In this document: positions 1 to 64,000 of the stretch, in pieces
Position numbering within the stretch: the stretch's first letter is position 1
Layout: each line of letters begins with the position of its first letter
NCBI GenBank assembly: GCA_015234045.1
Contig: JADFWU010000004.1
Span: 1 to 64,000, forward strand
DNA: 64,000 nt
Reading direction: 5' to 3'
Source of the DNA: Magnetococcales bacterium
GTDB taxonomy: Bacteria; Pseudomonadota; Magnetococcia; Magnetococcales; JADFWU01
Position numbers and translations under genes: made by a program
Notes under the pieces: generated by a model
Databases searched by the model: none
What the model was told of the DNA's origin: nothing
Seen by the model: the letters and a program-made list of their open reading frames with translations, nothing else

Positions 1-298
1 TCAATTGAGCGCCATTCTGACCTAAATTTCTAAAAATGTCGCCTCACGGCGTAAATAAATATGGTAACACGTTTTCACCGACCATCACCCAGTGACGTTC
101 ACAGTGTATAGAGAAACAAAAACAGCGTCCCTCCTCAACACCTATTTGTCATCAGGCGCAAAGAGTATAGAGCCTTCTGCACTAAACGACAATGGCCCCA
201 TAATTGCATTTCACGAATAACAGAAATGACAAACCCCTGTACTGGCTGAGTCCGTCAGGGAGTATGGTATGCAACTGCATGGAAGCAAAGGAAAAAAC
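1..298. other. Stretch without recognised gene
   Basis: No convincing coding region was found here. The open frames on both strands are short and overlap the small HTH-like gene that follows. I see no terminator or clear promoter. Confidence 0.4.
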
Positions 299-529
299 AT
301 GGCAAAGCAAGCAATGCGCTCCGCAGGAGTGCGTATTTACGGTGAAGGGCTGGTCAACGGTGTGTATATTCGTAACCTTGCAAAAGAGTTGAAGGCACCT
401 GAATCCAGTGTACGTCGCTGGTGGTACGGCACAGAAAAAAATCTGCCAAAACAGACTCAGATACATTTGGATCAACTCATGGCACAAACCAGTTCACCCC
501 ACCAGATCTGTGAAAGAAGACACTGGTAG
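299..529 (+). CDS. Small HTH-like protein, unknown function
   Basis: A 76-residue basic protein. The ATG at 299 is preferred over the in-frame ATG at 269 because an AAAGGA-type ribosome binding site lies about 7 bases upstream of it. Residues 20-40 (IRNLAKELKAPESSVRRWWY) have the spacing and Ser/Arg content of a helix-turn-helix, so it may bind DNA. I do not recognise a family. It is a stand-alone gene with about 100 bases before the HDOD gene. It could instead be a non-coding frame; length and RBS are the only support. Confidence 0.45.
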   Translation: MAKQAMRSAGVRIYGEGLVNGVYIRNLAKELKAPESSVRRWWYGTEKNLPKQTQIHLDQLMAQTSSPHQICERRHW

Positions 530-579
530 GCCTTTTCCTTAGAGCCTGTTTAGAAACACTAAAAAGTGTAGTAACATAC

Positions 580-594
580 GTTTCTGACAGAAAC
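580..594. promoter_or_regulatory. 15-bp perfect palindrome upstream of HDOD gene
   Basis: GTTTCTG-A-CAGAAAC is a perfect inverted repeat 39 bases before the HDOD start codon, in a position where an operator could sit. No regulator is identified. It could be chance. Confidence 0.25.
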
Positions 595-632
595 TCTGTA
601 ATCGCGTTAAGCGGCATAACCACACTATTGAC

Positions 633-1484
633 ATGACTAATAACGAATATAAAAAAATTGTCAAAGCTGTTGATAAGATGCCTGCTTTTCCCAATAGCGT
701 GCATCAAATCCTCGCGCTTACTTCAGACATCAACTGTCCACCGAAAAAACTGCTCAACGTGGTCCATCATGACCCGGTTCTGACACTTGAAATTCTGAAA
801 ATCGTCAATTCTCACTACTTCGGCTTATCCGAAAGTGTTGTTTCCATAAACCAGGCTGCGGTATTTATCGGTTACAATACCATCAAGAATCTGGCGCTGG
901 GCGTTGCAGCCATGGGCATACTGCCCAAAGGCAAGCATGCAGGCTTGAATATGACCAAGTTTCTGCATCATGCGCTGGCTACAGCCTCTATTTGCAGACT
1001 CTTTCACCGCTGGTCTGGCGGATCGGAAGCTGAGGCCACCAGCTATTTCGTTGCAGGATTATTGCATGATGTTGGCAAGGTTGTTTTGGCGGAACACCTT
1101 CCTGATGTTTATGAAAAAGCAATGACTTTATCAAAATCCCGGAATATTGCTCTCCATTTGGCTGAACAGATGATGCTCGGCATGGATCATTGCGATGTCG
1201 GTGCCATGCTGGCAGAAAAATGGAGCCTGCCAACAGATATCGTTGCAGCCATCGGCCAGCATCATGAGGAACAACTCACCGGTGTCAACAGCGTCAGAGA
1301 GTGTGTTATTGCCGCCAATACTGTTGCCAAAAAGATGGCGCTTGGTGACTCTGGCAACCCTATAATCGCACCACTGCCCGCAGAAGTGGAAAGCTACTTT
1401 GGCCGCGATATCGACGCACTGATAACCGCCTTGACCCCTCATAAAAACGAACTGGACGATGTACGATCATTTTTACAGGCATAG
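633..1484 (+). CDS. HDOD-domain signalling protein
   Basis: A 283-residue soluble protein. The HDOD domain fills residues ~10-200 (motifs DPVLTLEILKIVNS near 47-60 and AGLLHDVGK at 141-149). HDOD proteins are HD-hydrolase relatives usually lacking full catalytic residues and are linked to signal transduction, motility and c-di-GMP control. Here His145-Asp146 of the HD pair remain, with further histidines at 112-113, 186 and 210-211, so residual phosphohydrolase activity cannot be excluded. Its stop codon is 3 bases before the ATG of the metallo-beta-lactamase-fold gene, so the two are almost certainly co-transcribed. Family assignment is firm; the biological role is not. Confidence 0.85.
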   Translation: MTNNEYKKIVKAVDKMPAFPNSVHQILALTSDINCPPKKLLNVVHHDPVLTLEILKIVNSHYFGLSESVVSINQAAVFIGYNTIKNLALGVAAMGILPKGKHAGLNMTKFLHHALATASICRLFHRWSGGSEAEATSYFVAGLLHDVGKVVLAEHLPDVYEKAMTLSKSRNIALHLAEQMMLGMDHCDVGAMLAEKWSLPTDIVAAIGQHHEEQLTGVNSVRECVIAANTVAKKMALGDSGNPIIAPLPAEVESYFGRDIDALITALTPHKNELDDVRSFLQA

Positions 1485-1487
1485 TCA

Positions 1488-4551
<3,064 letters not shown>

Positions 4552-4743
4552 GGCTTTTTGTAGTAGATAGAAAAGTGCGTTGAAAAGGCGGACACTTTAC
4601 CTTGTGTCACTGCGTTGGCCAACCTTTGACACCGATCAATCACCGGTAAAATTACCTGGTGGTCTTTTCTGGTCTGGAAAGCCAGGGCGTTCCTGCCCCT
4701 CTTTTATCAAAAGGAAGTGCCCAATCTGAAGGTCGAAAAAAAA

Positions 4744-4845
4744 ATAGTTGGGGGACTCACTGGTTCAACCATCATCACACTGATACTGATCCCGGTGGTT
4801 TACACTTTATTCCATCCAGATCAAAGGAGCATAACAACCCATTGA
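4744..4845 (+). pseudogene. Remnant of an RND efflux transporter C-terminus
   Basis: Reading 4744-4845 gives IVGGLTGSTIITLILIPVVY followed by TLFHPDQRSITTH and a TGA stop. This closely resembles the last transmembrane helix and tail of CusA/CzcA/AcrB-type RND pumps (consensus VVGGLxxSTxLTLxxxPVxY). Upstream the frame stays open to about 4640 but the residues no longer look like an RND protein, and there is no start codon context or room for the ~1,000-residue protein. It therefore appears to be the decayed 3' end of a deleted efflux gene. Confidence 0.6.
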
Positions 4846-5214
4846 TTTATTAGTATAATCTTATTATTGCACATATCGGCAAGAATGAAACACAATTAAA
4901 CAATTCACTGAAAAATCAAATAGTAACCATAACACCATAGAACACTTAAATTCCTCGATTTAAAGAGGATTTTGAAAAAAAATTGCAGTAGGTGTTGAAT
5001 TTCTTATCAGGAATGCTTAAATATTGCGGTATTGAAAAAGTGCGCGTATTAATCCTCAGCGTGCTAAATTGACTCGGTTCATTTGTAATAGATGGCTCGG
5101 ATCAGCAATTAGATTATCCGGGTTGCACTCCTTTGGAACGCTTCCCGACATGTCGGAACAATGTTAGATTGATCAATTATTCATGTCTTTCCTAGAATTC
5201 GGAGACCCAACCTC
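4846..5214. other. AT-rich intergenic stretch before sapC
   Basis: No gene found. The region is AT-rich and presumably holds the promoter of the SapC-family gene, but I could not pick a convincing -35/-10 pair. Confidence 0.4.
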
Positions 5215-6012
5215 ATGACCACCCTGCTGTTCTATGAAAATCCAGTCCCGGTACAGACTGATAAGCATCAAAAAACCAAAATCAAGCCACTGGAAAACAA
5301 ATTCCGGTTCGCTGCGAAAACCAATTCGGTAATTCTCTCCGGGGTTGAATTCGTAGAAGCTGCCAAAGAGTATCCTATTGTCTTCACCCGTATCGGTGGA
5401 GAGGGTAACCCTATTCCTTTGGCACTGCTTGGTCTTCGTAACGACGAGAACCTGTTCGTCCAGAAGGACGGTGCCTGGGATGCTCGCTATATCCCTGCTT
5501 TTGTACGCCGCTATCCTTTCGTGCTCTCTAAAGCACCGAAAGGCGAGCAGTTCATGGTGTGTGTGGATGAGTCCTATCCCGGCATGAATGAAGAAGAAGG
5601 CGCACCACTGTTTGATGAAAAAGGTGAGCAGACACCTTTGTTGGCCAATGCCGTCAACTTCCTGCAAGACTATCAGGCACAGATTCAACGCACAGAGCAA
5701 TTCACCAAAACGCTGATCGACAATGAGCTTTTGGTTGACTTGACCGCACGTGCAACCGGACCTGATCAGGCGCAATACTCTCTTGGTGGCTTGATGGCCA
5801 TTGACGAGAAAAAACTTCGCGCCCTGCCTGATGATAAAGTGCTTGCTCTGTTTAAATCCGGTGAGCTCGGCTGGATCTACAGCCATTTGGTCTCACTTTC
5901 CAATCTTCCAACCTTGGCCAATCGTTTGTCCAAGAACCTCAATGAGGGAAAGGCCGCGAAACCCGCAGCCAAGAAAGCCACGGTGAAACGTATTACGAAA
6001 ACAAAGAAGTAA
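5215..6012 (+). CDS. SapC family protein
   Basis: A 265-residue protein matching the SapC family (named from the Campylobacter S-layer locus; biochemical role unknown). The pattern is characteristic: an N-terminal LSGVEFVEAAKEYPIVFTR segment, IPLALLGLRNDENLFV, a WDARYIPAFVRRYPFVL block, and a C-terminal part ending in a Lys/Ala-rich tail (KAAKPAAKKATVKR), which is an addition. There is no signal peptide. GGAG lies about 11 bases before the ATG. A DsrE-like gene follows 3 bases after its stop, and a strong terminator-like hairpin lies 60 bases downstream inside that gene. Confidence 0.85.
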   Translation: MTTLLFYENPVPVQTDKHQKTKIKPLENKFRFAAKTNSVILSGVEFVEAAKEYPIVFTRIGGEGNPIPLALLGLRNDENLFVQKDGAWDARYIPAFVRRYPFVLSKAPKGEQFMVCVDESYPGMNEEEGAPLFDEKGEQTPLLANAVNFLQDYQAQIQRTEQFTKTLIDNELLVDLTARATGPDQAQYSLGGLMAIDEKKLRALPDDKVLALFKSGELGWIYSHLVSLSNLPTLANRLSKNLNEGKAAKPAAKKATVKRITKTKK

Positions 6013-6015
6013 TCT

Positions 6016-6606
6016 GTGAATACAGATAAGACAGTTACCTGGATTCTTTCCGATTCCAGTTGTAGTTCAGTAAAAGACCGGCTCTATGAGTCGGTCTTTT
6101 CTGATTTCCAACGGATCAATATCTTTCTGGTTTATCGGGGTGTTTATCTCTCTGGTGCGTTAACATCGTTCGACATCCCTGGAGAACGGTTTGCCTGTGG
6201 TTTAAGCGCACGTCAGTTTGAAAAACCAGCGTCCGCTTTCTCATTGGGTGGACTGGCTAACCTCGGCAATATGATTCGTCATAGCCAGTGGATTGCTATT
6301 AACGACGCGCCACCCGTTGCCTTTCCGCACTCTGAGACAACATCAGCAGGTGTGCAAAAACTGACTCTATTGGTCAATGATCCCACTGATCATCCACGCA
6401 CGACCGAAAGCATTCGAATTGCCATTGGTCTGGCTGGTTGTGGTCACACCGTTGCTTTATCCGGTCGCACTTTTGCCGAATCAACACTGAATCCCGAAGA
6501 ATTTCAAAACGATGCCCGCGAATATTTAAGCTATCTGGACGCTCTGGGCGTACGCATCGCACCCGATCCGTCATACCTTGAAAATTCTACGACTCTTCCT
6601 CTTTAG
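6016..6606 (+). CDS. Tandem DsrE/DsrF-like protein (tentative)
   Basis: A 196-residue protein starting at GTG, 3 bases after the SapC-family stop. Two halves look alike: residues ~5-60 (SVFSDFQRINIFLVYRGVYL) and ~120-190 (KLTLLVNDPTDHPRTTESIR, then AGCGHTVALSGRTFAE). Both resemble the beta-alpha-beta pattern of DsrE/DsrF sulfur-relay folds (run of small hydrophobics, helix, then a GxGVxL-like strand). No conserved DsrE cysteine is evident in the usual position, so sulfur transfer is not supported. Family assignment is by pattern only. The 3' end overlaps convergent comEC by 20 bases. Confidence 0.5.
   Translation: MNTDKTVTWILSDSSCSSVKDRLYESVFSDFQRINIFLVYRGVYLSGALTSFDIPGERFACGLSARQFEKPASAFSLGGLANLGNMIRHSQWIAINDAPPVAFPHSETTSAGVQKLTLLVNDPTDHPRTTESIRIAIGLAGCGHTVALSGRTFAESTLNPEEFQNDAREYLSYLDALGVRIAPDPSYLENSTTLPL
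6072..6100 (+). terminator. Terminator-like hairpin inside the DsrE-like gene
   Basis: A 13-bp stem (one G-U pair) AAAAGACCGGCTC / GAGTCGGTCTTTT with a TAT triloop, ending in four T. It sits 60 bases after the SapC-family stop, where a terminator of that gene would be expected, yet within the 5' part of the downstream open frame. Confidence 0.6.
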
Positions 6607-9031
6607 AATCATTCTGTAAATTGATCCAAATCTGATTTCCATCAGTCTGAATGGTGATGGCACCATCTTGCCCGGTGTTCCAACCTGTTGCGCCCACCTT
6701 TTGCCAACGTTCTACCACTGCCTGTTTAGGGAACCCAAACCGATTGCCACGACCAGTACTGAAAATCACATGCTTTGGCTGAAGTGCTGCCACGGTATTC
6801 GGATAACTGGATGTGCGACTACCATGATGTGGCGCAACCACGATATCAACCGGTTTCAACTCTCCTCGCGCCAACATATCGGCTTCAGCACCTTTTTCCA
6901 CATCACCGGCAAACAACATATCAACCGCGCCCATCTTCAGTCCAATCACCAATGAACGATCATTCACACCCCCCTCAAATCCTTTTGGCGGATGGTGTAC
7001 GCGCAGTTGATATCCATTCTCCGAAACAACCTGATCCCCTCGAAAAACCCGCCGAATTTCAACACCCCGCTGTTTGGCTAACGTCAACACAGCCTGATAG
7101 GCCGGTTTATCACACTCTTGCTCGGGGAAAAATCCGATCCACAGAGACTCAACCTCAAAATTTCTTAACAGTCGATGTACACCGGCCATATGATCCCACT
7201 GCGGATGGCTGATAATGATACGTTTGATTTTTGAACTGCCCTGTTGCCAAAGATGCTTGGAAAGGATGCCCTCTCCAACGTTGAATCGCGGTGTTACTGG
7301 ACCACCGGCATCCAAAACCGTCCATCCATCCCCTGGCATATGCCAAATAATGGATTGTGCCTGTCCAACATCCATCACTGTAACTTGGAGCCGATCATCT
7401 GGTGGTCCATCCCGATCCCAGCTGAGACCGATGATCAGCAGAATCAAAAATCCAAGCCGCATCATGTTTACGCCAGCCTTGGTGTTACCAATCTCTGTAG
7501 CGCTTTCCTCGGTCGTAGCCGCTTTTTTTGTGCTTCCGATCAGGCCCGCAAGCGCAAGTACAGCCAGTATCGCACCAATCGCCGATGGACCAGGCAAACG
7601 CCACCATCCGCCCGGCCAATCTACAATCAATTCCGCAACCCAACCCACCAGCCAGAGCGAATAGGCTGCCATACCCATCAACCAACCGGAAATGGTCTCA
7701 GAGAGGCCATAGCTCAATAAACTTAACAATCCCAACGGCACCGAGACAAAACTGACCCATGGAATGGCCCAAAGATTCATCAGTGGTCCATAAGGTGCCA
7801 ACCGATTAAAATGATGAACCGCTACAATGCTGGTGGCAAAATCCACCATCATTGTCGTTAGAATCATGACAACCAATAATCGGAGCAACCGGTTGTACCA
7901 GGTATCCGTTTCTCGTTCTACCGCATTTTCAGGTCGCTGCAACCAACCTTGATTCTGTAAAAAACGCCAGAACAGAATCAAAAAACCAACCGCCACAAAA
8001 GAGAGTTGAAAACCGGCTTGAAACAGCTCATCAGGATGGATCACCAGCAACACAATAGCGGCGATCATCAAACCACGTACTGTTTGACTGCGCCGCCGAA
8101 CCGCAACTGCGATCAGAATCATCACTGTCATCATTACCGCGCGTTGCGTGGCCAAAGACCAGCCGGAAAGCGCACCAAATAACAGAACGGGAATCAAACT
8201 GATGAGCGCAGCCGCACCTTTCAAATCACGTCCGCGTGAGAGTGGCACAATCAGAGTCAACATGAACCGAATAATGAAAAATGACCAAGCCGCAACCAGT
8301 CCCACATGCAGACCGGAAATCGCCATCAGGTGAAACACGCCCGCCGCATGCAACGCTTCTCGATCAGACATATCCAAACGCCCACGCTTGCCAATCATCA
8401 GCGCTTCGGTAAGACCTACAACGGGTTCTGGAACCCACCGGGTCATTAACTGAGATATATTCTGTCTGAATCGCGCTATGGTGTACCCATCCACCATACC
8501 CAATTCAACTGGCTTTCCAACAAGATACCCTGTTGCAACAACCCTCTGTTTCCTCAACCAGGATACATAGTCAAAACCATTTGGATTCTGAAAGCCTGCG
8601 CCAGAACTAATGCGGGCTTTTACCTTCAGGCGCGTGCCGGGTATTGGATTGACGTTTCTACGATAATCACTGAGCAAGATTCTGTTTGAAGCGGGAATCT
8701 TCGGACCATCGTCAATATGAACATGTTCAAGGATCAATCGGTTGGAGTCAGGACGATAGGTGATGTCAGCCAGTGTGGCCGTTAATGTGACTTGCTGTTT
8801 TTCTGCTGAAAATGGACTTTGTGTACCCCAGTTTGGAGATAAAATCAGAACGGAAACACCAAAGACAAAACCATACATGGACAGGCGTATCAATTGCCTG
8901 TCAAGCGTGACATTCGTTAAACGCCAAACAACAACAAATGACCATATCAGGATCAACTCATAGGAAGATCCGCTCTGAATGACATCAGCAACACTGATGC
9001 CTCCGAGAAAAAAAATAAAAAAATCGATCAA
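6587..9031 (-). CDS. comEC: DNA internalization competence protein ComEC/Rec2
   Basis: An 814-residue multi-pass inner-membrane channel for uptake of transforming DNA. It has N-terminal transmembrane helices and an OB-like region, then the Competence domain with the signature HAAGVFHLMAISGLHVGL near residue 230, several membrane helices to ~520, and a C-terminal metallo-beta-lactamase-like domain with SHPQWDHMAG and VAPHHGSRTSSYP. It is full length for the Gram-negative family. The C-terminal MBL domain keeps metal-ligand residues. Other competence genes are not in the window. It is a monocistronic minus-strand gene converging on the DsrE-like gene. Confidence 0.95.
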   Translation of the reverse strand: MIDFFIFFLGGISVADVIQSGSSYELILIWSFVVVWRLTNVTLDRQLIRLSMYGFVFGVSVLILSPNWGTQSPFSAEKQQVTLTATLADITYRPDSNRLILEHVHIDDGPKIPASNRILLSDYRRNVNPIPGTRLKVKARISSGAGFQNPNGFDYVSWLRKQRVVATGYLVGKPVELGMVDGYTIARFRQNISQLMTRWVPEPVVGLTEALMIGKRGRLDMSDREALHAAGVFHLMAISGLHVGLVAAWSFFIIRFMLTLIVPLSRGRDLKGAAALISLIPVLLFGALSGWSLATQRAVMMTVMILIAVAVRRRSQTVRGLMIAAIVLLVIHPDELFQAGFQLSFVAVGFLILFWRFLQNQGWLQRPENAVERETDTWYNRLLRLLVVMILTTMMVDFATSIVAVHHFNRLAPYGPLMNLWAIPWVSFVSVPLGLLSLLSYGLSETISGWLMGMAAYSLWLVGWVAELIVDWPGGWWRLPGPSAIGAILAVLALAGLIGSTKKAATTEESATEIGNTKAGVNMMRLGFLILLIIGLSWDRDGPPDDRLQVTVMDVGQAQSIIWHMPGDGWTVLDAGGPVTPRFNVGEGILSKHLWQQGSSKIKRIIISHPQWDHMAGVHRLLRNFEVESLWIGFFPEQECDKPAYQAVLTLAKQRGVEIRRVFRGDQVVSENGYQLRVHHPPKGFEGGVNDRSLVIGLKMGAVDMLFAGDVEKGAEADMLARGELKPVDIVVAPHHGSRTSSYPNTVAALQPKHVIFSTGRGNRFGFPKQAVVERWQKVGATGWNTGQDGAITIQTDGNQIWINLQNDSKEEES

Positions 9032-9259
9032 CTATTCTCTTTCAATACCGATAAGAACTGATACGATTGTATGTGATTTGGATATAGTACAACCGATATC
9101 CACTTCAGATAAATTATTTAAATAACTTTATAATTAATGAAGTTCCAGTCCCATTTATGACCCATAAATGACGTTTTTTTTGCTAATATGTGAAATTCCG
9201 AATATTCAACATCACTAATAAACTATCTAACATGTTGTTTTTCATTTGTTAATTTTTCC

Positions 9260-9287
9260 TTGATAAACTTTTTTTTGATCCTATAAT
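9260..9287 (+). promoter_or_regulatory. Sigma70-type promoter for small membrane gene
   Basis: TTGATA (9260-9265), a 16-base spacer, then a perfect TATAAT (9282-9287), 40 bases before the ATG at 9328. The surrounding region 9032-9327 is AT-rich and otherwise empty. Confidence 0.7.
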
Positions 9288-9327
9288 CAAACAGGTTGCT
9301 ATGAAAACGACTAAAGAAGGACATAAT

Positions 9328-9639
9328 ATGGATCAGGAAATGTCACCACTGCAACGTATGCAGTCGGAAACAACCGAACCCCTTCTGAGAAATCGCATTC
9401 TTATTTCTCTTGGTGGCTTCATGATAGCCGGATTCACCATGTGGGGATTGTTTGTCAACTTGGACGAGTTGATTCAAAGTGATCATCAAGCTGGACCACT
9501 CCTCGCAGCAATGCGCATCTTTATTCCTGTGTTGTTCTCGTTGATGATTGTCTACTTCTTGGGACAGGTAAGAAAGTGTAAAAAGTGCGGGAAAATGATC
9601 TTTTTCTGGACTAAAGAGCACGAAGAGGACAATAAATAA
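9328..9639 (+). CDS. Small membrane protein with CxxC tail
   Basis: A 103-residue protein. The ATG at 9328 is chosen over the in-frame ATG at 9301 because GAAGG lies 7 bases upstream of it. Two transmembrane segments are visible (ISLGGFMIAGFTMWGLFV and MRIFIPVLFSLMIVYFLG). They are followed by a short cytoplasmic tail with KCKKCGKMIFFW, a CxxC pair that could bind metal or be redox active. No family recognised. It has its own consensus promoter and a strong terminator, so it is an independent transcription unit. Confidence 0.65.
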   Translation: MDQEMSPLQRMQSETTEPLLRNRILISLGGFMIAGFTMWGLFVNLDELIQSDHQAGPLLAAMRIFIPVLFSLMIVYFLGQVRKCKKCGKMIFFWTKEHEEDNK

Positions 9640-9741
9640 GCACCGAATTCAAACATGTTTGATTATTTCCCGTGAAATACCGCTCGGCGGTTCTCATGGA
9701 CAGAGAGTGGAAAATATATTTCCTCACTCTATGAATGCCTT

Positions 9742-9768
9742 GACGGACTCTGTTCCGTCTTTTTTTTT
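9742..9768 (+). terminator. Intrinsic terminator after small membrane gene
   Basis: Stem GACGGA / TCCGTC with a 6-base loop followed by nine T (9760-9768). Confidence 0.8.
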
Positions 9769-9815
9769 GCTATTTTCTCAATTCTGACAAAGTATGCTTA
9801 ATCACACTGATAGAG

Positions 9816-9965
9816 TAATTTCGATCCAAAATCTGACAATGAATCACAACCTGAGCGAAAGCCCTGGTGATGTTTTTGCGCCGCTTTTGATAAGCGAAGC
9901 AGATCATCAGAGCAAAATCATCACCAGGGCTGGAACGACTGACTGTTAAAATCTTAGACGAAACC
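9816..9965. repeat. Intergenic repeat family I, copy 1
   Basis: About 150 bp that recurs at 16497-16631. Shared blocks are TAATTTCGATCCAAAA at the left, CCCTGGTGATGTTTTTGCGC with the following GCTTTTGAT in the middle, and TAGACGAAACC at the right. Internally AGCCCTGGTGATG (9860-9872) is the exact inverted complement of CATCACCAGGGCT (9919-9931), giving a large hairpin, and the two ends are imperfect inverted repeats (TTTCG...). It has the look of a non-coding MITE or REP-type element between the terminator and acs. The minus-strand frame across it is not a credible gene. Confidence 0.75.
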
Positions 9966-10117
9966 TCTATATTGATACTATTTATTGGGGGCATTTTGGA
10001 CCAGAATGTTGCAACCTGTGGAAATATCAGTAATATCTTGATGCACTGCTTGAAAATCAATACGCCTGTTTAGAAACTCGTGGACATCGTTCCGCCTCCC
10101 TCATGGAGCCATTAGAT

Positions 10118-12046
10118 ATGAGTAAAACATACCCAGTGCCTGAAGGATTTAAAAAAGATGCCCTCATTGATGAGGCCACCTACCAGGATATGTATAATCG
10201 TTCCATCCAGGACCCTGAAGGATTCTGGGCTGAACAGGCCGAAAAATTTATCGACTGGTTCAAACCCTGGGATAACGTACTCTCCCACGACTACAACAAA
10301 GCACAGATCAGTTGGTTTGAAGGCGCACAGGTCAATTTGTCCTATAACTGCCTTGATCGCCATTTGGAAAAACGCGGTGATCAGGTCGCCATTATCTGGG
10401 AAGGTGATGATCCCAACAGTGATCGGAAGATCACCTACACAGAACTTCATGAACAAGTGTGCCGATTTTCCAATGCCTTGAAAGCACGGAATGTCAAAAA
10501 AGGTGATCGGGTCTGTATCTACATGCCGATGATTCCCGAGGCCGCTGTGGCCATGCTGGCGTGTGCCCGAATCGGTGCGGTCCATTCGGTGGTGTTTGGC
10601 GGGTTTTCTCCTGATTCGCTGAGAAACCGGATTCTGGATTCCGATTGCCAAACCGTTATCACTGCGGATGAAGGATTGCGCGGTGCAAAACCGATTCCTC
10701 TGCGAAACAATGTTGATGAAGCACTGAAAGAGTGCCCTAACGTACACACCGTATTTACAGTCAAATACACCGGTGGTGCAATCGACTGGCAGGAAGGCCG
10801 GGATGTCTGGTACCAAGAGGCAGTCGATGCTGCCTCCGCTGACTGCCCCGCTGAAAAACTGGATTCAGAAGATCCGCTGTTTATCCTCTATACATCAGGC
10901 TCTACCGGCAAGCCCAAAGGCGTATTGCATACACAAGGCGGTTATGGTCTGTTTGCCGCCATTACTCACAAATACATATTTGACTATCGTGATGGCGATA
11001 TCTATTGGTGTACAGCGGATGTGGGTTGGGTCACCGGACACACCTACATTCTCTATGGTCCATTGATCAACGGTGCCACCACTTTGATGTTTGAAGGTAT
11101 TCCCACCTACCCGGATGCCTCGCGCTTCTGGCAGGTTGTGGATAAACATCAGGTCAATATCTTCTACACCGCCCCGACTGCTCTGCGTTCGCTGATGGGA
11201 CAAGGTGACGCACTGGTCAAGAAAACAGACCGCAGTTCGCTACGTTTATTAGGTACGGTTGGTGAACCGATCAATCCTGAAGCATGGGAGTGGTATCACC
11301 GGGTTGTGGGCGGTGGACGCTGCCCCATCGTGGATACTTGGTGGCAAACCGAGACCGGCGGTATTCTCATTTCGGCCATTCCTGGTTGCACACCGTTGAA
11401 ACCCGGTTCTGCCACACGGCCTTTCTTTGGTGTTCAACCCGTCTTGGTCGATCCTGAAGGAAATGAACTGGAAGGCAAAGCCTCCGGCAATCTCTGCATG
11501 AAATTCCCCTGGCCTGGCCAGATGCGTGGTGTCTATGGCGACCATCAACGTTTCTACAACACCTATTTCTCCGCCTATCCTGGTAAATACTTCAGCGGTG
11601 ACGGCTGTCGCCGTGATGAAGACGGGTACTACTGGATCACAGGCCGCGTGGATGATGTGCTGGTCGTATCCGGCCACAATCTTGGCACCGCTGAAATTGA
11701 AAGCGCTTTGGTGCTGCATGAAGATGTTGCTGAGGCGGCTGTCGTGGGATTTCCGCATGAAATCAAGGGGCAAGGTATTTATGCCTATGTCACATTGATG
11801 AGTGATACGGAACCAAGTGACGATCTGCTCAATGAGTTGGTCGCTCAGGTCCGCAAAGAGATCGGACCCATCGCTACTATTGATGCGATCCAATGGGCTC
11901 CCGGCTTACCAAAAACACGTTCTGGCAAAATCATGCGCCGTATTCTGCGCAAAATTGCTGTGAACGAATTGGATAATTTGGGCGATACATCTACCTTGGC
12001 TGATCCCAGCGTTGTACAAAGTTTGATTGACAACCGACCCACTTAA
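10118..12046 (+). CDS. acs: Acetyl-coenzyme A synthetase
   Basis: A 642-residue AMP-forming acetate-CoA ligase making acetyl-CoA from acetate, ATP and CoA. Motifs: the P-loop-like [31 protein letters not shown], the adenylation-domain [17 protein letters not shown] region, and C-terminal [15 protein letters not shown] carrying the regulatory acetylated lysine. ATG 10118 ([11 protein letters not shown]) matches family N-termini and has GGAG 9 bases upstream; the ATG at 10103 would add five residues. It is monocistronic, flanked by intergenic repeats on both sides. Confidence 0.97.
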
Positions 12047-12192
12047 GGGCCACGGAATAAATTAATCATCCCATTCACTGGTCTCTTGATCCGTCCGTAA
12101 GGTGCAGAAAGAGCTACGCGCAATAAGTACGCGTGCCTTGCGGACGAACCAATATCCTGCGCGACTGGAATAATTAATTTTTTCCGTGACCC
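12047..12192. repeat. MITE-like repeat family II, copy 1
   Basis: A 146-bp element starting at the first base after the acs stop codon. Terminal inverted repeats are 20 bp with 18 matches (12047-12066 GGGCCACGGAATAAATTAAT; 12173-12192 is its complement). An inner inverted pair GTCCGTAAGG / CCTTGCGGAC brackets the centre. The internal sequence (GCAGAAAGAGCT, CAATAAGTACGCG, GAACCAATATCCTGCGCGAC) recurs in reverse orientation at 31937-32094. Non-coding, mobile-looking. Confidence 0.75.
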
Positions 12193-12252
12193 AAAATACG
12201 CTTCTTGAGTGTTTTTTACAGGAACAAACACTCCTTTACGAGTGTTAAAAAG

Positions 12253-12285
12253 CCGGGCAGTACTTATACTGCTCGGTTTTTTTTT
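12253..12285 (+). terminator. Intrinsic terminator downstream of acs
   Basis: Stem CCGGGCAGTA / TACTGCTCGG with loop CTTA followed by nine T. It lies about 200 bases past the acs stop, beyond the inserted repeat, which suggests the repeat was inserted between acs and its original terminator. Confidence 0.85.
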
Positions 12286-12428
12286 ACATAATTGTGAAAA
12301 AAAAATTTGCATGCCTCTCGCTGGTATGAGTAAAATAACGTTGTCATCAAAAATTAATATCTGTGATATAGTATCTTTATACCTGAATCTGTTGATTCAA
12401 GGAATATACGCTAAAAGGAGCAACACAC

Positions 12429-12869
12429 ATGTCTAAGAAAGCCGACCGTAAATTGGCCAAGCAACTTGACAAACAAGCCAAGCTGCAAGAGAAAATCGCC
12501 AAAAGACAAGCTCAGCAAGAAAAGATCACTGCTGCTCTAGAAGCCGAAAAAGCCAAAGAAGCTGCTTTGGTACGGGATCTTCAGGAAGAGCATCGTCAAG
12601 AGCTGCGCATCACTGAGAAACAACTCCAAGCTGAGTTGGCTGACAAGCGTGACCAAGAGCACAAACTGCAACGCAAGCTTGAGAAACTCCAAGGCATCAA
12701 ATCCAAAGCCGAGGCAGAATTGGCCGAGATGAATTTCCAAGAGAAGAAATTGGCTCAGACTCTGGCTGACCATCAAGAAGACTTGAACGCAACGTCCGAA
12801 GCCTTGGCCGCCGCCAGCGCTGAGAAAGCTGAGTTGGGTAGCAGCTTGGTAGCAGACGACGCTGAGTAA
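12429..12869 (+). CDS. Small coiled-coil protein, unknown function
   Basis: A 146-residue, highly charged Lys/Glu/Gln/Ala-rich protein predicted to be one long coiled coil from residue ~5 to ~135, ending in an acidic tail. No signal peptide or membrane segment. A strong AAAGGAG ribosome binding site sits ~9 bases before the ATG and a strong terminator follows, so it looks like an independent, well-translated gene. I do not recognise a family; a filament, scaffold or nucleoid/surface-associated role are all possible and none is demonstrated by sequence. Confidence 0.75.
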   Translation: MSKKADRKLAKQLDKQAKLQEKIAKRQAQQEKITAALEAEKAKEAALVRDLQEEHRQELRITEKQLQAELADKRDQEHKLQRKLEKLQGIKSKAEAELAEMNFQEKKLAQTLADHQEDLNATSEALAAASAEKAELGSSLVADDAE

Positions 12870-12930
12870 TCTTATTGATTACATAGCAAGATTCTATGAT
12901 TGTATTTGATAAATCATAGAAGTATAGAAT

Positions 12931-12966
12931 AGACCGGCAATGCGTTATATTGCCGGTCTTTTTTTT
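12931..12966 (+). terminator. Intrinsic terminator of coiled-coil gene
   Basis: Perfect 10-bp stem AGACCGGCAA / TTGCCGGTCT with a 9-base loop, followed by a T run. Confidence 0.9.
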
Positions 12967-12988
12967 CACAGTAAAAACCGTTTGTGGC

Positions 12989-13885
12989 TTATAGCCGATT
13001 GTAGCAACGAATCCGATAAAATAGACGCTTACCTACTGTTTCATCATTTTTAATGGCGTCTCGATTGTGCGGCACATTATTGCACAACATGCCCCAACCC
13101 GATTTTAATCTCAGCGTGTGAATATAAGGACTCTCTGACTCTAAAATCGACTCCATGGCCGATTTTGCCTCCTGAACCTCTACTGCCTCACTCCAGCGGA
13201 TATTTCTTTTTCTTGCGGTGTAGCGCATGTGTAGATAACCTTTAGTTCCCACTGAAAAAACAGGCCCACAGCTTTCAGGACGTTTGATTTTTCCATCCTT
13301 CCCGACACGTGCGGGAATACGCATGGCATCCGGCTTCATCAGTGCCGCAATATAGTCAGGATTCTGCTCTCGAAGCAGAATATACAGCATTTCTTGATCC
13401 ATCAGCGCATTGGAACCCCCTTTAAAGGCGGGCCTTACACAGTGCAAAACCATAGCGCACACCTGCCGATCAAGGGTATTGTAGTATCCATCGGTATGCC
13501 AATTGATAGGCACTTCTCTATATGGAATATAGTGCTTATAGGGTCCATCATTGACTGTTAAGGCTGTAACACCATTTTCATCGGCATTGGGATTATGGTC
13601 TGCCTGGAAACCACCGGTCATCTGATTCAAAATAGCGGCTGGAATGGCTGGATTTTCCTCAGCGTTGCAATTGGTCTGGTATATGACCATATTGGTGCGT
13701 TGGATACACTGCGTGATTGCCTGTTTTTCCGCATCTGAAATCTGAAAAGGATCTTTTATTTCAACAAACAACGCATCCGAATGAGTCGGATAGTTCTGAT
13801 ATTTATCATCACGCCATTGTTGATAGGCATCCACATTATCGAGTCTAAAAGGGCTTTGGGCATCAAGATTGGTCATGGTTAACAT
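12989..13885 (-). CDS. TauD/TfdA-like Fe(II)/2-oxoglutarate dioxygenase
   Basis: A ~298-residue protein with the Fe(II)-binding INWHTDGYYN (HxD) near residue 130 and a distal CNNVPHNRDA (third His, then the Arg for 2-oxoglutarate) near 270, the arrangement of TauD/TfdA oxygenases. Substrate unknown. Possible starts are GTG 13888, ATG 13885 and ATG 13876; none has a good ribosome binding site. The ATG at 13876 would share the palindrome CATG with the start codon of the divergent XPB helicase gene, so the two genes overlap at their 5' ends. No signal peptide. Confidence 0.75.
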   Translation of the reverse strand: MLTMTNLDAQSPFRLDNVDAYQQWRDDKYQNYPTHSDALFVEIKDPFQISDAEKQAITQCIQRTNMVIYQTNCNAEENPAIPAAILNQMTGGFQADHNPNADENGVTALTVNDGPYKHYIPYREVPINWHTDGYYNTLDRQVCAMVLHCVRPAFKGGSNALMDQEMLYILLREQNPDYIAALMKPDAMRIPARVGKDGKIKRPESCGPVFSVGTKGYLHMRYTARKRNIRWSEAVEVQEAKSAMESILESESPYIHTLRLKSGWGMLCNNVPHNRDAIKNDETVGKRLFYRIRCYNRL

Positions 13886-15248
13886 CACATTTGATCAAGG
13901 AACATTGCGTATCACCGGCACAGCGGAGGCAGTGGAACCTGTCAGCCAGTATCTGCTGTGGGATGACCGTATGGAGTGCTACCGTGCTGAAGGACGATAC
14001 TATGGTGTAATCGTGCTGACACTGCATCGTTTAAAAGCACCCTATCAGGATGACGCTCGCCTATTCGAAACGCAACAGTTTCAAACAACAAACGACTTTC
14101 CACCACGACCACATCAGGAAAAAGCGCTTCAAGCCTGGTTAAAAGCCGGTCGCCGTGGCGTGGTTGTTCTGCCAACGGGTTCAGGAAAGACACTTGTGGC
14201 GCGTCTGGCTATCACACATACGCAGCGCAACACCATCATATTGGTGCCAACCATTGATCTTTTACATCAATGGTATGAACAAATGTGTGAGGCCTTTGGT
14301 ATGGATGTCGGCCTGTTGGGAGGTGGTGAGAACCGTTTGGAGACCATCACCATTTCAACCTATGACTCCGCCTTGATTCATATGGAGCGGATCGGCAACC
14401 AATTTGGTTTCATGGTATGCGATGAATGCCACCACCTACCTGCCGCCAATACCCGAATGGCTGCGGTGATGAGTATTGCACCCTTTCGACTTGGCCTGAC
14501 CGCAACGCCTGAACGAGAAGATGGTGCTGAAGAGGATCTATACGCCCTACTCGGTCCCGTGGTGCATCGCAGCGAGATCACTGAACTGGAAGGCACGTTC
14601 CTGGCACCCTATCGACTGGAAACAGTTCCTGTGGTGCTTGATCCTGACGAGCGGGAAGCCTATGACACCGCCTACGCCCAATATCGTGGATTTGCTCAAG
14701 CCAGTGGCATCAGTTTCAGCCATCCAAATGGCTGGACCCGATTTATTCAGGTATGCGCCCGTTCCCGTGAAGGTCGGGCTGCCTTCGCCGCTTATCGAAT
14801 GCAAAAACAGCTGGCTCGTGCTTCTCGCGCCAAATTGCGTATGGTCTGGCTGTTGTTAAGACGCCATAACAGTGAGCAATCCATCCTGTTTACCGATGAC
14901 AATGCCACCGCCTACACCATTGGTGAAACCTTTTTTTTACCGGTCATTACCCATAAAACAAAGGTCTCTGAACGTAAGAAAATGTTGGATGCTTTTCGTC
15001 AGGGCAAAATTCCCAGCGTGGTCACCTCCCGTGTTCTCAATGAAGGCGTGGATGTGCCGGAAGTCTCCGTAGCCATCATTGTTTCCGGGAGCGGCTCTGT
15101 TCGAGAACATGTGCAACGGTTGGGACGTATTCTCAGACCTCGGGAAGGCAAACAAGCGGTACTTTATGAACTGGTTTCCGAAGATACTGCTGAGACGTAT
15201 ACCAGTGAACGTCGGCGTCAACATCTGGCCTATATGAGTAAACCGTAA
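13875..15248 (+). CDS. XPB/Rad25-type DNA helicase
   Basis: A 457-residue superfamily 2 helicase. The N-terminal ~75 residues form a damage-recognition-like domain. Walker A PTGSGKT is at 100-106, the DEAD-type box DECH at 183-186, and LTATPERED follows; its Arg-Glu-Asp (214-216) matches the RED motif characteristic of XPB. The C-terminal RecA domain has QRLGRILRPREGKQ. The next gene, 4 bases downstream, is a Bax1-like nuclease, the same pairing known for archaeal XPB-Bax1, which acts on damaged or bubble DNA. The start is at ATG 13875 (TTG 13869 possible). Confidence 0.88.
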   Translation: MVNITFDQGTLRITGTAEAVEPVSQYLLWDDRMECYRAEGRYYGVIVLTLHRLKAPYQDDARLFETQQFQTTNDFPPRPHQEKALQAWLKAGRRGVVVLPTGSGKTLVARLAITHTQRNTIILVPTIDLLHQWYEQMCEAFGMDVGLLGGGENRLETITISTYDSALIHMERIGNQFGFMVCDECHHLPAANTRMAAVMSIAPFRLGLTATPEREDGAEEDLYALLGPVVHRSEITELEGTFLAPYRLETVPVVLDPDEREAYDTAYAQYRGFAQASGISFSHPNGWTRFIQVCARSREGRAAFAAYRMQKQLARASRAKLRMVWLLLRRHNSEQSILFTDDNATAYTIGETFFLPVITHKTKVSERKKMLDAFRQGKIPSVVTSRVLNEGVDVPEVSVAIIVSGSGSVREHVQRLGRILRPREGKQAVLYELVSEDTAETYTSERRRQHLAYMSKP

Positions 15249-15252
15249 CGCC

Positions 15253-16470
15253 ATGCTGACCAAGGATCTCCTAAAATACAGCGTCACCAGACAACGGCGC
15301 ATCTTTCCGCGTTTTCTGGATACTCATAATAAACAACTGCTGGCCGTTGCTCAGGAGTTGATTGATATCTATACCACAGGAAACGGCCTTTCCATGGAAG
15401 AGTTGGGCGAAATGACCCACCCCGTGGTCACCGCCTACCGCTCACCTGTTGTGGCAAAAGGACTCAATAAACTCCTTCTCAATCGCTGCCGGTTCAAAGA
15501 GAGTGAAGAAGCGCTGCCAGACCTACGTATGCGGGTTTTTAGTATTACAAATACCTTACTGAAAGAGCCTGGATTTGACCAACTGAGCGTATTCCGTGAT
15601 GAGTTGGCCAAACGGTGTGATAGTGATGCGGAAACACTGTCTCAACAGCTCTACAGTGATCTACCCATCCGCCAACCACTGATCTCTTTGAAACCCATTG
15701 AAGCCGAGATGCTTCTGCATCGTTACAATACCGCCCAGGTTCAAGGCTTACTGATTCGTGCCGCCTCCATGGATCTGGAAATCGATGAACCGGATGTTGG
15801 ATTACGGCGTGAGATTCTGCGCTTTTTACGTTTTTTCCGACTATTGGCCACCATCCGAAAAACCGGCACATCGCGTGTTTCCATCACCATTGATGGGCCA
15901 ATGAGTCTATTACAGAACTCCCAGAAATACGGCTTTCAGATGGCGTGTTTCTTTCCTGCTGTCTGTGCGCTCAGCAACTGGCAACTCACCGCATCAATCA
16001 AAATATCTCAGCGGCCTGCCCGCCTTGAGTTGGATCATACCACCGGACTAAAAACCCATTTCACCCGAATATCCGGCTATCGACCTGACTCTTTCAGCCA
16101 CTTTGCCGATAATTTTGAACAGCTGGATAGTCCTTGGCGTATTCGAAAAAATCCGCCTTTACTGGATCTTGGACAACAGGAAATCATCGTGCCTGATTTC
16201 ACTTTCAAGCATCCTGATCAAGGTGTGGTACATCTGGAAATGTTCCACCGCTGGCATGCCGCAGCATTGAATCGCCGGTTGAAAACAGTAAGTCAAAACC
16301 GCAAGAAAAAACAGATTCCACTGCTGATCGGCGTGGATCGGTTTCTTAGCAAAGATAAGGCCACCAAAAGCGTGTTGGATGGCTCACCCTGGTTTCAGGA
16401 ACATGGTGTTCTTTTTAATGATTTTCCAACAGTTAAGAGCATTCTGAAGGGATTGAAGAGCTTTTTGTGA
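15253..16470 (+). CDS. Bax1-like nuclease (DUF790 family)
   Basis: A 405-residue DUF790 protein, homologous in layout to archaeal Bax1, the structure-specific nuclease partner of XPB. The C-terminal domain has a PD-(D/E)xK-like core: VPDFTF with Asp315 and VVHLEMFHRW with Glu329, followed by basic residues (RRLKTVSQNRKKKQIPLLIGVDRF). The N-terminal MLTKDLLKYSVTRQRRIFPR is the family signature. It lies 4 bases after the helicase stop, with no separate promoter. Likely forms a helicase-nuclease repair complex in the cytoplasm; that is inferred from the pairing. Confidence 0.85.
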   Translation: MLTKDLLKYSVTRQRRIFPRFLDTHNKQLLAVAQELIDIYTTGNGLSMEELGEMTHPVVTAYRSPVVAKGLNKLLLNRCRFKESEEALPDLRMRVFSITNTLLKEPGFDQLSVFRDELAKRCDSDAETLSQQLYSDLPIRQPLISLKPIEAEMLLHRYNTAQVQGLLIRAASMDLEIDEPDVGLRREILRFLRFFRLLATIRKTGTSRVSITIDGPMSLLQNSQKYGFQMACFFPAVCALSNWQLTASIKISQRPARLELDHTTGLKTHFTRISGYRPDSFSHFADNFEQLDSPWRIRKNPPLLDLGQQEIIVPDFTFKHPDQGVVHLEMFHRWHAAALNRRLKTVSQNRKKKQIPLLIGVDRFLSKDKATKSVLDGSPWFQEHGVLFNDFPTVKSILKGLKSFL

Positions 16471-16496
16471 TTATCCATACAAATCACGACATATAA

Positions 16497-16631
16497 TAAT
16501 TTCGATCCAAAAATTGACAATGAATCACTACCCAATTGGAAACCCTGGTGATGTTTTTGCGCCGCTTTTGATTAGATAATGAATCACAACCAGGGCTGAA
16601 ACGGCTGACTATTCAAATTTTAGACGAAACC
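16497..16631. repeat. Intergenic repeat family I, copy 2
   Basis: About 135 bp, similar over its whole length to 9816-9965, with a shorter centre. It keeps AATTTCGATCCAAAA, TGACAATGAATCAC, CCCTGGTGATGTTTTTGCGC with the following GCTTTTGAT, and TAGACGAAACC. The inner inverted pair is reduced to CCCTGGT / ACCAGGG. It lies between the nuclease gene and a bidirectional terminator. Confidence 0.75.
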
Positions 16632-16641
16632 GCCATAACAA

Positions 16642-16682
16642 AAAAAGCACTCTTCACCAAATTGGCAAAAAGTGCTTTTTTT
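16642..16682. terminator. Bidirectional intrinsic terminator
   Basis: Stem AAAAAGCACT / AGTGCTTTTT with a 19-base loop, an A run on the left and a T run on the right, placed between the convergent Bax1-like and CYTH genes. It can serve both strands. Confidence 0.75.
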
Positions 16683-16709
16683 ACTACTTCATTCAAAGGC
16701 TAAACCTCT

Positions 16710-17252
16710 CTACGAGGCATCATCATCCGATATGCCGCCGCTGTGTTCCAAATGGACACGCCCAAGCTCGGTTTTTGGATTCAGATCCCATGTGGTAAAC
16801 GGATGTCGCGCCAGATACACATTATAGTAACGTGGATTATCAGAAACCTCGTTACCTGCCCAATCTGGCCGTGCAACATCTTCCATCTCAGAATCCAGTT
16901 CAATCTCAGCCATGATCAAACCGTTATTCGCACCATGAAAATCATCGATCACCCAGACTTTATCGGCATAAGTCACCCAATTTCGGGTTTTCTCAACGAT
17001 AGGTTTGGTACAAAGGGTTTCCAAAATCTCTTCAGCATCCACCACTGGAATCTCATACTCAAACTCTTTGCGGGTAAAGCCATGGCTCTCACTCTTCATC
17101 GTGATAAAGCCCTGCTTGCCCTTTACGCGGATACGTACCGCGCGATCTTTAATGCTAAGAAAAAATCCCTGACGGATCTTGGCCGATTTTTCAATATTCT
17201 TGCGCCAGCTGTTAGATTTAACAAGAAATTTGCGTTCAATTTCTTCGCCCAT
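16710..17252 (-). CDS. CYTH-domain triphosphate tunnel protein (1)
   Basis: A 180-residue CYTH/triphosphate-tunnel metalloenzyme. The ExExK signature is EIERK near the N-terminus, followed by KIRQGFFLSIKDRAVRIRV, FEYEIPVVDAEEIL and VIDDFHGANNGLIMAEIELD, the alternating charged strands that line the tunnel. Bacterial single-domain CYTH proteins hydrolyse inorganic triphosphate or related nucleotides; the exact substrate is unknown. It has a C-terminal extension of ~25 residues beyond its paralogue at 18272-18745. Last gene of a minus-strand run with apaH and two more CYTH-type genes; a bidirectional terminator follows. Confidence 0.88.
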   Translation of the reverse strand: MGEEIERKFLVKSNSWRKNIEKSAKIRQGFFLSIKDRAVRIRVKGKQGFITMKSESHGFTRKEFEYEIPVVDAEEILETLCTKPIVEKTRNWVTYADKVWVIDDFHGANNGLIMAEIELDSEMEDVARPDWAGNEVSDNPRYYNVYLARHPFTTWDLNPKTELGRVHLEHSGGISDDDAS

Positions 17253-17375
17253 GGGTATCCCTCCAAAGTCCGGTTACACTTCCAACCTGCTGAATCTGAA
17301 ATAGTCAATAATCCGTCCATAATAACGCCTGTTCACCCAAAATGGTACGTACTGAGAACAGATCTGTCAGAAAAA

Positions 17376-18245
17376 TCACTTTCCAGGCACCACATATTGA
17401 GGACAAGGAACTCTAAAGATCGGCCAATCTGGATGATCCAAGCGCATTGCCACCAAAGATCCGCCATAGACACAGCCATCATCAAGACCAAAAGAGTTGT
17501 TTCGAATCGTCATCCGTGCCACTGCCCAGTGGCCATAAATCATACGGGATTCATCCCGGTCCTGACGCATTTCATACCAAGGCTTGAATTGGGGATCTGC
17601 TGATGGTGGCAATAGATAGGGATTCTCGCCCTGCTCTTCACGTACTTTGCGGACATTGGCTGGCCACATGGGCCGACCGTCTGGATGACACAGGCGAATA
17701 CGGGTCATAACTGAGATATCAAAGCGGTGTTGCGAAAGCGCTTTGGAACCATTGTCCCGTTCTGGCAGAATGGGAAACATACCTCGAAACAGTTCAGGAA
17801 TCCGCTTCCCTTCCGCAAAGAGCCTTTCCAACTCACGGGCATGTTGACTGGCTGTTTGTTGGCTCCATCCCGGCACGAGACCAGCATGAACAGCAAAGGC
17901 ATTGAGTTCTGTATCATGCCAAGAGAGCGGAAACGTCTGAATAAACCGGGTAAGCGTATCACGATCCGGCGCATCACGAAGCTCTTTGGCATACGCTTGG
18001 AAAACCGGCGTTTCAAGACCATGTAAACCACCTAATGCCCATGCTTCATGATTGCCCATCAAAGCGGTTGCAGCATCACCAAGATCTTGGACAAAGCGCA
18101 ATACGCCCAGTGTGTCCGGTCCTCGGTTAATCAGGTCACCTACGAACAGCAACCGATCACGTCCAGGATGAAATTTTATTTTATCCAAAAGAGCACGAAG
18201 CGGCTTCAGGCAGCCGTGAACATCTCCGATTGCATATAACGCCAC
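17376..18245 (-). CDS. apaH: Symmetrical bis(5'-nucleosyl)-tetraphosphatase ApaH
   Basis: A 289-residue metallophosphoesterase hydrolysing Ap4A-type dinucleotides to ADP. Motifs: IGDVHGCLKPL, VGDLINRGPDTL, LMGNHEAWALG and a downstream VHAGLVPGW block. The GTG at 18245 (giving an N-terminus aligned with ALYAIGDVHG) fits the family; the ATG at 18287 would add 14 residues and overlap the upstream CYTH gene by 16 bases. It is sandwiched between two CYTH genes on the same strand, suggesting a shared role in nucleotide or polyphosphate metabolism. Confidence 0.9.
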   Translation of the reverse strand: MALYAIGDVHGCLKPLRALLDKIKFHPGRDRLLFVGDLINRGPDTLGVLRFVQDLGDAATALMGNHEAWALGGLHGLETPVFQAYAKELRDAPDRDTLTRFIQTFPLSWHDTELNAFAVHAGLVPGWSQQTASQHARELERLFAEGKRIPELFRGMFPILPERDNGSKALSQHRFDISVMTRIRLCHPDGRPMWPANVRKVREEQGENPYLLPPSADPQFKPWYEMRQDRDESRMIYGHWAVARMTIRNNSFGLDDGCVYGGSLVAMRLDHPDWPIFRVPCPQYVVPGK

Positions 18246-18271
18246 AGTGACACTTTCAAGGCCGACAAGCC

Positions 18272-18745
18272 CTAGTTGGAACCCCATTCTGAATAGGGTG
18301 ATTGAACAAGATTGGAATTGAAGTAGCGTGGATCGTTGGAGATCTCTTCACCTAACCATTCGGGCCGATCAAAAGGTTGATCTTCACTTGCCAGTTCCAC
18401 TTCAGCAATCTTCAACCCTTCATTAACGCCAAAGAAATCATCCACTTCCCAAACAAGATCACCCATGGGAATGCTGTAGCGTTTTTTCTCAATGATCGGC
18501 TGTTCGCAAAGATCATCCAGCATGATTTGAGCATTTTCCACAGGGATTTCATACTCGAATTCGGTTTTGGTAAAACCTCGGGTCAATCCTTTGACCGTCA
18601 TAGTGCCCTTACCACCGGCAATACGCACACGAACCACACGTTCCTTGACCGTGGAGAGAAAACCCTGCCGAAATGACACACCTTCAGCCAGACTTTTGAA
18701 GGCATCTCCTTTGACCAGGAAACGACGCTCAATCTCTTTGCCCAT
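18272..18745 (-). CDS. CYTH-domain triphosphate tunnel protein (2)
   Basis: A 157-residue paralogue of the 16710-17252 protein, with KEIERRFLVKG (ExExK-type signature), VSFRQGFLSTVKERVVRVRI, FEYEIPVENAQIML and VWEVDDFFGVNEGLKIAEVE. The ATG at 18745 is preferred over 18787: it has AAGGAA 7 bases upstream and matches the paralogue's N-terminus. The two paralogues are close in sequence throughout, pointing to duplication around apaH. Biochemical substrate unknown. Confidence 0.88.
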   Translation of the reverse strand: MGKEIERRFLVKGDAFKSLAEGVSFRQGFLSTVKERVVRVRIAGGKGTMTVKGLTRGFTKTEFEYEIPVENAQIMLDDLCEQPIIEKKRYSIPMGDLVWEVDDFFGVNEGLKIAEVELASEDQPFDRPEWLGEEISNDPRYFNSNLVQSPYSEWGSN

Positions 18746-18819
18746 TGTGTGATTTCCTTTTATTGATTCCAACACTCTGCCAGACAAACAAATATCGATA
18801 CGACTATCTGGCTTTCCAG

Positions 18820-19419
18820 TTATTGATACAGTCTATCCATCTTGACGAAAGATTTTAGCGCAGCAAGGTAACTGGTATTATCATGACTATTCAAACCCAA
18901 TTTTTTCAATACAGACATCACCATCAATGGATCAACATGCTCCACACCAGCGGTCTGAATAGATGACCCATTAAAAGTGAGATAGCCCACTTCGCAGATC
19001 ACATTATTCACCATGAAACCATGGCGCTCTTTGGTTACTTTAACGCTCTCAAGATACGGACTTGGCTCAACAATAGTATTGATAAGCGTATCAAGATCAC
19101 ACGGCCTGGTTCCACTCAACGGTATCGGCATATCCCATGCTTGATAAACCATTTTAAGCTGATTTGCTTCAACAGGAAGCGCATTTTTGAAGGTTGGGTA
19201 CCACTGTTCAAGCCGATCTTTGCTGATCTGCTTGAGCATTTTGACATCCATCATATCGAAACGGATCTTGGTGTTATTATTGGATCGACGAGAAAGGATG
19301 TAAATTTCTTCGCTTTCACGAACCTGTGGCTCTCCAGCGATATCCCGAAATGCCTCTTCGAGATGGGTCATATCGTCGCCAAACACACGCCATTCCCAAC
19401 GCGGCACTATCTCAGTCAT
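18820..19419 (-). CDS. Divergent CYTH-like protein (tentative)
   Basis: A 199-residue soluble protein beginning RWEWRVFGDD, followed by EIYILSRRSNNNTKIRF, DRLEQWYPTFK, and VNNVICEVGYLTFNG. The strand pattern with charged residues facing one side, and the first-strand ExR, resemble a diverged triphosphate-tunnel fold, but the canonical ExExK is altered (WEWR). It ends with a helical SYLAALKSFVKMDRLYQ. It lies 74 bases upstream of the second CYTH gene on the same strand. If not CYTH, it is an unrecognised conserved protein. Confidence 0.55.
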   Translation of the reverse strand: MTEIVPRWEWRVFGDDMTHLEEAFRDIAGEPQVRESEEIYILSRRSNNNTKIRFDMMDVKMLKQISKDRLEQWYPTFKNALPVEANQLKMVYQAWDMPIPLSGTRPCDLDTLINTIVEPSPYLESVKVTKERHGFMVNNVICEVGYLTFNGSSIQTAGVEHVDPLMVMSVLKKLGLNSHDNTSYLAALKSFVKMDRLYQ

Positions 19420-19540
19420 GATACCTCCACCCCTATAAAACCGACTTTGTTAGTTGATTTTATTGTTTATTAATTCTTAGCGAGCATACTGCCCGAACAC
19501 CCGTAAGAAAAGATTAATAGGATTCATTATGATCCCTTAT

Positions 19541-20002
19541 TCAAAGGGTTTCAATACCGCCAGGAGGACAACGCATGACGATAGCCGCTTCTCCATCTCG
19601 ATAATAGCCTTTTCGAAGACCTATTTGTTGAAAACCAAGTTGTATGTAAAGCGCCTGGGCCACAAGGTTGGATTGCCGCACTTCGAGATAATGTGCATCC
19701 GGCCCTGCCTGACGTATAGACTGTTTGATCAAATGTGAGGCAATGCCCTGCCGACGACACGCACTATCAACACCCAACGCCATGACATGCCAGGAATCAC
19801 CCATCCAACGACAAAAAAGATAACCTACCAAAACCCCTTGTTTAAATCCACCTAAACAAAGCGCATTGCCATAGTTTAACTCTTGCTCAATCTGTTCCTG
19901 ACTCCAAGGATCCAGCGCAGCCTGTTGATCCAGAGCAACCAGCTGATCCAGATCATCCATAGTCAGTTCTCGTATCACTGGTGCATCATCTCGACTGCAC
20001 AC
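19541..20002 (-). CDS. rimI: Ribosomal-protein-alanine N-acetyltransferase RimI
   Basis: A 153-residue GNAT acetyltransferase. Motif A is seen as LGVDSACRRQGIASHLIKQS and the typical C-terminal YIQLGFQQIGLRKGYYRDGE. The GTG start at 20002 has AAGGA about 11 bases upstream. RimI acetylates ribosomal protein S18 in E. coli. It lies 33 bases downstream of tsaB, the frequent bacterial tsaB-rimI arrangement, which strengthens the specific assignment. Confidence 0.9.
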   Translation of the reverse strand: MCSRDDAPVIRELTMDDLDQLVALDQQAALDPWSQEQIEQELNYGNALCLGGFKQGVLVGYLFCRWMGDSWHVMALGVDSACRRQGIASHLIKQSIRQAGPDAHYLEVRQSNLVAQALYIQLGFQQIGLRKGYYRDGEAAIVMRCPPGGIETL

Positions 20003-20035
20003 GATTTCCGGTCCTTTTGCGGTGGCTTTTTACGT

Positions 20036-20779
20036 TCAATCAGCCGTAATTTGTTTCGCTTTCATCAAGGTTAATTCAGCGTCAGAACGCCGAATATAAC
20101 TCGGGTAGAGCGTTTCAACAGGATCAGCACCGCGCTGCATAAACCGTAACCGCCCTAAACGCGCCAATTGAACAGGATCTGGATGCCATAGCCCTTCATC
20201 CGCGATCTGCAATTGACTACCCAAAGCCTTTTTAAATAGATCACCATACACACCAACACCACTGCCGATGAGTGGAATGGTGCTGTTGGTAAACATTTTA
20301 CCTAATGTAGTGGTATTATCGGATAGATTTTGTACCAAATCATTGGGATTCCAGGCCATCTCGTCAATCAATGGCTGCATGTTTTGTTGTTCATCCGGCT
20401 GATATAGACCAACGAACACTTCACCACGCCGTGCATCCATCACCACCAAACGGGGATGCTGTTCCAACGACCATCCCGATGCAATGACGGCCAGCGTGGA
20501 AACACCAACCACCGGTAAATTTTGCGATAAACTTAACCCTTTTGCAAATCCTAAAGCAATACGCAACCCCGTAAAACCGCCCGGTCCCAGCGTGACAGCG
20601 ATCAGATCCAGATCACTCACTGCCCAATCGGCTTTCTGGATGAATGCCTGAAACATCTCCGGCAACGTCACAACAAGCCCGGCTCCTTTGGTGAGCGTAG
20701 AGTGTGCCAATATGGCATCACCATCCAGCAGAGCAAGTCCGCCTTCAATCTGCGTGGTGTCCATGGCAACGATCTTCAT
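20036..20779 (-). CDS. tsaB: tRNA t6A biosynthesis protein TsaB
   Basis: A 247-residue ASKHA-fold protein that with TsaD and TsaE makes threonylcarbamoyladenosine-37 in ANN-decoding tRNAs. Signature regions are the N-terminal MKIVAMDTTQIEGGLALLDG, TLGPGGFTGLRIALGFAKGL and VVMDARRGEVFVGLY. Its ATG overlaps the dinG stop by 4 bases. tsaC, tsaD and tsaE are not in the window. Confidence 0.93.
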   Translation of the reverse strand: MKIVAMDTTQIEGGLALLDGDAILAHSTLTKGAGLVVTLPEMFQAFIQKADWAVSDLDLIAVTLGPGGFTGLRIALGFAKGLSLSQNLPVVGVSTLAVIASGWSLEQHPRLVVMDARRGEVFVGLYQPDEQQNMQPLIDEMAWNPNDLVQNLSDNTTTLGKMFTNSTIPLIGSGVGVYGDLFKKALGSQLQIADEGLWHPDPVQLARLGRLRFMQRGADPVETLYPSYIRRSDAELTLMKAKQITAD

Positions 20780-22728
20780 AATTCATCCTCACTCACTTCC
20801 TGCTTAAAAAATGCTTCAATCAAATCAAGGGTTGTGACACAGGGAAAAGGCGGCAATCCTCTAAGCAACTGTTGGCCATATTGCCGAGAAGTCAGACGTT
20901 GATCCAAAATCGACACCACACCCCGATCATCCATCCGCCGTAACAACCGCCCCGCCCCCTGCTTCAAAGTCAGAATAGCCTGAGGAATGAACAGATCCCG
21001 AAATGGATTGCCACCCTTGGACTGAATATGACGACTCCGAGCCGAAATGAGCGGATCATCCGGCGGTGTAAACGGTAGACGGTCTATAATAACCTGCGAA
21101 AGCGCATCACCCGGTACATCCACACCTTCCCAGAATGTGCCCGTCGCAAACAACACCGAATCCACATCCTCTTTGAATTGCTCCAACAATACGCGCTTGG
21201 GCTTTTCACCTTGCACCAGTACGTTGTAGGGTAATTCATCCGCCAACATGTTCTGTGCAAGATTCATCATTCTCAAACTGGTGAACAGACAGAGCGTACG
21301 ACCGCGTGACAATCTGATTAACTCTTTGATCCGCTCCATGGCCAACTTCTGAAAATCAGCATGGTTCGGCTCGGGCAGATCAGAAGCCACATAAAGCAGT
21401 GCCCGATGTCCATAATCAAATACCGGACGCAATCGCCCGGTGCGAACATCCAGCACATCCAATCCCAATTGATCCGACAAGAAAGCAAAGCCCGGCTTTC
21501 CCGGTCCGGTAGTCAATGTTGCGCTGGTAAAGGCGACCCGTTCAACCCGAGGATAGAGCGCTTCTCGCAGAGAAGGGCCGGTTTCCAGTGGTGACACCTG
21601 AAGATAGATGTTTTTGCCCCGCATTTCATACCAATAGACCTGATTCGGCTCATCCAACGAGCGTAACTTGCCCGAGGTAATGAGAAACTGTTCCGCCCGA
21701 CGATCACATGCCGCCAAATCAGCGCTGCGTTCACGATGCTCTTTCAGAGCGTCCCGAACAGCGTGTAACTGAGTCTCAATATTCACCAATGCCCGACCTG
21801 GCTCTTTTTGTAGCGCCTCTGGTCCCAGTGAATCCCGATCATCCAGGTTTTCAAACGCCACACGCAACTTGACCGTAGACTCATCCAGATTATCCAGCGC
21901 CTCCAGCACATGCGGATCATCGCCAGCCACTTCATCAAAAGCCGATCGACAATCACGTACCAGTTCTCGGAGCTGCGGTGAGCTTAATTCCAAACCAAAA
22001 TAGCGAGTAGCCACTTCAGGAATTCGATGTGCCTCATCAAAAATCACCGTTGGATGGTCCGGCAGAATTTCACCAAATCCCTCCTCTTTCACTGCTAAAT
22101 CAGCAAAGAAAAGATGGTGATTCACCAACACCAGATCGGATTTTTTAGCACGATTGCGTGCTTTGAACAGAAAACAAGCGTCGTAGTCTTCACACTTTTG
22201 CCCGGTACAGTGATTGCCGCCTGCGTTCATGTCGTACCAGAGGTAGAAATCTTCCGGCAACGATGCCAACTCATCCCGATCACCGCTTTGGGTCTCATGC
22301 CTCCATACATCAATCAGTTCCAGATGCTTGCGTTCAGTTGCCCGAATGGACATGACATGGTGCTTCAATTGCCTAAATCGGCTGATACATAGATAGTTAC
22401 TACGCCCTTTGAGCAGAGCAATGGAGAATTTACGTCCGGTAATGGTGCGAAGCAGTGGAATATCCTTATGGAGAATCTGATCTTGCAGCGCTTTTGTAGC
22501 TGTAGAGACGATCACCTCTTCTTTCATCACGATCAGTGGCAACAGGTAAGCCAGCGTCTTTCCCGTCCCGGTTGCCGCCTCGACCATCATCGCCCCTTTG
22601 TCCAGACAAAGCCGTGCGATACCACGCGCCATGGCAGCCTGAGGATCTCGCATCTCAAAGCCGGGAATCTTATCAGCAAGCTTACCTTTCTCGCCAAACC
22701 ACTCTTCTATGAATGCATCAACGTCCAA
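20776..22728 (-). CDS. DinG/YoaA-family ATP-dependent DNA helicase
   Basis: A 650-residue XPD-like superfamily 2 helicase. Walker A AATGTGKT is at 51-58. Four candidate iron-sulfur ligands are Cys114 (NYLC), Cys174, Cys179 and Cys185 (CTGQKCEDYDAC). The DEAH box is in VIFDEAHRIPE and the C-terminal ATGTFWEGVDVPGDAL and QGAGRLLRR motifs are clear. Likely acts in DNA repair or at R-loops and blocked forks. The start is TTG at 22728, supported by GAGG 10 bases upstream. First gene of dinG-tsaB-rimI. Confidence 0.92.
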   Translation of the reverse strand: MDVDAFIEEWFGEKGKLADKIPGFEMRDPQAAMARGIARLCLDKGAMMVEAATGTGKTLAYLLPLIVMKEEVIVSTATKALQDQILHKDIPLLRTITGRKFSIALLKGRSNYLCISRFRQLKHHVMSIRATERKHLELIDVWRHETQSGDRDELASLPEDFYLWYDMNAGGNHCTGQKCEDYDACFLFKARNRAKKSDLVLVNHHLFFADLAVKEEGFGEILPDHPTVIFDEAHRIPEVATRYFGLELSSPQLRELVRDCRSAFDEVAGDDPHVLEALDNLDESTVKLRVAFENLDDRDSLGPEALQKEPGRALVNIETQLHAVRDALKEHRERSADLAACDRRAEQFLITSGKLRSLDEPNQVYWYEMRGKNIYLQVSPLETGPSLREALYPRVERVAFTSATLTTGPGKPGFAFLSDQLGLDVLDVRTGRLRPVFDYGHRALLYVASDLPEPNHADFQKLAMERIKELIRLSRGRTLCLFTSLRMMNLAQNMLADELPYNVLVQGEKPKRVLLEQFKEDVDSVLFATGTFWEGVDVPGDALSQVIIDRLPFTPPDDPLISARSRHIQSKGGNPFRDLFIPQAILTLKQGAGRLLRRMDDRGVVSILDQRLTSRQYGQQLLRGLPPFPCVTTLDLIEAFFKQEVSEDEL

Positions 22729-22824
22729 CCTGGACTATCCTCTAGATTAATACTTCTGTAGGAGTTACGCAGTTGCCGGTTGAAACAGACACCAAAGCGT
22801 GTACCGTCATTCCTGCATAAGCTG

Positions 22825-22840
22825 ACCGGCTGAAGCCGGT
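22825..22840. other. Stable hairpin in queD leader
   Basis: ACCGGC-TGAA-GCCGGT is a perfect 6-bp stem with tetraloop, 131 bases before queD and without a T run, so not an intrinsic terminator. No preQ1 riboswitch consensus could be confirmed around it. The rest of 22729-22971 shows nothing definite. Confidence 0.3.
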
Positions 22841-22971
22841 GGTTTAAACCTTGCGCATGGATAATCAAACGCATGATGACTTTGCCGAAGTGAAACCAAG
22901 TGGTAAACTTTTTTTCTACACGGTCACTCTGAGTACAAAATTACCTTTACTCCCAGACGATGCAGGATTAC

Positions 22972-23406
22972 ATGAAAATCGCCCGACGTTTTAAATTTGA
23001 AGCGGCCCACCGCCTGGATCACCATGACGGAAAATGCCGCCGTCTGCATGGTCATACCTATCACATGGAGCTTGTTTTCAGCGGCACCATTGTACCCATC
23101 AATCCCGATGAACCACAATCTGGATTTCTGGCAGATTTTGGCAGAATCAACCGTCTGGTCAACGCGGGCTTGATTGATCCCTATCTTGATCATCATATGC
23201 TCAATGAGCGCGTTCCCAACCTTCCCTACCCTTCCGCTGAAATTCTGGCTCTCTGGATTTTGGAATGGTGTGAAAACAATCTGAACAACCATGAACAACT
23301 GCCTGGACTGACCATCGAACGGGTTCGACTGTGGGAAACACCCAACGCCTGGGCTGAAGCGCAACGCGGTGATGTGGCACTGCTTGATCAATTACGCAAC
23401 GCATGA
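22972..23406 (+). CDS. queD: 6-carboxytetrahydropterin synthase QueD
   Basis: A 144-residue tunnelling-fold enzyme converting dihydroneopterin triphosphate to 6-carboxytetrahydropterin in the preQ0 pathway. Zinc ligands are seen in FEAAHRL and RLHGHTYHMEL, with the catalytic Cys in GKCRRLHGH and the C-terminal RVRLWETPNAWAE. The ATG at 22972 (MKIARRFKFE) has AGGA about 5 bases upstream; 22960 is a less likely start. queE overlaps by 4 bases. Confidence 0.94.
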   Translation: MKIARRFKFEAAHRLDHHDGKCRRLHGHTYHMELVFSGTIVPINPDEPQSGFLADFGRINRLVNAGLIDPYLDHHMLNERVPNLPYPSAEILALWILEWCENNLNNHEQLPGLTIERVRLWETPNAWAEAQRGDVALLDQLRNA

Positions 23407-24038
23407 TGTCCAACAGCATACCCGTCACCTATCCGGTCTGTGAACTGTTTGCCTCAGTCCAGGGAGAAGCCACCTGGACTGGTCGTCCGGTGATCTTTAT
23501 CCGCTTTTCAGGCTGTCCGCTTGCCTGCACCTGGTGTGATGAACCCCGTCATCGTAATCCTGCTTTGGCACGTCACCTTTCAAGCGATGAGATCATACAG
23601 GAAATCCATCAAGGATTCCCTGATTTGAAATATCTGGTCCTGACCGGTGGTGAACCACTTGCGGTGAATGAATTGGCACCACTGGTGAAAAAACTGAAAG
23701 CGCATGGATTTTGGATTGCCATGGAAACCAGTGGCGTGGGTGGTTCTATTCCCGAGGAAATTGATTGGGTGACACTCTCCCCTAAAACCGATATTGCCGA
23801 ATCAATCGCAAAACGAGTCGATGAGATCAAACTGATTATCGGACCTCAACAGGATGACGAAGAACAAAAACACATTCAACAGTGGACAGCTACTAAACAA
23901 CCCGTTTGGCTGCAACCACGATCAAAGGGCAATCGCATAGACCCTGAAGCGGTTGCACGCTGCTTTGAAATGGTGATGAACAGTGCGGGTCGTTTGCGAC
24001 TCTCTCTTCAGATCCATAAATATATGGGTGTGCAGTGA
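23403..24038 (+). CDS. queE: 7-carboxy-7-deazaguanine synthase QueE
   Basis: A 211-residue radical SAM enzyme that contracts the pterin ring to 7-carboxy-7-deazaguanine. The N-terminal FASVQGEATWTGRPVIFIR and the iron-sulfur motif CPLACTWC (CxxxCxxC) are clear, with a GGEP motif (LTGGEPLAVNE). It overlaps queD by 4 bases and the ThiE-like gene by 4 bases, one operon. queC and queF were not found in the window. Confidence 0.95.
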   Translation: MMSNSIPVTYPVCELFASVQGEATWTGRPVIFIRFSGCPLACTWCDEPRHRNPALARHLSSDEIIQEIHQGFPDLKYLVLTGGEPLAVNELAPLVKKLKAHGFWIAMETSGVGGSIPEEIDWVTLSPKTDIAESIAKRVDEIKLIIGPQQDDEEQKHIQQWTATKQPVWLQPRSKGNRIDPEAVARCFEMVMNSAGRLRLSLQIHKYMGVQ

Positions 24039-24652
24039 AACCCAAAAAAGTCATTCCCCAAACCCTGCTCATCACCCATTCCACCCTTCGTCAAGACTGG
24101 ATGGACGCAGCTGTTGAGGCGGGTCGTGGTGGAATTGGTCACATTTTACTCAGAGATCCCGGCGCTTCGGCGGCTCTGATGATTACCCAAGCCCAGACCC
24201 TGCAAGCCCGGTTGGACAACACCATGCTGCTTATCCATGACCGCGTTGATGTGGCATTGGCTGTCAAAGCCGATGGTGTCCATCTGCCAGGGCATGGACT
24301 TTCTCCAGTACAGGCACGCACACAACTTGGCCCGACAGCTTTGATAGGATGTTCCTGCCACACCGTGGAACAGGCAACAGTGGCTTTTAGCCAAGGTGCC
24401 GACTATGTCACTCTTTCACCACTGTTTGCCACCCAATCACACCCTGACGCATCGCCGCTTGGAAAAGAGCGGTTTTCCGATATGCTCAATGGAATTGATG
24501 GCCCTGTCCTGGCTTTGGGAGGCATCACGCCGGACAATGCTGCCATTCCACTTTCTTTAGGTGCCTACGGCGTGGCCATGATACGAGGTATTCTTGACCA
24601 GAAAGATCCCTGTGACGCAGTAAAAAAACTTCGAACATTGATGAAAATATGA
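24035..24652 (+). CDS. Thiamine-phosphate synthase / TenI-like protein
   Basis: A 205-residue TIM-barrel protein. Family motifs are LLIHDRVDVALAVKADGVHL, IGCSCHTVEQATVAFSQGAD, YVTLSPLFATQSHP and a C-terminal LALGGITPDN with YGVAMIRGI. ThiE makes thiamine phosphate; TenI is its non-synthase relative. The ThiE N-terminal pyrophosphate-binding residues are only partly preserved (HILLRDP in place of the usual QLRxK), so TenI-like is possible. The GTG start at 24035 overlaps the queE stop. Confidence 0.8.
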   Translation: MKPKKVIPQTLLITHSTLRQDWMDAAVEAGRGGIGHILLRDPGASAALMITQAQTLQARLDNTMLLIHDRVDVALAVKADGVHLPGHGLSPVQARTQLGPTALIGCSCHTVEQATVAFSQGADYVTLSPLFATQSHPDASPLGKERFSDMLNGIDGPVLALGGITPDNAAIPLSLGAYGVAMIRGILDQKDPCDAVKKLRTLMKI

Positions 24653-25002
24653 TAGTCTGAGAAGAGGTTTAGAAGTGTTGATTCTCATTTCGAATTAGAT
24701 AGTCATTACTCCTAAATTATTTCATTTGATCCGACAAATAGCCGTTCCTCTGATAAAAAGGAATAAACGCCCTTGGAATTTATGGTGATATGACACAAAA
24801 TAATGGCTGATTTAAAAAAAATAGCTGTTTCCAGTTGTAAAAATGCACTTATTACCTCAAACTCCAAAGACAGGGGGAGCATGCTTTCAAATGTGGTATC
24901 TGTGGATCAGTCGCTTTGTATCTGATACGCTGAGATATGCCCCCTCGTAGTAATTTGGTTTGGCACAAACAACACTATCGTTACACCGCTTGAGGACCGC
25001 CC
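24653..25002. other. Structured leader before chemotaxis locus
   Basis: A 350-bp gap without a gene. It contains a long-range stem, AGGGGG-A-GCAT (24872-24882) pairing with ATGCCCCCT (24937-24945), enclosing further short complementary segments (ATCAG / CTGAT), 58 bases before the first gene. It could be a structured 5' leader. No consensus promoter was picked with confidence. Confidence 0.35.
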
Positions 25003-25350
25003 ATGTTCAATCTGTCCGTGGATGACTCTGGAAAAAACGGTACACTGACACTCGCTGGGGATCTAGTGATTCAGAATGCCCATGCCCTCAGAAGCAGCCT
25101 GGATGAGGCGTTGACCAAGGTTGAAGAGACCTTGACCATCACCTTTGAAGAGGTCTCTCGTGCAGACCTTTCAGGACTGCAACTGCTGTGTGCTGCACAC
25201 AAATCCTTTCTCAATTCTGATAAAAAAATTACCTTGGAAGGCGCTCTACCCGATGCACTCAAAGAAGTGATCGGAACGGCAGGTTTTTCTAACTGCGCCG
25301 GCGACGGAGACTCTAGTGGTATTTGGACGGGAGTAAAAGCCAATGGCTAA
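25003..25350 (+). CDS. STAS-domain protein of chemotaxis operon
   Basis: A 115-residue STAS domain of the anti-sigma-factor-antagonist/MlaB type. The phosphorylatable-serine loop is present as RADLSGLQLLCAAH near residues 53-66. Such small STAS proteins often precede cheY-cheA in proteobacterial chemotaxis loci; their function there is not established. It overlaps cheY by 8 bases. Confidence 0.85.
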   Translation: MFNLSVDDSGKNGTLTLAGDLVIQNAHALRSSLDEALTKVEETLTITFEEVSRADLSGLQLLCAAHKSFLNSDKKITLEGALPDALKEVIGTAGFSNCAGDGDSSGIWTGVKANG

Positions 25351-25708
25351 AAAAATCATGACCGTGGATGACTCTTCCAGCGTTCGACAAATGGTCGGCC
25401 TCACACTAAAAGGGGCTGGCTATGATGTGTCTGAAGGCGTGGATGGACAAGACGCACTCAATAAACTTAAAACCGCTCAGGTTGACATGGTTGTCACTGA
25501 TCTAAATATGCCCAATATGGACGGCATTACCTTGATCAGAGAGCTCAGGGCACTGCCCCAATACAAGTTCACGCCAATTGTCATGCTGACCACCGAGTCG
25601 CAAGCAACCCGAAAACAGGAAGGAAAATCCGCTGGTGCAACTGGCTGGATTGTTAAACCTTTTAAGCCTGATCAGCTTCTTGGTGTCGTGAAAAAAGTAC
25701 TCGGATAG
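25343..25708 (+). CDS. cheY: Chemotaxis response regulator CheY
   Basis: A 121-residue single receiver domain. The acidic pair is Asp9-Asp10, the phosphoacceptor Asp53 (VVTDLNMPNMDG) and the conserved Lys105 (VKPF). Full length for CheY and no output domain, so it should bind the flagellar switch when phosphorylated by CheA. It lies between the STAS gene and cheA. Confidence 0.93.
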   Translation: MAKKIMTVDDSSSVRQMVGLTLKGAGYDVSEGVDGQDALNKLKTAQVDMVVTDLNMPNMDGITLIRELRALPQYKFTPIVMLTTESQATRKQEGKSAGATGWIVKPFKPDQLLGVVKKVLG

Positions 25709-25770
25709 TCCCACGGTCCCCAAATTTGGGAGACAATGAAGTTACCGGTAAGTTGTAGAGGGGCGTGGCA

Positions 25771-27909
25771 ATGGAAATAGATACCAGTGCATTTACAGAA
25801 GAGGCCTATGAGCTGCTGTCTGAGCTCGAGGACTCTTTGCTTGAGTTAGAAGAGGCGCCGGAAGATGAAGATTTAATTGGGCGCGTTTTCAGGGCGATGC
25901 ATACCATCAAAGGTTCGGGCGCAATGTTCGGCTTTGATGATATTGCTGAATTCACCCATGAGGTGGAAACCGTTTTTGACATGGTTCGTGGTGGCAGTAT
26001 CCCTGTCACCAAAACGCTGATTGATCTCACTTTGGCCGCACGAGATCAAATCCGCTCCATGTTGGATGCATCGGCTGGTGGTGATCCCCCGGATGAAGCC
26101 AAAGCACAAACCATTATCACTGGACTGCGTGCCCTTGTACCTGGCGGTGGTGGTGGCGGTGATGAAGGCAGTGCCAACGCCCAAGTTACCACACCGGATA
26201 CACAGCAAACTGGTGGCGGCAAAGCTGACGATAAAGCAACAACATTCCGTATTACCCTGGCACCCAGCGAAGACATCTTTGCCAATGGCACCAACCCCGT
26301 ATTATTGCTTTATGAACTCCAGGATCTAGGTCCCTGTAATGTCGTTGCACGGCTTGGCGATCTGCCTCACTTTGAAGAGTTGGATTTCGAAAAGTGCTAT
26401 ACGCGCTGGGATATCATCCTCTCTACCAATGAGGGTGAGAATGCTATCCGTGATGTGTTCATTTTTGTTGAAGATGAATGCGAAATTGATATCCGTGTCA
26501 TTGACGATGATGATTCCTTTGATGACGAAACACCTAAAAAGCTTGGTGAAATTCTCATCGAACGTGGTGATATCAAGCCAGAACAACTTGATCAAGTGCT
26601 TCATGCTCAAGCGCCCCTCGGTGAACGCTTGGTTCAGGCTGGTGTTGTTGGTGCAGAAAAAGTTAAATCTGCTCTGGTTGAACAAAAAGTCGTCCAGGAA
26701 AAACGGGATAACCGCAAAAAAGCAAGCGCCTCAACAAGTCTGCGTGTTCCTTCAGAAAAACTGGATGTTCTTGTTGATCTTGTTGGTGAACTTGTTACCG
26801 TACAAGCGCGTCTGACTCAAACCTCCATCTCCACTCACGATCATGACCTGCAATTAATTGCTGAGGAGGTGGAACGGCTCACAGGTGAGTTGCGCGACAA
26901 CACCATGAGCATCCGCATGCTCGCCATTGGTACCACATTCAACAAGTTCCGTCGTTTGGTCCGTGATCTCTCCAAAGAACTTGGTAAAGAGATTGAAATG
27001 ACCACAGCCGGTGCAGATACCGAGCTGGATAAGACGGTTATTGATCAGTTGAACGATCCTCTGATCCATATCATCCGTAATTCCATTGACCATGGTGTTG
27101 AGCCACCTGATGTTCGTGAGGCGGCAAACAAACCACGCGTAGGTAAAGTACATCTGAGTGCAGAGCACTCCGGTGCCAGTGTGTTGATCAAAGTCATGGA
27201 TGATGGCAAGGGTCTTGATGCGGCACTGCTCAAAAGAAAAGCCATTGAAAAAGGCCAACTGCCGGCTGATGCAGAACTGAGTGACAAAGAGTGCTACATG
27301 CTCATCTTTGGTGCTGGTTTCTCCATGGCTGAAAAAATCACCAACGTTTCTGGCCGTGGCGTGGGTATGGATGTGGTGCGCAAATCAATTGATGCACTGC
27401 GCGGCTCGATTGATGTCCAAAGTGAAATCGGTGTTGGTACAACCATCACTCTGAAGCTGCCCCTAACCTTGGCCATCATTGAAGGTTTACTCGTGAAAGT
27501 GGGTGACGAGTCCTTCATTCTACCGTTGGCTGCTGTTGAAGAATGCGTTGAACTGACACGTAAGGATGTATCTGACACACATGGCCGTCATGTCATCAAC
27601 GTGCGTGATGTGATCGTACCTTATATTCGTATTCGTGATCGCTTTGAGGTCAAGGGCAACTCTCCCGAAGTAGAACAAATTGTCATTGCTGAAGTAAATG
27701 AAAGACGGGTTGGCTTTGTGGTTGATCATGTTATTGGTCAGCATCAAACTGTTATCAAATCACTTGGCAAAAATTTTGAGCATTCAGATGAGTTCTCCGG
27801 CGCCACAATTCTTGGGGATGGCTCCGTTGCACTGATTCTTGATCTGCAAAGAATGGTTCAATTTGTTCAAGTTGAGGAGGTTGACGAGCTTAACGCAGGA
27901 CAACCATAA
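25771..27909 (+). CDS. cheA: Chemotaxis histidine kinase CheA
   Basis: A 712-residue kinase. The Hpt domain has His44 (FRAMHTIKGSGAMFGF). A Gly-rich linker follows at ~124-150, then a P2-like domain at ~158-250. A segment at 257-305 contains two LGExLxxxG...L...Q repeats reminiscent of MshEN c-di-GMP-binding motifs. Then come dimerisation (LRVPSEKLDVLVDLVGELV), ATPase (NDPLIHIIRNSIDHGVE, GRGVGMDVV) and C-terminal CheW-like domains. ATG 25771 is chosen over GTG 25765 because GAGGGG lies 7 bases upstream. After the stop is a short (TAA)n run. Confidence 0.95.
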   Translation: MEIDTSAFTEEAYELLSELEDSLLELEEAPEDEDLIGRVFRAMHTIKGSGAMFGFDDIAEFTHEVETVFDMVRGGSIPVTKTLIDLTLAARDQIRSMLDASAGGDPPDEAKAQTIITGLRALVPGGGGGGDEGSANAQVTTPDTQQTGGGKADDKATTFRITLAPSEDIFANGTNPVLLLYELQDLGPCNVVARLGDLPHFEELDFEKCYTRWDIILSTNEGENAIRDVFIFVEDECEIDIRVIDDDDSFDDETPKKLGEILIERGDIKPEQLDQVLHAQAPLGERLVQAGVVGAEKVKSALVEQKVVQEKRDNRKKASASTSLRVPSEKLDVLVDLVGELVTVQARLTQTSISTHDHDLQLIAEEVERLTGELRDNTMSIRMLAIGTTFNKFRRLVRDLSKELGKEIEMTTAGADTELDKTVIDQLNDPLIHIIRNSIDHGVEPPDVREAANKPRVGKVHLSAEHSGASVLIKVMDDGKGLDAALLKRKAIEKGQLPADAELSDKECYMLIFGAGFSMAEKITNVSGRGVGMDVVRKSIDALRGSIDVQSEIGVGTTITLKLPLTLAIIEGLLVKVGDESFILPLAAVEECVELTRKDVSDTHGRHVINVRDVIVPYIRIRDRFEVKGNSPEVEQIVIAEVNERRVGFVVDHVIGQHQTVIKSLGKNFEHSDEFSGATILGDGSVALILDLQRMVQFVQVEEVDELNAGQP

Positions 27910-27941
27910 TAATAATAATAAAATCATAACCGTTACAGATT

Positions 27942-27997
27942 TGACTTCCGAGTGCTTGTTGGTACTGGTCATACCTTGCACCCCACTCGGAATGTCA
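27942..27997 (+). other. Hairpin between cheA and receptor gene
   Basis: TGACTTCCGAGTG (27942-27954) pairs with CACTCGGAATGTCA (27984-27997) with one bulge and a ~29-base loop. There is no T run after it, so it is more likely an RNA-processing or stability element than a terminator. Confidence 0.35.
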
Positions 27998-28104
27998 AAC
28001 TGGAACGGCCCGTTAATGATTCTCTGGAAGATGAACAGGTACTTCTTTCAGAAAGGGGTGCATCTTTCTTTATATGATGGGTAGATGTATACAGGGGATT
28101 AACG

Positions 28105-30957
28105 ATGGCCGGACTTCAAAACATTCCAATGAAGCCCAAACTGATCGGGCTATTTCTCCTTGTTGGGCTTATTCCACTGATTATTGTGGCATGGTTCAGT
28201 AGCAGTCAGGGATCAAATGCCCTGATGGAGAAATCTTTTTCACAACTTGACGGCGTTAGAGAAATCAAACGTGTTCAAATAGAAAAATATTTCGGTGAAA
28301 GAAGAGGTGATCTCGGTGTTTTAGTTGAAACCGTAAACACTTTACGTTCCGAAGCCATGAGAAAGCTCGCCGGACTCCGTGATGTCAAAAAAGGACAGAT
28401 TGAAGGTTACTTCGGTGAACGACTGGGTGATATCTCGGTTCTTGCCGGTAACAATTTTGTCGCCGACTCTTTGGCCGCGTTTACCGAGGCTTTCGAAGCG
28501 GAAGGCAACAAAGTCAATGGTCCACTCTGGACCAATGTTGCCAGTGAGATGGAAGGTTGGCTGAAGCAGTATCAACAAGAGTATGGCTACTACGACCTGT
28601 TCTTGATCTCCAACAAGGGTGATGTTGTCTATACTGCCACCCGTGAGAGCGATATCGGTCAAAATCTGGTTTCTGGTCCTCTGAGTAGCAGTGGTTTTGG
28701 CAAGCTGTTCAAAAAAGCCCAACGTGGTGTTGCTATTCAGGATTTTGAGCCTTATGCACCTTCCAATGGTGATCCAGCGGCTTTTGTCGGTGCGCCTGTG
28801 CGTAAAAATGGCGAAATCATCGGCCAGGTTGCCCTTCAGCTTTCTCTGGATGCAATCAATAAAGTAATGAAAGACCGCTCTGGTCTGGGAAAAACGGGTG
28901 AAACCTATCTGGTTGGCCCGGATATGCTGATGCGTTCGGACTCATTTCTTGATCCTGACAACCATACCGTGGTTGCTTCTTTCCGCAATCCAACCAAAGG
29001 CAGAGCGGAGACCGAGGCATCCCGTGCCGCACATACTGGCACCACCAAAGAAAAAGTGATTATCGACTACAATGGTAATCCTGTCCTTTCTGCCTGGGCA
29101 CCTCTGGATATTCCTGGCCTGAAATGGGTCATTCTCTCTGAAATTGATGTTGCTGAAGCGTTCTCACCTGTTGTGGATGGCAAAGAATACTTTAAGCAGT
29201 ATCAGGAAATGTACGGATACTATGACCTGTTCCTGATGGATTCTCGTGGCTATGTATTCTATTCCGCCACCAAGGAAGCCGACTATCAAACCAATATGAT
29301 TGACGGTAAGTATGCCAGTAGTAACCTGGGTGAACTGACACGTCAGGTCGTACGCAGTAAAAACTTTGGTATTGCTGACTTTGCACCCTACGCCCCCAGC
29401 AATGATGCACCTGCGGCATTTGTTGCTCAACCTGTTGTTAATGGCGGAGAAGTTGAGTTAATTGTTGCCCTTCAACTCTCGCTTGGTGATATCAATAACA
29501 TCATGCAACAACGTGAAGGCATGGGCGAAACCGGTGAGACCTATCTGGTTGGATCCGATAAAAGAATGCGTTCTGACTCTTTCCTGGATCCGCAAGGCCA
29601 TTCGGTTGAAGCATCGTTTTCTGGATCTGTGAGCAAAAACGGTGTTGATACTGAGGCTGTTCGTGAAGTTCTAGCGGGTCGTTCTGGCTCCAGAGTGATC
29701 ATGGACTACAATGGTAATCCAGTGCTCTCTTCCTTTACCAGCGTCAAAGTTGCTGATCTGACCTGGGCACTGATCGCTGAGATTGACCTGGCTGAGATTG
29801 AGCAACCCATCAACGCCATGTTGAAAGCGATTATTCTCACGGGTGTAGTGATTGCTGCTATTGTTGCCATCATCGCCTACATTGTCGCACAGAGCATTGC
29901 CATACCACTTGTCAAAGGTGTCGATTTTGCCAATCGTGTTGCTCAAGGCGACCTGACAGCCACCATTGATTTGGATCAAAAAGATGAGCTTGGTGCGCTG
30001 GCTTCTGCCCTTCGTGAGATGGTTGCCCAGTTGAGCCGCGTTGTAAGAAATGTGACCACGGCTTCGGATAATGTTGCCTCCGGCAGCTCAGAACTTTCAG
30101 CAACGGCTCAAGGTCTTGCTGAAGGCGCTACTGAACAGGCCGCTTCAGTGGAAGAGACTTCCTCGGCTATGGAAGAGATGTCTTCCAATATTCACCACAA
30201 CACTGATAATGCACAAACTACTGAGAAGATTGCTTCAGAAGCGGCAACCAGCGCCGTCTCTTCTGGTGAAGCGGTAACAGAGGCACAAGGTGCCATGCGC
30301 GAAATCGCTGAAAAGATCTCCATCATCGAAGAGATTGCCAGACAGACGAATCTACTCGCCCTGAATGCGGCGATTGAGGCGGCCAGAGCCGGTGAACATG
30401 GCAAAGGCTTTGCCGTTGTGGCCGCTGAAGTTCGCAAGTTGGCGGAACGCAGTCAGGTTGCTGCCGGTGAAATCACCACTCTCTCTTCAAAAAGTGTTGA
30501 TGTGGCCGAACGCGCTGGCGGTATGTTGGAGAAGCTGGTTCCAGCCATCCAAAAAACCTCTTCTCTGGTTCAGGAGATCACGGCATCCAGTCAAGAACAG
30601 ACTCAAGGTGCAGATCAGATCAACCAGGCCATCCAACAATTGGATCAGGTTATCCAGCAAAACGCAGGTGCTTCTGAAGAGATGGCGGCCACAGCCGAGG
30701 AGCTATCCTCACAAGCTGAACAACTTTCAGCAGCAATCAGCTTCTTTCGGGTAGCTGGAGCTAACCGCACATCATCAACTACACGACCAGCACCTAAGCA
30801 AGCAACGGCACCAAGAAAAGCCGTTGCACAAGCAACACCGAAAAAAGCACCGCCTGCTAGAAAACCCGCAGCACTTCCAGCACCTTCACCCCGTTCTGGT
30901 GGTGCTGGAAGCGGTGTTAGTCTGGACATGGGCGATGATGAGTTTGAACGCTTCTAA
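28105..30957 (+). CDS. Methyl-accepting chemotaxis protein, duplicated sensor
   Basis: A 950-residue receptor. TM1 is ~13-31 and TM2 ~572-596. The periplasmic part holds two tandem copies of a Cache-like sensor (~155-352 and ~365-565). Each contains [11 protein letters not shown], Fx[14 protein letters not shown]...MRSDSFLD and DYNGNPVLS. Ahead of them is a smaller duplication (52-73 and 92-113, QIExYFGER). HAMP follows TM2. The signalling tip is near 743-783 ([20 protein letters not shown]). A Pro/Ala/Lys-rich linker leads to an acidic tail. AGGGGA precedes the ATG. Ligand unknown. Confidence 0.95.
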
Positions 30958-30970
30958 AGCGGTTTGATTG

Positions 30971-31015
30971 TTTGCAAGACTCTGACGCACTTTTCTTTTG
31001 TCAGAGCCTTGCAAA
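30971..31015 (+). other. 16-bp-stem hairpin after receptor gene
   Basis: TTTGCAAGACTCTGAC pairs with GTCAGAGCCTTGCAAA, 16 positions with one mismatch and a 13-base loop, 14 bases after the receptor stop. There is no T run, so it may be a 3' stabilising structure or weak terminator. The remaining 31016-31218 shows nothing definite. Confidence 0.45.
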
Positions 31016-31218
31016 ATCATTCCATTTCTATCATCATCCGTGGTAAATTTTGTTTGGTAGACAATGAATTTGAATGAGATTCTCCAGTATGGTAGTGTAA
31101 TTGCTGGGGAGTTTCTGTGACTTGGTTTTTTTGTCTCAGATGGTGATGTGATACTCAAGAGCGTGGTGAACTCGGCTCTTAACTCGTTGCCTTTATTTGG
31201 ATTTTGGAGAATCATCTC

Positions 31219-31713
31219 ATGAGCGAAGAGCAACAACAGGCAATTGTTGATTCCACACAATATCTGACGTTTCAGTTGAGCGATGAGGTATTTGCTGTTG
31301 ATATTTCCAAGGTGCGCGAAGTTCTGGAGTATACTTCGGTAACAACCGTACCGCGTACACCAGCTTTCATGTGTGGTGTTATCAACCTTCGTGGCAGTGT
31401 CGTGCCTGTGGTTGATATGCGACTGAAATTCAGCATGGAAGAAACGGAAAAAACAGTCAATACCTGTATCATCATCGTTGAGATTGTTCAGGATGATGAG
31501 GTTGCCGTTATGGGTGCCTTAGCTGACTCCGTTCGTGAAGTCATGGAACTGGAGCCAAACCAGATTGAACCACCACCAAAAATCGGCACCAATATCCGCA
31601 GCGATTTCCTCAAAGGTATGGGTAAGCATGATAACCAGTTTATTATGATTCTGGATATCAATAAGGTCTTCTCGCAGGAAGAGCTTTCCTTTATGAAGGA
31701 TGCCGCGTCCTAA
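31219..31713 (+). CDS. cheW: Chemotaxis coupling protein CheW
   Basis: A 164-residue CheW domain linking receptors to CheA. It shows YLTFQLSDEVFAVDISKVREV, the VPRTPAFMCGVINLRGSVVP core and MILDINKVFS at the end. ATG 31219 (MSEEQQQ) is preferred over TTG 31204 because GGAGA lies 9 bases upstream. A terminator follows 31 bases after the stop, separating this gene from cheB. Confidence 0.95.
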   Translation: MSEEQQQAIVDSTQYLTFQLSDEVFAVDISKVREVLEYTSVTTVPRTPAFMCGVINLRGSVVPVVDMRLKFSMEETEKTVNTCIIIVEIVQDDEVAVMGALADSVREVMELEPNQIEPPPKIGTNIRSDFLKGMGKHDNQFIMILDINKVFSQEELSFMKDAAS

Positions 31714-31744
31714 GCAGAGTCCTATCCATATTTGAATGATGAAG

Positions 31745-31775
31745 GGGAGACACTTTTAGGGTCTCCCTTTTTTTT
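31745..31775 (+). terminator. Intrinsic terminator after cheW
   Basis: Stem GGGAGAC / GTCTCCC followed by eight T. Confidence 0.9.
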
Positions 31776-31787
31776 GCTGAACTGGCT

Positions 31788-31840
31788 GTATCCAAACATG
31801 CAAAATGCACATTAATTGTGCATTTTGCATGTTTGGATAC
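31788..31840. repeat. Perfect 24-bp-arm palindrome
   Basis: The arms 31788-31811 and 31817-31840 are exact inverted complements, separated by TTAAT. The left arm begins GTATCCAAACATGCAAAATG. No T run or coding content. It lies just downstream of the cheW terminator. Confidence 0.8.
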
Positions 31841-31936
31841 ATGCTGTTGAAGGTTGATGTGAAAACATGTCGATTTTTGGACTTATTTATGCACTAAAGA
31901 CTTGTCAATAAGTGCGGGAAGGACCAAAATCCTTTT

Positions 31937-32094
31937 GGGCCTCGAAAAAGACAGATTGTCCCAGTCACGCAGGACATTGGTTCTTCAGCAAATCGCAGAA
32001 AGACGCGCGTGCTTATTGCACAGCTCCCTTTCTGCAATATGCCTGAGGAGTCCAATAAAGAAGTGAAGGTGGCACTATATTTTTTCCACGATCC
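31937..32094. repeat. MITE-like repeat family II, copy 2 (reversed)
   Basis: Read on the minus strand this ~158-bp segment aligns with 12047-12192. Corresponding blocks include GCAGAAAG, AGCTGTGCAATAAGCACGCG, GAACCAATGTCCTGCGTGAC and TTTTTCGAGGCCCAAAA. Its terminal inverted repeats are more diverged than in copy 1. Confidence 0.65.
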
Positions 32095-32096
32095 TT

Positions 32097-32239
32097 AGGG
32101 CGTGTTGACATTCGCCAGATTTCGGTTCCTGGCAAGGCAAATCCAACGAAAAAGCGGAGCGTACTTGTTAGTACGTGAGCATTTTGAGGCGGATTTAACG
32201 CCGCCATGGGCCGAAAGATGGTGAATGTCAACAGGGCCT
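32097..32239. repeat. MITE-like element, family III
   Basis: A 143-bp non-coding element with 29-bp terminal inverted repeats (32097-32125 and 32211-32239, 24 of 29 matching, core TGTTGACATTC). A TA dinucleotide is present at each outer edge, as expected for elements moved by TA-targeting (IS630-like) transposases. The centre includes GCGTACTTGTTAGTACGTGA. It abuts family II copy 2. Confidence 0.75.
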
Positions 32240-32334
32240 AGTTTACCATCTGTTCATCTGAATTATTGATGAATATGACACCACTTACTGCAAATTATTG
32301 AAGAAAGCCTCCTGGCGGGGGGTGGAGGGGTTTT

Positions 32335-33426
32335 ATGGCAGGCAATAAAAAAGTTCGCGTTCTGGTTGTTGATGACTCGGCTGTCGTACGTCAAACTCTG
32401 ACAAAAATTCTGACATCCGACCCCCAGATTGAGGTGGTTGGCAATGCACCAGACCCTTTTGTTGCAGCTGAACGCATCAAATCTTTGGTCCCAGATGTCA
32501 TTACCCTTGATGTTGAAATGCCTCGTATGGATGGCCTGACCTTTCTGAGAAAGATCATGAGCCAACACCCCATTCCCGTTGTAATGTGTTCAACACTGAC
32601 CGAAAAAGGCTCTGAAACAGCCATTAAATCGATGGAATTTGGTGCTATTGATATTATTACCAAGCCAAAATTAGGCACCAAAGAGTTTCTGGAAGAATCC
32701 CGCATCCGCATATGTGATGTTGTCAAGGCGGCCGCTTCTGCCAATCCAAATACGATCCGAATTCGTCGCAACGCTCGGGCTAGTAGTGTCAAAGTTCAGC
32801 CTAAACTGACAGCAGATGCCGTACTTGCCGCACCGACTTCACGCGCTATGACCCAGACCACAGACAAAGTGGTTGCTGTAGGTGCATCAACCGGTGGTAC
32901 AGAAGCATTGCGGGTCTTTCTTGAAGGACTACCCGGCGATTGCCCACCCATCGTTATCGTGCAGCACATGCCTGAGAAGTTTACCCGCGCTTTTGCCGAA
33001 CGTCTGAACACTATCTGCCAAATGAACGTTAAAGAAGCAGAGCATAATGACTCTGTGGTTCGTGGACGCGCTCTGATTGCCCCGGGCAATAAGCATATGA
33101 TTCTCAAACGCAGTGGTGCTCGTTATTATGTGGAATTAAAGGATGGCCCGCTTGTAAGTCGTCATCGTCCCTCCGTTGATGTACTATTCCGTTCAGCGGC
33201 GCGTTATGCTGGCAAGAATGTTGTCGGTGTCATCATGACCGGTATGGGTGATGATGGTGCCCGCAGTATGAAAGAGATGAAAGACGCTGGATCCATCAAT
33301 ATCGCTCAGGATGAAGCATCCTGTGTGGTGTATGGCATGCCAAATGAGGCGGTCAAACATGGTGGCGTTGACAAGAGTTTGCCGCTGAATAAAATTGCTG
33401 ATGAAGTCATGAGATTAACCAGATAA
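32335..33426 (+). CDS. cheB: Chemotaxis protein-glutamate methylesterase CheB
   Basis: A 363-residue two-domain enzyme. The receiver has phosphoacceptor Asp59 ([12 protein letters not shown]). The methylesterase has the catalytic triad Ser185 ([10 protein letters not shown]), His211 (VQHMPEKF) and Asp306/307 (TGMGDDGA). It demethylates receptors and deamidates glutamines when phosphorylated by CheA. A strong GGAGGGG ribosome binding site precedes the ATG. The 621-bp gap upstream is filled with a terminator, palindrome and repeats, so cheB-cheR-cheD probably have their own promoter. Confidence 0.96.
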
Positions 33427-33496
33427 CTGATTCTGCAAATAGTAAACATACAGAATCCTATCGTTTCATAGCAGAAATAAAGGTGAGCATGTTCTA

Positions 33497-34354
33497 ATGG
33501 GCGGAGCTGAGTATCAGATATTATCAGACCGCGATTTTCGGCGTCTCAGTGAGCATATCTACTCACAGTGCGGTATCATGATGCCGCCTTCCAAAAAGCC
33601 CTTATTGGTTGAGCGCCTGCAAAAACGTATTCGTTCACTGGGACTGGCAGACTATTCCAGCTATATCGACTATGTCATCAGCCCAAGAACTGGTGGCAAT
33701 GAACTTGTTCAGCTGATTGACGTGGTAACGGTCAGTAAAACCGAGTTCTTTCGAAATCCTTCACAGTTTGAATACATGGCTCAACGGGCGTTGCCAGAGT
33801 TGATCAAAACTGAGGGTGCTGGCGTTTCACGCCCTCTTATGATCTGGAGTGCGGGTTGCTCCACCGGTGAAGAACCCTATACACTGTCAATTGTGTTGAA
33901 AGAGTTCTCCAAGCACTACCCTGGCATAAAATTCAAAACTAAAATTCTTGCTACTGATATCTCATCCCGCGTCCTTGAAAAAGGCAAAAGTGCTGTCTAT
34001 GAAATGGAGCGCGTTGCGCCTATTCCCATTGAGCTGAAGAAAAACTATCTTCTACGCAGCAAAGATCGGAATAAAAAACAGGTACGTATGATTCCTGAAG
34101 TCCGTGACATGGTCCGGTTCAGACGATTAAACTTTATGGACCAGGATTATGGACTGCGGGAAAAAATGGACTTGGTATTTTGTCGAGATGTCATGATCTA
34201 CTTTGATGATGCCACAAAAGAGCGCGTGGTCAATCGTTTTGCCCGACTGATGACACCTGGAGGGTATCTGTTTATCGGCAAATCGGAGTCTCTGGAACAT
34301 CTCAATGTGCCCATAATTCAAGTTGCGCCAACGATTTATCGCCTACCAAAATGA
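33497..34354 (+). CDS. cheR: Chemotaxis receptor methyltransferase CheR
   Basis: A 285-residue S-adenosylmethionine-dependent methyltransferase for receptor glutamates. It has an N-terminal helical domain (MMPPSKKPLLVERLQKRIR), the SAM-binding IWSAGCSTGEEPYTL, and DLVFCRDVMIYFDD in the catalytic domain. Its stop overlaps the cheD start by 4 bases. Confidence 0.95.
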   Translation: MGGAEYQILSDRDFRRLSEHIYSQCGIMMPPSKKPLLVERLQKRIRSLGLADYSSYIDYVISPRTGGNELVQLIDVVTVSKTEFFRNPSQFEYMAQRALPELIKTEGAGVSRPLMIWSAGCSTGEEPYTLSIVLKEFSKHYPGIKFKTKILATDISSRVLEKGKSAVYEMERVAPIPIELKKNYLLRSKDRNKKQVRMIPEVRDMVRFRRLNFMDQDYGLREKMDLVFCRDVMIYFDDATKERVVNRFARLMTPGGYLFIGKSESLEHLNVPIIQVAPTIYRLPK

Positions 34355-34899
34355 ATGGCAACGATGCACAAAAGTTAACGCCCAATCTACGCGGACTGAG
34401 TCATATTCATCTTAACCCCGCTGAAATATCCATATCAACCAAACCGATATTGGTTTCAACCATCTTAGGCTCCTGTGTTTCTCTGACTTTTTTTCATGCC
34501 AAAACCAACACTGCTGCCATATGTCACGGCATGCTCCCTAACGCACCAAACCATAGCGACCAAGCACCCGAACCAAATCAGAAAAACTGTTTCCGTTATG
34601 TGGATTGTGCGGTTAACTTTATTATTGGTCAGTTGCGAGAAAAGCATGTGCCATTGAAAGAGCTGCATATCAAAATGTTTGGTGGGTCAGAAATGTTTAT
34701 CCAAGGAGAAAAGGATATTGTGCAGTCTGAATGGAAAGAAAGCGTTGGACAAAAAAACATTGCAGCGGCCAAAGCATGCATTAAAAAAAGCGGCTTAACG
34801 ATCAGAGCAACCGACGTAGGCGGGCTGCGGGGCCGTAAAATTTTCTTCTATACCGACACCGGAGAAGTTCTATTGCGACGTCTCTACAATGGCTTATAG
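34351..34899 (+). CDS. cheD: Chemoreceptor glutamine deamidase CheD
   Basis: A 182-residue deamidase. The catalytic Cys42 is in ILGSCVSLTFF and the His59 in AICHGMLPNA, followed by the MFGGSEMF block. It overlaps cheR by 4 bases and converges on slt with 16 bases of overlap. Completes the adaptation set CheB/CheR/CheD. Confidence 0.94.
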   Translation: MNGNDAQKLTPNLRGLSHIHLNPAEISISTKPILVSTILGSCVSLTFFHAKTNTAAICHGMLPNAPNHSDQAPEPNQKNCFRYVDCAVNFIIGQLREKHVPLKELHIKMFGGSEMFIQGEKDIVQSEWKESVGQKNIAAAKACIKKSGLTIRATDVGGLRGRKIFFYTDTGEVLLRRLYNGL

Positions 34900-36899
34900 A
34901 GTATCCTCGACATACCCGGTGCATTGCGCGGAAGCATCTCCTTCAAAGAAGCACGCCCTGTCATCCGTAGACGATAGATGGTAATTCCGTGCAATACTTT
35001 TTTGACATAGTTACGTGTCTCGGTAAACGGAATGCTCTCTATAAAGGTTAACGGATCCATTTCCTGACGATCTTGCCGCCATTTTTTCGCACGATGCGGT
35101 CCGGCATTGTATGAGACCAAACCGAGAATAATATCTCCATCCCACTGTTCGGTCATCCGTTTGATATAGGATTGGCCCAATGAAAGATTATAGCTCGGAA
35201 ACTGCAATCGATAGCGGGTTGCTTCAGGCATGGAGAGCAACTTGGCCTCTACACGTGCAGTTTTAGGCATAAGCTGTAAAATACCACGCGCTCCAACCGG
35301 TGATTCAACCCGGTGAAACAGCAAACTTTCCTGACGACCCAATCCCCAAACCACCGCAGGATCAAGCGTCCAACCTGTTGCTGGTTTCCAGTCTGGATTT
35401 GGGTAGAGTCCATCCCAGAAAAGCAGACCATCACGATGCAGTGCGGTTGCCAATTTAATAACCAGATTGGGTGCTCCATACTGCTTGGCCAGGCAGAGTT
35501 GATCCAGCTTACCTACACCTGTCAACTCAGCTGTCCGCTGAACCTCTTTATCGTTGTAAAAGCCCCTGCCCACTTCGGCAAGCTGGGCCATTCGCTTACG
35601 ATAGGGTGCCAATTTAGGATTGGGTGGTATGGATTTACACATCCGTCTGGTTTCGGATGGCAGAGCATCCAGACGTTTTTGTCGGGTCTCCAGGGCAAGG
35701 AGTCCATAGAAGGTTTCTGGAAAACCTGAAGCGATTTTGAGCCAGGATTGTGGGTCTTTACCGGTATCCAGTGCAGCCCGCCCTGCCCAGAATGCGCCTT
35801 GTGCTCTTCTGCGGTCACTCATACCTTCACGTGCCAGTTTGGAAAAGAGCGCATAGGCATCTTTTTTACGATTAAGCTTCCAGGCACTCCAGGCAGCCAT
35901 CCAGAGCGAATCCTGAAGCTTACCGCCCATCTCCTTCACGTTTGGCTTTAATAAACGGTAGGCCTGCTTAAAATCTCTATCCTTGGCAATGATGCTGCGT
36001 GCCAACCGAAAGCGTAAACGGTGACGGTCCTTGGCGGTGAGATTGCGCCCTTCCCGACCTTCAAGCATCTGAATCGCTTTTTTATAATATCCGTGCCTGC
36101 GCAAACCTTCTATTCGAGCTGACCAAAGTTCTGATTTCTTTGAGAGACTTTTAGGAAGCTTGCCAACATAGGTATTGAACTTCTTCATTGCCTCTTTTGC
36201 AGCTGACAAGGCTAGGAAATAGTTCTGCTGGTCACGACTCAGATTTCCTAGATGCTGCTTCAGTGTTTTCTTTTTCTTAGCCCCTACCAAAGCTCTGGCA
36301 CGGACCTGATGATCATCTTTACTAAACCGTTTATATGCATTTTCAAGATGTTTACTCAAATAGTTAGGCAGCACATATCCTTTTCGATACAGGCTTTTCC
36401 AATGCTTTTCAGCCTCTTTGGCCCGTCCTTCTTTTATCAGCAAATCCATATACTGATACCAAGCCGCAGCAAAACGCGGTTTGCGTTTATCAAACCAACC
36501 CAGAATTCGATTAGGATTATTATTTTTCAGAATACGCTTATCGAGAAAACTTCGGACACGGTAGGCTTGTGGATGATTAGGCCACCGCTTTAAAAAACGC
36601 AACATTCTCTCAGAAGTGGCTTTATAGTTGGGATGATAAAACAGCTCCATCTCCAAATAGCTGGCAAGATGGGTGTTATCGGGCCATTTGTTTCGATCAA
36701 GTACCCGATTCAGGGAACCACCACCTTCCATGATACGAAACAGCTTGGCATAGCCAGCAACGCCATTATCACTGCGTGACCCAGCCCAGACCGCACCCGG
36801 TCCAGTCATGGTTGTAAGTACTACGGCACATAGCGTGGCTAGAATACCACCTAGCAAACCCCAGAATAGAGGCTTTTGAGTCAGTTGACTGAGAGTCAC
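34884..36899 (-). CDS. slt: Soluble lytic murein transglycosylase (Slt70-like)
   Basis: A 671-residue periplasmic enzyme cleaving peptidoglycan glycan strands. An N-terminal hydrophobic segment (PLFWGLLGGILATLCAVVL) serves as signal or anchor. A long alpha-superhelical ring domain follows at ~50-490. The C-terminal SLT domain has the catalytic Glu in WGLGRQESLLF, then GARGILQLMPKTA and SYNAGPHRAKKW. Size and layout match Slt70. It converges on cheD. Confidence 0.93.
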   Translation of the reverse strand: MTLSQLTQKPLFWGLLGGILATLCAVVLTTMTGPGAVWAGSRSDNGVAGYAKLFRIMEGGGSLNRVLDRNKWPDNTHLASYLEMELFYHPNYKATSERMLRFLKRWPNHPQAYRVRSFLDKRILKNNNPNRILGWFDKRKPRFAAAWYQYMDLLIKEGRAKEAEKHWKSLYRKGYVLPNYLSKHLENAYKRFSKDDHQVRARALVGAKKKKTLKQHLGNLSRDQQNYFLALSAAKEAMKKFNTYVGKLPKSLSKKSELWSARIEGLRRHGYYKKAIQMLEGREGRNLTAKDRHRLRFRLARSIIAKDRDFKQAYRLLKPNVKEMGGKLQDSLWMAAWSAWKLNRKKDAYALFSKLAREGMSDRRRAQGAFWAGRAALDTGKDPQSWLKIASGFPETFYGLLALETRQKRLDALPSETRRMCKSIPPNPKLAPYRKRMAQLAEVGRGFYNDKEVQRTAELTGVGKLDQLCLAKQYGAPNLVIKLATALHRDGLLFWDGLYPNPDWKPATGWTLDPAVVWGLGRQESLLFHRVESPVGARGILQLMPKTARVEAKLLSMPEATRYRLQFPSYNLSLGQSYIKRMTEQWDGDIILGLVSYNAGPHRAKKWRQDRQEMDPLTFIESIPFTETRNYVKKVLHGITIYRLRMTGRASLKEMLPRNAPGMSRILYKPL

Positions 36900-36987
36900 C
36901 GGCTTTTTCCCTTTGGACGTTGAGGATCATCCATGTATCAGCACATGTCTATTAAAACATGTTTAGCGCCCGATTTCACATGTCATA

Positions 36988-37917
36988 TCATGCTTTGTCA
37001 AACAGTGCATCAACAAAGGCATCGGCATCAAAGGGTCTCAAATCATCTACCCCTTCGCCAACACCGATAAAATGCACTGGGATATCAAATTGTTCACAAA
37101 TACCAACCACCACACCACCTTTGGCCGTGCCATCCAGTTTAGTCAGAATCAAACCGGTCAATCCCATGGCTTTATGGAACTGCTGAACCTGGCTGATAGC
37201 ATTTTGACCAGTGGTTGCATCCAGCACCAACCAAATATCCTGTGGTGCGCGTTCGTTCTGACGACTCAGCACCCGCTTGATCTTCTCCAACTCAGCCATC
37301 AGATTGGATTTTGTGTGCAAACGTCCAGCGGTATCAGCAATCAATATATCCATACCTTTGGCCTGAGCCGAGGCATGTGCGTCAAAAATCACTGAGGCAC
37401 TGTCTGCGTTTTCACCTTGGGAAATCACCGGACAGTTGGCCCGCTCACCCCATTGATTCAGCTGTTCCACAGCAGCGGCGCGAAAGGTATCCCCTGCGGC
37501 CAGCATCACCTTTTTACCCTCTTGGCTGAACAGTGCTGCCACTTTACCGATGGTGGTGGTCTTACCCACACCATTGACACCCACGACCAGAATCATGTGC
37601 GGTTTGTCTTCGGAGAGTTGAATCGGTTTCTGATGCTTGGCCAAACGATCACGTATGGCATCACGTATGGCTTGTCGAAGTGATTCGGCATCATTGCGTT
37701 CACGGCGCTTGAGGTTGGCTTGCGCCTCATTCAAAATGCCTTGTGTGGTCTCCATGCCGAAATCAGAGGTGATCAACAACGTTTCCAAATCTTCAATCAG
37801 CTCATCATCAACCGTTCCTCCGGTAATGATGGCATCCATTTTTTCAACAAAACCTTTACGCGTCTTGGAAAGACCCGCTTTAAGGCGTGAAAAAAGTCCC
37901 TTTTTTTTCTTAAACAT
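36988..37917 (-). CDS. ftsY: Signal recognition particle receptor FtsY
   Basis: A 309-residue SRP-family GTPase, the membrane receptor for SRP-bound ribosomes. A short basic N-terminus (MFKKKKGLFSRLKAGLSKTR) leads into the N domain and then the G domain: GVNGVGKTTTIGKVAAL (P-loop), DTFRAAAVEQL, DTAGRLHTKSNL and TKLDGTAKGG. The ATG at 37917 is chosen over 37953, which would extend into the upstream gene. It lacks the long acidic A domain of E. coli FtsY. Confidence 0.96.
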   Translation of the reverse strand: MFKKKKGLFSRLKAGLSKTRKGFVEKMDAIITGGTVDDELIEDLETLLITSDFGMETTQGILNEAQANLKRRERNDAESLRQAIRDAIRDRLAKHQKPIQLSEDKPHMILVVGVNGVGKTTTIGKVAALFSQEGKKVMLAAGDTFRAAAVEQLNQWGERANCPVISQGENADSASVIFDAHASAQAKGMDILIADTAGRLHTKSNLMAELEKIKRVLSRQNERAPQDIWLVLDATTGQNAISQVQQFHKAMGLTGLILTKLDGTAKGGVVVGICEQFDIPVHFIGVGEGVDDLRPFDADAFVDALFDKA

Positions 37918-37936
37918 AATCAGGCCTGTCCGCCTA

Positions 37937-38401
37937 TCATTTAATGTGTGCAACAGTATGTTTTGACTGACCTTGATTGAGACCAGTCAGAATTTCATCA
38001 ACCTTCCACCAGAACATTTCTGAATTGGCATAACCTTGAATGCGATGGTGTTCATTATTGTCTGCATCAGTCACAATGAATGTCGGCGTAAGATAAACCG
38101 TCATAGCGATATCTTCATAACGACCCGGGTCGGACATCGTGACCTCAATCAATGGAAGCTGCTTGGCTGCATCGGTATTGTGATACCCATTACCCACTTC
38201 TGTTTCAAACTTCCGGCAGTAGCCACAATAGGGATTCGTAAAGAAAAGCAACTTGCCAAGAACTGGGGTATTGACTTCTTCTTTAGCACTCACCAACCTA
38301 TCAAATGCTGCTACATCAGTAGGTTGCACAACAAAACCAAACATCAGCACTGATACAAACAGCAAAACTGTCGCGTTAACTATTCTCAACATCTTTGACA
38401 T
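37937..38401 (-). CDS. Exported thioredoxin-fold protein with CGYC motif
   Basis: A 154-residue protein with an N-terminal signal sequence (VNATVLLFVSVLMFGFVV). The thioredoxin-like fold has the redox motif CGYC in FFTNPYCGYCRKFE and a cis-Pro region VYLTPTFIVTD. Probably a periplasmic disulfide/thiol protein of the SoxW/DsbC-like thioredoxin_2 group. It lies 19 bases upstream of ftsY on the same strand; the functional link is unclear. Confidence 0.8.
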   Translation of the reverse strand: MSKMLRIVNATVLLFVSVLMFGFVVQPTDVAAFDRLVSAKEEVNTPVLGKLLFFTNPYCGYCRKFETEVGNGYHNTDAAKQLPLIEVTMSDPGRYEDIAMTVYLTPTFIVTDADNNEHHRIQGYANSEMFWWKVDEILTGLNQGQSKHTVAHIK

Positions 38402-38543
38402 AGTAATACCTCTTGCTGACTGCTATCACAGTGGAATGGGTTGGAAAACCCCACGCCCACCGGCTATGATGACGGTTTTCTACCCATATGTCACCAATCA
38501 CTACACAATAATATCACATTTTTTCGTGTAAAATAGATATTCT

Positions 38544-40217
38544 ATGGCCATCCATAAAAAAAACATGCTCGACACTACGTTAACAGATCACCAGAACCGA
38601 TTGAAAAACAGTGTAAATCGTCTTACGCGAATTATACAGAGTCACGCCAATGAAAACGGTTATATCAATACCGTGCCTCAGGAAATTCTCATCTACTTGC
38701 ATACACTCAATTGGCTGCGTGTTCATGGTCATCCCGATCATGTGGTAAAAATGATCCCCTTTGGTGCCAACAGTCCGCATGCGTATTTAATGCCTCTGTT
38801 TTCCGCCCTGCCCTCAGATAGTGATTTTATCAGACGCTATCTTGATCACTGGTTTAGTCAAAAAAATCAAGACTCCAGACGTGAACGGATACTTTGGTCG
38901 CTTTCCGCCTGCAACGCTGACAGAGATCTGTTGTCTAATGAAATCAATGCCACATGGCAACGCTTTAACACCCTGACCAACGATAAACAACAGCGCATCC
39001 GACTCATTCAGAAGCGCCAAAAACAGGAAGATCAAGACACCCTTGGCTCTTTGGACCAACAGCGCCTTGCATTGATTGATCAACTGCCAGACATCCACCA
39101 TAAACCCATTACAAAAATCGGCTTGATTCCGGTCATGAGCTGTCCTGAATCCTGTCCACACTGCATGTTTGTCTGGCGCACGCCCATGAAACAGACTCCA
39201 GATCCCGGCCCACTTTTCGAAGCAGTCAATAAACACACCCGCGCCACACTGTTTACCGGCGGCGATCTAACGCCTCATTTAAACCACTTCTACCGAGCCA
39301 TACGGCAAATGGACCAGCTCGGTCAGTTTGCCATTCTGCTCAATGGCAGTTTCGCCGAATCGGATAAAGCCACGGAACGCGTATTTCAAAAGCTGGATCG
39401 GGCTCTCAATCAACGCCCTGCCAATGCCGTTCCCGCACAAATAACGGTTCAGATCAGTTTTGATGAGTTTCATCAACAACGCATTTTCAATCGTCATGGC
39501 GAAGCTTACGAGCGCATCCCAGTCGAAAATATTGCCCGTATTGTCAACCAGGCTGTCCATTTTTCACGTATTCGACTCAGCCTGATTCATAAACAGAATC
39601 CGCTCAATTTTTCCAATGATCTATTCAAAAAGGGCGTGTTCGGTCGGCTGGCTGAAGCATTAGGAAAGAAAGGCCATACCGTAAAAGTTCTCCAGATCGT
39701 TCCTTCCCATCGGCCCAAAAAACATCCCATAACCGGTGTTAATGCACCGGTGATCCGTGAGGCGGTTTTTGTTCTTGAACATCAACCCAACCGCCCCGTT
39801 CACTTCATGAGCTCTACACTGGATGCTTATGGACGCGCCGCTCTGGTGGATGAGAGCGACTATGTAAATGAACGTGACTATCTCCAGACCATTCTCAACC
39901 ACGGTCCGCCAGCGGATGACGCATTCGACACCGATCCCATGGTGTGGTTCAATGGACGTATTACCCTTTTTTCAGCGATTCATATCGCTTTGGGAGATGT
40001 ATTACAGGAAGGATTTGATGCGGTAATCAATCGCTGGCACAAAGATCCACTGCGTCATGCACTGGAGCGCTTTGATCCTGTTCTTCTCAAAACATATGGC
40101 ACACTGTATGATGATCTTGACCAGATAAAAGCACGTGCAACTGGACCGCACTATCTGTTCCATCAGATCACAAAAACGCCAGAAGCACGATTGGCTTTGA
40201 CTAAGGCGTTACTCTAA
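38544..40217 (+). CDS. Radical-SAM-like protein, unusual, upstream of MntA
   Basis: A 557-residue protein with CPESCPHC at 200-207, a CxxxCxxC cluster motif after a predicted beta strand (KIGLIPVMS), followed by TLFTGGDLTPH (GGD/GGE-like) and VQISFDEFHQQRIFNRHGEA. This is the layout of a radical SAM barrel with a ~190-residue helical N-terminal extension and a ~120-residue C-terminal part. Substrate unknown. Its stop overlaps the ATG of mntA by 1 base (TAATG), so the antitoxin is translationally coupled to it. Not a family I can name. Confidence 0.7.
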   Translation: MAIHKKNMLDTTLTDHQNRLKNSVNRLTRIIQSHANENGYINTVPQEILIYLHTLNWLRVHGHPDHVVKMIPFGANSPHAYLMPLFSALPSDSDFIRRYLDHWFSQKNQDSRRERILWSLSACNADRDLLSNEINATWQRFNTLTNDKQQRIRLIQKRQKQEDQDTLGSLDQQRLALIDQLPDIHHKPITKIGLIPVMSCPESCPHCMFVWRTPMKQTPDPGPLFEAVNKHTRATLFTGGDLTPHLNHFYRAIRQMDQLGQFAILLNGSFAESDKATERVFQKLDRALNQRPANAVPAQITVQISFDEFHQQRIFNRHGEAYERIPVENIARIVNQAVHFSRIRLSLIHKQNPLNFSNDLFKKGVFGRLAEALGKKGHTVKVLQIVPSHRPKKHPITGVNAPVIREAVFVLEHQPNRPVHFMSSTLDAYGRAALVDESDYVNERDYLQTILNHGPPADDAFDTDPMVWFNGRITLFSAIHIALGDVLQEGFDAVINRWHKDPLRHALERFDPVLLKTYGTLYDDLDQIKARATGPHYLFHQITKTPEARLALTKALL

Positions 40218-40633
40218 TGCCGAAAAGCAATCAGATCATGAACTGGGATGTAATCGTCCATTATCTGCGCGATCATCAGCCAAAACTATTGGCCATCTAT
40301 GGATTTGGTAGCCGGATGACCGGAGATGCCAACCAGCAAAGCGATTGGGATATCGGTCTCTTGTTTGATGGAAAATCTGACCCTGTCACACTATGGAATA
40401 TCGCAGAAAATCTGGCTGAACGCCTTGATAATGACGTCGATCTGGTCGATTTACGCACGGCTTCAGTTGTCATGCAATACCAGATTATCACCACCGGTAA
40501 ACGTCTTTGGACAAAAAATCACCATGCCGCACTCTATGAAAGCTTTATTCTGAGCAGTAAAACAGAACTGGATGAAGACCGAGCACTACTGCTTAATCGT
40601 ATTCAACAGGAAGGCACAGTTCATGGTAGATGA
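40217..40633 (+). CDS. mntA: MntA-type nucleotidyltransferase antitoxin
   Basis: A 138-residue minimal nucleotidyltransferase. The signature GSx10DxD is present: Gly31-Ser32 and Asp43-Trp-Asp45 in GFGSRMTGDANQQSDWDIGL, with a third acidic site in NDVDLVDL. MntA antitoxins AMPylate the partner HepT on its C-terminal tyrosine. It overlaps hepT by 11 bases and the upstream radical-SAM-like gene by 1 base. Confidence 0.88.
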   Translation: MPKSNQIMNWDVIVHYLRDHQPKLLAIYGFGSRMTGDANQQSDWDIGLLFDGKSDPVTLWNIAENLAERLDNDVDLVDLRTASVVMQYQIITTGKRLWTKNHHAALYESFILSSKTELDEDRALLLNRIQQEGTVHGR

Positions 40634-41069
40634 TGTATTGATCAATAAGGTGTCTATCATTGAACGCTGTGTTGCTCGCGCCAGAGAAGAGTATCAAAAA
40701 GATCCTGACAGCTTTTCAACGGACTATACCAGACAGGATGCCGCAATCCTGAATATCCAGCGTGCCTGTCAAGCGACTTTGGACATGGGACACCATTTGA
40801 TCCGGCGTGAACGGCTGGGCGTACCACAAAGCGCGCGTGATGTTTTTACTTTATTAAACAAAGGAAAATGGATTGATGAGACGCTATCTAAAACCATGAA
40901 ACAGATGGTGGGATACAGAAACATCGCTGTACATGAGTATCAGGAATTACAACTACCGATCACTATCTCAATCATCACCAAAAATCTGGATGATTTTCTG
41001 GATTTTTCACAAACAATTCTCAAACAAGACAGCGTTATAAGACAACAGCACACAACCAAGGCCATTTAA
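40623..41069 (+). CDS. hepT: HepT-like RNase toxin
   Basis: A 148-residue HEPN-domain ribonuclease (DUF86). The RX4-6HXY active-site motif is RNIAVHEY (Arg99, His104, Tyr106), where the Tyr is the AMPylation site in characterised HepT/MntA pairs. The ATG at 40623 begins within the 3' end of mntA. The stop is only 7 bases from the convergent SUMF1-like gene. Confidence 0.9.
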   Translation: MVDDVLINKVSIIERCVARAREEYQKDPDSFSTDYTRQDAAILNIQRACQATLDMGHHLIRRERLGVPQSARDVFTLLNKGKWIDETLSKTMKQMVGYRNIAVHEYQELQLPITISIITKNLDDFLDFSQTILKQDSVIRQQHTTKAI

Positions 41070-41076
41070 CGTGATT

Positions 41077-41979
41077 CTAAGGAATCATCCGAATATCTGT
41101 GATTCGATCTGATGGGGGTTTGTCTTCCTGGCCGTGCAACACGCGAACCAGGCGCAAGCCAATATCGGTGCGACGGGTTGTGAAGTGTTCAAAGCCTCGG
41201 TTTGCACAGCGCAGGCTTTTTTGTGGGCTGACCCAACCACCACCACGCAGTGCTCGATACACACTGGGCTTTTCTACCACTGGATTATTGCGTTTATGGG
41301 TCTGATAGCCGTCTTTTTCGTAGGCATCCACCACCCATTCCCAAACATTACCGCTCAAATCACCCACGCCCAAAACGTTGGGGGTACGTGTGCCAACAGG
41401 TTGGGTGAAATTACCACTGTTTCCGGCATACCAGCTCATACTGTCTGGATCACCACCACCGGCATAGCGCACCCGCTTACCCAGATTGCGGCACACATAT
41501 TCCCATTCCGCCTCAGTAGGTAGCCGAAAGCGATAAATACCCGGATAACGCGCATTCATCTTACGTACAAATGATTCCGCATCTTCCCAGGAAACACGCT
41601 CGACAGGATACTCTTCTCCTTTGCGGAAATTGGCTGGATTATGGCGCATCACCCGTTGCCATTGGCCTTGAGTGACCTCATAACGCCCCATCCAAAAACC
41701 GGAAAGGCAGGAATCATGCACCGGCCCTTCATCGGCATCACGCCCTTCAATCCGGGGTGGACTGCCCATCTTAAAACATCCACCAGGAATCCAGACAAAG
41801 GACATTTCACTATACGGCTCCGTCCAGTTTCGCCCAGGACGGGCCGGTTCCGCTTCAGGCGCTTCCCCAGTCATGGTATCAATGGGTTGCCATTCATTTA
41901 CTAAAAAGGCATGCACAGAGAGCGGGAAAGAGGCGATCAACAGAAATAAACAGGAGAGCGCATAACGATGGATCATCAT
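41077..41979 (-). CDS. SUMF1/FGE-like domain protein, exported
   Basis: A 300-residue protein with a signal sequence (ALSCLFLLIASFPLSVHA), then a formylglycine-generating-enzyme-type C-type-lectin fold: FVWIPGGCFKMGSP, GRYEVTQGQW, NPANF, PTEAEWEYVCR, LSGNVWEWVVDAY and LRGGGWVSPQKSLRCANRG. The two catalytic cysteines expected in the GGSW...C...C segment of true FGE are missing, so it is probably a non-enzymatic binding or display domain. It is translationally coupled (TAATG, 1-base overlap) to the caspase-like gene upstream. Confidence 0.85.
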   Translation of the reverse strand: MMIHRYALSCLFLLIASFPLSVHAFLVNEWQPIDTMTGEAPEAEPARPGRNWTEPYSEMSFVWIPGGCFKMGSPPRIEGRDADEGPVHDSCLSGFWMGRYEVTQGQWQRVMRHNPANFRKGEEYPVERVSWEDAESFVRKMNARYPGIYRFRLPTEAEWEYVCRNLGKRVRYAGGGDPDSMSWYAGNSGNFTQPVGTRTPNVLGVGDLSGNVWEWVVDAYEKDGYQTHKRNNPVVEKPSVYRALRGGGWVSPQKSLRCANRGFEHFTTRRTDIGLRLVRVLHGQEDKPPSDRITDIRMIP

Positions 41980-43568
41980 TATTTCTCGCCTCCGATTTTA
42001 GTCATACGAAGCGAAACAGGTGACGACAGGAAAGGATCTTGTTTTGGATAGCGCTCGCCAAGTTTTTTTCGGGTATAGTTCACGGCTTCCTGGAAATCAA
42101 CCCAACCATCCACAGGCTGGGTATCCGCCTCACCAAGCAGACCTTTAAGCAGGAAATAGGTAAATGCACCTTGCCTACCCAAACCATGGTATTCAGCCGG
42201 TTGAGAGATGGCTGCCATAGTCCACCCTTTAGTGGATTCAAACAGGCCTGTATTCAAACGCGCTGTGCTGTTATCCAGCGTAGGTGCAATTTTACATCCT
42301 TTCTGATCAGGCCGAAAACACGCATCAATCATTACGATGATATTTTTATTTGGTAGCTCTTCAAAGCGTTTTTTCATCCAGGATAGCGAGATGGCACGAA
42401 AGGGATCAATCTCATCCGGCTTAGTCTCAACAGGAAGAATCAGCGCATCCTGTCCGGTGGGATTATTCTCATCGTTCCATGCCAGCCCATGACCTGAGAA
42501 ATAGAATATCAATACAGCATTGGGATTCAGCTCACCTTGGCGCAGAAGCCATTCGATATCCCGTTGTATAACCCGGCGTGTGGCTGCGGTATCAATACGC
42601 AATCGGGCATGATTGGAATCATTGATAATCTGACCACGCCGTTCCAGGAGATTGAACAAATTATTCGCATTCCGATCAGCAAAATAACGACCACGCAGAT
42701 GTTGATAGCGGTAGATACCAACCATCACCGCAAACACATCAGAACGCTTCTGCCATGGGCTTAGTGGAGGTAGTGCACTGATGAAATCGTCCAGCACCTC
42801 ACGACCATCATCAATAGCACCGGTTTTTGCCCAAATCTGATGCGGAAGCAGCACCTCATAAGGAATCTCAGCGTTGGGATCGACTTCAGCCCGAACAATC
42901 TGATCTTTAGCGGCGATAAAGCCCGGCTCATCGGGATATTCCCGCGCCAATAGATTCACAGCTTTGCGAATCGCCTCCATCCGCTCACCACGGCGGAAAC
43001 GTTGCCAAAGCGCCTCAACCACATACTCTGCCGCCTGGGTACGCCAACGGCGGGCACGCAATCCTTGAAGGTCTGCCCGAACCAACCAGTCATAGGCTTC
43101 CAGGTAACGCCCCATTCTAAACAGAGCATACAGTCGGGTATGTGCTAAAGGAATAAACTCAGGAAACTTTTGAAGGCCATTGAAAGCCAACAGATGCGCC
43201 GCCTCGTCATCGCCCAGCTCAAAGTTTACCCAGGCCAGATTGGAGAGCGCGTCCAGGTGGTCAGGATGTTCATCAAGAACCGCCTTCCAGATATTACGCG
43301 CTTGCTCTTTATTACCCTCAAGGAAAAGCGCCAAGCCCAGATTAAAGCCAATGGAACCATCTTCAGGACAGAGCACACGGGCGCGTTCCAAAGCATCCAG
43401 GCCATATTCCGGTCGGATATCATACAGATCAATACCCTTCAGAGCCATTTCCCGAGCAACCGGACAGGCTTCCGGTCGGGATGCCGCCAACGTGGCACTC
43501 GGCATCAAACCGAGTGTCAAAGACACCAGCAACATCAAACCAACCGAAAAGAGGGTTGAACTGTGCAT
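41979..43568 (-). CDS. TPR-caspase-like protease (peptidase C14), exported
   Basis: A 529-residue protein. Signal peptide 1-29. TPR-like helical repeats ~45-165, with an intermediate helical region to ~275. A caspase p20-like domain follows from ~276 (VFAVMVGIYRYQ) with catalytic His360 (IFYFSGHGLAW) and Cys417 (IVMIDACFRP). Both catalytic residues are present. Coupled with the SUMF1-like protein downstream. The combination of an exported caspase-like protease with an FGE-like domain protein is an uncommon pairing; function unknown. Confidence 0.85.
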   Translation of the reverse strand: MHSSTLFSVGLMLLVSLTLGLMPSATLAASRPEACPVAREMALKGIDLYDIRPEYGLDALERARVLCPEDGSIGFNLGLALFLEGNKEQARNIWKAVLDEHPDHLDALSNLAWVNFELGDDEAAHLLAFNGLQKFPEFIPLAHTRLYALFRMGRYLEAYDWLVRADLQGLRARRWRTQAAEYVVEALWQRFRRGERMEAIRKAVNLLAREYPDEPGFIAAKDQIVRAEVDPNAEIPYEVLLPHQIWAKTGAIDDGREVLDDFISALPPLSPWQKRSDVFAVMVGIYRYQHLRGRYFADRNANNLFNLLERRGQIINDSNHARLRIDTAATRRVIQRDIEWLLRQGELNPNAVLIFYFSGHGLAWNDENNPTGQDALILPVETKPDEIDPFRAISLSWMKKRFEELPNKNIIVMIDACFRPDQKGCKIAPTLDNSTARLNTGLFESTKGWTMAAISQPAEYHGLGRQGAFTYFLLKGLLGEADTQPVDGWVDFQEAVNYTRKKLGERYPKQDPFLSSPVSLRMTKIGGEK

Positions 43569-43601
43569 TCAAACAGGCCGCTCAGAGTAAAAAGTAACGG
43601 T

Positions 43602-44666
43602 TTACTTCACTGTGGGATCTAAAGAACCATCCGCATAGCGTTTGGCCATTTCATCCATATGAATCGCCTTGATTGATGACGCATGACCGGCTGTTCCGAA
43701 CCGTTCATAACGGATTTTACACACCTTATAGGCGGCATCTTCAGCGGGGCGATTATATTTACGTGGATCAAAATCTGCCGGATTTTTTTCAAAGCTACGA
43801 CGAATCGCACCAGTCATGGCCAAGCGCAGATCAGTATCCACATTCACCTTACGCACACCATATTTGATGCCGCGCTCAATCTCTTCCAGAGGCACACCAT
43901 AGGTCTCAGGAATCGCACCGCCATGGGCATTGATAATCGCCAACAGCTCTTGAGGTACAGAAGAGGAACCATGCATTACCAAATGGGTATCCGGGATACG
44001 CGCATTGATCTCTTTAATTCGCTCAATGGCCAGGATATCACCTGTCGGTTTGCGGGTAAATTTATATGCGCCATGGGATGTACCAATGGCAATGGCCAAA
44101 GCATCCACCTTGGTCTTTTTAACAAAGTCAGCCGCTTCATCGGGATCGGTCAAAAGACGATCCTTGGAGAGCACACCTTCAGCACCGTGACCATCTTCTT
44201 CACCAGCCATACCGGTTTCAAGAGAACCAAGCACACCCAGTTCACCTTCTACCGAAACACCAATCGCATGGGAAAAACTGGTCACCAACGCGGTCACATC
44301 CACATTGTACTCATAGCTGGACGGCGTTTTGCCATCTTCGCGCAGAGAACCATCCATCATCACACTGGTAAATCCGCTGCGGATGGAAGCCTGACAAACA
44401 GCCGCTGTCTGACCATGATCCTGATGCATAACAATCGGCAAATGAGGATAGGATTCAACAGCAGCCGTGATTAAATGACGTAAAAATGGCTCGCTGGCAT
44501 ATTTACGCGCACCTGCTGAAGCTTGAAGAATCACCGGACTATCGGTCTCATCAGCAGCCCGCATGATGGCGCGAACCTGTTCCATGTTATTGACATTAAA
44601 CGCGGGAATGCCGTACCCGTTTTCGGCGGCATGATCCAGCAGTTGACGCATGGAGACTAAAGGCAT
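43602..44666 (-). CDS. fba: Class II fructose-bisphosphate aldolase
   Basis: A 354-residue zinc-dependent aldolase of the Calvin/gluconeogenic subtype. Metal-site motifs are [12 protein letters not shown] and the [21 protein letters not shown] and [10 protein letters not shown] blocks. It interconverts fructose 1,6-bisphosphate with the triose phosphates. It lies 33 bases downstream of the caspase-like gene's start on the same strand, but as an upstream gene. Confidence 0.95.
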
Positions 44667-44847
44667 GATCCACCTCTCAACGTATATAAATTATCTGTTT
44701 GTCCATAAAATAGCTTGAAATCGTTTTTCGATGTTCAGACCTAAGCCCTCAGGCAAAACACCAGCAGATGGACAACAACGTGACTCTACGAAAATTTGGA
44801 CACTCTGAACACTAAGCTATTTGCCCGTTATGATACCAGAATTTCGA

Positions 44848-45816
44848 TCAAATACCACCGCCAAGCACAACACCCATGGACATGAATTTTTCGTAACGAT
44901 GTTGAGCCAACTCTTCCGGCGGCATCTGTTTCAGCTCTTTTAGATGACGAATCAGATGATCCTTCAGGATACGTCCCGTCTGTTCCTGGTCACGATGGGC
45001 ACCGCCAATCGGTTCAGGAACAATGTCATCAATAATTTTCAAGTCCATGGTCTCTTCAGCGGTAATCTTTAGTGCTTCAGCAGCCAGAGAGGCTTTTGAG
45101 GCATCTTTCCAGAGGATGCTTGCACACCCTTCCGGTGAGATCACTGAATAAACCGCATATTGCATCATCAAAACACGATTGGCGACACCGATACCCAACG
45201 CACCACCAGAACCACCCTCACCGATCACGACACTGATAACCGGCACACGCAGTGTAATCATCTCTTTTAAATTACGTGCAATAGCTTCGGCTTGTCCGCG
45301 CTCTTCAGCGCCTTTACCAGGATACGCACCGGGTGTGTCGATGAGTGTGATAATAGGCAGGTTGAATTTATCTGCCATTTTCATCAAACGCAGCGCTTTA
45401 CGATACCCTTCAGGCCGCATCATGCCGAAGTTATGCAACACCTTTTCCTTGGTGCCGCGCCCTTTCTCATGACCGATAACCATGACATCCATGTTATCCA
45501 ACTTGGCCAAACCTGCCAGAACCGCTTTGTCATCGGAAAAATTCCGATCACCGTGCAACTGACGGAAGTTGGTAAACGTGTTGGTCAGATAGTTGGACGT
45601 ATAGGGCCGGTCGGGATGCCGGGATAGCTGGGTTTTCTGCCAGGGTGTGAGTTTGGCAAATGTCTTTTCTGTCAGACCATTAAGCTGTTCTTCCAGCTTG
45701 GTCACCTCAGAAGAGAGATCCATATCCTCACTGTTGGAGGAGAGGTGACGCAGCTCGCCGATCTTGGATAGCAATTCGGCCATAGGCCGTTCAAAATCTA
45801 AAAAGGTCAGTGACAT
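44848..45816 (-). CDS. accA: Acetyl-CoA carboxylase carboxyltransferase subunit alpha
   Basis: A 322-residue subunit of the carboxyltransferase that makes malonyl-CoA. Characteristic stretches are [60 protein letters not shown] and [20 protein letters not shown]. Length is close to E. coli AccA (319). It follows dnaE in the same orientation, the common dnaE-accA order. Confidence 0.97.
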
Positions 45817-45992
45817 AGGTCGCTCACAAAGATCCGTTCATAGTCCTTTACCATGAAAGTCACGATGCCCATTTCATGGTTGGAAAGTGGAGGAAGCACT
45901 CCTCCCTGTATATGTAATTCCGTGTCAAAAAACAGCGACACCATCACTGGTTCTAACACCCTGTGGCCTGTAAGACAAGCGTCTGTCAATCG

Positions 45993-48900
45993 CTACAAGC
46001 CTGAAAAAGCCACCGCTTTCGGTCCGAACATGCCTGTCAGGTTATCAAACAGCCGTTGCTGTGGAAATACTCTAAACGCATCCCCCAATCCAACAGTTGC
46101 CGAAAGTTTACCAACTTGTATCTCCATAATCACCCGACAGGTGCCTCCTTTATGTCGGGTAAGCACTTTATCCAGTTCATCCATGATGGCATTGCTTAAT
46201 GTCACTGCATCCAATGTGATGCGAATCACTTTACATAACCGGGCTCGAAAACTGTCCAGGGAGTGAAAGCGATCTACCATCAGTTTGATATCTTCATCAC
46301 CCGGTTCAACGCTGGCTTCCACAACAACCGGGTCATCCTCTTCCAAAAGCGCGCGCCCTTCCAGAAACGGTTCTGGAAAAACCACACACTCCAGCTGACC
46401 AAACCGGTCTTCAAGAGTGACAAACGCCATCCGATCACCTTTTTTAGTCCGCAATATTTTACGGGCTACGATGATTCCAGCCGTGATAATCAGATACTTT
46501 CCGTCTTTATTTTTTTTCGCCTGAATTGGACTTGTAGCATGCAGAAAACGTTTGGCCAGGCTTTCGGTGGTATCAACACCATACTCATCCAACTCTCTTT
46601 CATAGACCTGCATGGGATGACCGGTGATAAAAAAGCCCAGCGCGTCTTTTTCAGCGTTGAGTTTTTCGCTCTCGGTAAATTCTGGAGCAACTTCCAGACT
46701 CTCTTGCTCAATAGGTGCGCTCTCTTCTTCATTCAAGTCACTGAATAGATCGAGAAAACCAAGACTTTCCTCTTTCTGCTGGCGTGCGCCCATACTCATG
46801 GCACGTGGCACAGTGGCCAACATGGCGGCACGATTATCATGCAGGGTATCCATACCACCCGCTTTGATCAGATTTTCCATCACCCGCCGGTTCAGATTGC
46901 CCGATTCGGTTCTCCGACACAGATCAAACAGAGAGCTGAACTTGCCTTTCTTCTTACGGGCATCAACGATGGCCTGAACCGCATTTTCACCCACGCTTTT
47001 TACCGCTGCCATGCCATAGCGAATGGCATCATCTTCAACGGAAAAAACCACTTCTGAAAAATTCACATCCGGTGGTCTGACCGGAATCTTCATGAATTTA
47101 CATTCCCGGATAAAGCGCATCACCTTCTCGGTGTTGAGCATATCGCAGGTCAGAACCGCTGCCATGAACTCCTTGGGATAGTGGGCCTTGAGCCACGCGG
47201 TTTGATAGGAGATCAATGCATAAGCGGCGGAGTGAGATTTATTGAAACCATAACCCGCGAATTTTTCCATCAGATCGAAAATATATTCCGCTTTTTTCAG
47301 ATCAATTTTCTGTTTTTTGGCACCATCCATGAAGATACCGCGCTGCTTGGCCATCTCTTCGGGCTTTTTCTTACCCATGGCACGGCGCAGCAGATCAGCA
47401 CCACCCAGACTGTATTCTGCCAGCACCTGGGCGATTTTCATCACCTGTTCCTGGTAAAGAATAACACCGTATGTTTCGTTGAGAATCGGCTCCAACTGTG
47501 GTAGCGGATACTCGACTTCCGTGCGACCATGTTTGCGGTCGATGAAATCGTCCACCATGCCGGAACCCAACGGACCCGGACGATAGAGCGCCACCAAGGC
47601 GATGATATCTTCAAATACATCCGGTGCGAGTTTTTTCAAAATCTCGCGCATGCCGGAAGATTCCAGCTGGAACACACCAAGAGTGCGACCCTCTTTGAGA
47701 AGATCAAAGGTCGGTTTATCTTCCAAATCAATCAGATTAATATCAATGGCTGACTCACCAGCCTGTTCGCGGTTGGCATTGACAATACTCAATGCCTGAT
47801 CAATAACCGTCAGAGTCTTCAAACCAAGGAAGTCAAATTTGACCAAACCCGCCTGTTCAACATCACCCATGTTGAACTGAGTCACCGGCATTTCAGAACC
47901 GGGATCACGGTAAAGCGGTACGGTATCGGTCAACGGTCCGTCAGAAATAACCACACCTGCGGCATGCGTTCCGGCAGAACGTGGCATCCCTTCCAAAGCC
48001 AGCGCCAAATCCATCAGCTCTTTAATTTCCGGCTCGTCCTCAGTGAGTTTGACCAGCCGTTCTTCTTGGTCTAATGCCTTTGTCAGATTGATTCCCAACA
48101 CGTTGGGAATGAGTTTGGCGATTTTATCAACCCGACCATAGGGAAACTCCAAAACACGCCCTACGTCACGCACAACCGCTTTGGCCTGCATGCGACCAAA
48201 AGTGATGATCTGCGCCACATGGCCTGCCCCGTATTTTTCCTGCACATAGTGGATCACCTCTTCCCGGCGATCCATGCAGAAGTCCACGTCAAAGTCAGGC
48301 ATGGAAACACGTTCAGGATTCAAAAAACGCTCAAACAACAGTTGATAGCGCTTAGGATCAAGATCGGTAATATCCAACGACCACGCCACCAATGAACCCG
48401 CACCGGAACCACGGCCCGGACCTACTGGAATTTTCTGATCTTTGGCCCAACGGATAAAATCGGAAACAATCAGAAAATAGCCAGGAAAACCCATTTGCAG
48501 GATCACATCCAGCTCATATTCCAACTGTTTTTGATAATCGTCTCGGACTGCCTGGTGCTCTTCCGGCTTAAATCGCGGCAATACCAACTGTGTCAGCCGT
48601 TTTTCCAGCCCTTTTTGCGACTCTTTACGCAACCATGAGGAAAGATCTTCACCCTCTGGCACCTGATAATCCGGCAACATGGAGTGACCCAACGGCAACT
48701 CAAAATTGCACCGCTGGGCAATCATCACCGTATTTTCCACCGCCTCAGGCAGATCAGCAAAGCGCTTGATCATCTCGTCTGGATGGTGAAAACGGCACTC
48801 ATCGCTCATGTGGTGGCGATTCTCCTCATAAAGCGTATTGCCCGCTCCAACACAGTGCAGAGCGTCATAGGGACGGTGGTCTTCTTTGTCCAGAAAATGG

Positions 48901-49538
48901 ACATCATTGGAGGCAACCAGCGGAATATCAAGCGCATGGGCTAAATGTACAGTAGCCTGTATTAAGGACTCTTCATCGGGTTGGAATGTGCGTTGGAGCT
49001 CTAAAAAAAAGTTGGGCGCTTCATTCTCATCGGCAAACAATTCTTTAAGGCGCTGCGCCTCTTTTGTCGCTGCTTCTATATCGCCTTTGAGAAGACACTT
49101 GCCCACCCCCCCTTTTTCACCTGCTGAAAGCGCGATCAGTCCGGCGGTATTTTTTTTCAGCGTGGCTTGATCAATACGCGGCTTGCCGTGACTGCCTACC
49201 AAATGACCTTCAGAAAGAATCCGCATCAACGAGCGCCAACCATCGGCATTTCTGGTAAGCAGAATTAATTGATCTCTCGGCTCTTGGTCCACTCTTGCGG
49301 ATTTGTCGGTATGGTCTTCAACCAAATAGATTTGAGCACCCAGAATGGGCTTAATGCCTGCTGCGAGACACCCTTTATAGAATTTTACTGCGGCAAACAG
49401 ATTTCCCTGATCAGTAATAGCCAGAGCGGGCATTTTCCACTCTTTGGCACGGCTGATTACAGCATCGGGTCGCACTGTCGATGACAAAAGGGAGTAGGCA
49501 GAATGGACATGTAGATGAACAAACCCAGCATGGCTCAT
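45993..49538 (-). CDS. dnaE: DNA polymerase III subunit alpha
   Basis: A 1,181-residue replicative polymerase. An N-terminal PHP domain (FVHLHVHSAYSLL), the palm with catalytic aspartates in MPDFDVDFCMDRREEV, the fingers (SHSAAYALISYQTAWLKAHY), and a C-terminal OB fold (ITAGIIVARKILRTKKGDR) are all visible. The ATG at 49538 (MSHAGFVHLHVHSAYSL) has GGAG 9 bases upstream and matches family N-termini; 49571 would add 11 residues. Upstream is a tRNA-Leu gene. Confidence 0.97.
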   Translation of the reverse strand: MSHAGFVHLHVHSAYSLLSSTVRPDAVISRAKEWKMPALAITDQGNLFAAVKFYKGCLAAGIKPILGAQIYLVEDHTDKSARVDQEPRDQLILLTRNADGWRSLMRILSEGHLVGSHGKPRIDQATLKKNTAGLIALSAGEKGGVGKCLLKGDIEAATKEAQRLKELFADENEAPNFFLELQRTFQPDEESLIQATVHLAHALDIPLVASNDVHFLDKEDHRPYDALHCVGAGNTLYEENRHHMSDECRFHHPDEMIKRFADLPEAVENTVMIAQRCNFELPLGHSMLPDYQVPEGEDLSSWLRKESQKGLEKRLTQLVLPRFKPEEHQAVRDDYQKQLEYELDVILQMGFPGYFLIVSDFIRWAKDQKIPVGPGRGSGAGSLVAWSLDITDLDPKRYQLLFERFLNPERVSMPDFDVDFCMDRREEVIHYVQEKYGAGHVAQIITFGRMQAKAVVRDVGRVLEFPYGRVDKIAKLIPNVLGINLTKALDQEERLVKLTEDEPEIKELMDLALALEGMPRSAGTHAAGVVISDGPLTDTVPLYRDPGSEMPVTQFNMGDVEQAGLVKFDFLGLKTLTVIDQALSIVNANREQAGESAIDINLIDLEDKPTFDLLKEGRTLGVFQLESSGMREILKKLAPDVFEDIIALVALYRPGPLGSGMVDDFIDRKHGRTEVEYPLPQLEPILNETYGVILYQEQVMKIAQVLAEYSLGGADLLRRAMGKKKPEEMAKQRGIFMDGAKKQKIDLKKAEYIFDLMEKFAGYGFNKSHSAAYALISYQTAWLKAHYPKEFMAAVLTCDMLNTEKVMRFIRECKFMKIPVRPPDVNFSEVVFSVEDDAIRYGMAAVKSVGENAVQAIVDARKKKGKFSSLFDLCRRTESGNLNRRVMENLIKAGGMDTLHDNRAAMLATVPRAMSMGARQQKEESLGFLDLFSDLNEEESAPIEQESLEVAPEFTESEKLNAEKDALGFFITGHPMQVYERELDEYGVDTTESLAKRFLHATSPIQAKKNKDGKYLIITAGIIVARKILRTKKGDRMAFVTLEDRFGQLECVVFPEPFLEGRALLEEDDPVVVEASVEPGDEDIKLMVDRFHSLDSFRARLCKVIRITLDAVTLSNAIMDELDKVLTRHKGGTCRVIMEIQVGKLSATVGLGDAFRVFPQQRLFDNLTGMFGPKAVAFSGL

Positions 49539-49582
49539 TAACTGCTCCAAGGGGGAGTGCAAACAAATCAAAGGGGGGCCAC

Positions 49583-49629
49583 AAACAAATCAGGCCGGAC
49601 AAGGAAACCTAGTCCGGCCTGATTTGTTT
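49583..49629. terminator. 18-bp-arm hairpin between tRNA-Leu and dnaE
   Basis: Left arm 49583-49600 and right arm 49612-49629 are perfect complements (AAACAAATCAGGCCGGAC), with an 11-base loop. On the minus strand it follows the tRNA and precedes dnaE, so it is probably the tRNA terminator, although the T tract is short (GTTTGTGG). AAACAAATCA is also repeated directly at 49561-49570. Confidence 0.65.
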
Positions 49630-49673
49630 ATCTTTAAGTCAGGATGACGAGGCATCCTTCGTACTGTCACGCT

Positions 49674-49758
49674 TGGTGCGGATGGCCGGACTCGAACCGG
49701 CACGACTCTCGTCACTGCCCCCTCAAGACAGCGTGTCTACCAATTCCACCACATCCGC
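49674..49758 (-). tRNA. tRNA-Leu (anticodon GAG)
   Basis: On the minus strand the sequence folds as a class II tRNA. The acceptor stem is GCGGATG / CATCCGC (7 perfect pairs), with D-loop AATTGGTAGACAC. The anticodon stem is CTGTC / GGCAG with loop TTGAGGG (anticodon GAG). An extended variable arm and the T arm GCCGG-TTCGAGT-CCGGC follow. Discriminator A and the 3' CCA are encoded (49674-49676). Confidence 0.95.
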
Positions 49759-49840
49759 GTGCGTTGCGAAAGTTACCAAACCCGTTTATACAAGGCAATG
49801 GTTTATTCGCTCCAGAGGTATAAATGTTGAGAACGTATCC

Positions 49841-50653
49841 ATGACACAGGCTTTTGATTCCCGACCAATCGGCGTTTTTGATTCCGGTGTAGGCGGCCTA
49901 ACCGTGTTGAATGCATTGGTCCAACGCTTACCGGAAGAGAACTTTATCTACCTGGGCGACACCGCCCGCGTACCCTACGGCACAAAATCAGCCCTTACCG
50001 TGGCCCGCTACGCCAGCCAAGTCACCGAAGCCCTGGTCAAAAGGGATGTCAAAAGCATCGTCGTCGCCTGCAACACTGCCTCAGCCTTGGGCATGGACAC
50101 ACTACAAACACAATTTAATTTACCAGTATTGGGTGTCATTGATCCAGGGTGCAAAACCGCCCTATCCTATTCAAAAAACAATAAGATCGGCATTATCGGT
50201 ACACGCTCAACCATCGCCTCAAACGCCTATCCCAACCGCCTACGCCATTTCAAACCCGGCATCATGGCTATTTCCCTTGCCTGCCCGTTGTTCGTTCCCC
50301 TGGCTGAAGAGGGCTGGGTGGAACATCCTTCCACAGAAATGATCATTGCTGAAACCCTGAAACCACTCATCGGCTCTGACATTGATACTCTGATTTTGGG
50401 CTGCACGCACTATCCTATCCTTAAATCGAAAATCCAACAATTTCTTTCAGATAAGATCCATTTAGTAGATTCCGCATTAGCTCTGGCAGATCAACTTTAT
50501 GAACAACTGAACCATGCTATTCAGCCCGCAACAAAAGGCAACAAACAACAGCTCACTTTTCTCAGCACGGATGCCGGAGAGCGGTTTCGGGAAGTAGCAG
50601 AACGATTTTTACCGGGATTGACGGTTAAACAGGTTGAGCGGATTGATTTGTAA
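49841..50653 (+). CDS. murI: Glutamate racemase
   Basis: A 270-residue cofactor-independent racemase supplying D-glutamate for peptidoglycan. PIGVFDSGVGGLTVLNAL is at the start, the first catalytic cysteine in VVACNTASA and the second in LILGCTHYPIL. The ATG at 49841 is used; the frame upstream is open but runs through the tRNA gene and is not coding. No strong ribosome binding site (GAG only). Confidence 0.95.
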   Translation: MTQAFDSRPIGVFDSGVGGLTVLNALVQRLPEENFIYLGDTARVPYGTKSALTVARYASQVTEALVKRDVKSIVVACNTASALGMDTLQTQFNLPVLGVIDPGCKTALSYSKNNKIGIIGTRSTIASNAYPNRLRHFKPGIMAISLACPLFVPLAEEGWVEHPSTEMIIAETLKPLIGSDIDTLILGCTHYPILKSKIQQFLSDKIHLVDSALALADQLYEQLNHAIQPATKGNKQQLTFLSTDAGERFREVAERFLPGLTVKQVERIDL

Positions 50654-50705
50654 AACTATGAAATACCATACTAGAAATATAACACCATTATATACCTAAA
50701 CCGTC

Positions 50706-52454
50706 TTAAAAACGCATGCCTAGCAATGAACCAGACACATCATTATCTGTCAATCTCAACCGTACATATTGATTAATATCAAAATTTGAACAAAACTCAT
50801 CATGCGGAACCATATCGCTATTCATAGTGCAGATATACTGAAAACCACGTTTTTCTGACTCTCTACAAGCCAATTCCAAGGCCCGCGCACGTTGACGCTC
50901 ATCAACGCCATCAAACATTAGACTATCATGAATCAGAACACGGGGAGTTTTTTCATGTTCCGCCCATAAACTAGCCAACATCAAGTCATAACAGAAAATC
51001 TTCATATTCCCGATTCCGTCACTTTCTGAGCGTTCAATTTCAACATCAAAAAGATAACCTTTAGACTCAACATTCACTACTAAGTCACCTGGAACCTCAT
51101 ACAAATATTGAGAATATTCATTAAATAAGGAAATTGCTTTTTCACGCACTGTTTTTCGTTCATCGTGATCTATGCGCCATTTTTGGTGTAATTTTTCTCT
51201 ATCAATTTTCAGCTGACTTTGACCAGTCACAAAAGCACGTTGATTTTCAATCATGGATATTACTTCATTTAACTCATTTACTGCTTTCATATGTTGCTGT
51301 TGAAGACGATTATACTCATTCAATGCACCATGAGCTTGCAGAGTTCTCATAATATTAGCACGTATTTCAGTTTTTTCTTGAATGCTTTTTTCACGTTGAG
51401 ATATAGATAGTTTTATTCTTTCTATTTCATCAGCAAGAAAATCATGTCGGTTCGCAATAATCTGAGCATGAAATTTTTTGACTTCTTCTATCTTCCTTAG
51501 TGCAATGCCAGGAAGTGCGATTCCAGCTTCTTCATAAATTCGAACCAAAGCATCATTCTGTGGTGGAGTCTCATCTTGAAGATTTCCTTCATATAAAACT
51601 AAAAACTGCTGATCCATATTGTTCGAATTCATCAAATCATGAACTTCTTTTGTTAGCTTGTCAGCATTATTTTGCAGTTCTTCATATTTTGGATGGACTC
51701 GAAATTGGCTAATTTCTATTTCTTCTCGCTCAATCTGACTCTCAATCCTAACTCTTTGCGACTCTAATTCACCCAATGTTGTTTTAAAACCTTGAACAAT
51801 TCCACCATCAATTGCCTTCTTCAAAACATTAATATCTTCTTCACGCTTTTTTATTACTTCAAGTTCTCCAACATATTCCCATGCAAGCCCAAGTAAAAAA
51901 GCATTTGTAAGCATGGCATCCTGTTTCGTTTGCTTACCATACGACTCAAAAGGCGTTAAATAGGCACCTTTTCCACGTCGAATAAAGTAAGAGATCATAC
52001 TTCGAAAAGATGCCCGTTTAGACTGTCCTTTCTGTTCTATTGGGAGACCAAAAAGAAGATCTCCCAGTAACAGATTCAGTTCGCTGGCTAGATATACTAA
52101 ATTACCTTTACGTGCAGTCGGTTGAATAGGCCATAATGGCGATACATCATAGACATAAATATTTGAATAACTATCTATTCCTCGGGTGATTGTAACAGGT
52201 TTATTATCAATACTTATCTCTAAGGAAAACGTCCAATCAGCTAAATGTTTTTTTGGCAGTACTTTCTTTTGCGCTGCATCAATATTAGCCCCAAGACAAA
52301 AATGAATTATTTGAATTAATGTAGTTTTTCCAAGACCATTACGAGAATCCTTCCCCGAAGAAACCGTTGTGCGGTCTGCAAGAACAATATTGAACCCCTC
52401 GGTAAAGGCCAATTTTCTAAAACGATGATCATTTGCATAGATCTGAGTAATCAC
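50706..52454 (-). CDS. ABC-3C system ATPase (DUF2326)
   Basis: A 582-residue SMC/RecN-like ABC ATPase. Walker A is NGLGKTTLIQ near 39-48. A long coiled-coil middle (~195-440) precedes the C-terminal DUF2326 region with PRVLIHDSLMFDGVDERQRA (Walker-B/D-loop-like) and YICTMNSDMVPHDEF. Such ATPases are the sensor/motor of ABC-three-component conflict systems. It is translationally coupled (4-base overlap) to the middle component. Lower GC than neighbouring housekeeping genes suggests horizontal transfer. Confidence 0.87.
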   Translation of the reverse strand: MITQIYANDHRFRKLAFTEGFNIVLADRTTVSSGKDSRNGLGKTTLIQIIHFCLGANIDAAQKKVLPKKHLADWTFSLEISIDNKPVTITRGIDSYSNIYVYDVSPLWPIQPTARKGNLVYLASELNLLLGDLLFGLPIEQKGQSKRASFRSMISYFIRRGKGAYLTPFESYGKQTKQDAMLTNAFLLGLAWEYVGELEVIKKREEDINVLKKAIDGGIVQGFKTTLGELESQRVRIESQIEREEIEISQFRVHPKYEELQNNADKLTKEVHDLMNSNNMDQQFLVLYEGNLQDETPPQNDALVRIYEEAGIALPGIALRKIEEVKKFHAQIIANRHDFLADEIERIKLSISQREKSIQEKTEIRANIMRTLQAHGALNEYNRLQQQHMKAVNELNEVISMIENQRAFVTGQSQLKIDREKLHQKWRIDHDERKTVREKAISLFNEYSQYLYEVPGDLVVNVESKGYLFDVEIERSESDGIGNMKIFCYDLMLASLWAEHEKTPRVLIHDSLMFDGVDERQRARALELACRESEKRGFQYICTMNSDMVPHDEFCSNFDINQYVRLRLTDNDVSGSLLGMRF

Positions 52455-52678
52455 GGCCTATTCCTTCTGATCAAACCATCTACCAACTCAACGGCTCCGA
52501 TAGCATAGAGAAAATCCAATACCAGAACAAAACGCCAATAGACAGTTAGCCCAGGTGCTTGACGCACACGATTCCATAGACTAGTCACAGTCTGTGGGGT
52601 GTGTAAATTATTCAACACCACAGAACCTGCTCCAATAACCGCATGATCAAGGTCAACATGTTTTGTGGGGAGAATCAC
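52451..52678 (-). CDS. ABC-3C system middle component (MC6-like)
   Basis: A 75-residue protein starting MILPTKHVDLDHAVIGAGSV, continuing TVTSLWNRVRQ and WRFVLVLDFLYAIGAVELVD, the winged-helix-like pattern of ABC-3C middle component 6. Assumed to bridge the ATPase and the effector. It overlaps both partners by 4 bases. Confidence 0.8.
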   Translation of the reverse strand: MILPTKHVDLDHAVIGAGSVVLNNLHTPQTVTSLWNRVRQAPGLTVYWRFVLVLDFLYAIGAVELVDGLIRRNRP

Positions 52679-53436
52679 TTTTCAAACACCTCACAACTTT
52701 GAAACAAATAGACCAATACAGAAAGGCCAGCAGCTTTTTGAGTAAAATCCCAACTTTCATCACTGGCAAATTCTTGCATAGCCTGAAACAAATCATTACC
52801 TACTAATCCTTTACTCCTAACTCTGTTATATTCTTTGACAAAACCAGACTTAAGGCGTTCAGGAAATTCATCGTCCCATTTTGCCACAGATTGCAGATAA
52901 CTTCTAACCAAGTCACTTTTTAGCAACCCAATCTGAATTGACCCTTTTATTTCTTCTGTCAGATTATTACGTGCCATCTTATCTGGAATATTTAATAAAG
53001 AGACATCAGGAAATATCTCCTGTCCTGGCTTAGCTTGAATTCTCTTGGTGACCTCCTCTAATTCATCGAACCCAAACCGTGTAAAAGCTTCATTCAATTG
53101 AATTCTAACCCATTCTTCGTGTTCTTTTTTGATTTTTTCAAGCAATTTCACTGGCCATATATTTGGCTGTTTATCTATCTTAGAATGGCAAGATGGACAA
53201 AGCAAAATTAGATTTTTATGATGATCTCTTTGATCAAGTGGATAATCTGGGTCACCGCGAGCTGCATCATCCGATTTACCAATAATATGAGCTAGCTCTC
53301 CAATCTGCTGAACTTTTTCACTTTTAGTACCAGATAATAACAATTCCTCCCGACAATCTGGCATGGAACAGAGAGCTGCTGCTGCACCATAAATAATTTT
53401 TATATCTTTTATTGCAATATTTCTTGATTTCGCCAC
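52675..53436 (-). CDS. ABC-3C effector: HNH nuclease plus ABC-3C CTD
   Basis: A 253-residue protein. The N-terminal HNH-type nuclease (~15-105) has Cys23/Cys28, His50 (ELAHIIG), His72-His73-Asn75 (DHHKNLILLCPSCH) and Cys80/Cys83-His84. After a linker, the C-terminal ~100 residues (LKSGFVKEYNRVRSKGLVGN, then AAGLSVLVYLFQSCEVFEK) match the ABC-3C C-terminal domain. Presumably the toxic effector of the system. The GTG start at 53436 has AAAGGA 9 bases upstream. First gene of the three-gene operon. Confidence 0.85.
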   Translation of the reverse strand: MAKSRNIAIKDIKIIYGAAAALCSMPDCREELLLSGTKSEKVQQIGELAHIIGKSDDAARGDPDYPLDQRDHHKNLILLCPSCHSKIDKQPNIWPVKLLEKIKKEHEEWVRIQLNEAFTRFGFDELEEVTKRIQAKPGQEIFPDVSLLNIPDKMARNNLTEEIKGSIQIGLLKSDLVRSYLQSVAKWDDEFPERLKSGFVKEYNRVRSKGLVGNDLFQAMQEFASDESWDFTQKAAGLSVLVYLFQSCEVFEK

Positions 53437-53812
53437 AAACCATGTCCTTTGCAGAAGTTTCTAATCCATCCCAGCTTATACTTCTTCTACTATTTTGGAT
53501 GAATGATTATTTATAGAGACCAATGAAAACATGTCAATTACAAATTTATTTCATGTCAACAACATACTGGATCTCTTTCATGAATCATACACAACACCAA
53601 CCCATACCTTCATATCAGGGTCTTTACTCCCTTAACCAACGTGTTTTCATACACTCACATACTGCAATTAGAACAGCTTCTGACTTAGTTCTAACCCCAC
53701 AAAGTGCTATTAGACGCGTTAAATCTGTATAGATATACCATTAATCCATATTCTGAACTTTTTTTTCCATTCATCACTTGGCATTAATACCTGACATACA
53801 TCAGGTCCATTC
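53437..53812. other. Stretch between ABC-3C operon and IS element
   Basis: No convincing gene. It contains the upstream region of the minus-strand ABC-3C operon. A plus-strand frame at 53523-53732 (69 codons) has a weak AGAG-type RBS and no recognised product. Confidence 0.4.
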
Positions 53813-53833
53813 TTTCACTACCGGACACTTTTT
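53813..53833. repeat. IS left terminal inverted repeat
   Basis: Exact complement of 55040-55060; contains CACTACCGGACACTTTTT. Confidence 0.9.
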
Positions 53834-53837
53834 ACCC

Positions 53838-54926
53838 CTAAGCCCTCTTGAGAGGCATAACGAGTCGTAAGCCTTCATTTAGAAGGTGCTCCAGCCAGCG
53901 AAATCCAAGCTGAAACAGGCTTAAATCAATGCGATTACAACGATGTATCTCCCCTGCCTTTCCGCTTTCTTTGCACAACTCTCCCAAGTAAACCACCCAG
54001 ATGTAAGCAAGGCAGGCTGCTATCAGAAGGCGCGACAAGCGTTCAGGATTTGACAGGTGGGATCGCTGGATTTGGAAGCCTCTTGTCTTCTGGTCACTGA
54101 AAAACGTTTCGATTCTGAAACGAAGGGCGTACTGATCACACACCTCTTCAGCAGTGGTCAAATTTGAGACCAGGTATATGGGCTCTTTGCAGTCTTCTCT
54201 CCACCAACAAACCACCCTAACAGGTCCATGTTTATCTTTTTTAAACAAACAATTGCAAACATCTATATATTCTCCTTCCGTCATGTGTTTCTCAATTTCA
54301 CGGCAAGAAAATTCATATCCCTCCCAATTCAAAATGATGCTCTTACTGGTCCGACAGGAAAAGTCCCATCCCATCATGGATACCGTCTCCAGAAGACGGA
54401 CACCATCAAACTCCCCGTCCCCCAGGATCACCACACGGGTATCTGATGGAATCAAGGCTTGAATCTGCTCCATCAGGCGCAAGTGCAACTCTTCAGGGAG
54501 GTGCCCCTTTTTACCCTTCAGCACAATCCAAGTGATCGGCAGAGCCCGCCCTTTGAAGATGACGTTGGCCATCAAAGCGATGTTCCCTCGTCCAACGGAG
54601 CTTCCATCTATAGCAATGACCAAGGCCTCTTGAATCTGGGCAAGTCGAGCCATCAATAGTTGCGCGAAAGGAAGAAAATATTCTTCTATTTCAATGCGTT
54701 TATTCCGCACCCAACGAACAAACTTCTTTTCCCTGCTTGTCAGTTTTGTGCCGTTGGGCGCTTTGCTTGCCACCTCAGGCAGATGTACATTCTTTGCCCC
54801 GATGATTCCGCTCATCATGGCTGCAAGGGTATTCAAATGACGGGCTACGTTCCCGCTGGCAGTGCCAGGAAAAAGCGTGGTAAGCTCTTTTCTGATGATG
54901 CGGAACCTTTTCGCATTGTCACCCAT
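53838..54926 (-). CDS. IS4-family transposase
   Basis: A 362-residue DDE transposase. The catalytic Asp residues are in VIAIDGSSVGRG and VILGDGEFDG; the Glu is in the YALRFRIETFFSDQKTRGF block (the Y(1)R(3)E(6)K signature of IS4). A C-terminal basic tail follows. The gene is uninterrupted and fully inside the inverted repeats, so it may be active. Confidence 0.92.
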   Translation of the reverse strand: MGDNAKRFRIIRKELTTLFPGTASGNVARHLNTLAAMMSGIIGAKNVHLPEVASKAPNGTKLTSREKKFVRWVRNKRIEIEEYFLPFAQLLMARLAQIQEALVIAIDGSSVGRGNIALMANVIFKGRALPITWIVLKGKKGHLPEELHLRLMEQIQALIPSDTRVVILGDGEFDGVRLLETVSMMGWDFSCRTSKSIILNWEGYEFSCREIEKHMTEGEYIDVCNCLFKKDKHGPVRVVCWWREDCKEPIYLVSNLTTAEEVCDQYALRFRIETFFSDQKTRGFQIQRSHLSNPERLSRLLIAACLAYIWVVYLGELCKESGKAGEIHRCNRIDLSLFQLGFRWLEHLLNEGLRLVMPLKRA

Positions 54927-55039
54927 GGCTGTGTCCTTTGCTTGGTCGTTGAGGATGCAGCCATTTTTATTTTTCTCGGATGAAACGTCAATATTTCAAT
55001 GTATTACCACGTCTTTCAAAGCTCGTCAAACTCCTCTGG

Positions 55040-55060
55040 AAAAAGTGTCCGGTAGTGAAA
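55040..55060. repeat. IS right terminal inverted repeat
   Basis: Exact complement of 53813-53833. Confidence 0.9.
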
Positions 55061-55296
55061 AGCATTAACCAAACTCAAGTAATCACTTATCTTCATTCCA
55101 TGTCACTCATAAGATTCATACAACACCATACCAGATCCTCCCCTCTAGTAAAAAATCTACCTTATACCATTATTGCTTTTTATCTTCTTTTCAGACATAA
55201 AACAGCTACATAATAATCAATAAGTTGAAGAAATCCCATATCTCTCTTGGCATACTTTCCAAAATAATTATTTAAATTGTTTAAAAATGATTTCTA

Positions 55297-55325
55297 TTGA
55301 CAACGTTCTTATTTTAGTTGATATT
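55297..55325 (+). promoter_or_regulatory. Candidate sigma70 promoter of lipoprotein gene
   Basis: TTGACA (55297-55302), a 17-base spacer, and GATATT (55320-55325), followed by an AAGGAG ribosome binding site at 55365-55370. The region 55061-55296 before it is AT-rich and shows no gene. Confidence 0.55.
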
Positions 55326-55376
55326 AAACGCTGAAAAGAAACACATATTTCTTACATTATTGACAAGGAGTATACA

Positions 55377-55892
55377 GTGCTCAGAACACTATTGGTCGGA
55401 TTTGTTATGGCATTGCTGACAGGGTGCTCTACTATTGTGACTGGCACCACCCAGACTTTGACTGTAGTTACGCCAGAGTTGGAAGGTGCGAAATGCGCGT
55501 TAACCGACTCAAAAGGCGGCGTATGGTCTATTAGTGAAACCCCAGGTAGAGCCACTGTCCGTAAAGGCGATGGCCCGATGACCATCACCTGTAAGAAAGA
55601 AGGATATGCTACTGAAACTGTTCTGGTACAAGAAGAATTTGCCGGTGCAACAATTGGTAATGTTATCCTTGGTGGAGGAATTGGCATCTTTGTTGATGCA
55701 GTGTCAGGCGCTGCACAGATCTATCCTGATATGATCACTGTATGGATGAAACCAAACAAATGGCCCAGCGATGCTTCGCGGATTGAATGGGAAGCAAAAA
55801 AAGAAGCTTTTGATCGTGCTGTTGAGGAACGTGAAAGATTAAAACATCAATTTGATGATGAAAACAATAATTCAATAACAGGACGGCGTTAA
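55377..55892 (+). CDS. Predicted lipoprotein, unknown function
   Basis: A 171-residue protein from a GTG start with AAGGAG 6 bases upstream. A short signal sequence with lipobox LLTGC (Cys17), then STIVTGTTQTLTVVTPE, a pattern seen in a family of outer-membrane-directed lipoproteins with a PEGA/TonB-box-like beta domain. A Gly-rich segment (IGNVILGGGIGIFVDAVSGA) near residue 100-120 may be membrane associated. Charged C-terminus. It belongs to a group often found in accessory regions; function unknown. Confidence 0.75.
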   Translation: MLRTLLVGFVMALLTGCSTIVTGTTQTLTVVTPELEGAKCALTDSKGGVWSISETPGRATVRKGDGPMTITCKKEGYATETVLVQEEFAGATIGNVILGGGIGIFVDAVSGAAQIYPDMITVWMKPNKWPSDASRIEWEAKKEAFDRAVEERERLKHQFDDENNNSITGRR

Positions 55893-56010
55893 TAGCTGGA
55901 CTGAAACAGCTCCAAGCACCATCTCAACACTAAATTTCTACTCCATTTCTTGGATATGTCCATTTATCCAATAAGGAAATAGCAAGAATTGCTCTGTTTG
56001 GGATAAAAAA

Positions 56011-56077
56011 AGAGCCTCTCAATGGTCCAGATCCATCCGGGTTTCATGCCTGTAGGCAGTTACCATTGAAAGGCTCT
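56011..56077 (-). ncRNA. Structured candidate small RNA/terminator on minus strand
   Basis: AGAGCCTCTCAATGGT and ACCATTGAAAGGCTCT (16-bp arms, one mismatch) enclose a 35-base segment with its own short hairpin (GCCTGTAGGC). Read on the minus strand the stem ends in AGAGGCTC followed by seven T, an intrinsic terminator, although no minus-strand gene feeds into it. A second hairpin (GGAATG...CATTCC, 56091-56123) lies just upstream of it on that strand. Consistent with the 3' part of a small RNA; not proven. Confidence 0.35.
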
Positions 56078-56143
56078 ACCCCAAACCGCCGGAATGTGTC
56101 AATGAAAATCAGACACTCATTCCTAAACTGAAATGTCTCTATC

Positions 56144-56602
56144 GTGAAACAGATATTTTTTACTATACTGATAACGCTACTATTTTCCGTTAGCGTAATC
56201 GCGTCACCGGACAAAACCCGTTTTGATGATCTGCAAGGTGTCCTCTATCAAAGCACTCATGATGGTGACACGATTCGCTTTAACATTCCCAACACACACC
56301 CATTATTTGGTCACAATATTCCAATTCGCCTACGTGGCATTGATACTCCAGAGATCAATTCATCCTGCCCATCTGAACGACAACATGCCATTGCAGCCCG
56401 TCAGCATGTTCATACTCTTTTGCACAATGCACACACAATCACTCTGAAAAGGGTTGGACGTGGGAAATATTTTCGGATTCTGGGTGATGTCGTTTTTGAT
56501 GGCGTGGACCTTGGCCAGCATCTACTACAGAATGGGTGGGCCGTTTCTTATGATGGCGATCAGAAGAAATCTGTTTGGTGTGACTCTATAGTTAATGAAT
56601 AG
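56144..56602 (+). CDS. Thermonuclease-like (SNase) exported protein
   Basis: A 152-residue staphylococcal-nuclease-fold protein with a signal sequence (IFFTILITLLFSVSVIA). Motifs are HDGDTIRF, IRLRGIDTPEIN (active-site Arg and Glu region) and FRILGDVVFDGVDLGQHLLQ, ending with WAVSYDGDQ. Starts at GTG. Likely a periplasmic or secreted nuclease. It follows the structured region above, with the lipoprotein gene on the same strand upstream. Confidence 0.8.
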   Translation: MKQIFFTILITLLFSVSVIASPDKTRFDDLQGVLYQSTHDGDTIRFNIPNTHPLFGHNIPIRLRGIDTPEINSSCPSERQHAIAARQHVHTLLHNAHTITLKRVGRGKYFRILGDVVFDGVDLGQHLLQNGWAVSYDGDQKKSVWCDSIVNE

Positions 56603-56619
56603 AAATCAAGCGCAACATT

Positions 56620-57006
56620 TCACCAAAGGCGATTGACCGTATATTGATCAAATAGCTTCTCAATACTGATCAAGGTAAGATTTTCTACTATGGACTGCGT
56701 AATCAACATCCGATCAAAAGGGTCTCTATGCGCTCCAGAAAGCAATCCGGCACGTTGGGCATGAATGAGAGAAATAGGCAGGCTTGAAAATCTTTGTGTG
56801 GCGAGATGGTGAGGCAAATTCTCTGCTATTTCTTGAGCATGAGGCAATTTTCCAATTCGGAATTTGGTGGCAATTTCCCAAGCTGATGCTGAACTGACAA
56901 AGACCTCATTCCTCTCATTTGCAATAGCGTTTTTTGCCCGTTCAGATAATTGTTCATTTCCATAAAACCACCAAAGCAGTGCATGCGTATCAAGCAATAA
57001 GCGCAT
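56620..57006 (-). CDS. PIN-domain (VapC-like) toxin
   Basis: A 128-residue PIN ribonuclease. MRLLLDTHALLWWFYG carries the first catalytic Asp, VSSASAWEIATKFRIGKL the Glu, and HRDPFDRMLITQSI the further Asp residues. Full length. It follows the Phd-type antitoxin gene with a 3-base gap, a toxin-antitoxin pair of the COG3744 type. Confidence 0.9.
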   Translation of the reverse strand: MRLLLDTHALLWWFYGNEQLSERAKNAIANERNEVFVSSASAWEIATKFRIGKLPHAQEIAENLPHHLATQRFSSLPISLIHAQRAGLLSGAHRDPFDRMLITQSIVENLTLISIEKLFDQYTVNRLW

Positions 57007-57009
57007 CCC

Positions 57010-57246
57010 TCACTCTCCTTCCCACGCCGCTAACTCTTCTTCCGGCAGTGGATCAAAAAAGCGCTCATCTACAGAACCCGTATGTTTCAATGTGCCAAAT
57101 GCACGCCCTTCAGGAAGCGGTGTAATAGGAACCAATTTAACAAGCGGATTTTTTCCACGAGCAATAATCACCTCTTCGCCCGTGAGTGCTTGATTGATAA
57201 TTCTTGAGAGATGTGTTTTTGCCGCATGAATAGTGTATTGACTCAT
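57010..57246 (-). CDS. Phd/YefM-family antitoxin
   Basis: A 78-residue antitoxin. The N-terminal DNA-binding part YTIHAAKTHLSRIINQALTG is typical, followed by EEVIIARGKNPLVKLVPI and a C-terminal acidic toxin-neutralising tail (PLPEEELAAWEGE). An inverted repeat directly upstream (57259-57285) is a likely operator. Confidence 0.9.
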   Translation of the reverse strand: MSQYTIHAAKTHLSRIINQALTGEEVIIARGKNPLVKLVPITPLPEGRAFGTLKHTGSVDERFFDPLPEEELAAWEGE

Positions 57247-57258
57247 CAGACCACCTAT

Positions 57259-57285
57259 TAGACTTAGTCCACTAAACTTAGTCTA
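57259..57285. promoter_or_regulatory. Candidate operator of PIN/Phd pair
   Basis: TAGACTTAGT (57259-57268) and ACTTAGTCTA (57276-57285) form an inverted repeat with one mismatch and a 7-base spacer, 13 bases before the antitoxin ATG on the opposite strand. Phd-type antitoxins autorepress through such palindromes. The rest of 57286-57545 shows no gene. Confidence 0.55.
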
Positions 57286-57545
57286 TTACTATTTCGCTTT
57301 TATTTCCATACTATTCTCTTATCTCTCGAATTTATCACTCGATCAAATACATCTATAAAATGAAAACCAGCCAGAAAATGGATTGAATTGGTGCATCTAT
57401 GGCACTATCGTCCTCTTTTTTGTATACTGACAGGTGGTTTTTAGACCGATTTTGAGTGTAAATACTTGACCTGACAGATCAGATTATCATTATATTTTAA
57501 TATTCACGGTACCCACCTTAACCAGTAGCAAAAGGCATATCCAAC

Positions 57546-58400
57546 ATGGCCAACTCCCAATGGGTTATTGATGTTGATGAGAACGACTTTAATCAAGCCG
57601 TTATCCAGCAATCTCTTTCCACGCCGGTTCTTGTGGATATTTGGGCACCCTGGTGTGGTCCCTGTAAGACACTTGGTCCGATTTTGGAGCAGTTGGCGGA
57701 AGAGATGCAGGGTCGGTTTATTCTGGCTAAAGTCAATGCCGATGATAACCAACAGTTGTGTCAACAGATGCAGGTTCAAGGTATTCCAGCCTGTAAACTG
57801 GTCTTCAATGGCGAAATTGTTGATGAATTTACCGGTGCATTGCCAAAGAATCAGATCATCGAGTTTCTGGATAAGAATATTCCCAACGAAGTCGCCAATC
57901 TCATTGAACAGGGCAAAATCCTGGAACAAAATGGCGATCCACAAGGCGCGTTCAACCACTATCACGCCGCTTTGGAAGTCGAACCCAACAATACTGACGC
58001 ACTTGTTGGACAAGCCCGTATTTTTATCGCCCATGATCAAAAAAATGAAGCACAGGAACGGCTTGAGATGATCAGTGCCAATGATCAGGATAATCCTGAA
58101 GTACGCGCACTAATCGCCCAAATGGAATTCTCTGGAAACACCGACACTTCAGACCTTGAAGCCCGTATCAAAAAGAATCCAGACGATTTAGCAGCTAGAA
58201 TGGAACTGGGTCGCGCTCTGATTGGTCAGAACCAGCATGAAGCAGGCATCGATCAGTTTCTTGAAGTGGTCAAACGTGATCGCTCTTTCGAAGATGACGC
58301 AGGTCGCAAAGCGGTATTGCAGACCTTTGACATGTTGGGACCAACTCACCCTATGGTGCCCAAATTTCGAAGCAAACTCTCCTCGGTTCTGTTCTCATAA
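57546..58400 (+). CDS. CnoX/YbbN-like thioredoxin-TPR protein
   Basis: A 284-residue protein. The N-terminal thioredoxin domain has active site WAPWCGPCK (CGPC) near residue 37 and a cis-Pro VQGIPACKLVF; from ~115 on TPR helices run to the end. This is the YbbN/CnoX layout, a chaperone-holdase with (here) redox-competent cysteines. E. coli CnoX has lost one Cys, so this protein may be a true thiol enzyme. AAAGG lies 9 bases before the ATG. Cytoplasmic. Confidence 0.85.
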   Translation: MANSQWVIDVDENDFNQAVIQQSLSTPVLVDIWAPWCGPCKTLGPILEQLAEEMQGRFILAKVNADDNQQLCQQMQVQGIPACKLVFNGEIVDEFTGALPKNQIIEFLDKNIPNEVANLIEQGKILEQNGDPQGAFNHYHAALEVEPNNTDALVGQARIFIAHDQKNEAQERLEMISANDQDNPEVRALIAQMEFSGNTDTSDLEARIKKNPDDLAARMELGRALIGQNQHEAGIDQFLEVVKRDRSFEDDAGRKAVLQTFDMLGPTHPMVPKFRSKLSSVLFS

Positions 58401-58466
58401 CGTCCAAAAATTAACTTAATAATACGGTCCCTATCTTGGCCCCCTACTATTACGGATCACTATTCC

Positions 58467-59669
58467 ATGGCTAAATCTGCTCGTCGCATCGTCACCCCTC
58501 ATCGAAAAATTCCTCTGACTGTTCCAGAAGGCATGACACCGGTTGAATTTTTCAATAGTGTTGCCAATCTGAAAAACTTGGCTGAAGAGAACGGTCTGCT
58601 GCGCTCGCCTGAAGATTTTCTGCTCTACCGAAAAGCCATCGGCCACAGTGTGGAGTTTGATACGTCCATTATTTTGGATACATCGAAAAAAGTCATGGAC
58701 CCGTTGGGCCGCCCAGTACGTCGTGATCAACTGGACAATCAGCAAAAAAATGTCTGGAGCCGGATGAGCGAGATTATTTTCTCCTATATGGTAGAAAAAT
58801 ATCCAGACCCTGAAAAACATGTGATTCTATGTGGTGAAGCCAGTTTAGATCCAACCTGGCCACTGAGCAAACCAGGTGTACCAAGTATCCGTATGATTCA
58901 CAATCACTTCATCACATTCAATATGGATGATTTGAGAAACGCCGAACTGGCCGATCCCAACGACCCCAACCTCACTGATAGTGGCCACAATGGTCTCTTT
59001 TCTGATCAGCTCAGTCCGGTTTATCAAAAGTTCATGGAAGTGCTTGATCTGAAAATTCTACGGCCTATTCCCACTGACAAAGCACAACTCGGGCTCACCG
59101 GTTATCCTGAAGGTCTGCCCAGTTGGGAAGTTGTCGGAGGCGCTGATATGTTGAAAAATCCGCGCTTCTGGCATGAATATGATCTGGTTTTGGAAGGATT
59201 TTTGGATTTCTACCGCACCTTTTTCACCCAGGTTTCTACCCGTGGTGCGCCAGTGCCCGAGAATGCTTACTACCCGGATCAGGTGGAAAATGTCCTGCTG
59301 TTCAGCAACCATTTTCACCGCGCTGCTAAACTGATTCGTCAAGAGATTTTGCAAGATCCACAATTTGCTAATAAAATTCGTTGGCGTCCGGCCTATAAGC
59401 AACTCATGTTCCGAGATGAAAATGGTCGTCTTATTGTCACCATCAGTCAAAATTCAGTAGGTAACGCCATTACCGAACTGCTCGGCATCGTTGTGAAACG
59501 TGTCACTGATGAAGAGGCCTATGGCAAGGCAGAACCGGCCCTACTTAAAAAACTGTTGGAAGTGCGTGACCGCCTCGTTGACGCAGATCTTGGTGATCCT
59601 GTTTCAACACCATGCTGGCCAAAGGGTCAGTTTTTAGCGGAGAAATGTACACGCATGAAGAAAGGATAA
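58467..59669 (+). CDS. Conserved-looking protein, unrecognised
   Basis: A 400-residue soluble protein I cannot assign. A distinctive central segment PSIRMIHNHFITFNMDD carries a HxH-type motif, preceded by EASLDPTWPLSKPG. The rest is mixed alpha/beta with many aromatic residues (FWHEYDLVLEGFLDFYRTFF) and no signal peptide or membrane segment. The HxH motif superficially resembles HIT/GalT-like histidine triads, but the other hallmarks are not seen. It lies 66 bases after the CnoX-like gene on the same strand. Confidence 0.7.
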   Translation: MAKSARRIVTPHRKIPLTVPEGMTPVEFFNSVANLKNLAEENGLLRSPEDFLLYRKAIGHSVEFDTSIILDTSKKVMDPLGRPVRRDQLDNQQKNVWSRMSEIIFSYMVEKYPDPEKHVILCGEASLDPTWPLSKPGVPSIRMIHNHFITFNMDDLRNAELADPNDPNLTDSGHNGLFSDQLSPVYQKFMEVLDLKILRPIPTDKAQLGLTGYPEGLPSWEVVGGADMLKNPRFWHEYDLVLEGFLDFYRTFFTQVSTRGAPVPENAYYPDQVENVLLFSNHFHRAAKLIRQEILQDPQFANKIRWRPAYKQLMFRDENGRLIVTISQNSVGNAITELLGIVVKRVTDEEAYGKAEPALLKKLLEVRDRLVDADLGDPVSTPCWPKGQFLAEKCTRMKKG

Positions 59670-59695
59670 TGGTTAAGCAATAGCCTGGAAAGCGT

Positions 59696-59723
59696 CCACG
59701 GGTCGCTATGTGCGATCCCGTGG
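59696..59723. other. Stem-loop after the unrecognised gene
   Basis: CCACGGGTCGC pairs with GCGATCCCGTGG (one bulged A), loop TATGT, 27 bases after the stop. No T run. It may be a weak terminator or 3' stability element. Confidence 0.45.
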
Positions 59724-59876
59724 CACGTCCTTCCCACAAGGAGATGAATTGTCCGGTCATGCTCAATTCATCTTTCCATCGCTTACAGTCTCTCAAACAC
59801 TGTCCCGCAAAGGCGAAACCGGTGCGGCAACACGTTGCTCAGAAACCAAGCGAAACGGAAGCCCTCGGTACTAAGA

Positions 59877-61061
59877 CTATATGCAAACCGTAGACCGACC
59901 TGCCGCTTTGGCCCGATAAAGCGCATCATCTGCACTCTTAAGCCACTCATCTACTGAAAGCCCCGGCTGCCAACAGGCCAAACCAATGCTTACACCTAAC
60001 TTATCGGCTCCTGGCGCTTGAATGTTGAGCGCTTTTACAACTTTGCAGAGCCGCTTCATGAGCAAAAAGCCCATATCTTCAACAGTGTTGGGCAAAATCA
60101 GTGCAAATTCATCTCCACCGGTTCTGGCCAACAAATCTGACCCACGGATCATTTTCAATAACGCTTTTGATACCGCTTTCAAGGCATCATCACCATCCGC
60201 GTGACCGAGCCGATCATTGATGGCTTTAAAGTGATCCAGGTCCAGATACGCCAATGCCAAAGGATGACCATAGCGCTGTGCATTGGCAATTTCCTGATTC
60301 AAACGCTCATCAAAAACCCGACGATTGACCAAGCCGGTCAATGTGTCCCGTCGTGCCTGATCGTACAACTCTTCATAAGTCAACGCCCGCTCAATGGGAC
60401 CATGAAGCTCTTCGGACATCTCAGCCACAAGATCATCCAGATCAGAACTTCTATTGCTGGGCGCTCCACGCCGAATCAACAATAGACGATCCTCATCATG
60501 ACTGAGCTGCGTCACACGATACCAAAATCCATCATGACCTTTATGATCCAGCGCACCCTCTTCACCCACTTCCGGCGTGTGGTCAAGAATGTACTCCGCT
60601 GCATCTATCAGGCGTTGGCGGTGTGGTCCGTGACAGGAACAGGCAATGTATTGCCGATTGCGCGAAAAGTGGCGATAAGCCACCAACTCGTGATCCAAAT
60701 GCGGACGCAACCAAGTTGAAAACGTCTCCAACATTGATGCCAGATCCAGTTTTTCGCCCAGCTGACGGTGCAGGTGATAGCGCCGTTCCAATTGGTTATT
60801 ACTGTTTCTGACCCGATCCAGCTCTTTGACCTTTGGCATCAACCAAAGTGAAAATGACTCGATCATGGAAGCCAAATCCGGCTTCTCTCCCAATTGCATA
60901 TTCAGATCGTACATACGATTGAGCTGATCGGCACGATTTTGATAGTGACTCAACGCCTCTCCCAGAGTCGGTCCTGACTCCGGCCAAATCAGATTGGCTA
61001 TCGGTGTCCGGTCTAGTGGCGGTGTGCCCGATGTTTTTTGATGATTAACAACAATGCCCAT
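59877..61061 (-). CDS. Diguanylate cyclase (GGDEF)
   Basis: A 394-residue enzyme making c-di-GMP. The GGDEF signature is at 315-319, preceded by RGSD (306-309), an RxxD inhibitory I-site at the canonical 5-residue distance, so product inhibition is expected. The N-terminal half contains two similar helical segments (residues 49-75 and 94-120, both QLGEKxDLASMxExFSxWLxP) and then a sensor-like region with CSCHGPH (possible metal or thiol site). No transmembrane segment; cytoplasmic. Confidence 0.92.
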   Translation of the reverse strand: MGIVVNHQKTSGTPPLDRTPIANLIWPESGPTLGEALSHYQNRADQLNRMYDLNMQLGEKPDLASMIESFSLWLMPKVKELDRVRNSNNQLERRYHLHRQLGEKLDLASMLETFSTWLRPHLDHELVAYRHFSRNRQYIACSCHGPHRQRLIDAAEYILDHTPEVGEEGALDHKGHDGFWYRVTQLSHDEDRLLLIRRGAPSNRSSDLDDLVAEMSEELHGPIERALTYEELYDQARRDTLTGLVNRRVFDERLNQEIANAQRYGHPLALAYLDLDHFKAINDRLGHADGDDALKAVSKALLKMIRGSDLLARTGGDEFALILPNTVEDMGFLLMKRLCKVVKALNIQAPGADKLGVSIGLACWQPGLSVDEWLKSADDALYRAKAAGRSTVCI

Positions 61062-61359
61062 GGCAGTATCGACATCCCATTTTCAATAAATGATCCAATG
61101 GTGACCATGACATTTCATGGCAGCCTGGTGGATGGAAACTTCCTTCCCCCCATGAGATCTTTGTATTGAATAACGCGATTTTTGTGCCAATAGTCAGGAT
61201 CGTGACACTGTTTGAGATTATGGTTAAATACCGCTTTCATTTCCGCTTTGGAACAGTCTGAAACCACATATTAATTACTGTTTGCTAATATCTATCACAT
61301 GCTGTTTATAGCGGCATTAACAGAAGTGTCACTATTTTGTTCACAGAAAAAATCAGAAA
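61062..61359. other. Intergenic stretch upstream of diguanylate cyclase
   Basis: No gene found. It presumably holds the promoter of the minus-strand diguanylate cyclase gene; no convincing -35/-10 pair could be chosen. Confidence 0.35.
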
Positions 61360-61395
61360 AAAATGCCCGTCCATAGCGCGTTGGACGGGCATTTT
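61360..61395 (-). terminator. Intrinsic terminator of the large unknown gene
   Basis: Perfect 14-bp stem AAAATGCCCGTCCA / TGGACGGGCATTTT with loop TAGCGCGT; on the minus strand it ends in a run of seven T, directly after the 61409 gene. It can also act on the plus strand. Confidence 0.85.
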
Positions 61396-61408
61396 CTGCA
61401 CACTTTGC

Positions 61409-64000
61409 TCACTCCACTTGAATACCCCAGTACATCCCTTTATCTAAAAAATGCACTTCAAGACGCTTCCTGTCATTGCCAAAAGAGACCATCATGGACC
61501 AATCTTCAATCACAAAATGGTGCTTATCCACCTTATTTACCACATGATCCAGTGAATCAACCCGCTTTTCCCGCCACTTCACACGCGCCAAACCGCCATT
61601 TTCACGCTCCTCTATGAGAAGATGTTTCAAACGCGCGCGCCATGAAAAAGTATACCCCTCCATGTAGCGGCTAAAATCACGTGAAACAACGGAAGACGAT
61701 CTCCATTGCTGTGCGGTTTCTGATTCTGTACTTAACGCCTGGTCACTTTGAGTGATATCGTCTGAATCCGCTGGTTCTGGTGTTATCTCTGGTTCTGGTG
61801 TTACCTCTGGTTCTTTAATTTCTTCTCGTTTTTGCACACTATTTTCATGATCAACCGTTCCACTATCCGCTATTGGTGCTTTTTCTATCTGTTTGATCGT
61901 TGCCTGATTATGTTCTGTATCACGCCCATTAATAGCAGAGCTTGCCTTATTGTTTGGTTGATCTGTAATTTCCCTCTTTTTCAGTGCATCACTATCTGGC
62001 CGTTCGATCCCTTGTGATACAACATCGTCAAGACTATTTAATCCGGAAATACCGCTGGCTCCCGCCAGTGCCAAAGAAGAAGACGCTGGCCCTATTACGT
62101 CTGTCTCTTTACCGGACTTTGGAACCAGATTGAGAATGTTAAAATCATTGGATCTCATGGATGCAACCATCTGATCCTTTGTTGATTTTAACACATCATT
62201 ATTCTGCTTTTTCTGTACAGCGTCCTGATCATGTACAGTTTGTGTGATTGATGGCAACGTGAAGCCTTTGAAACAGAGCGACAGATCATCCAAGGTCAGT
62301 TTTGGCAACTCGGGATAGTCTGGAATAATATCCAGCGATTTAATTTTCAGCTGCTTCTTTTTCTCCTCCAGCCGTCTAATCGAATCAACAACCGGACGTT
62401 CACGCTCTTCATCATGGCGAATTTGGCGATCTTTTACCCGTAACCAACGAAGAGCCAACGCTTTTTGATCCGCTGGATTGAGTGTATCGTCCTCAATAAA
62501 CGACTCACACAATTGCAAGGCATCACTAAACCGACCGGCCCGCTCAACAGCGGCTACCATTTCCAAAGCAGAGACACAATTCGGTAGTTTCCTGACCCCT
62601 TGTTTCCAGCGCTTATTAAGATAGGCACGCACACTTTTTTGGTCATCCATGCGCGCACTGACCAAACTATCCGAACGAGCCAATATTTTTATCAAGACAA
62701 CCCCAACCCCTTTTCTTACCGCTTTTAGGAGTTGCTCTAGCGGCCTTTTAATTTTACGTCTCTTCGGCCCAATCATTTTGGCTGGTTCGCCACGAGCTAA
62801 AACAAAGGCCCTGTCAAATTGACCAGCCGTGACTATCAATTGGATTGCAACAGCCCAATAGAGGGGTTGAAGCGACTGCGGAAGCTTTGGAAGAATTTTC
62901 TTGAGTGATGCTAAAGTATTGGGATTATTTCTCTGAAAAACCACTTCAAGTGAAGATTGTAACTCATTATTTTCACAAAGACTTACAACAACTTGGTCAA
63001 TAATTGAACGGGTCAAACCAGCATGATCAGGCTGTTCAAGTACCTGTAGAGTGATCTCTTCATGGCAATTTAGGCGTTGCAAATAGAAAAGATTCTCAGG
63101 AAACGGTGCAACCTTTGCCTTGGCAAAATCATAGAAACGATTGCTACCGCTTAGATTTTCATGCTCAAAAATCCGAATGGATTCACGGTAATCTCCAGCA
63201 AGACAACTCACTCTGCCCAAATCCATTGCTGAAATCGTAATCCCAGTGTTGGCGATCTTCGACAACGTACTTTGAAGTGATGTCCATTCTGCTGTTTTTA
63301 CGCCCTCTTCAGCCGGGTTCTGATGGCTGATATCGAGTTTTGATAGCAAACGATTAACCAACCGATTGGCATTCTCTTCATGAATACGCATATCGGTAAG
63401 TTTGAGTTTTTCCACCCAAGATTCGGATTTTTTCGAAATTTCACTCAACAAGGCAACAGCACTGAGCGGATCACCAGCCTGCTGTATCTCAACCTGTTTA
63501 AGGATTCGATTGATGACATGTTTTGCAACCATTTTACTGGAGTCACTCAACCAATCCACACGATGCCATCCCTCTTTTCCTGCCAGCCATAAAACGGGCA
63601 ATGCATGAGAATAGTCTTCGATTTTTACAAACCGATTTCCCGATTCTAAATATTTTCCCTCAAACAACTCCGCCCATGCCAACACAGAATCAGCTTGATT
63701 TGAATCACCCATATTCCGATATAGCGCCGCCGCCTGACGCAGTTGATACGGATCACGCCGGGTCATACCGTCCATTTTTCTTTCGTCAGCCTGATCCCTG
63801 TAATTCTCCTCACGACATTGTGATATATCGCTCTCTTCTGAACCTTCCACCAAAGAGGTAATACATTTGCGCCATGCAATCATAGCCTCATTAGCATTGT
63901 CACTATAAAGACCTGGAATAGTATTGGGCTGTTGAAAGGGCAACCAGAAATCCATCCCCTCTTCAGGCTCAATGATCATCAAGCGCTTTTTGGCGCGTGT
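61409..64000 (-). CDS. Large unrecognised protein, 5' end beyond window
   Basis: At least 863 residues; the frame is open from the window edge (TRAKKRLMIIEPEEG...), so the true start is outside. It has TPR-like helical regions up to ~470, basic stretches (GPKRRKIKRPLEQLLKAVRK), a Ser/Glu/Pro-rich low-complexity linker (~600-760; repeated PEPEITPEP-type motifs) and a compact C-terminal module of ~80 residues ending GMYWGIQVE. No membrane segment or signal seen in this part. I cannot assign a family. Confidence 0.75.
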   Translation of the reverse strand, partial: TRAKKRLMIIEPEEGMDFWLPFQQPNTIPGLYSDNANEAMIAWRKCITSLVEGSEESDISQCREENYRDQADERKMDGMTRRDPYQLRQAAALYRNMGDSNQADSVLAWAELFEGKYLESGNRFVKIEDYSHALPVLWLAGKEGWHRVDWLSDSSKMVAKHVINRILKQVEIQQAGDPLSAVALLSEISKKSESWVEKLKLTDMRIHEENANRLVNRLLSKLDISHQNPAEEGVKTAEWTSLQSTLSKIANTGITISAMDLGRVSCLAGDYRESIRIFEHENLSGSNRFYDFAKAKVAPFPENLFYLQRLNCHEEITLQVLEQPDHAGLTRSIIDQVVVSLCENNELQSSLEVVFQRNNPNTLASLKKILPKLPQSLQPLYWAVAIQLIVTAGQFDRAFVLARGEPAKMIGPKRRKIKRPLEQLLKAVRKGVGVVLIKILARSDSLVSARMDDQKSVRAYLNKRWKQGVRKLPNCVSALEMVAAVERAGRFSDALQLCESFIEDDTLNPADQKALALRWLRVKDRQIRHDEERERPVVDSIRRLEEKKKQLKIKSLDIIPDYPELPKLTLDDLSLCFKGFTLPSITQTVHDQDAVQKKQNNDVLKSTKDQMVASMRSNDFNILNLVPKSGKETDVIGPASSSLALAGASGISGLNSLDDVVSQGIERPDSDALKKREITDQPNNKASSAINGRDTEHNQATIKQIEKAPIADSGTVDHENSVQKREEIKEPEVTPEPEITPEPADSDDITQSDQALSTESETAQQWRSSSVVSRDFSRYMEGYTFSWRARLKHLLIEERENGGLARVKWREKRVDSLDHVVNKVDKHHFVIEDWSMMVSFGNDRKRLEVHFLDKGMYWGIQVE

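Follow-up and report, generated by a model that had tools for sequence, protein, structure and literature searches.

Three overlapping genes in the genome of a Magnetococcales bacterium raise the question of whether a nuclease, a 75-aa protein and an SMC-like ATPase together make up a defence system and, if so, how such a system would work. The genes lie in what we call the window, the whole stretch of 64,000 nucleotides that was analysed (positions 1 to 64,000 of the forward strand of contig JADFWU010000004.1, assembly GCA_015234045.1). Their closest counterparts are the ABC-three-component (ABC-3C) systems, which Krishnan et al. 2020 are said to have described; these form a large computational family of which few members have been tested, and our literature search found no functional test of the group that combines an HNH effector, middle component 6 (MC6) and a DUF2326 ATPase.

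Gene layout and surroundings

The three ORFs occupy window positions 50706-53436 on the minus strand and form a compact 2.7-kb operon. Gene 1 (52675..53436, 253 aa, GTG start) encodes an HNH effector with an ABC-3C C-terminal domain (CTD), gene 2 (52451..52678, 75 aa) encodes MC6, and gene 3 (50706..52454, 582 aa) encodes a DUF2326 SMC/Rad50-like ABC ATPase. An earlier note on this DNA had described three minus-strand genes with 4-base overlaps, and this is what we find: both junctions are GTGA, one joining the effector stop to the MC6 start (52675..52678) and the other the MC6 stop to the ATPase start (52451..52454). As read from the sequence, a likely Shine-Dalgarno element, AAAGGA (53445..53450, minus strand), is located 8 nt upstream of the effector GTG. 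The GC content of the operon is 37.2% versus 46.7% for the window, and the operon is present once in its own genome.

The operon is directly flanked by murI and an IS4-like element. We looked for an hsd remnant beside it and found none, with murI and the insertion sequence directly adjoining. The IS4-family element, exported nuclease and toxin-antitoxin pair that the note had placed nearby were recovered as a DDE transposase with inverted repeats, an SNase-family protein that appears to carry a signal peptide (56144-56602) and a PIN/Phd-type pair (56620-57246). The IS4-like element (DDE_Tnp_1, 53813-55060) has perfect terminal inverted repeats of 21 nt and is single-copy in the genome; no clear target-site duplication was seen at its ends when these were checked by eye.

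Assignment to the ABC-3C systems

Gene 2 matched the Pfam family MC6 (2.9e-14; 53.3 bits, cut-off 27.2) and gene 3 matched DUF2326 (2.6e-38), both above the curated cut-offs, which bears out the earlier reading of a 75-residue middle component and, given the SMC/Rad50-like fold of the larger protein, of a DUF2326 SMC-like ATPase. The PADLOC profiles PDC-M68A and PDC-M68B matched the effector (3e-77) and the ATPase (2.4e-189), respectively, both over nearly the full length, and the operon thus holds the pair that defines PADLOC candidate PDC-M68. The 75-aa MC6 protein had no match in the PADLOC library. Taken alone, the window effector fell under the curated Pfam cut-offs (HNH_2 0.0012, HNH 0.0067, CTD10 0.015). 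Its class is nonetheless secure, because the PDC-M68A match is joined by matches across the family: HNH_2 and CTD10 were each found in 16 of 17 aligned HNH effector homologues, and a family-level count for CTD10 likewise gave 11/11 effectors.

In common with ABC-3C systems and PDC-M68, the operon has the same three genes in the same order, an SMC/Rad50-like ATPase gene of the DUF2326 type, a middle component of the MC6 family and a conserved three-gene neighbourhood. The effector architecture, a variable N-terminal domain followed by an ABC-3C CTD, is evident at the level of the family, with the window protein alone scoring below cut-off. The proposed fusion of an HNH nuclease to such a CTD accordingly holds up through cross-profile searches between the effector classes, that is, for the family rather than for the window protein by itself. 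Neither outcome that would have spoken against the assignment, a lack of middle-component or CTD matches or a lack of co-occurrence among homologues, was seen. We conclude that the window operon is a genuine, intact and selected member of a known, little-tested kind that is already a PADLOC candidate.

A Cap5-like nuclease on a shared C-terminal domain

The HNH nuclease domain spans approximately residues 9-118 (53083..53412, minus strand), as delimited by an alignment of 17 homologues and an alignment with CBASS Cap5. C23, C28, H50, R60, N75, C80, H84 and D88 are invariant in all 17, and residue 83 is either C or H. Both phmmer and fold searches with this domain found Cap5 (fold match at Z 13.3 over 107 residues); among solved structures, the HNH closest in sequence is 9om4 (5e-22). 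H50 aligns with the catalytic His56 of Cap5, a position that is Ala in the matched Cap5 sequence, the entries of which include a His56Ala mutant. The HNH domain of Cap5 (HNH-SAVED) has the same zinc and catalytic residues as the window effector; however, where Cap5 carries its SAVED sensor, the window effector has a CTD10-type ABC-3C CTD. Since the C-terminal half gave no match to SAVED and has this other domain instead, there is no sign of cyclic-nucleotide sensing by the effector. Activated Cap5 is a tetramer.

The ABC-3C CTD, delimited by cross-profile searches (approximately residues 120-253; 52678..53079, minus strand), is all-helical and ends in LFxxC(E/D)xFEK; a fold search with it returned only weak rows. 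It is common to HNH-armed effectors and to another class of effectors, in which the N-terminal domain has conserved GDxKxDG and QxY motifs and looks like a restriction-endonuclease fold, a label that is a reading of motifs and not a database match. An HMM of either class finds the other, with E-values from 8e-28 to 3e-13, and hhalign joins them at 5.2e-28; homology across the two classes is what a docking domain for interchangeable warheads should show, and it fits the modular pairing of warhead and dock in ABC-3C systems. On the ATPase tree the two effector classes fall in two separate clades, and on this ground we rejected a recent warhead swap within the sample.

An ATPase of the Rad50/LmuB type with an altered Walker B motif

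The ATPase gene (all positions on the minus strand) encodes a Walker A motif, SRNGLGKTT (residues 37-45; 52320..52346), in which N39, G42 and K43 are invariant in 30 homologues, predicted helical coiled-coil arms (approximately residues 193-451; 51102..51878) in which no CxxC zinc hook was found, an ABC signature-like SxG (residues 478-480; 51015..51023) and a Walker B motif, RVLIHDS (residues 505-511; 50922..50942). In the latter, Asp510 is followed by an invariant Ser511 where Rad50 and SMC proteins have the catalytic Glu, and the motif reads LIHDS or LVHDS in 30/30 homologues. This serine would be expected to slow ATP hydrolysis.

The CTD10 model (PF20275) also matched the ATPase, at residues 292-387 and above cut-off in the window protein and at residues ~280-410 in homologues, reaching 3e-30 (for example L040:3001-4722 and L044:3001-4761). 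True homology between effector and ATPase was considered and rejected: hhalign alignments of the two reached a probability of at most 1%, and HMMs built from each side never found the other. PF20275 appears to mix two apparently unrelated regions, the effector CTDs and the middle of the ATPase, each of which it matches at up to about 1e-30, and its seed looks mixed; as no profile links the regions, the match within the ATPase is not to be read as a CTD.

Sequence searches of the PDB with the ATPase and with MC6 gave no match. An AF2 model of the ATPase (pLDDT 85) found its best fold match, and closest structural entry, in B. subtilis YydD (Z 35.3 over 550 residues, at an identity of only 18%) as it stands in 9a6c, a YydD-YydB model based on cross-linking. 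A control search of B. subtilis returned MC6 and DUF2326 matches. The 9a6c model suggests binding, inside cells, between a DUF2326 ATPase and the product of an adjacent gene. The next matches were LmuB in several LmuACB structures (Z 23-25), together with SMC and Rad50 heads (approximately 20-25 for LmuB, SMC and Rad50).

The likeness to Lamassu extends to the operon, as LmuA-LmuC-LmuB and DdmABC also comprise an effector, a small middle protein and an SMC-like ATPase, and the ATPases share a Rad50-like head, a short coiled coil and a non-canonical Walker B. In LmuB the Walker B Glu is generally Gln, which is taken to mean little hydrolysis (PMC10586767), whereas the window family has Asp-Ser, invariant in 30, and the window ATPase has no zinc hook. 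The window group also has a Cap5-type HNH where Lamassu has Cap4. The LmuB profile gave only a partial match to the window ATPase (8.2e-16), far below PDC-M68B, and the LmuA profile did not match the window effector, so the full-length LmuA and LmuB matches that mark Lamassu in the strict sense are absent.

Proposed mechanism

We think it likely that the operon is a horizontally acquired ABC-3C system of the PDC-M68 group, akin to the Lamassu superfamily, that acts against phages or plasmids as a DNA sensor unleashing a nuclease. The mechanism that we infer would begin with the DUF2326 ATPase binding ATP and clamping an aberrant or foreign DNA structure, such as ends, hairpins or replication intermediates. 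Through MC6 and the effector CTD, the nuclease would be docked onto the ATPase and kept inactive. Sensing would alter the ATP- and DNA-bound state, which we propose is long-lasting owing to the Ser that stands in for the catalytic Glu of Walker B, and the effector would be freed or oligomerised. The HNH domain would then cut DNA with little sequence preference, ending the infection, probably at the cell's cost.

Relatives inside type I restriction-modification operons

Several relatives of the operon are embedded in type I restriction-modification (R-M) operons. The arrangement hsdS-[HNH-MC6-ATPase]-hsdR, with genes overlapping or nearly so, occurs in genome G002 (L063:4032-13830), in Methanophagales (L005:1425-10839, with L004 near-identical) and on a viral contig (L033:1642-10901, also L072). 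In Omnitrophota (L011:1700-13746) two extra ORFs stand ahead of hsdR in an otherwise equivalent operon, and in Elusimicrobia (L010:2520-9827) the slot between hsdS and hsdR holds a 204-aa ATPase remnant; degraded forms of the triad are found at R-M loci of G121 (L066) and G057 (L064). In the R-M loci tested, Pfam matches confirmed the identity of HsdR, HsdM and HsdS. With the other effector class, hsd genes lay directly around the triad in 0/12 loci, a difference from the HNH class that is nominal (Fisher p ~0.03), given that rows are not independent and plasmid flanks cover only 3 kb; one locus of that other class (G109) has an hsdR-like fragment just upstream. Others may have noticed this embedding before us.

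In three of the R-M loci, HsdS carries a nucleotidyltransferase domain at its N terminus as a fusion (L063:9896-11617, L066:12306-13919 and L010:4526-5983), and at L066 the gene immediately upstream of the fusion is of the nucleotidyltransferase substrate-binding type (PF08780). On contig C51 of the window genome (L086:4760-12830), an unrelated 220-aa ORF sits between hsdS and hsdR and overlaps hsdS by 4 nt.

The nesting in several distant lineages, with its remnants, recalls PrrC. The prrC gene sits between hsdS and hsdR, and PrrC and the Rad50-like RloC both tie an ABC ATPase to a nuclease; they are, however, single-chain anticodon nucleases, whereas the window system has an HNH nuclease and is divided over three proteins, and the window copy is not embedded. 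A precedent comes from prrC, which lies within a type IC locus and is activated by inhibition of R-M (PMC2610378, PMC12707154): on this model the triad would be a second line that an intact type I R-M complex keeps silent and that fires once the R-M enzyme is blocked or its products point to a problem. The window copy would then have to act in trans with R-M genes elsewhere, and the window genome does have type I R-M genes elsewhere, including one locus in which the hsdS-hsdR gap is closed. Placement inside a type I operon, as for PrrC, is found in several relatives but not in the window copy, and most non-nested copies lack an hsd neighbour (the window, G129, plasmids, prophages, L002, L003 and L009). 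Moreover, darTG2 uses the hsdS/hsdR slot and tgvAB a similar one, and tgvAB alone still protects without R-M genes (PMC11411939, PMC12255303). Since unrelated systems use such slots and one of them protects alone, embedding by itself does not show coupling, and the R-M operon could be a permissive insertion slot and not an indication of function. We consider it quite improbable that the window operon guards R-M in this way. More broadly, it is conceivable, if unlikely, that HNH-type ABC-3C systems in general guard type I R-M enzymes: the embedded SMC-like sensor would watch the R-M complex or its DNA products and, once restriction was blocked, set the Cap5-like nuclease free. The window copy would then be a version released from the R-M operon that acts in trans or by its own sensing.

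Distribution, selection and loss of the effector

The ATPase is carried by 11/398 genomes of the phylum, all of which are among the 14 that have MC6, at neighbouring coordinates; the chance probability of this 11/11 co-occurrence is ~4e-19. The co-occurrence check proposed in the earlier note therefore came out in favour of its reading. Between relatives, MC6 had a dN/dS of 0.00-0.10, the effector one of 0.10-0.17 and the ATPase one of 0.12-0.24. Purifying selection of this strength and the 11/11 co-occurrence together indicate that the triad is not a product of chance. No relatives of the ATPase were found among 50,697 phage records, and 46 plasmid records carry relatives; in the 14 of these inspected, the order effector - MC6 - ATPase was kept in 14/14. 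This order, in most cases together with the 4-nt overlaps, is kept in plasmids, prophages, bacteria, archaea and viral contigs. In Bombella, two pairs of loci (L006/L034 and L008/L035), also listed as viral contigs, have the triad on prophage-like regions that encode an integrase and what may be a recombinase.

The effector alone has been lost in 2/5 close relatives, both of them draft genomes, while MC6 and the ATPase stay open and alike. In G026 the loss is clean, with the last 10 codons remaining before an intact MC6 gene and flanking genes on both sides shared with G129; in G121 the HNH part contains two frameshifts, which may be assembly errors. Loss confined to the effector suggests that it is the costly part of the triad. 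Together with carriage on the 46 plasmid records and on prophage-like contigs, this would also suit a selfish addiction module of mobile elements, in which the effector is a toxin that the ATPase and MC6 restrain, and no antiviral sensing takes place. Such modules do not usually place the effector first or use a large ATPase as inhibitor, though, and the chromosomal and R-M-embedded copies, the strong constraint on the ATPase and its structural kinship with Lamassu also argue against this explanation, which we regard as distinctly improbable. A DNA-repair or other housekeeping complex, which the Rad50/SMC fold of the ATPase might suggest, is very hard to reconcile with sporadic presence across the phylum, low GC, carriage by mobile elements and swappable nuclease classes. 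An anti-phage or anti-plasmid system, acquired horizontally as a mobile cassette, thus stays our best explanation of the window operon.

Implications

The novelty of the window system would appear modest, and its function is one that we infer from the analysis; it is a compact three-protein ABC-3C member with clear catalytic residues, in which one can ask whether an SMC-like sensor can function when its ATPase head has no catalytic Glu. What most deserves to be followed up is the embedding of its relatives, natural hybrids in which the triad lies inside type I R-M operons. Its recurrence suggests that the triad might act as a back-up weapon, an idea that can be tested, and the question that the embedding poses for the family is whether the embedded cassettes sense the failure of restriction.
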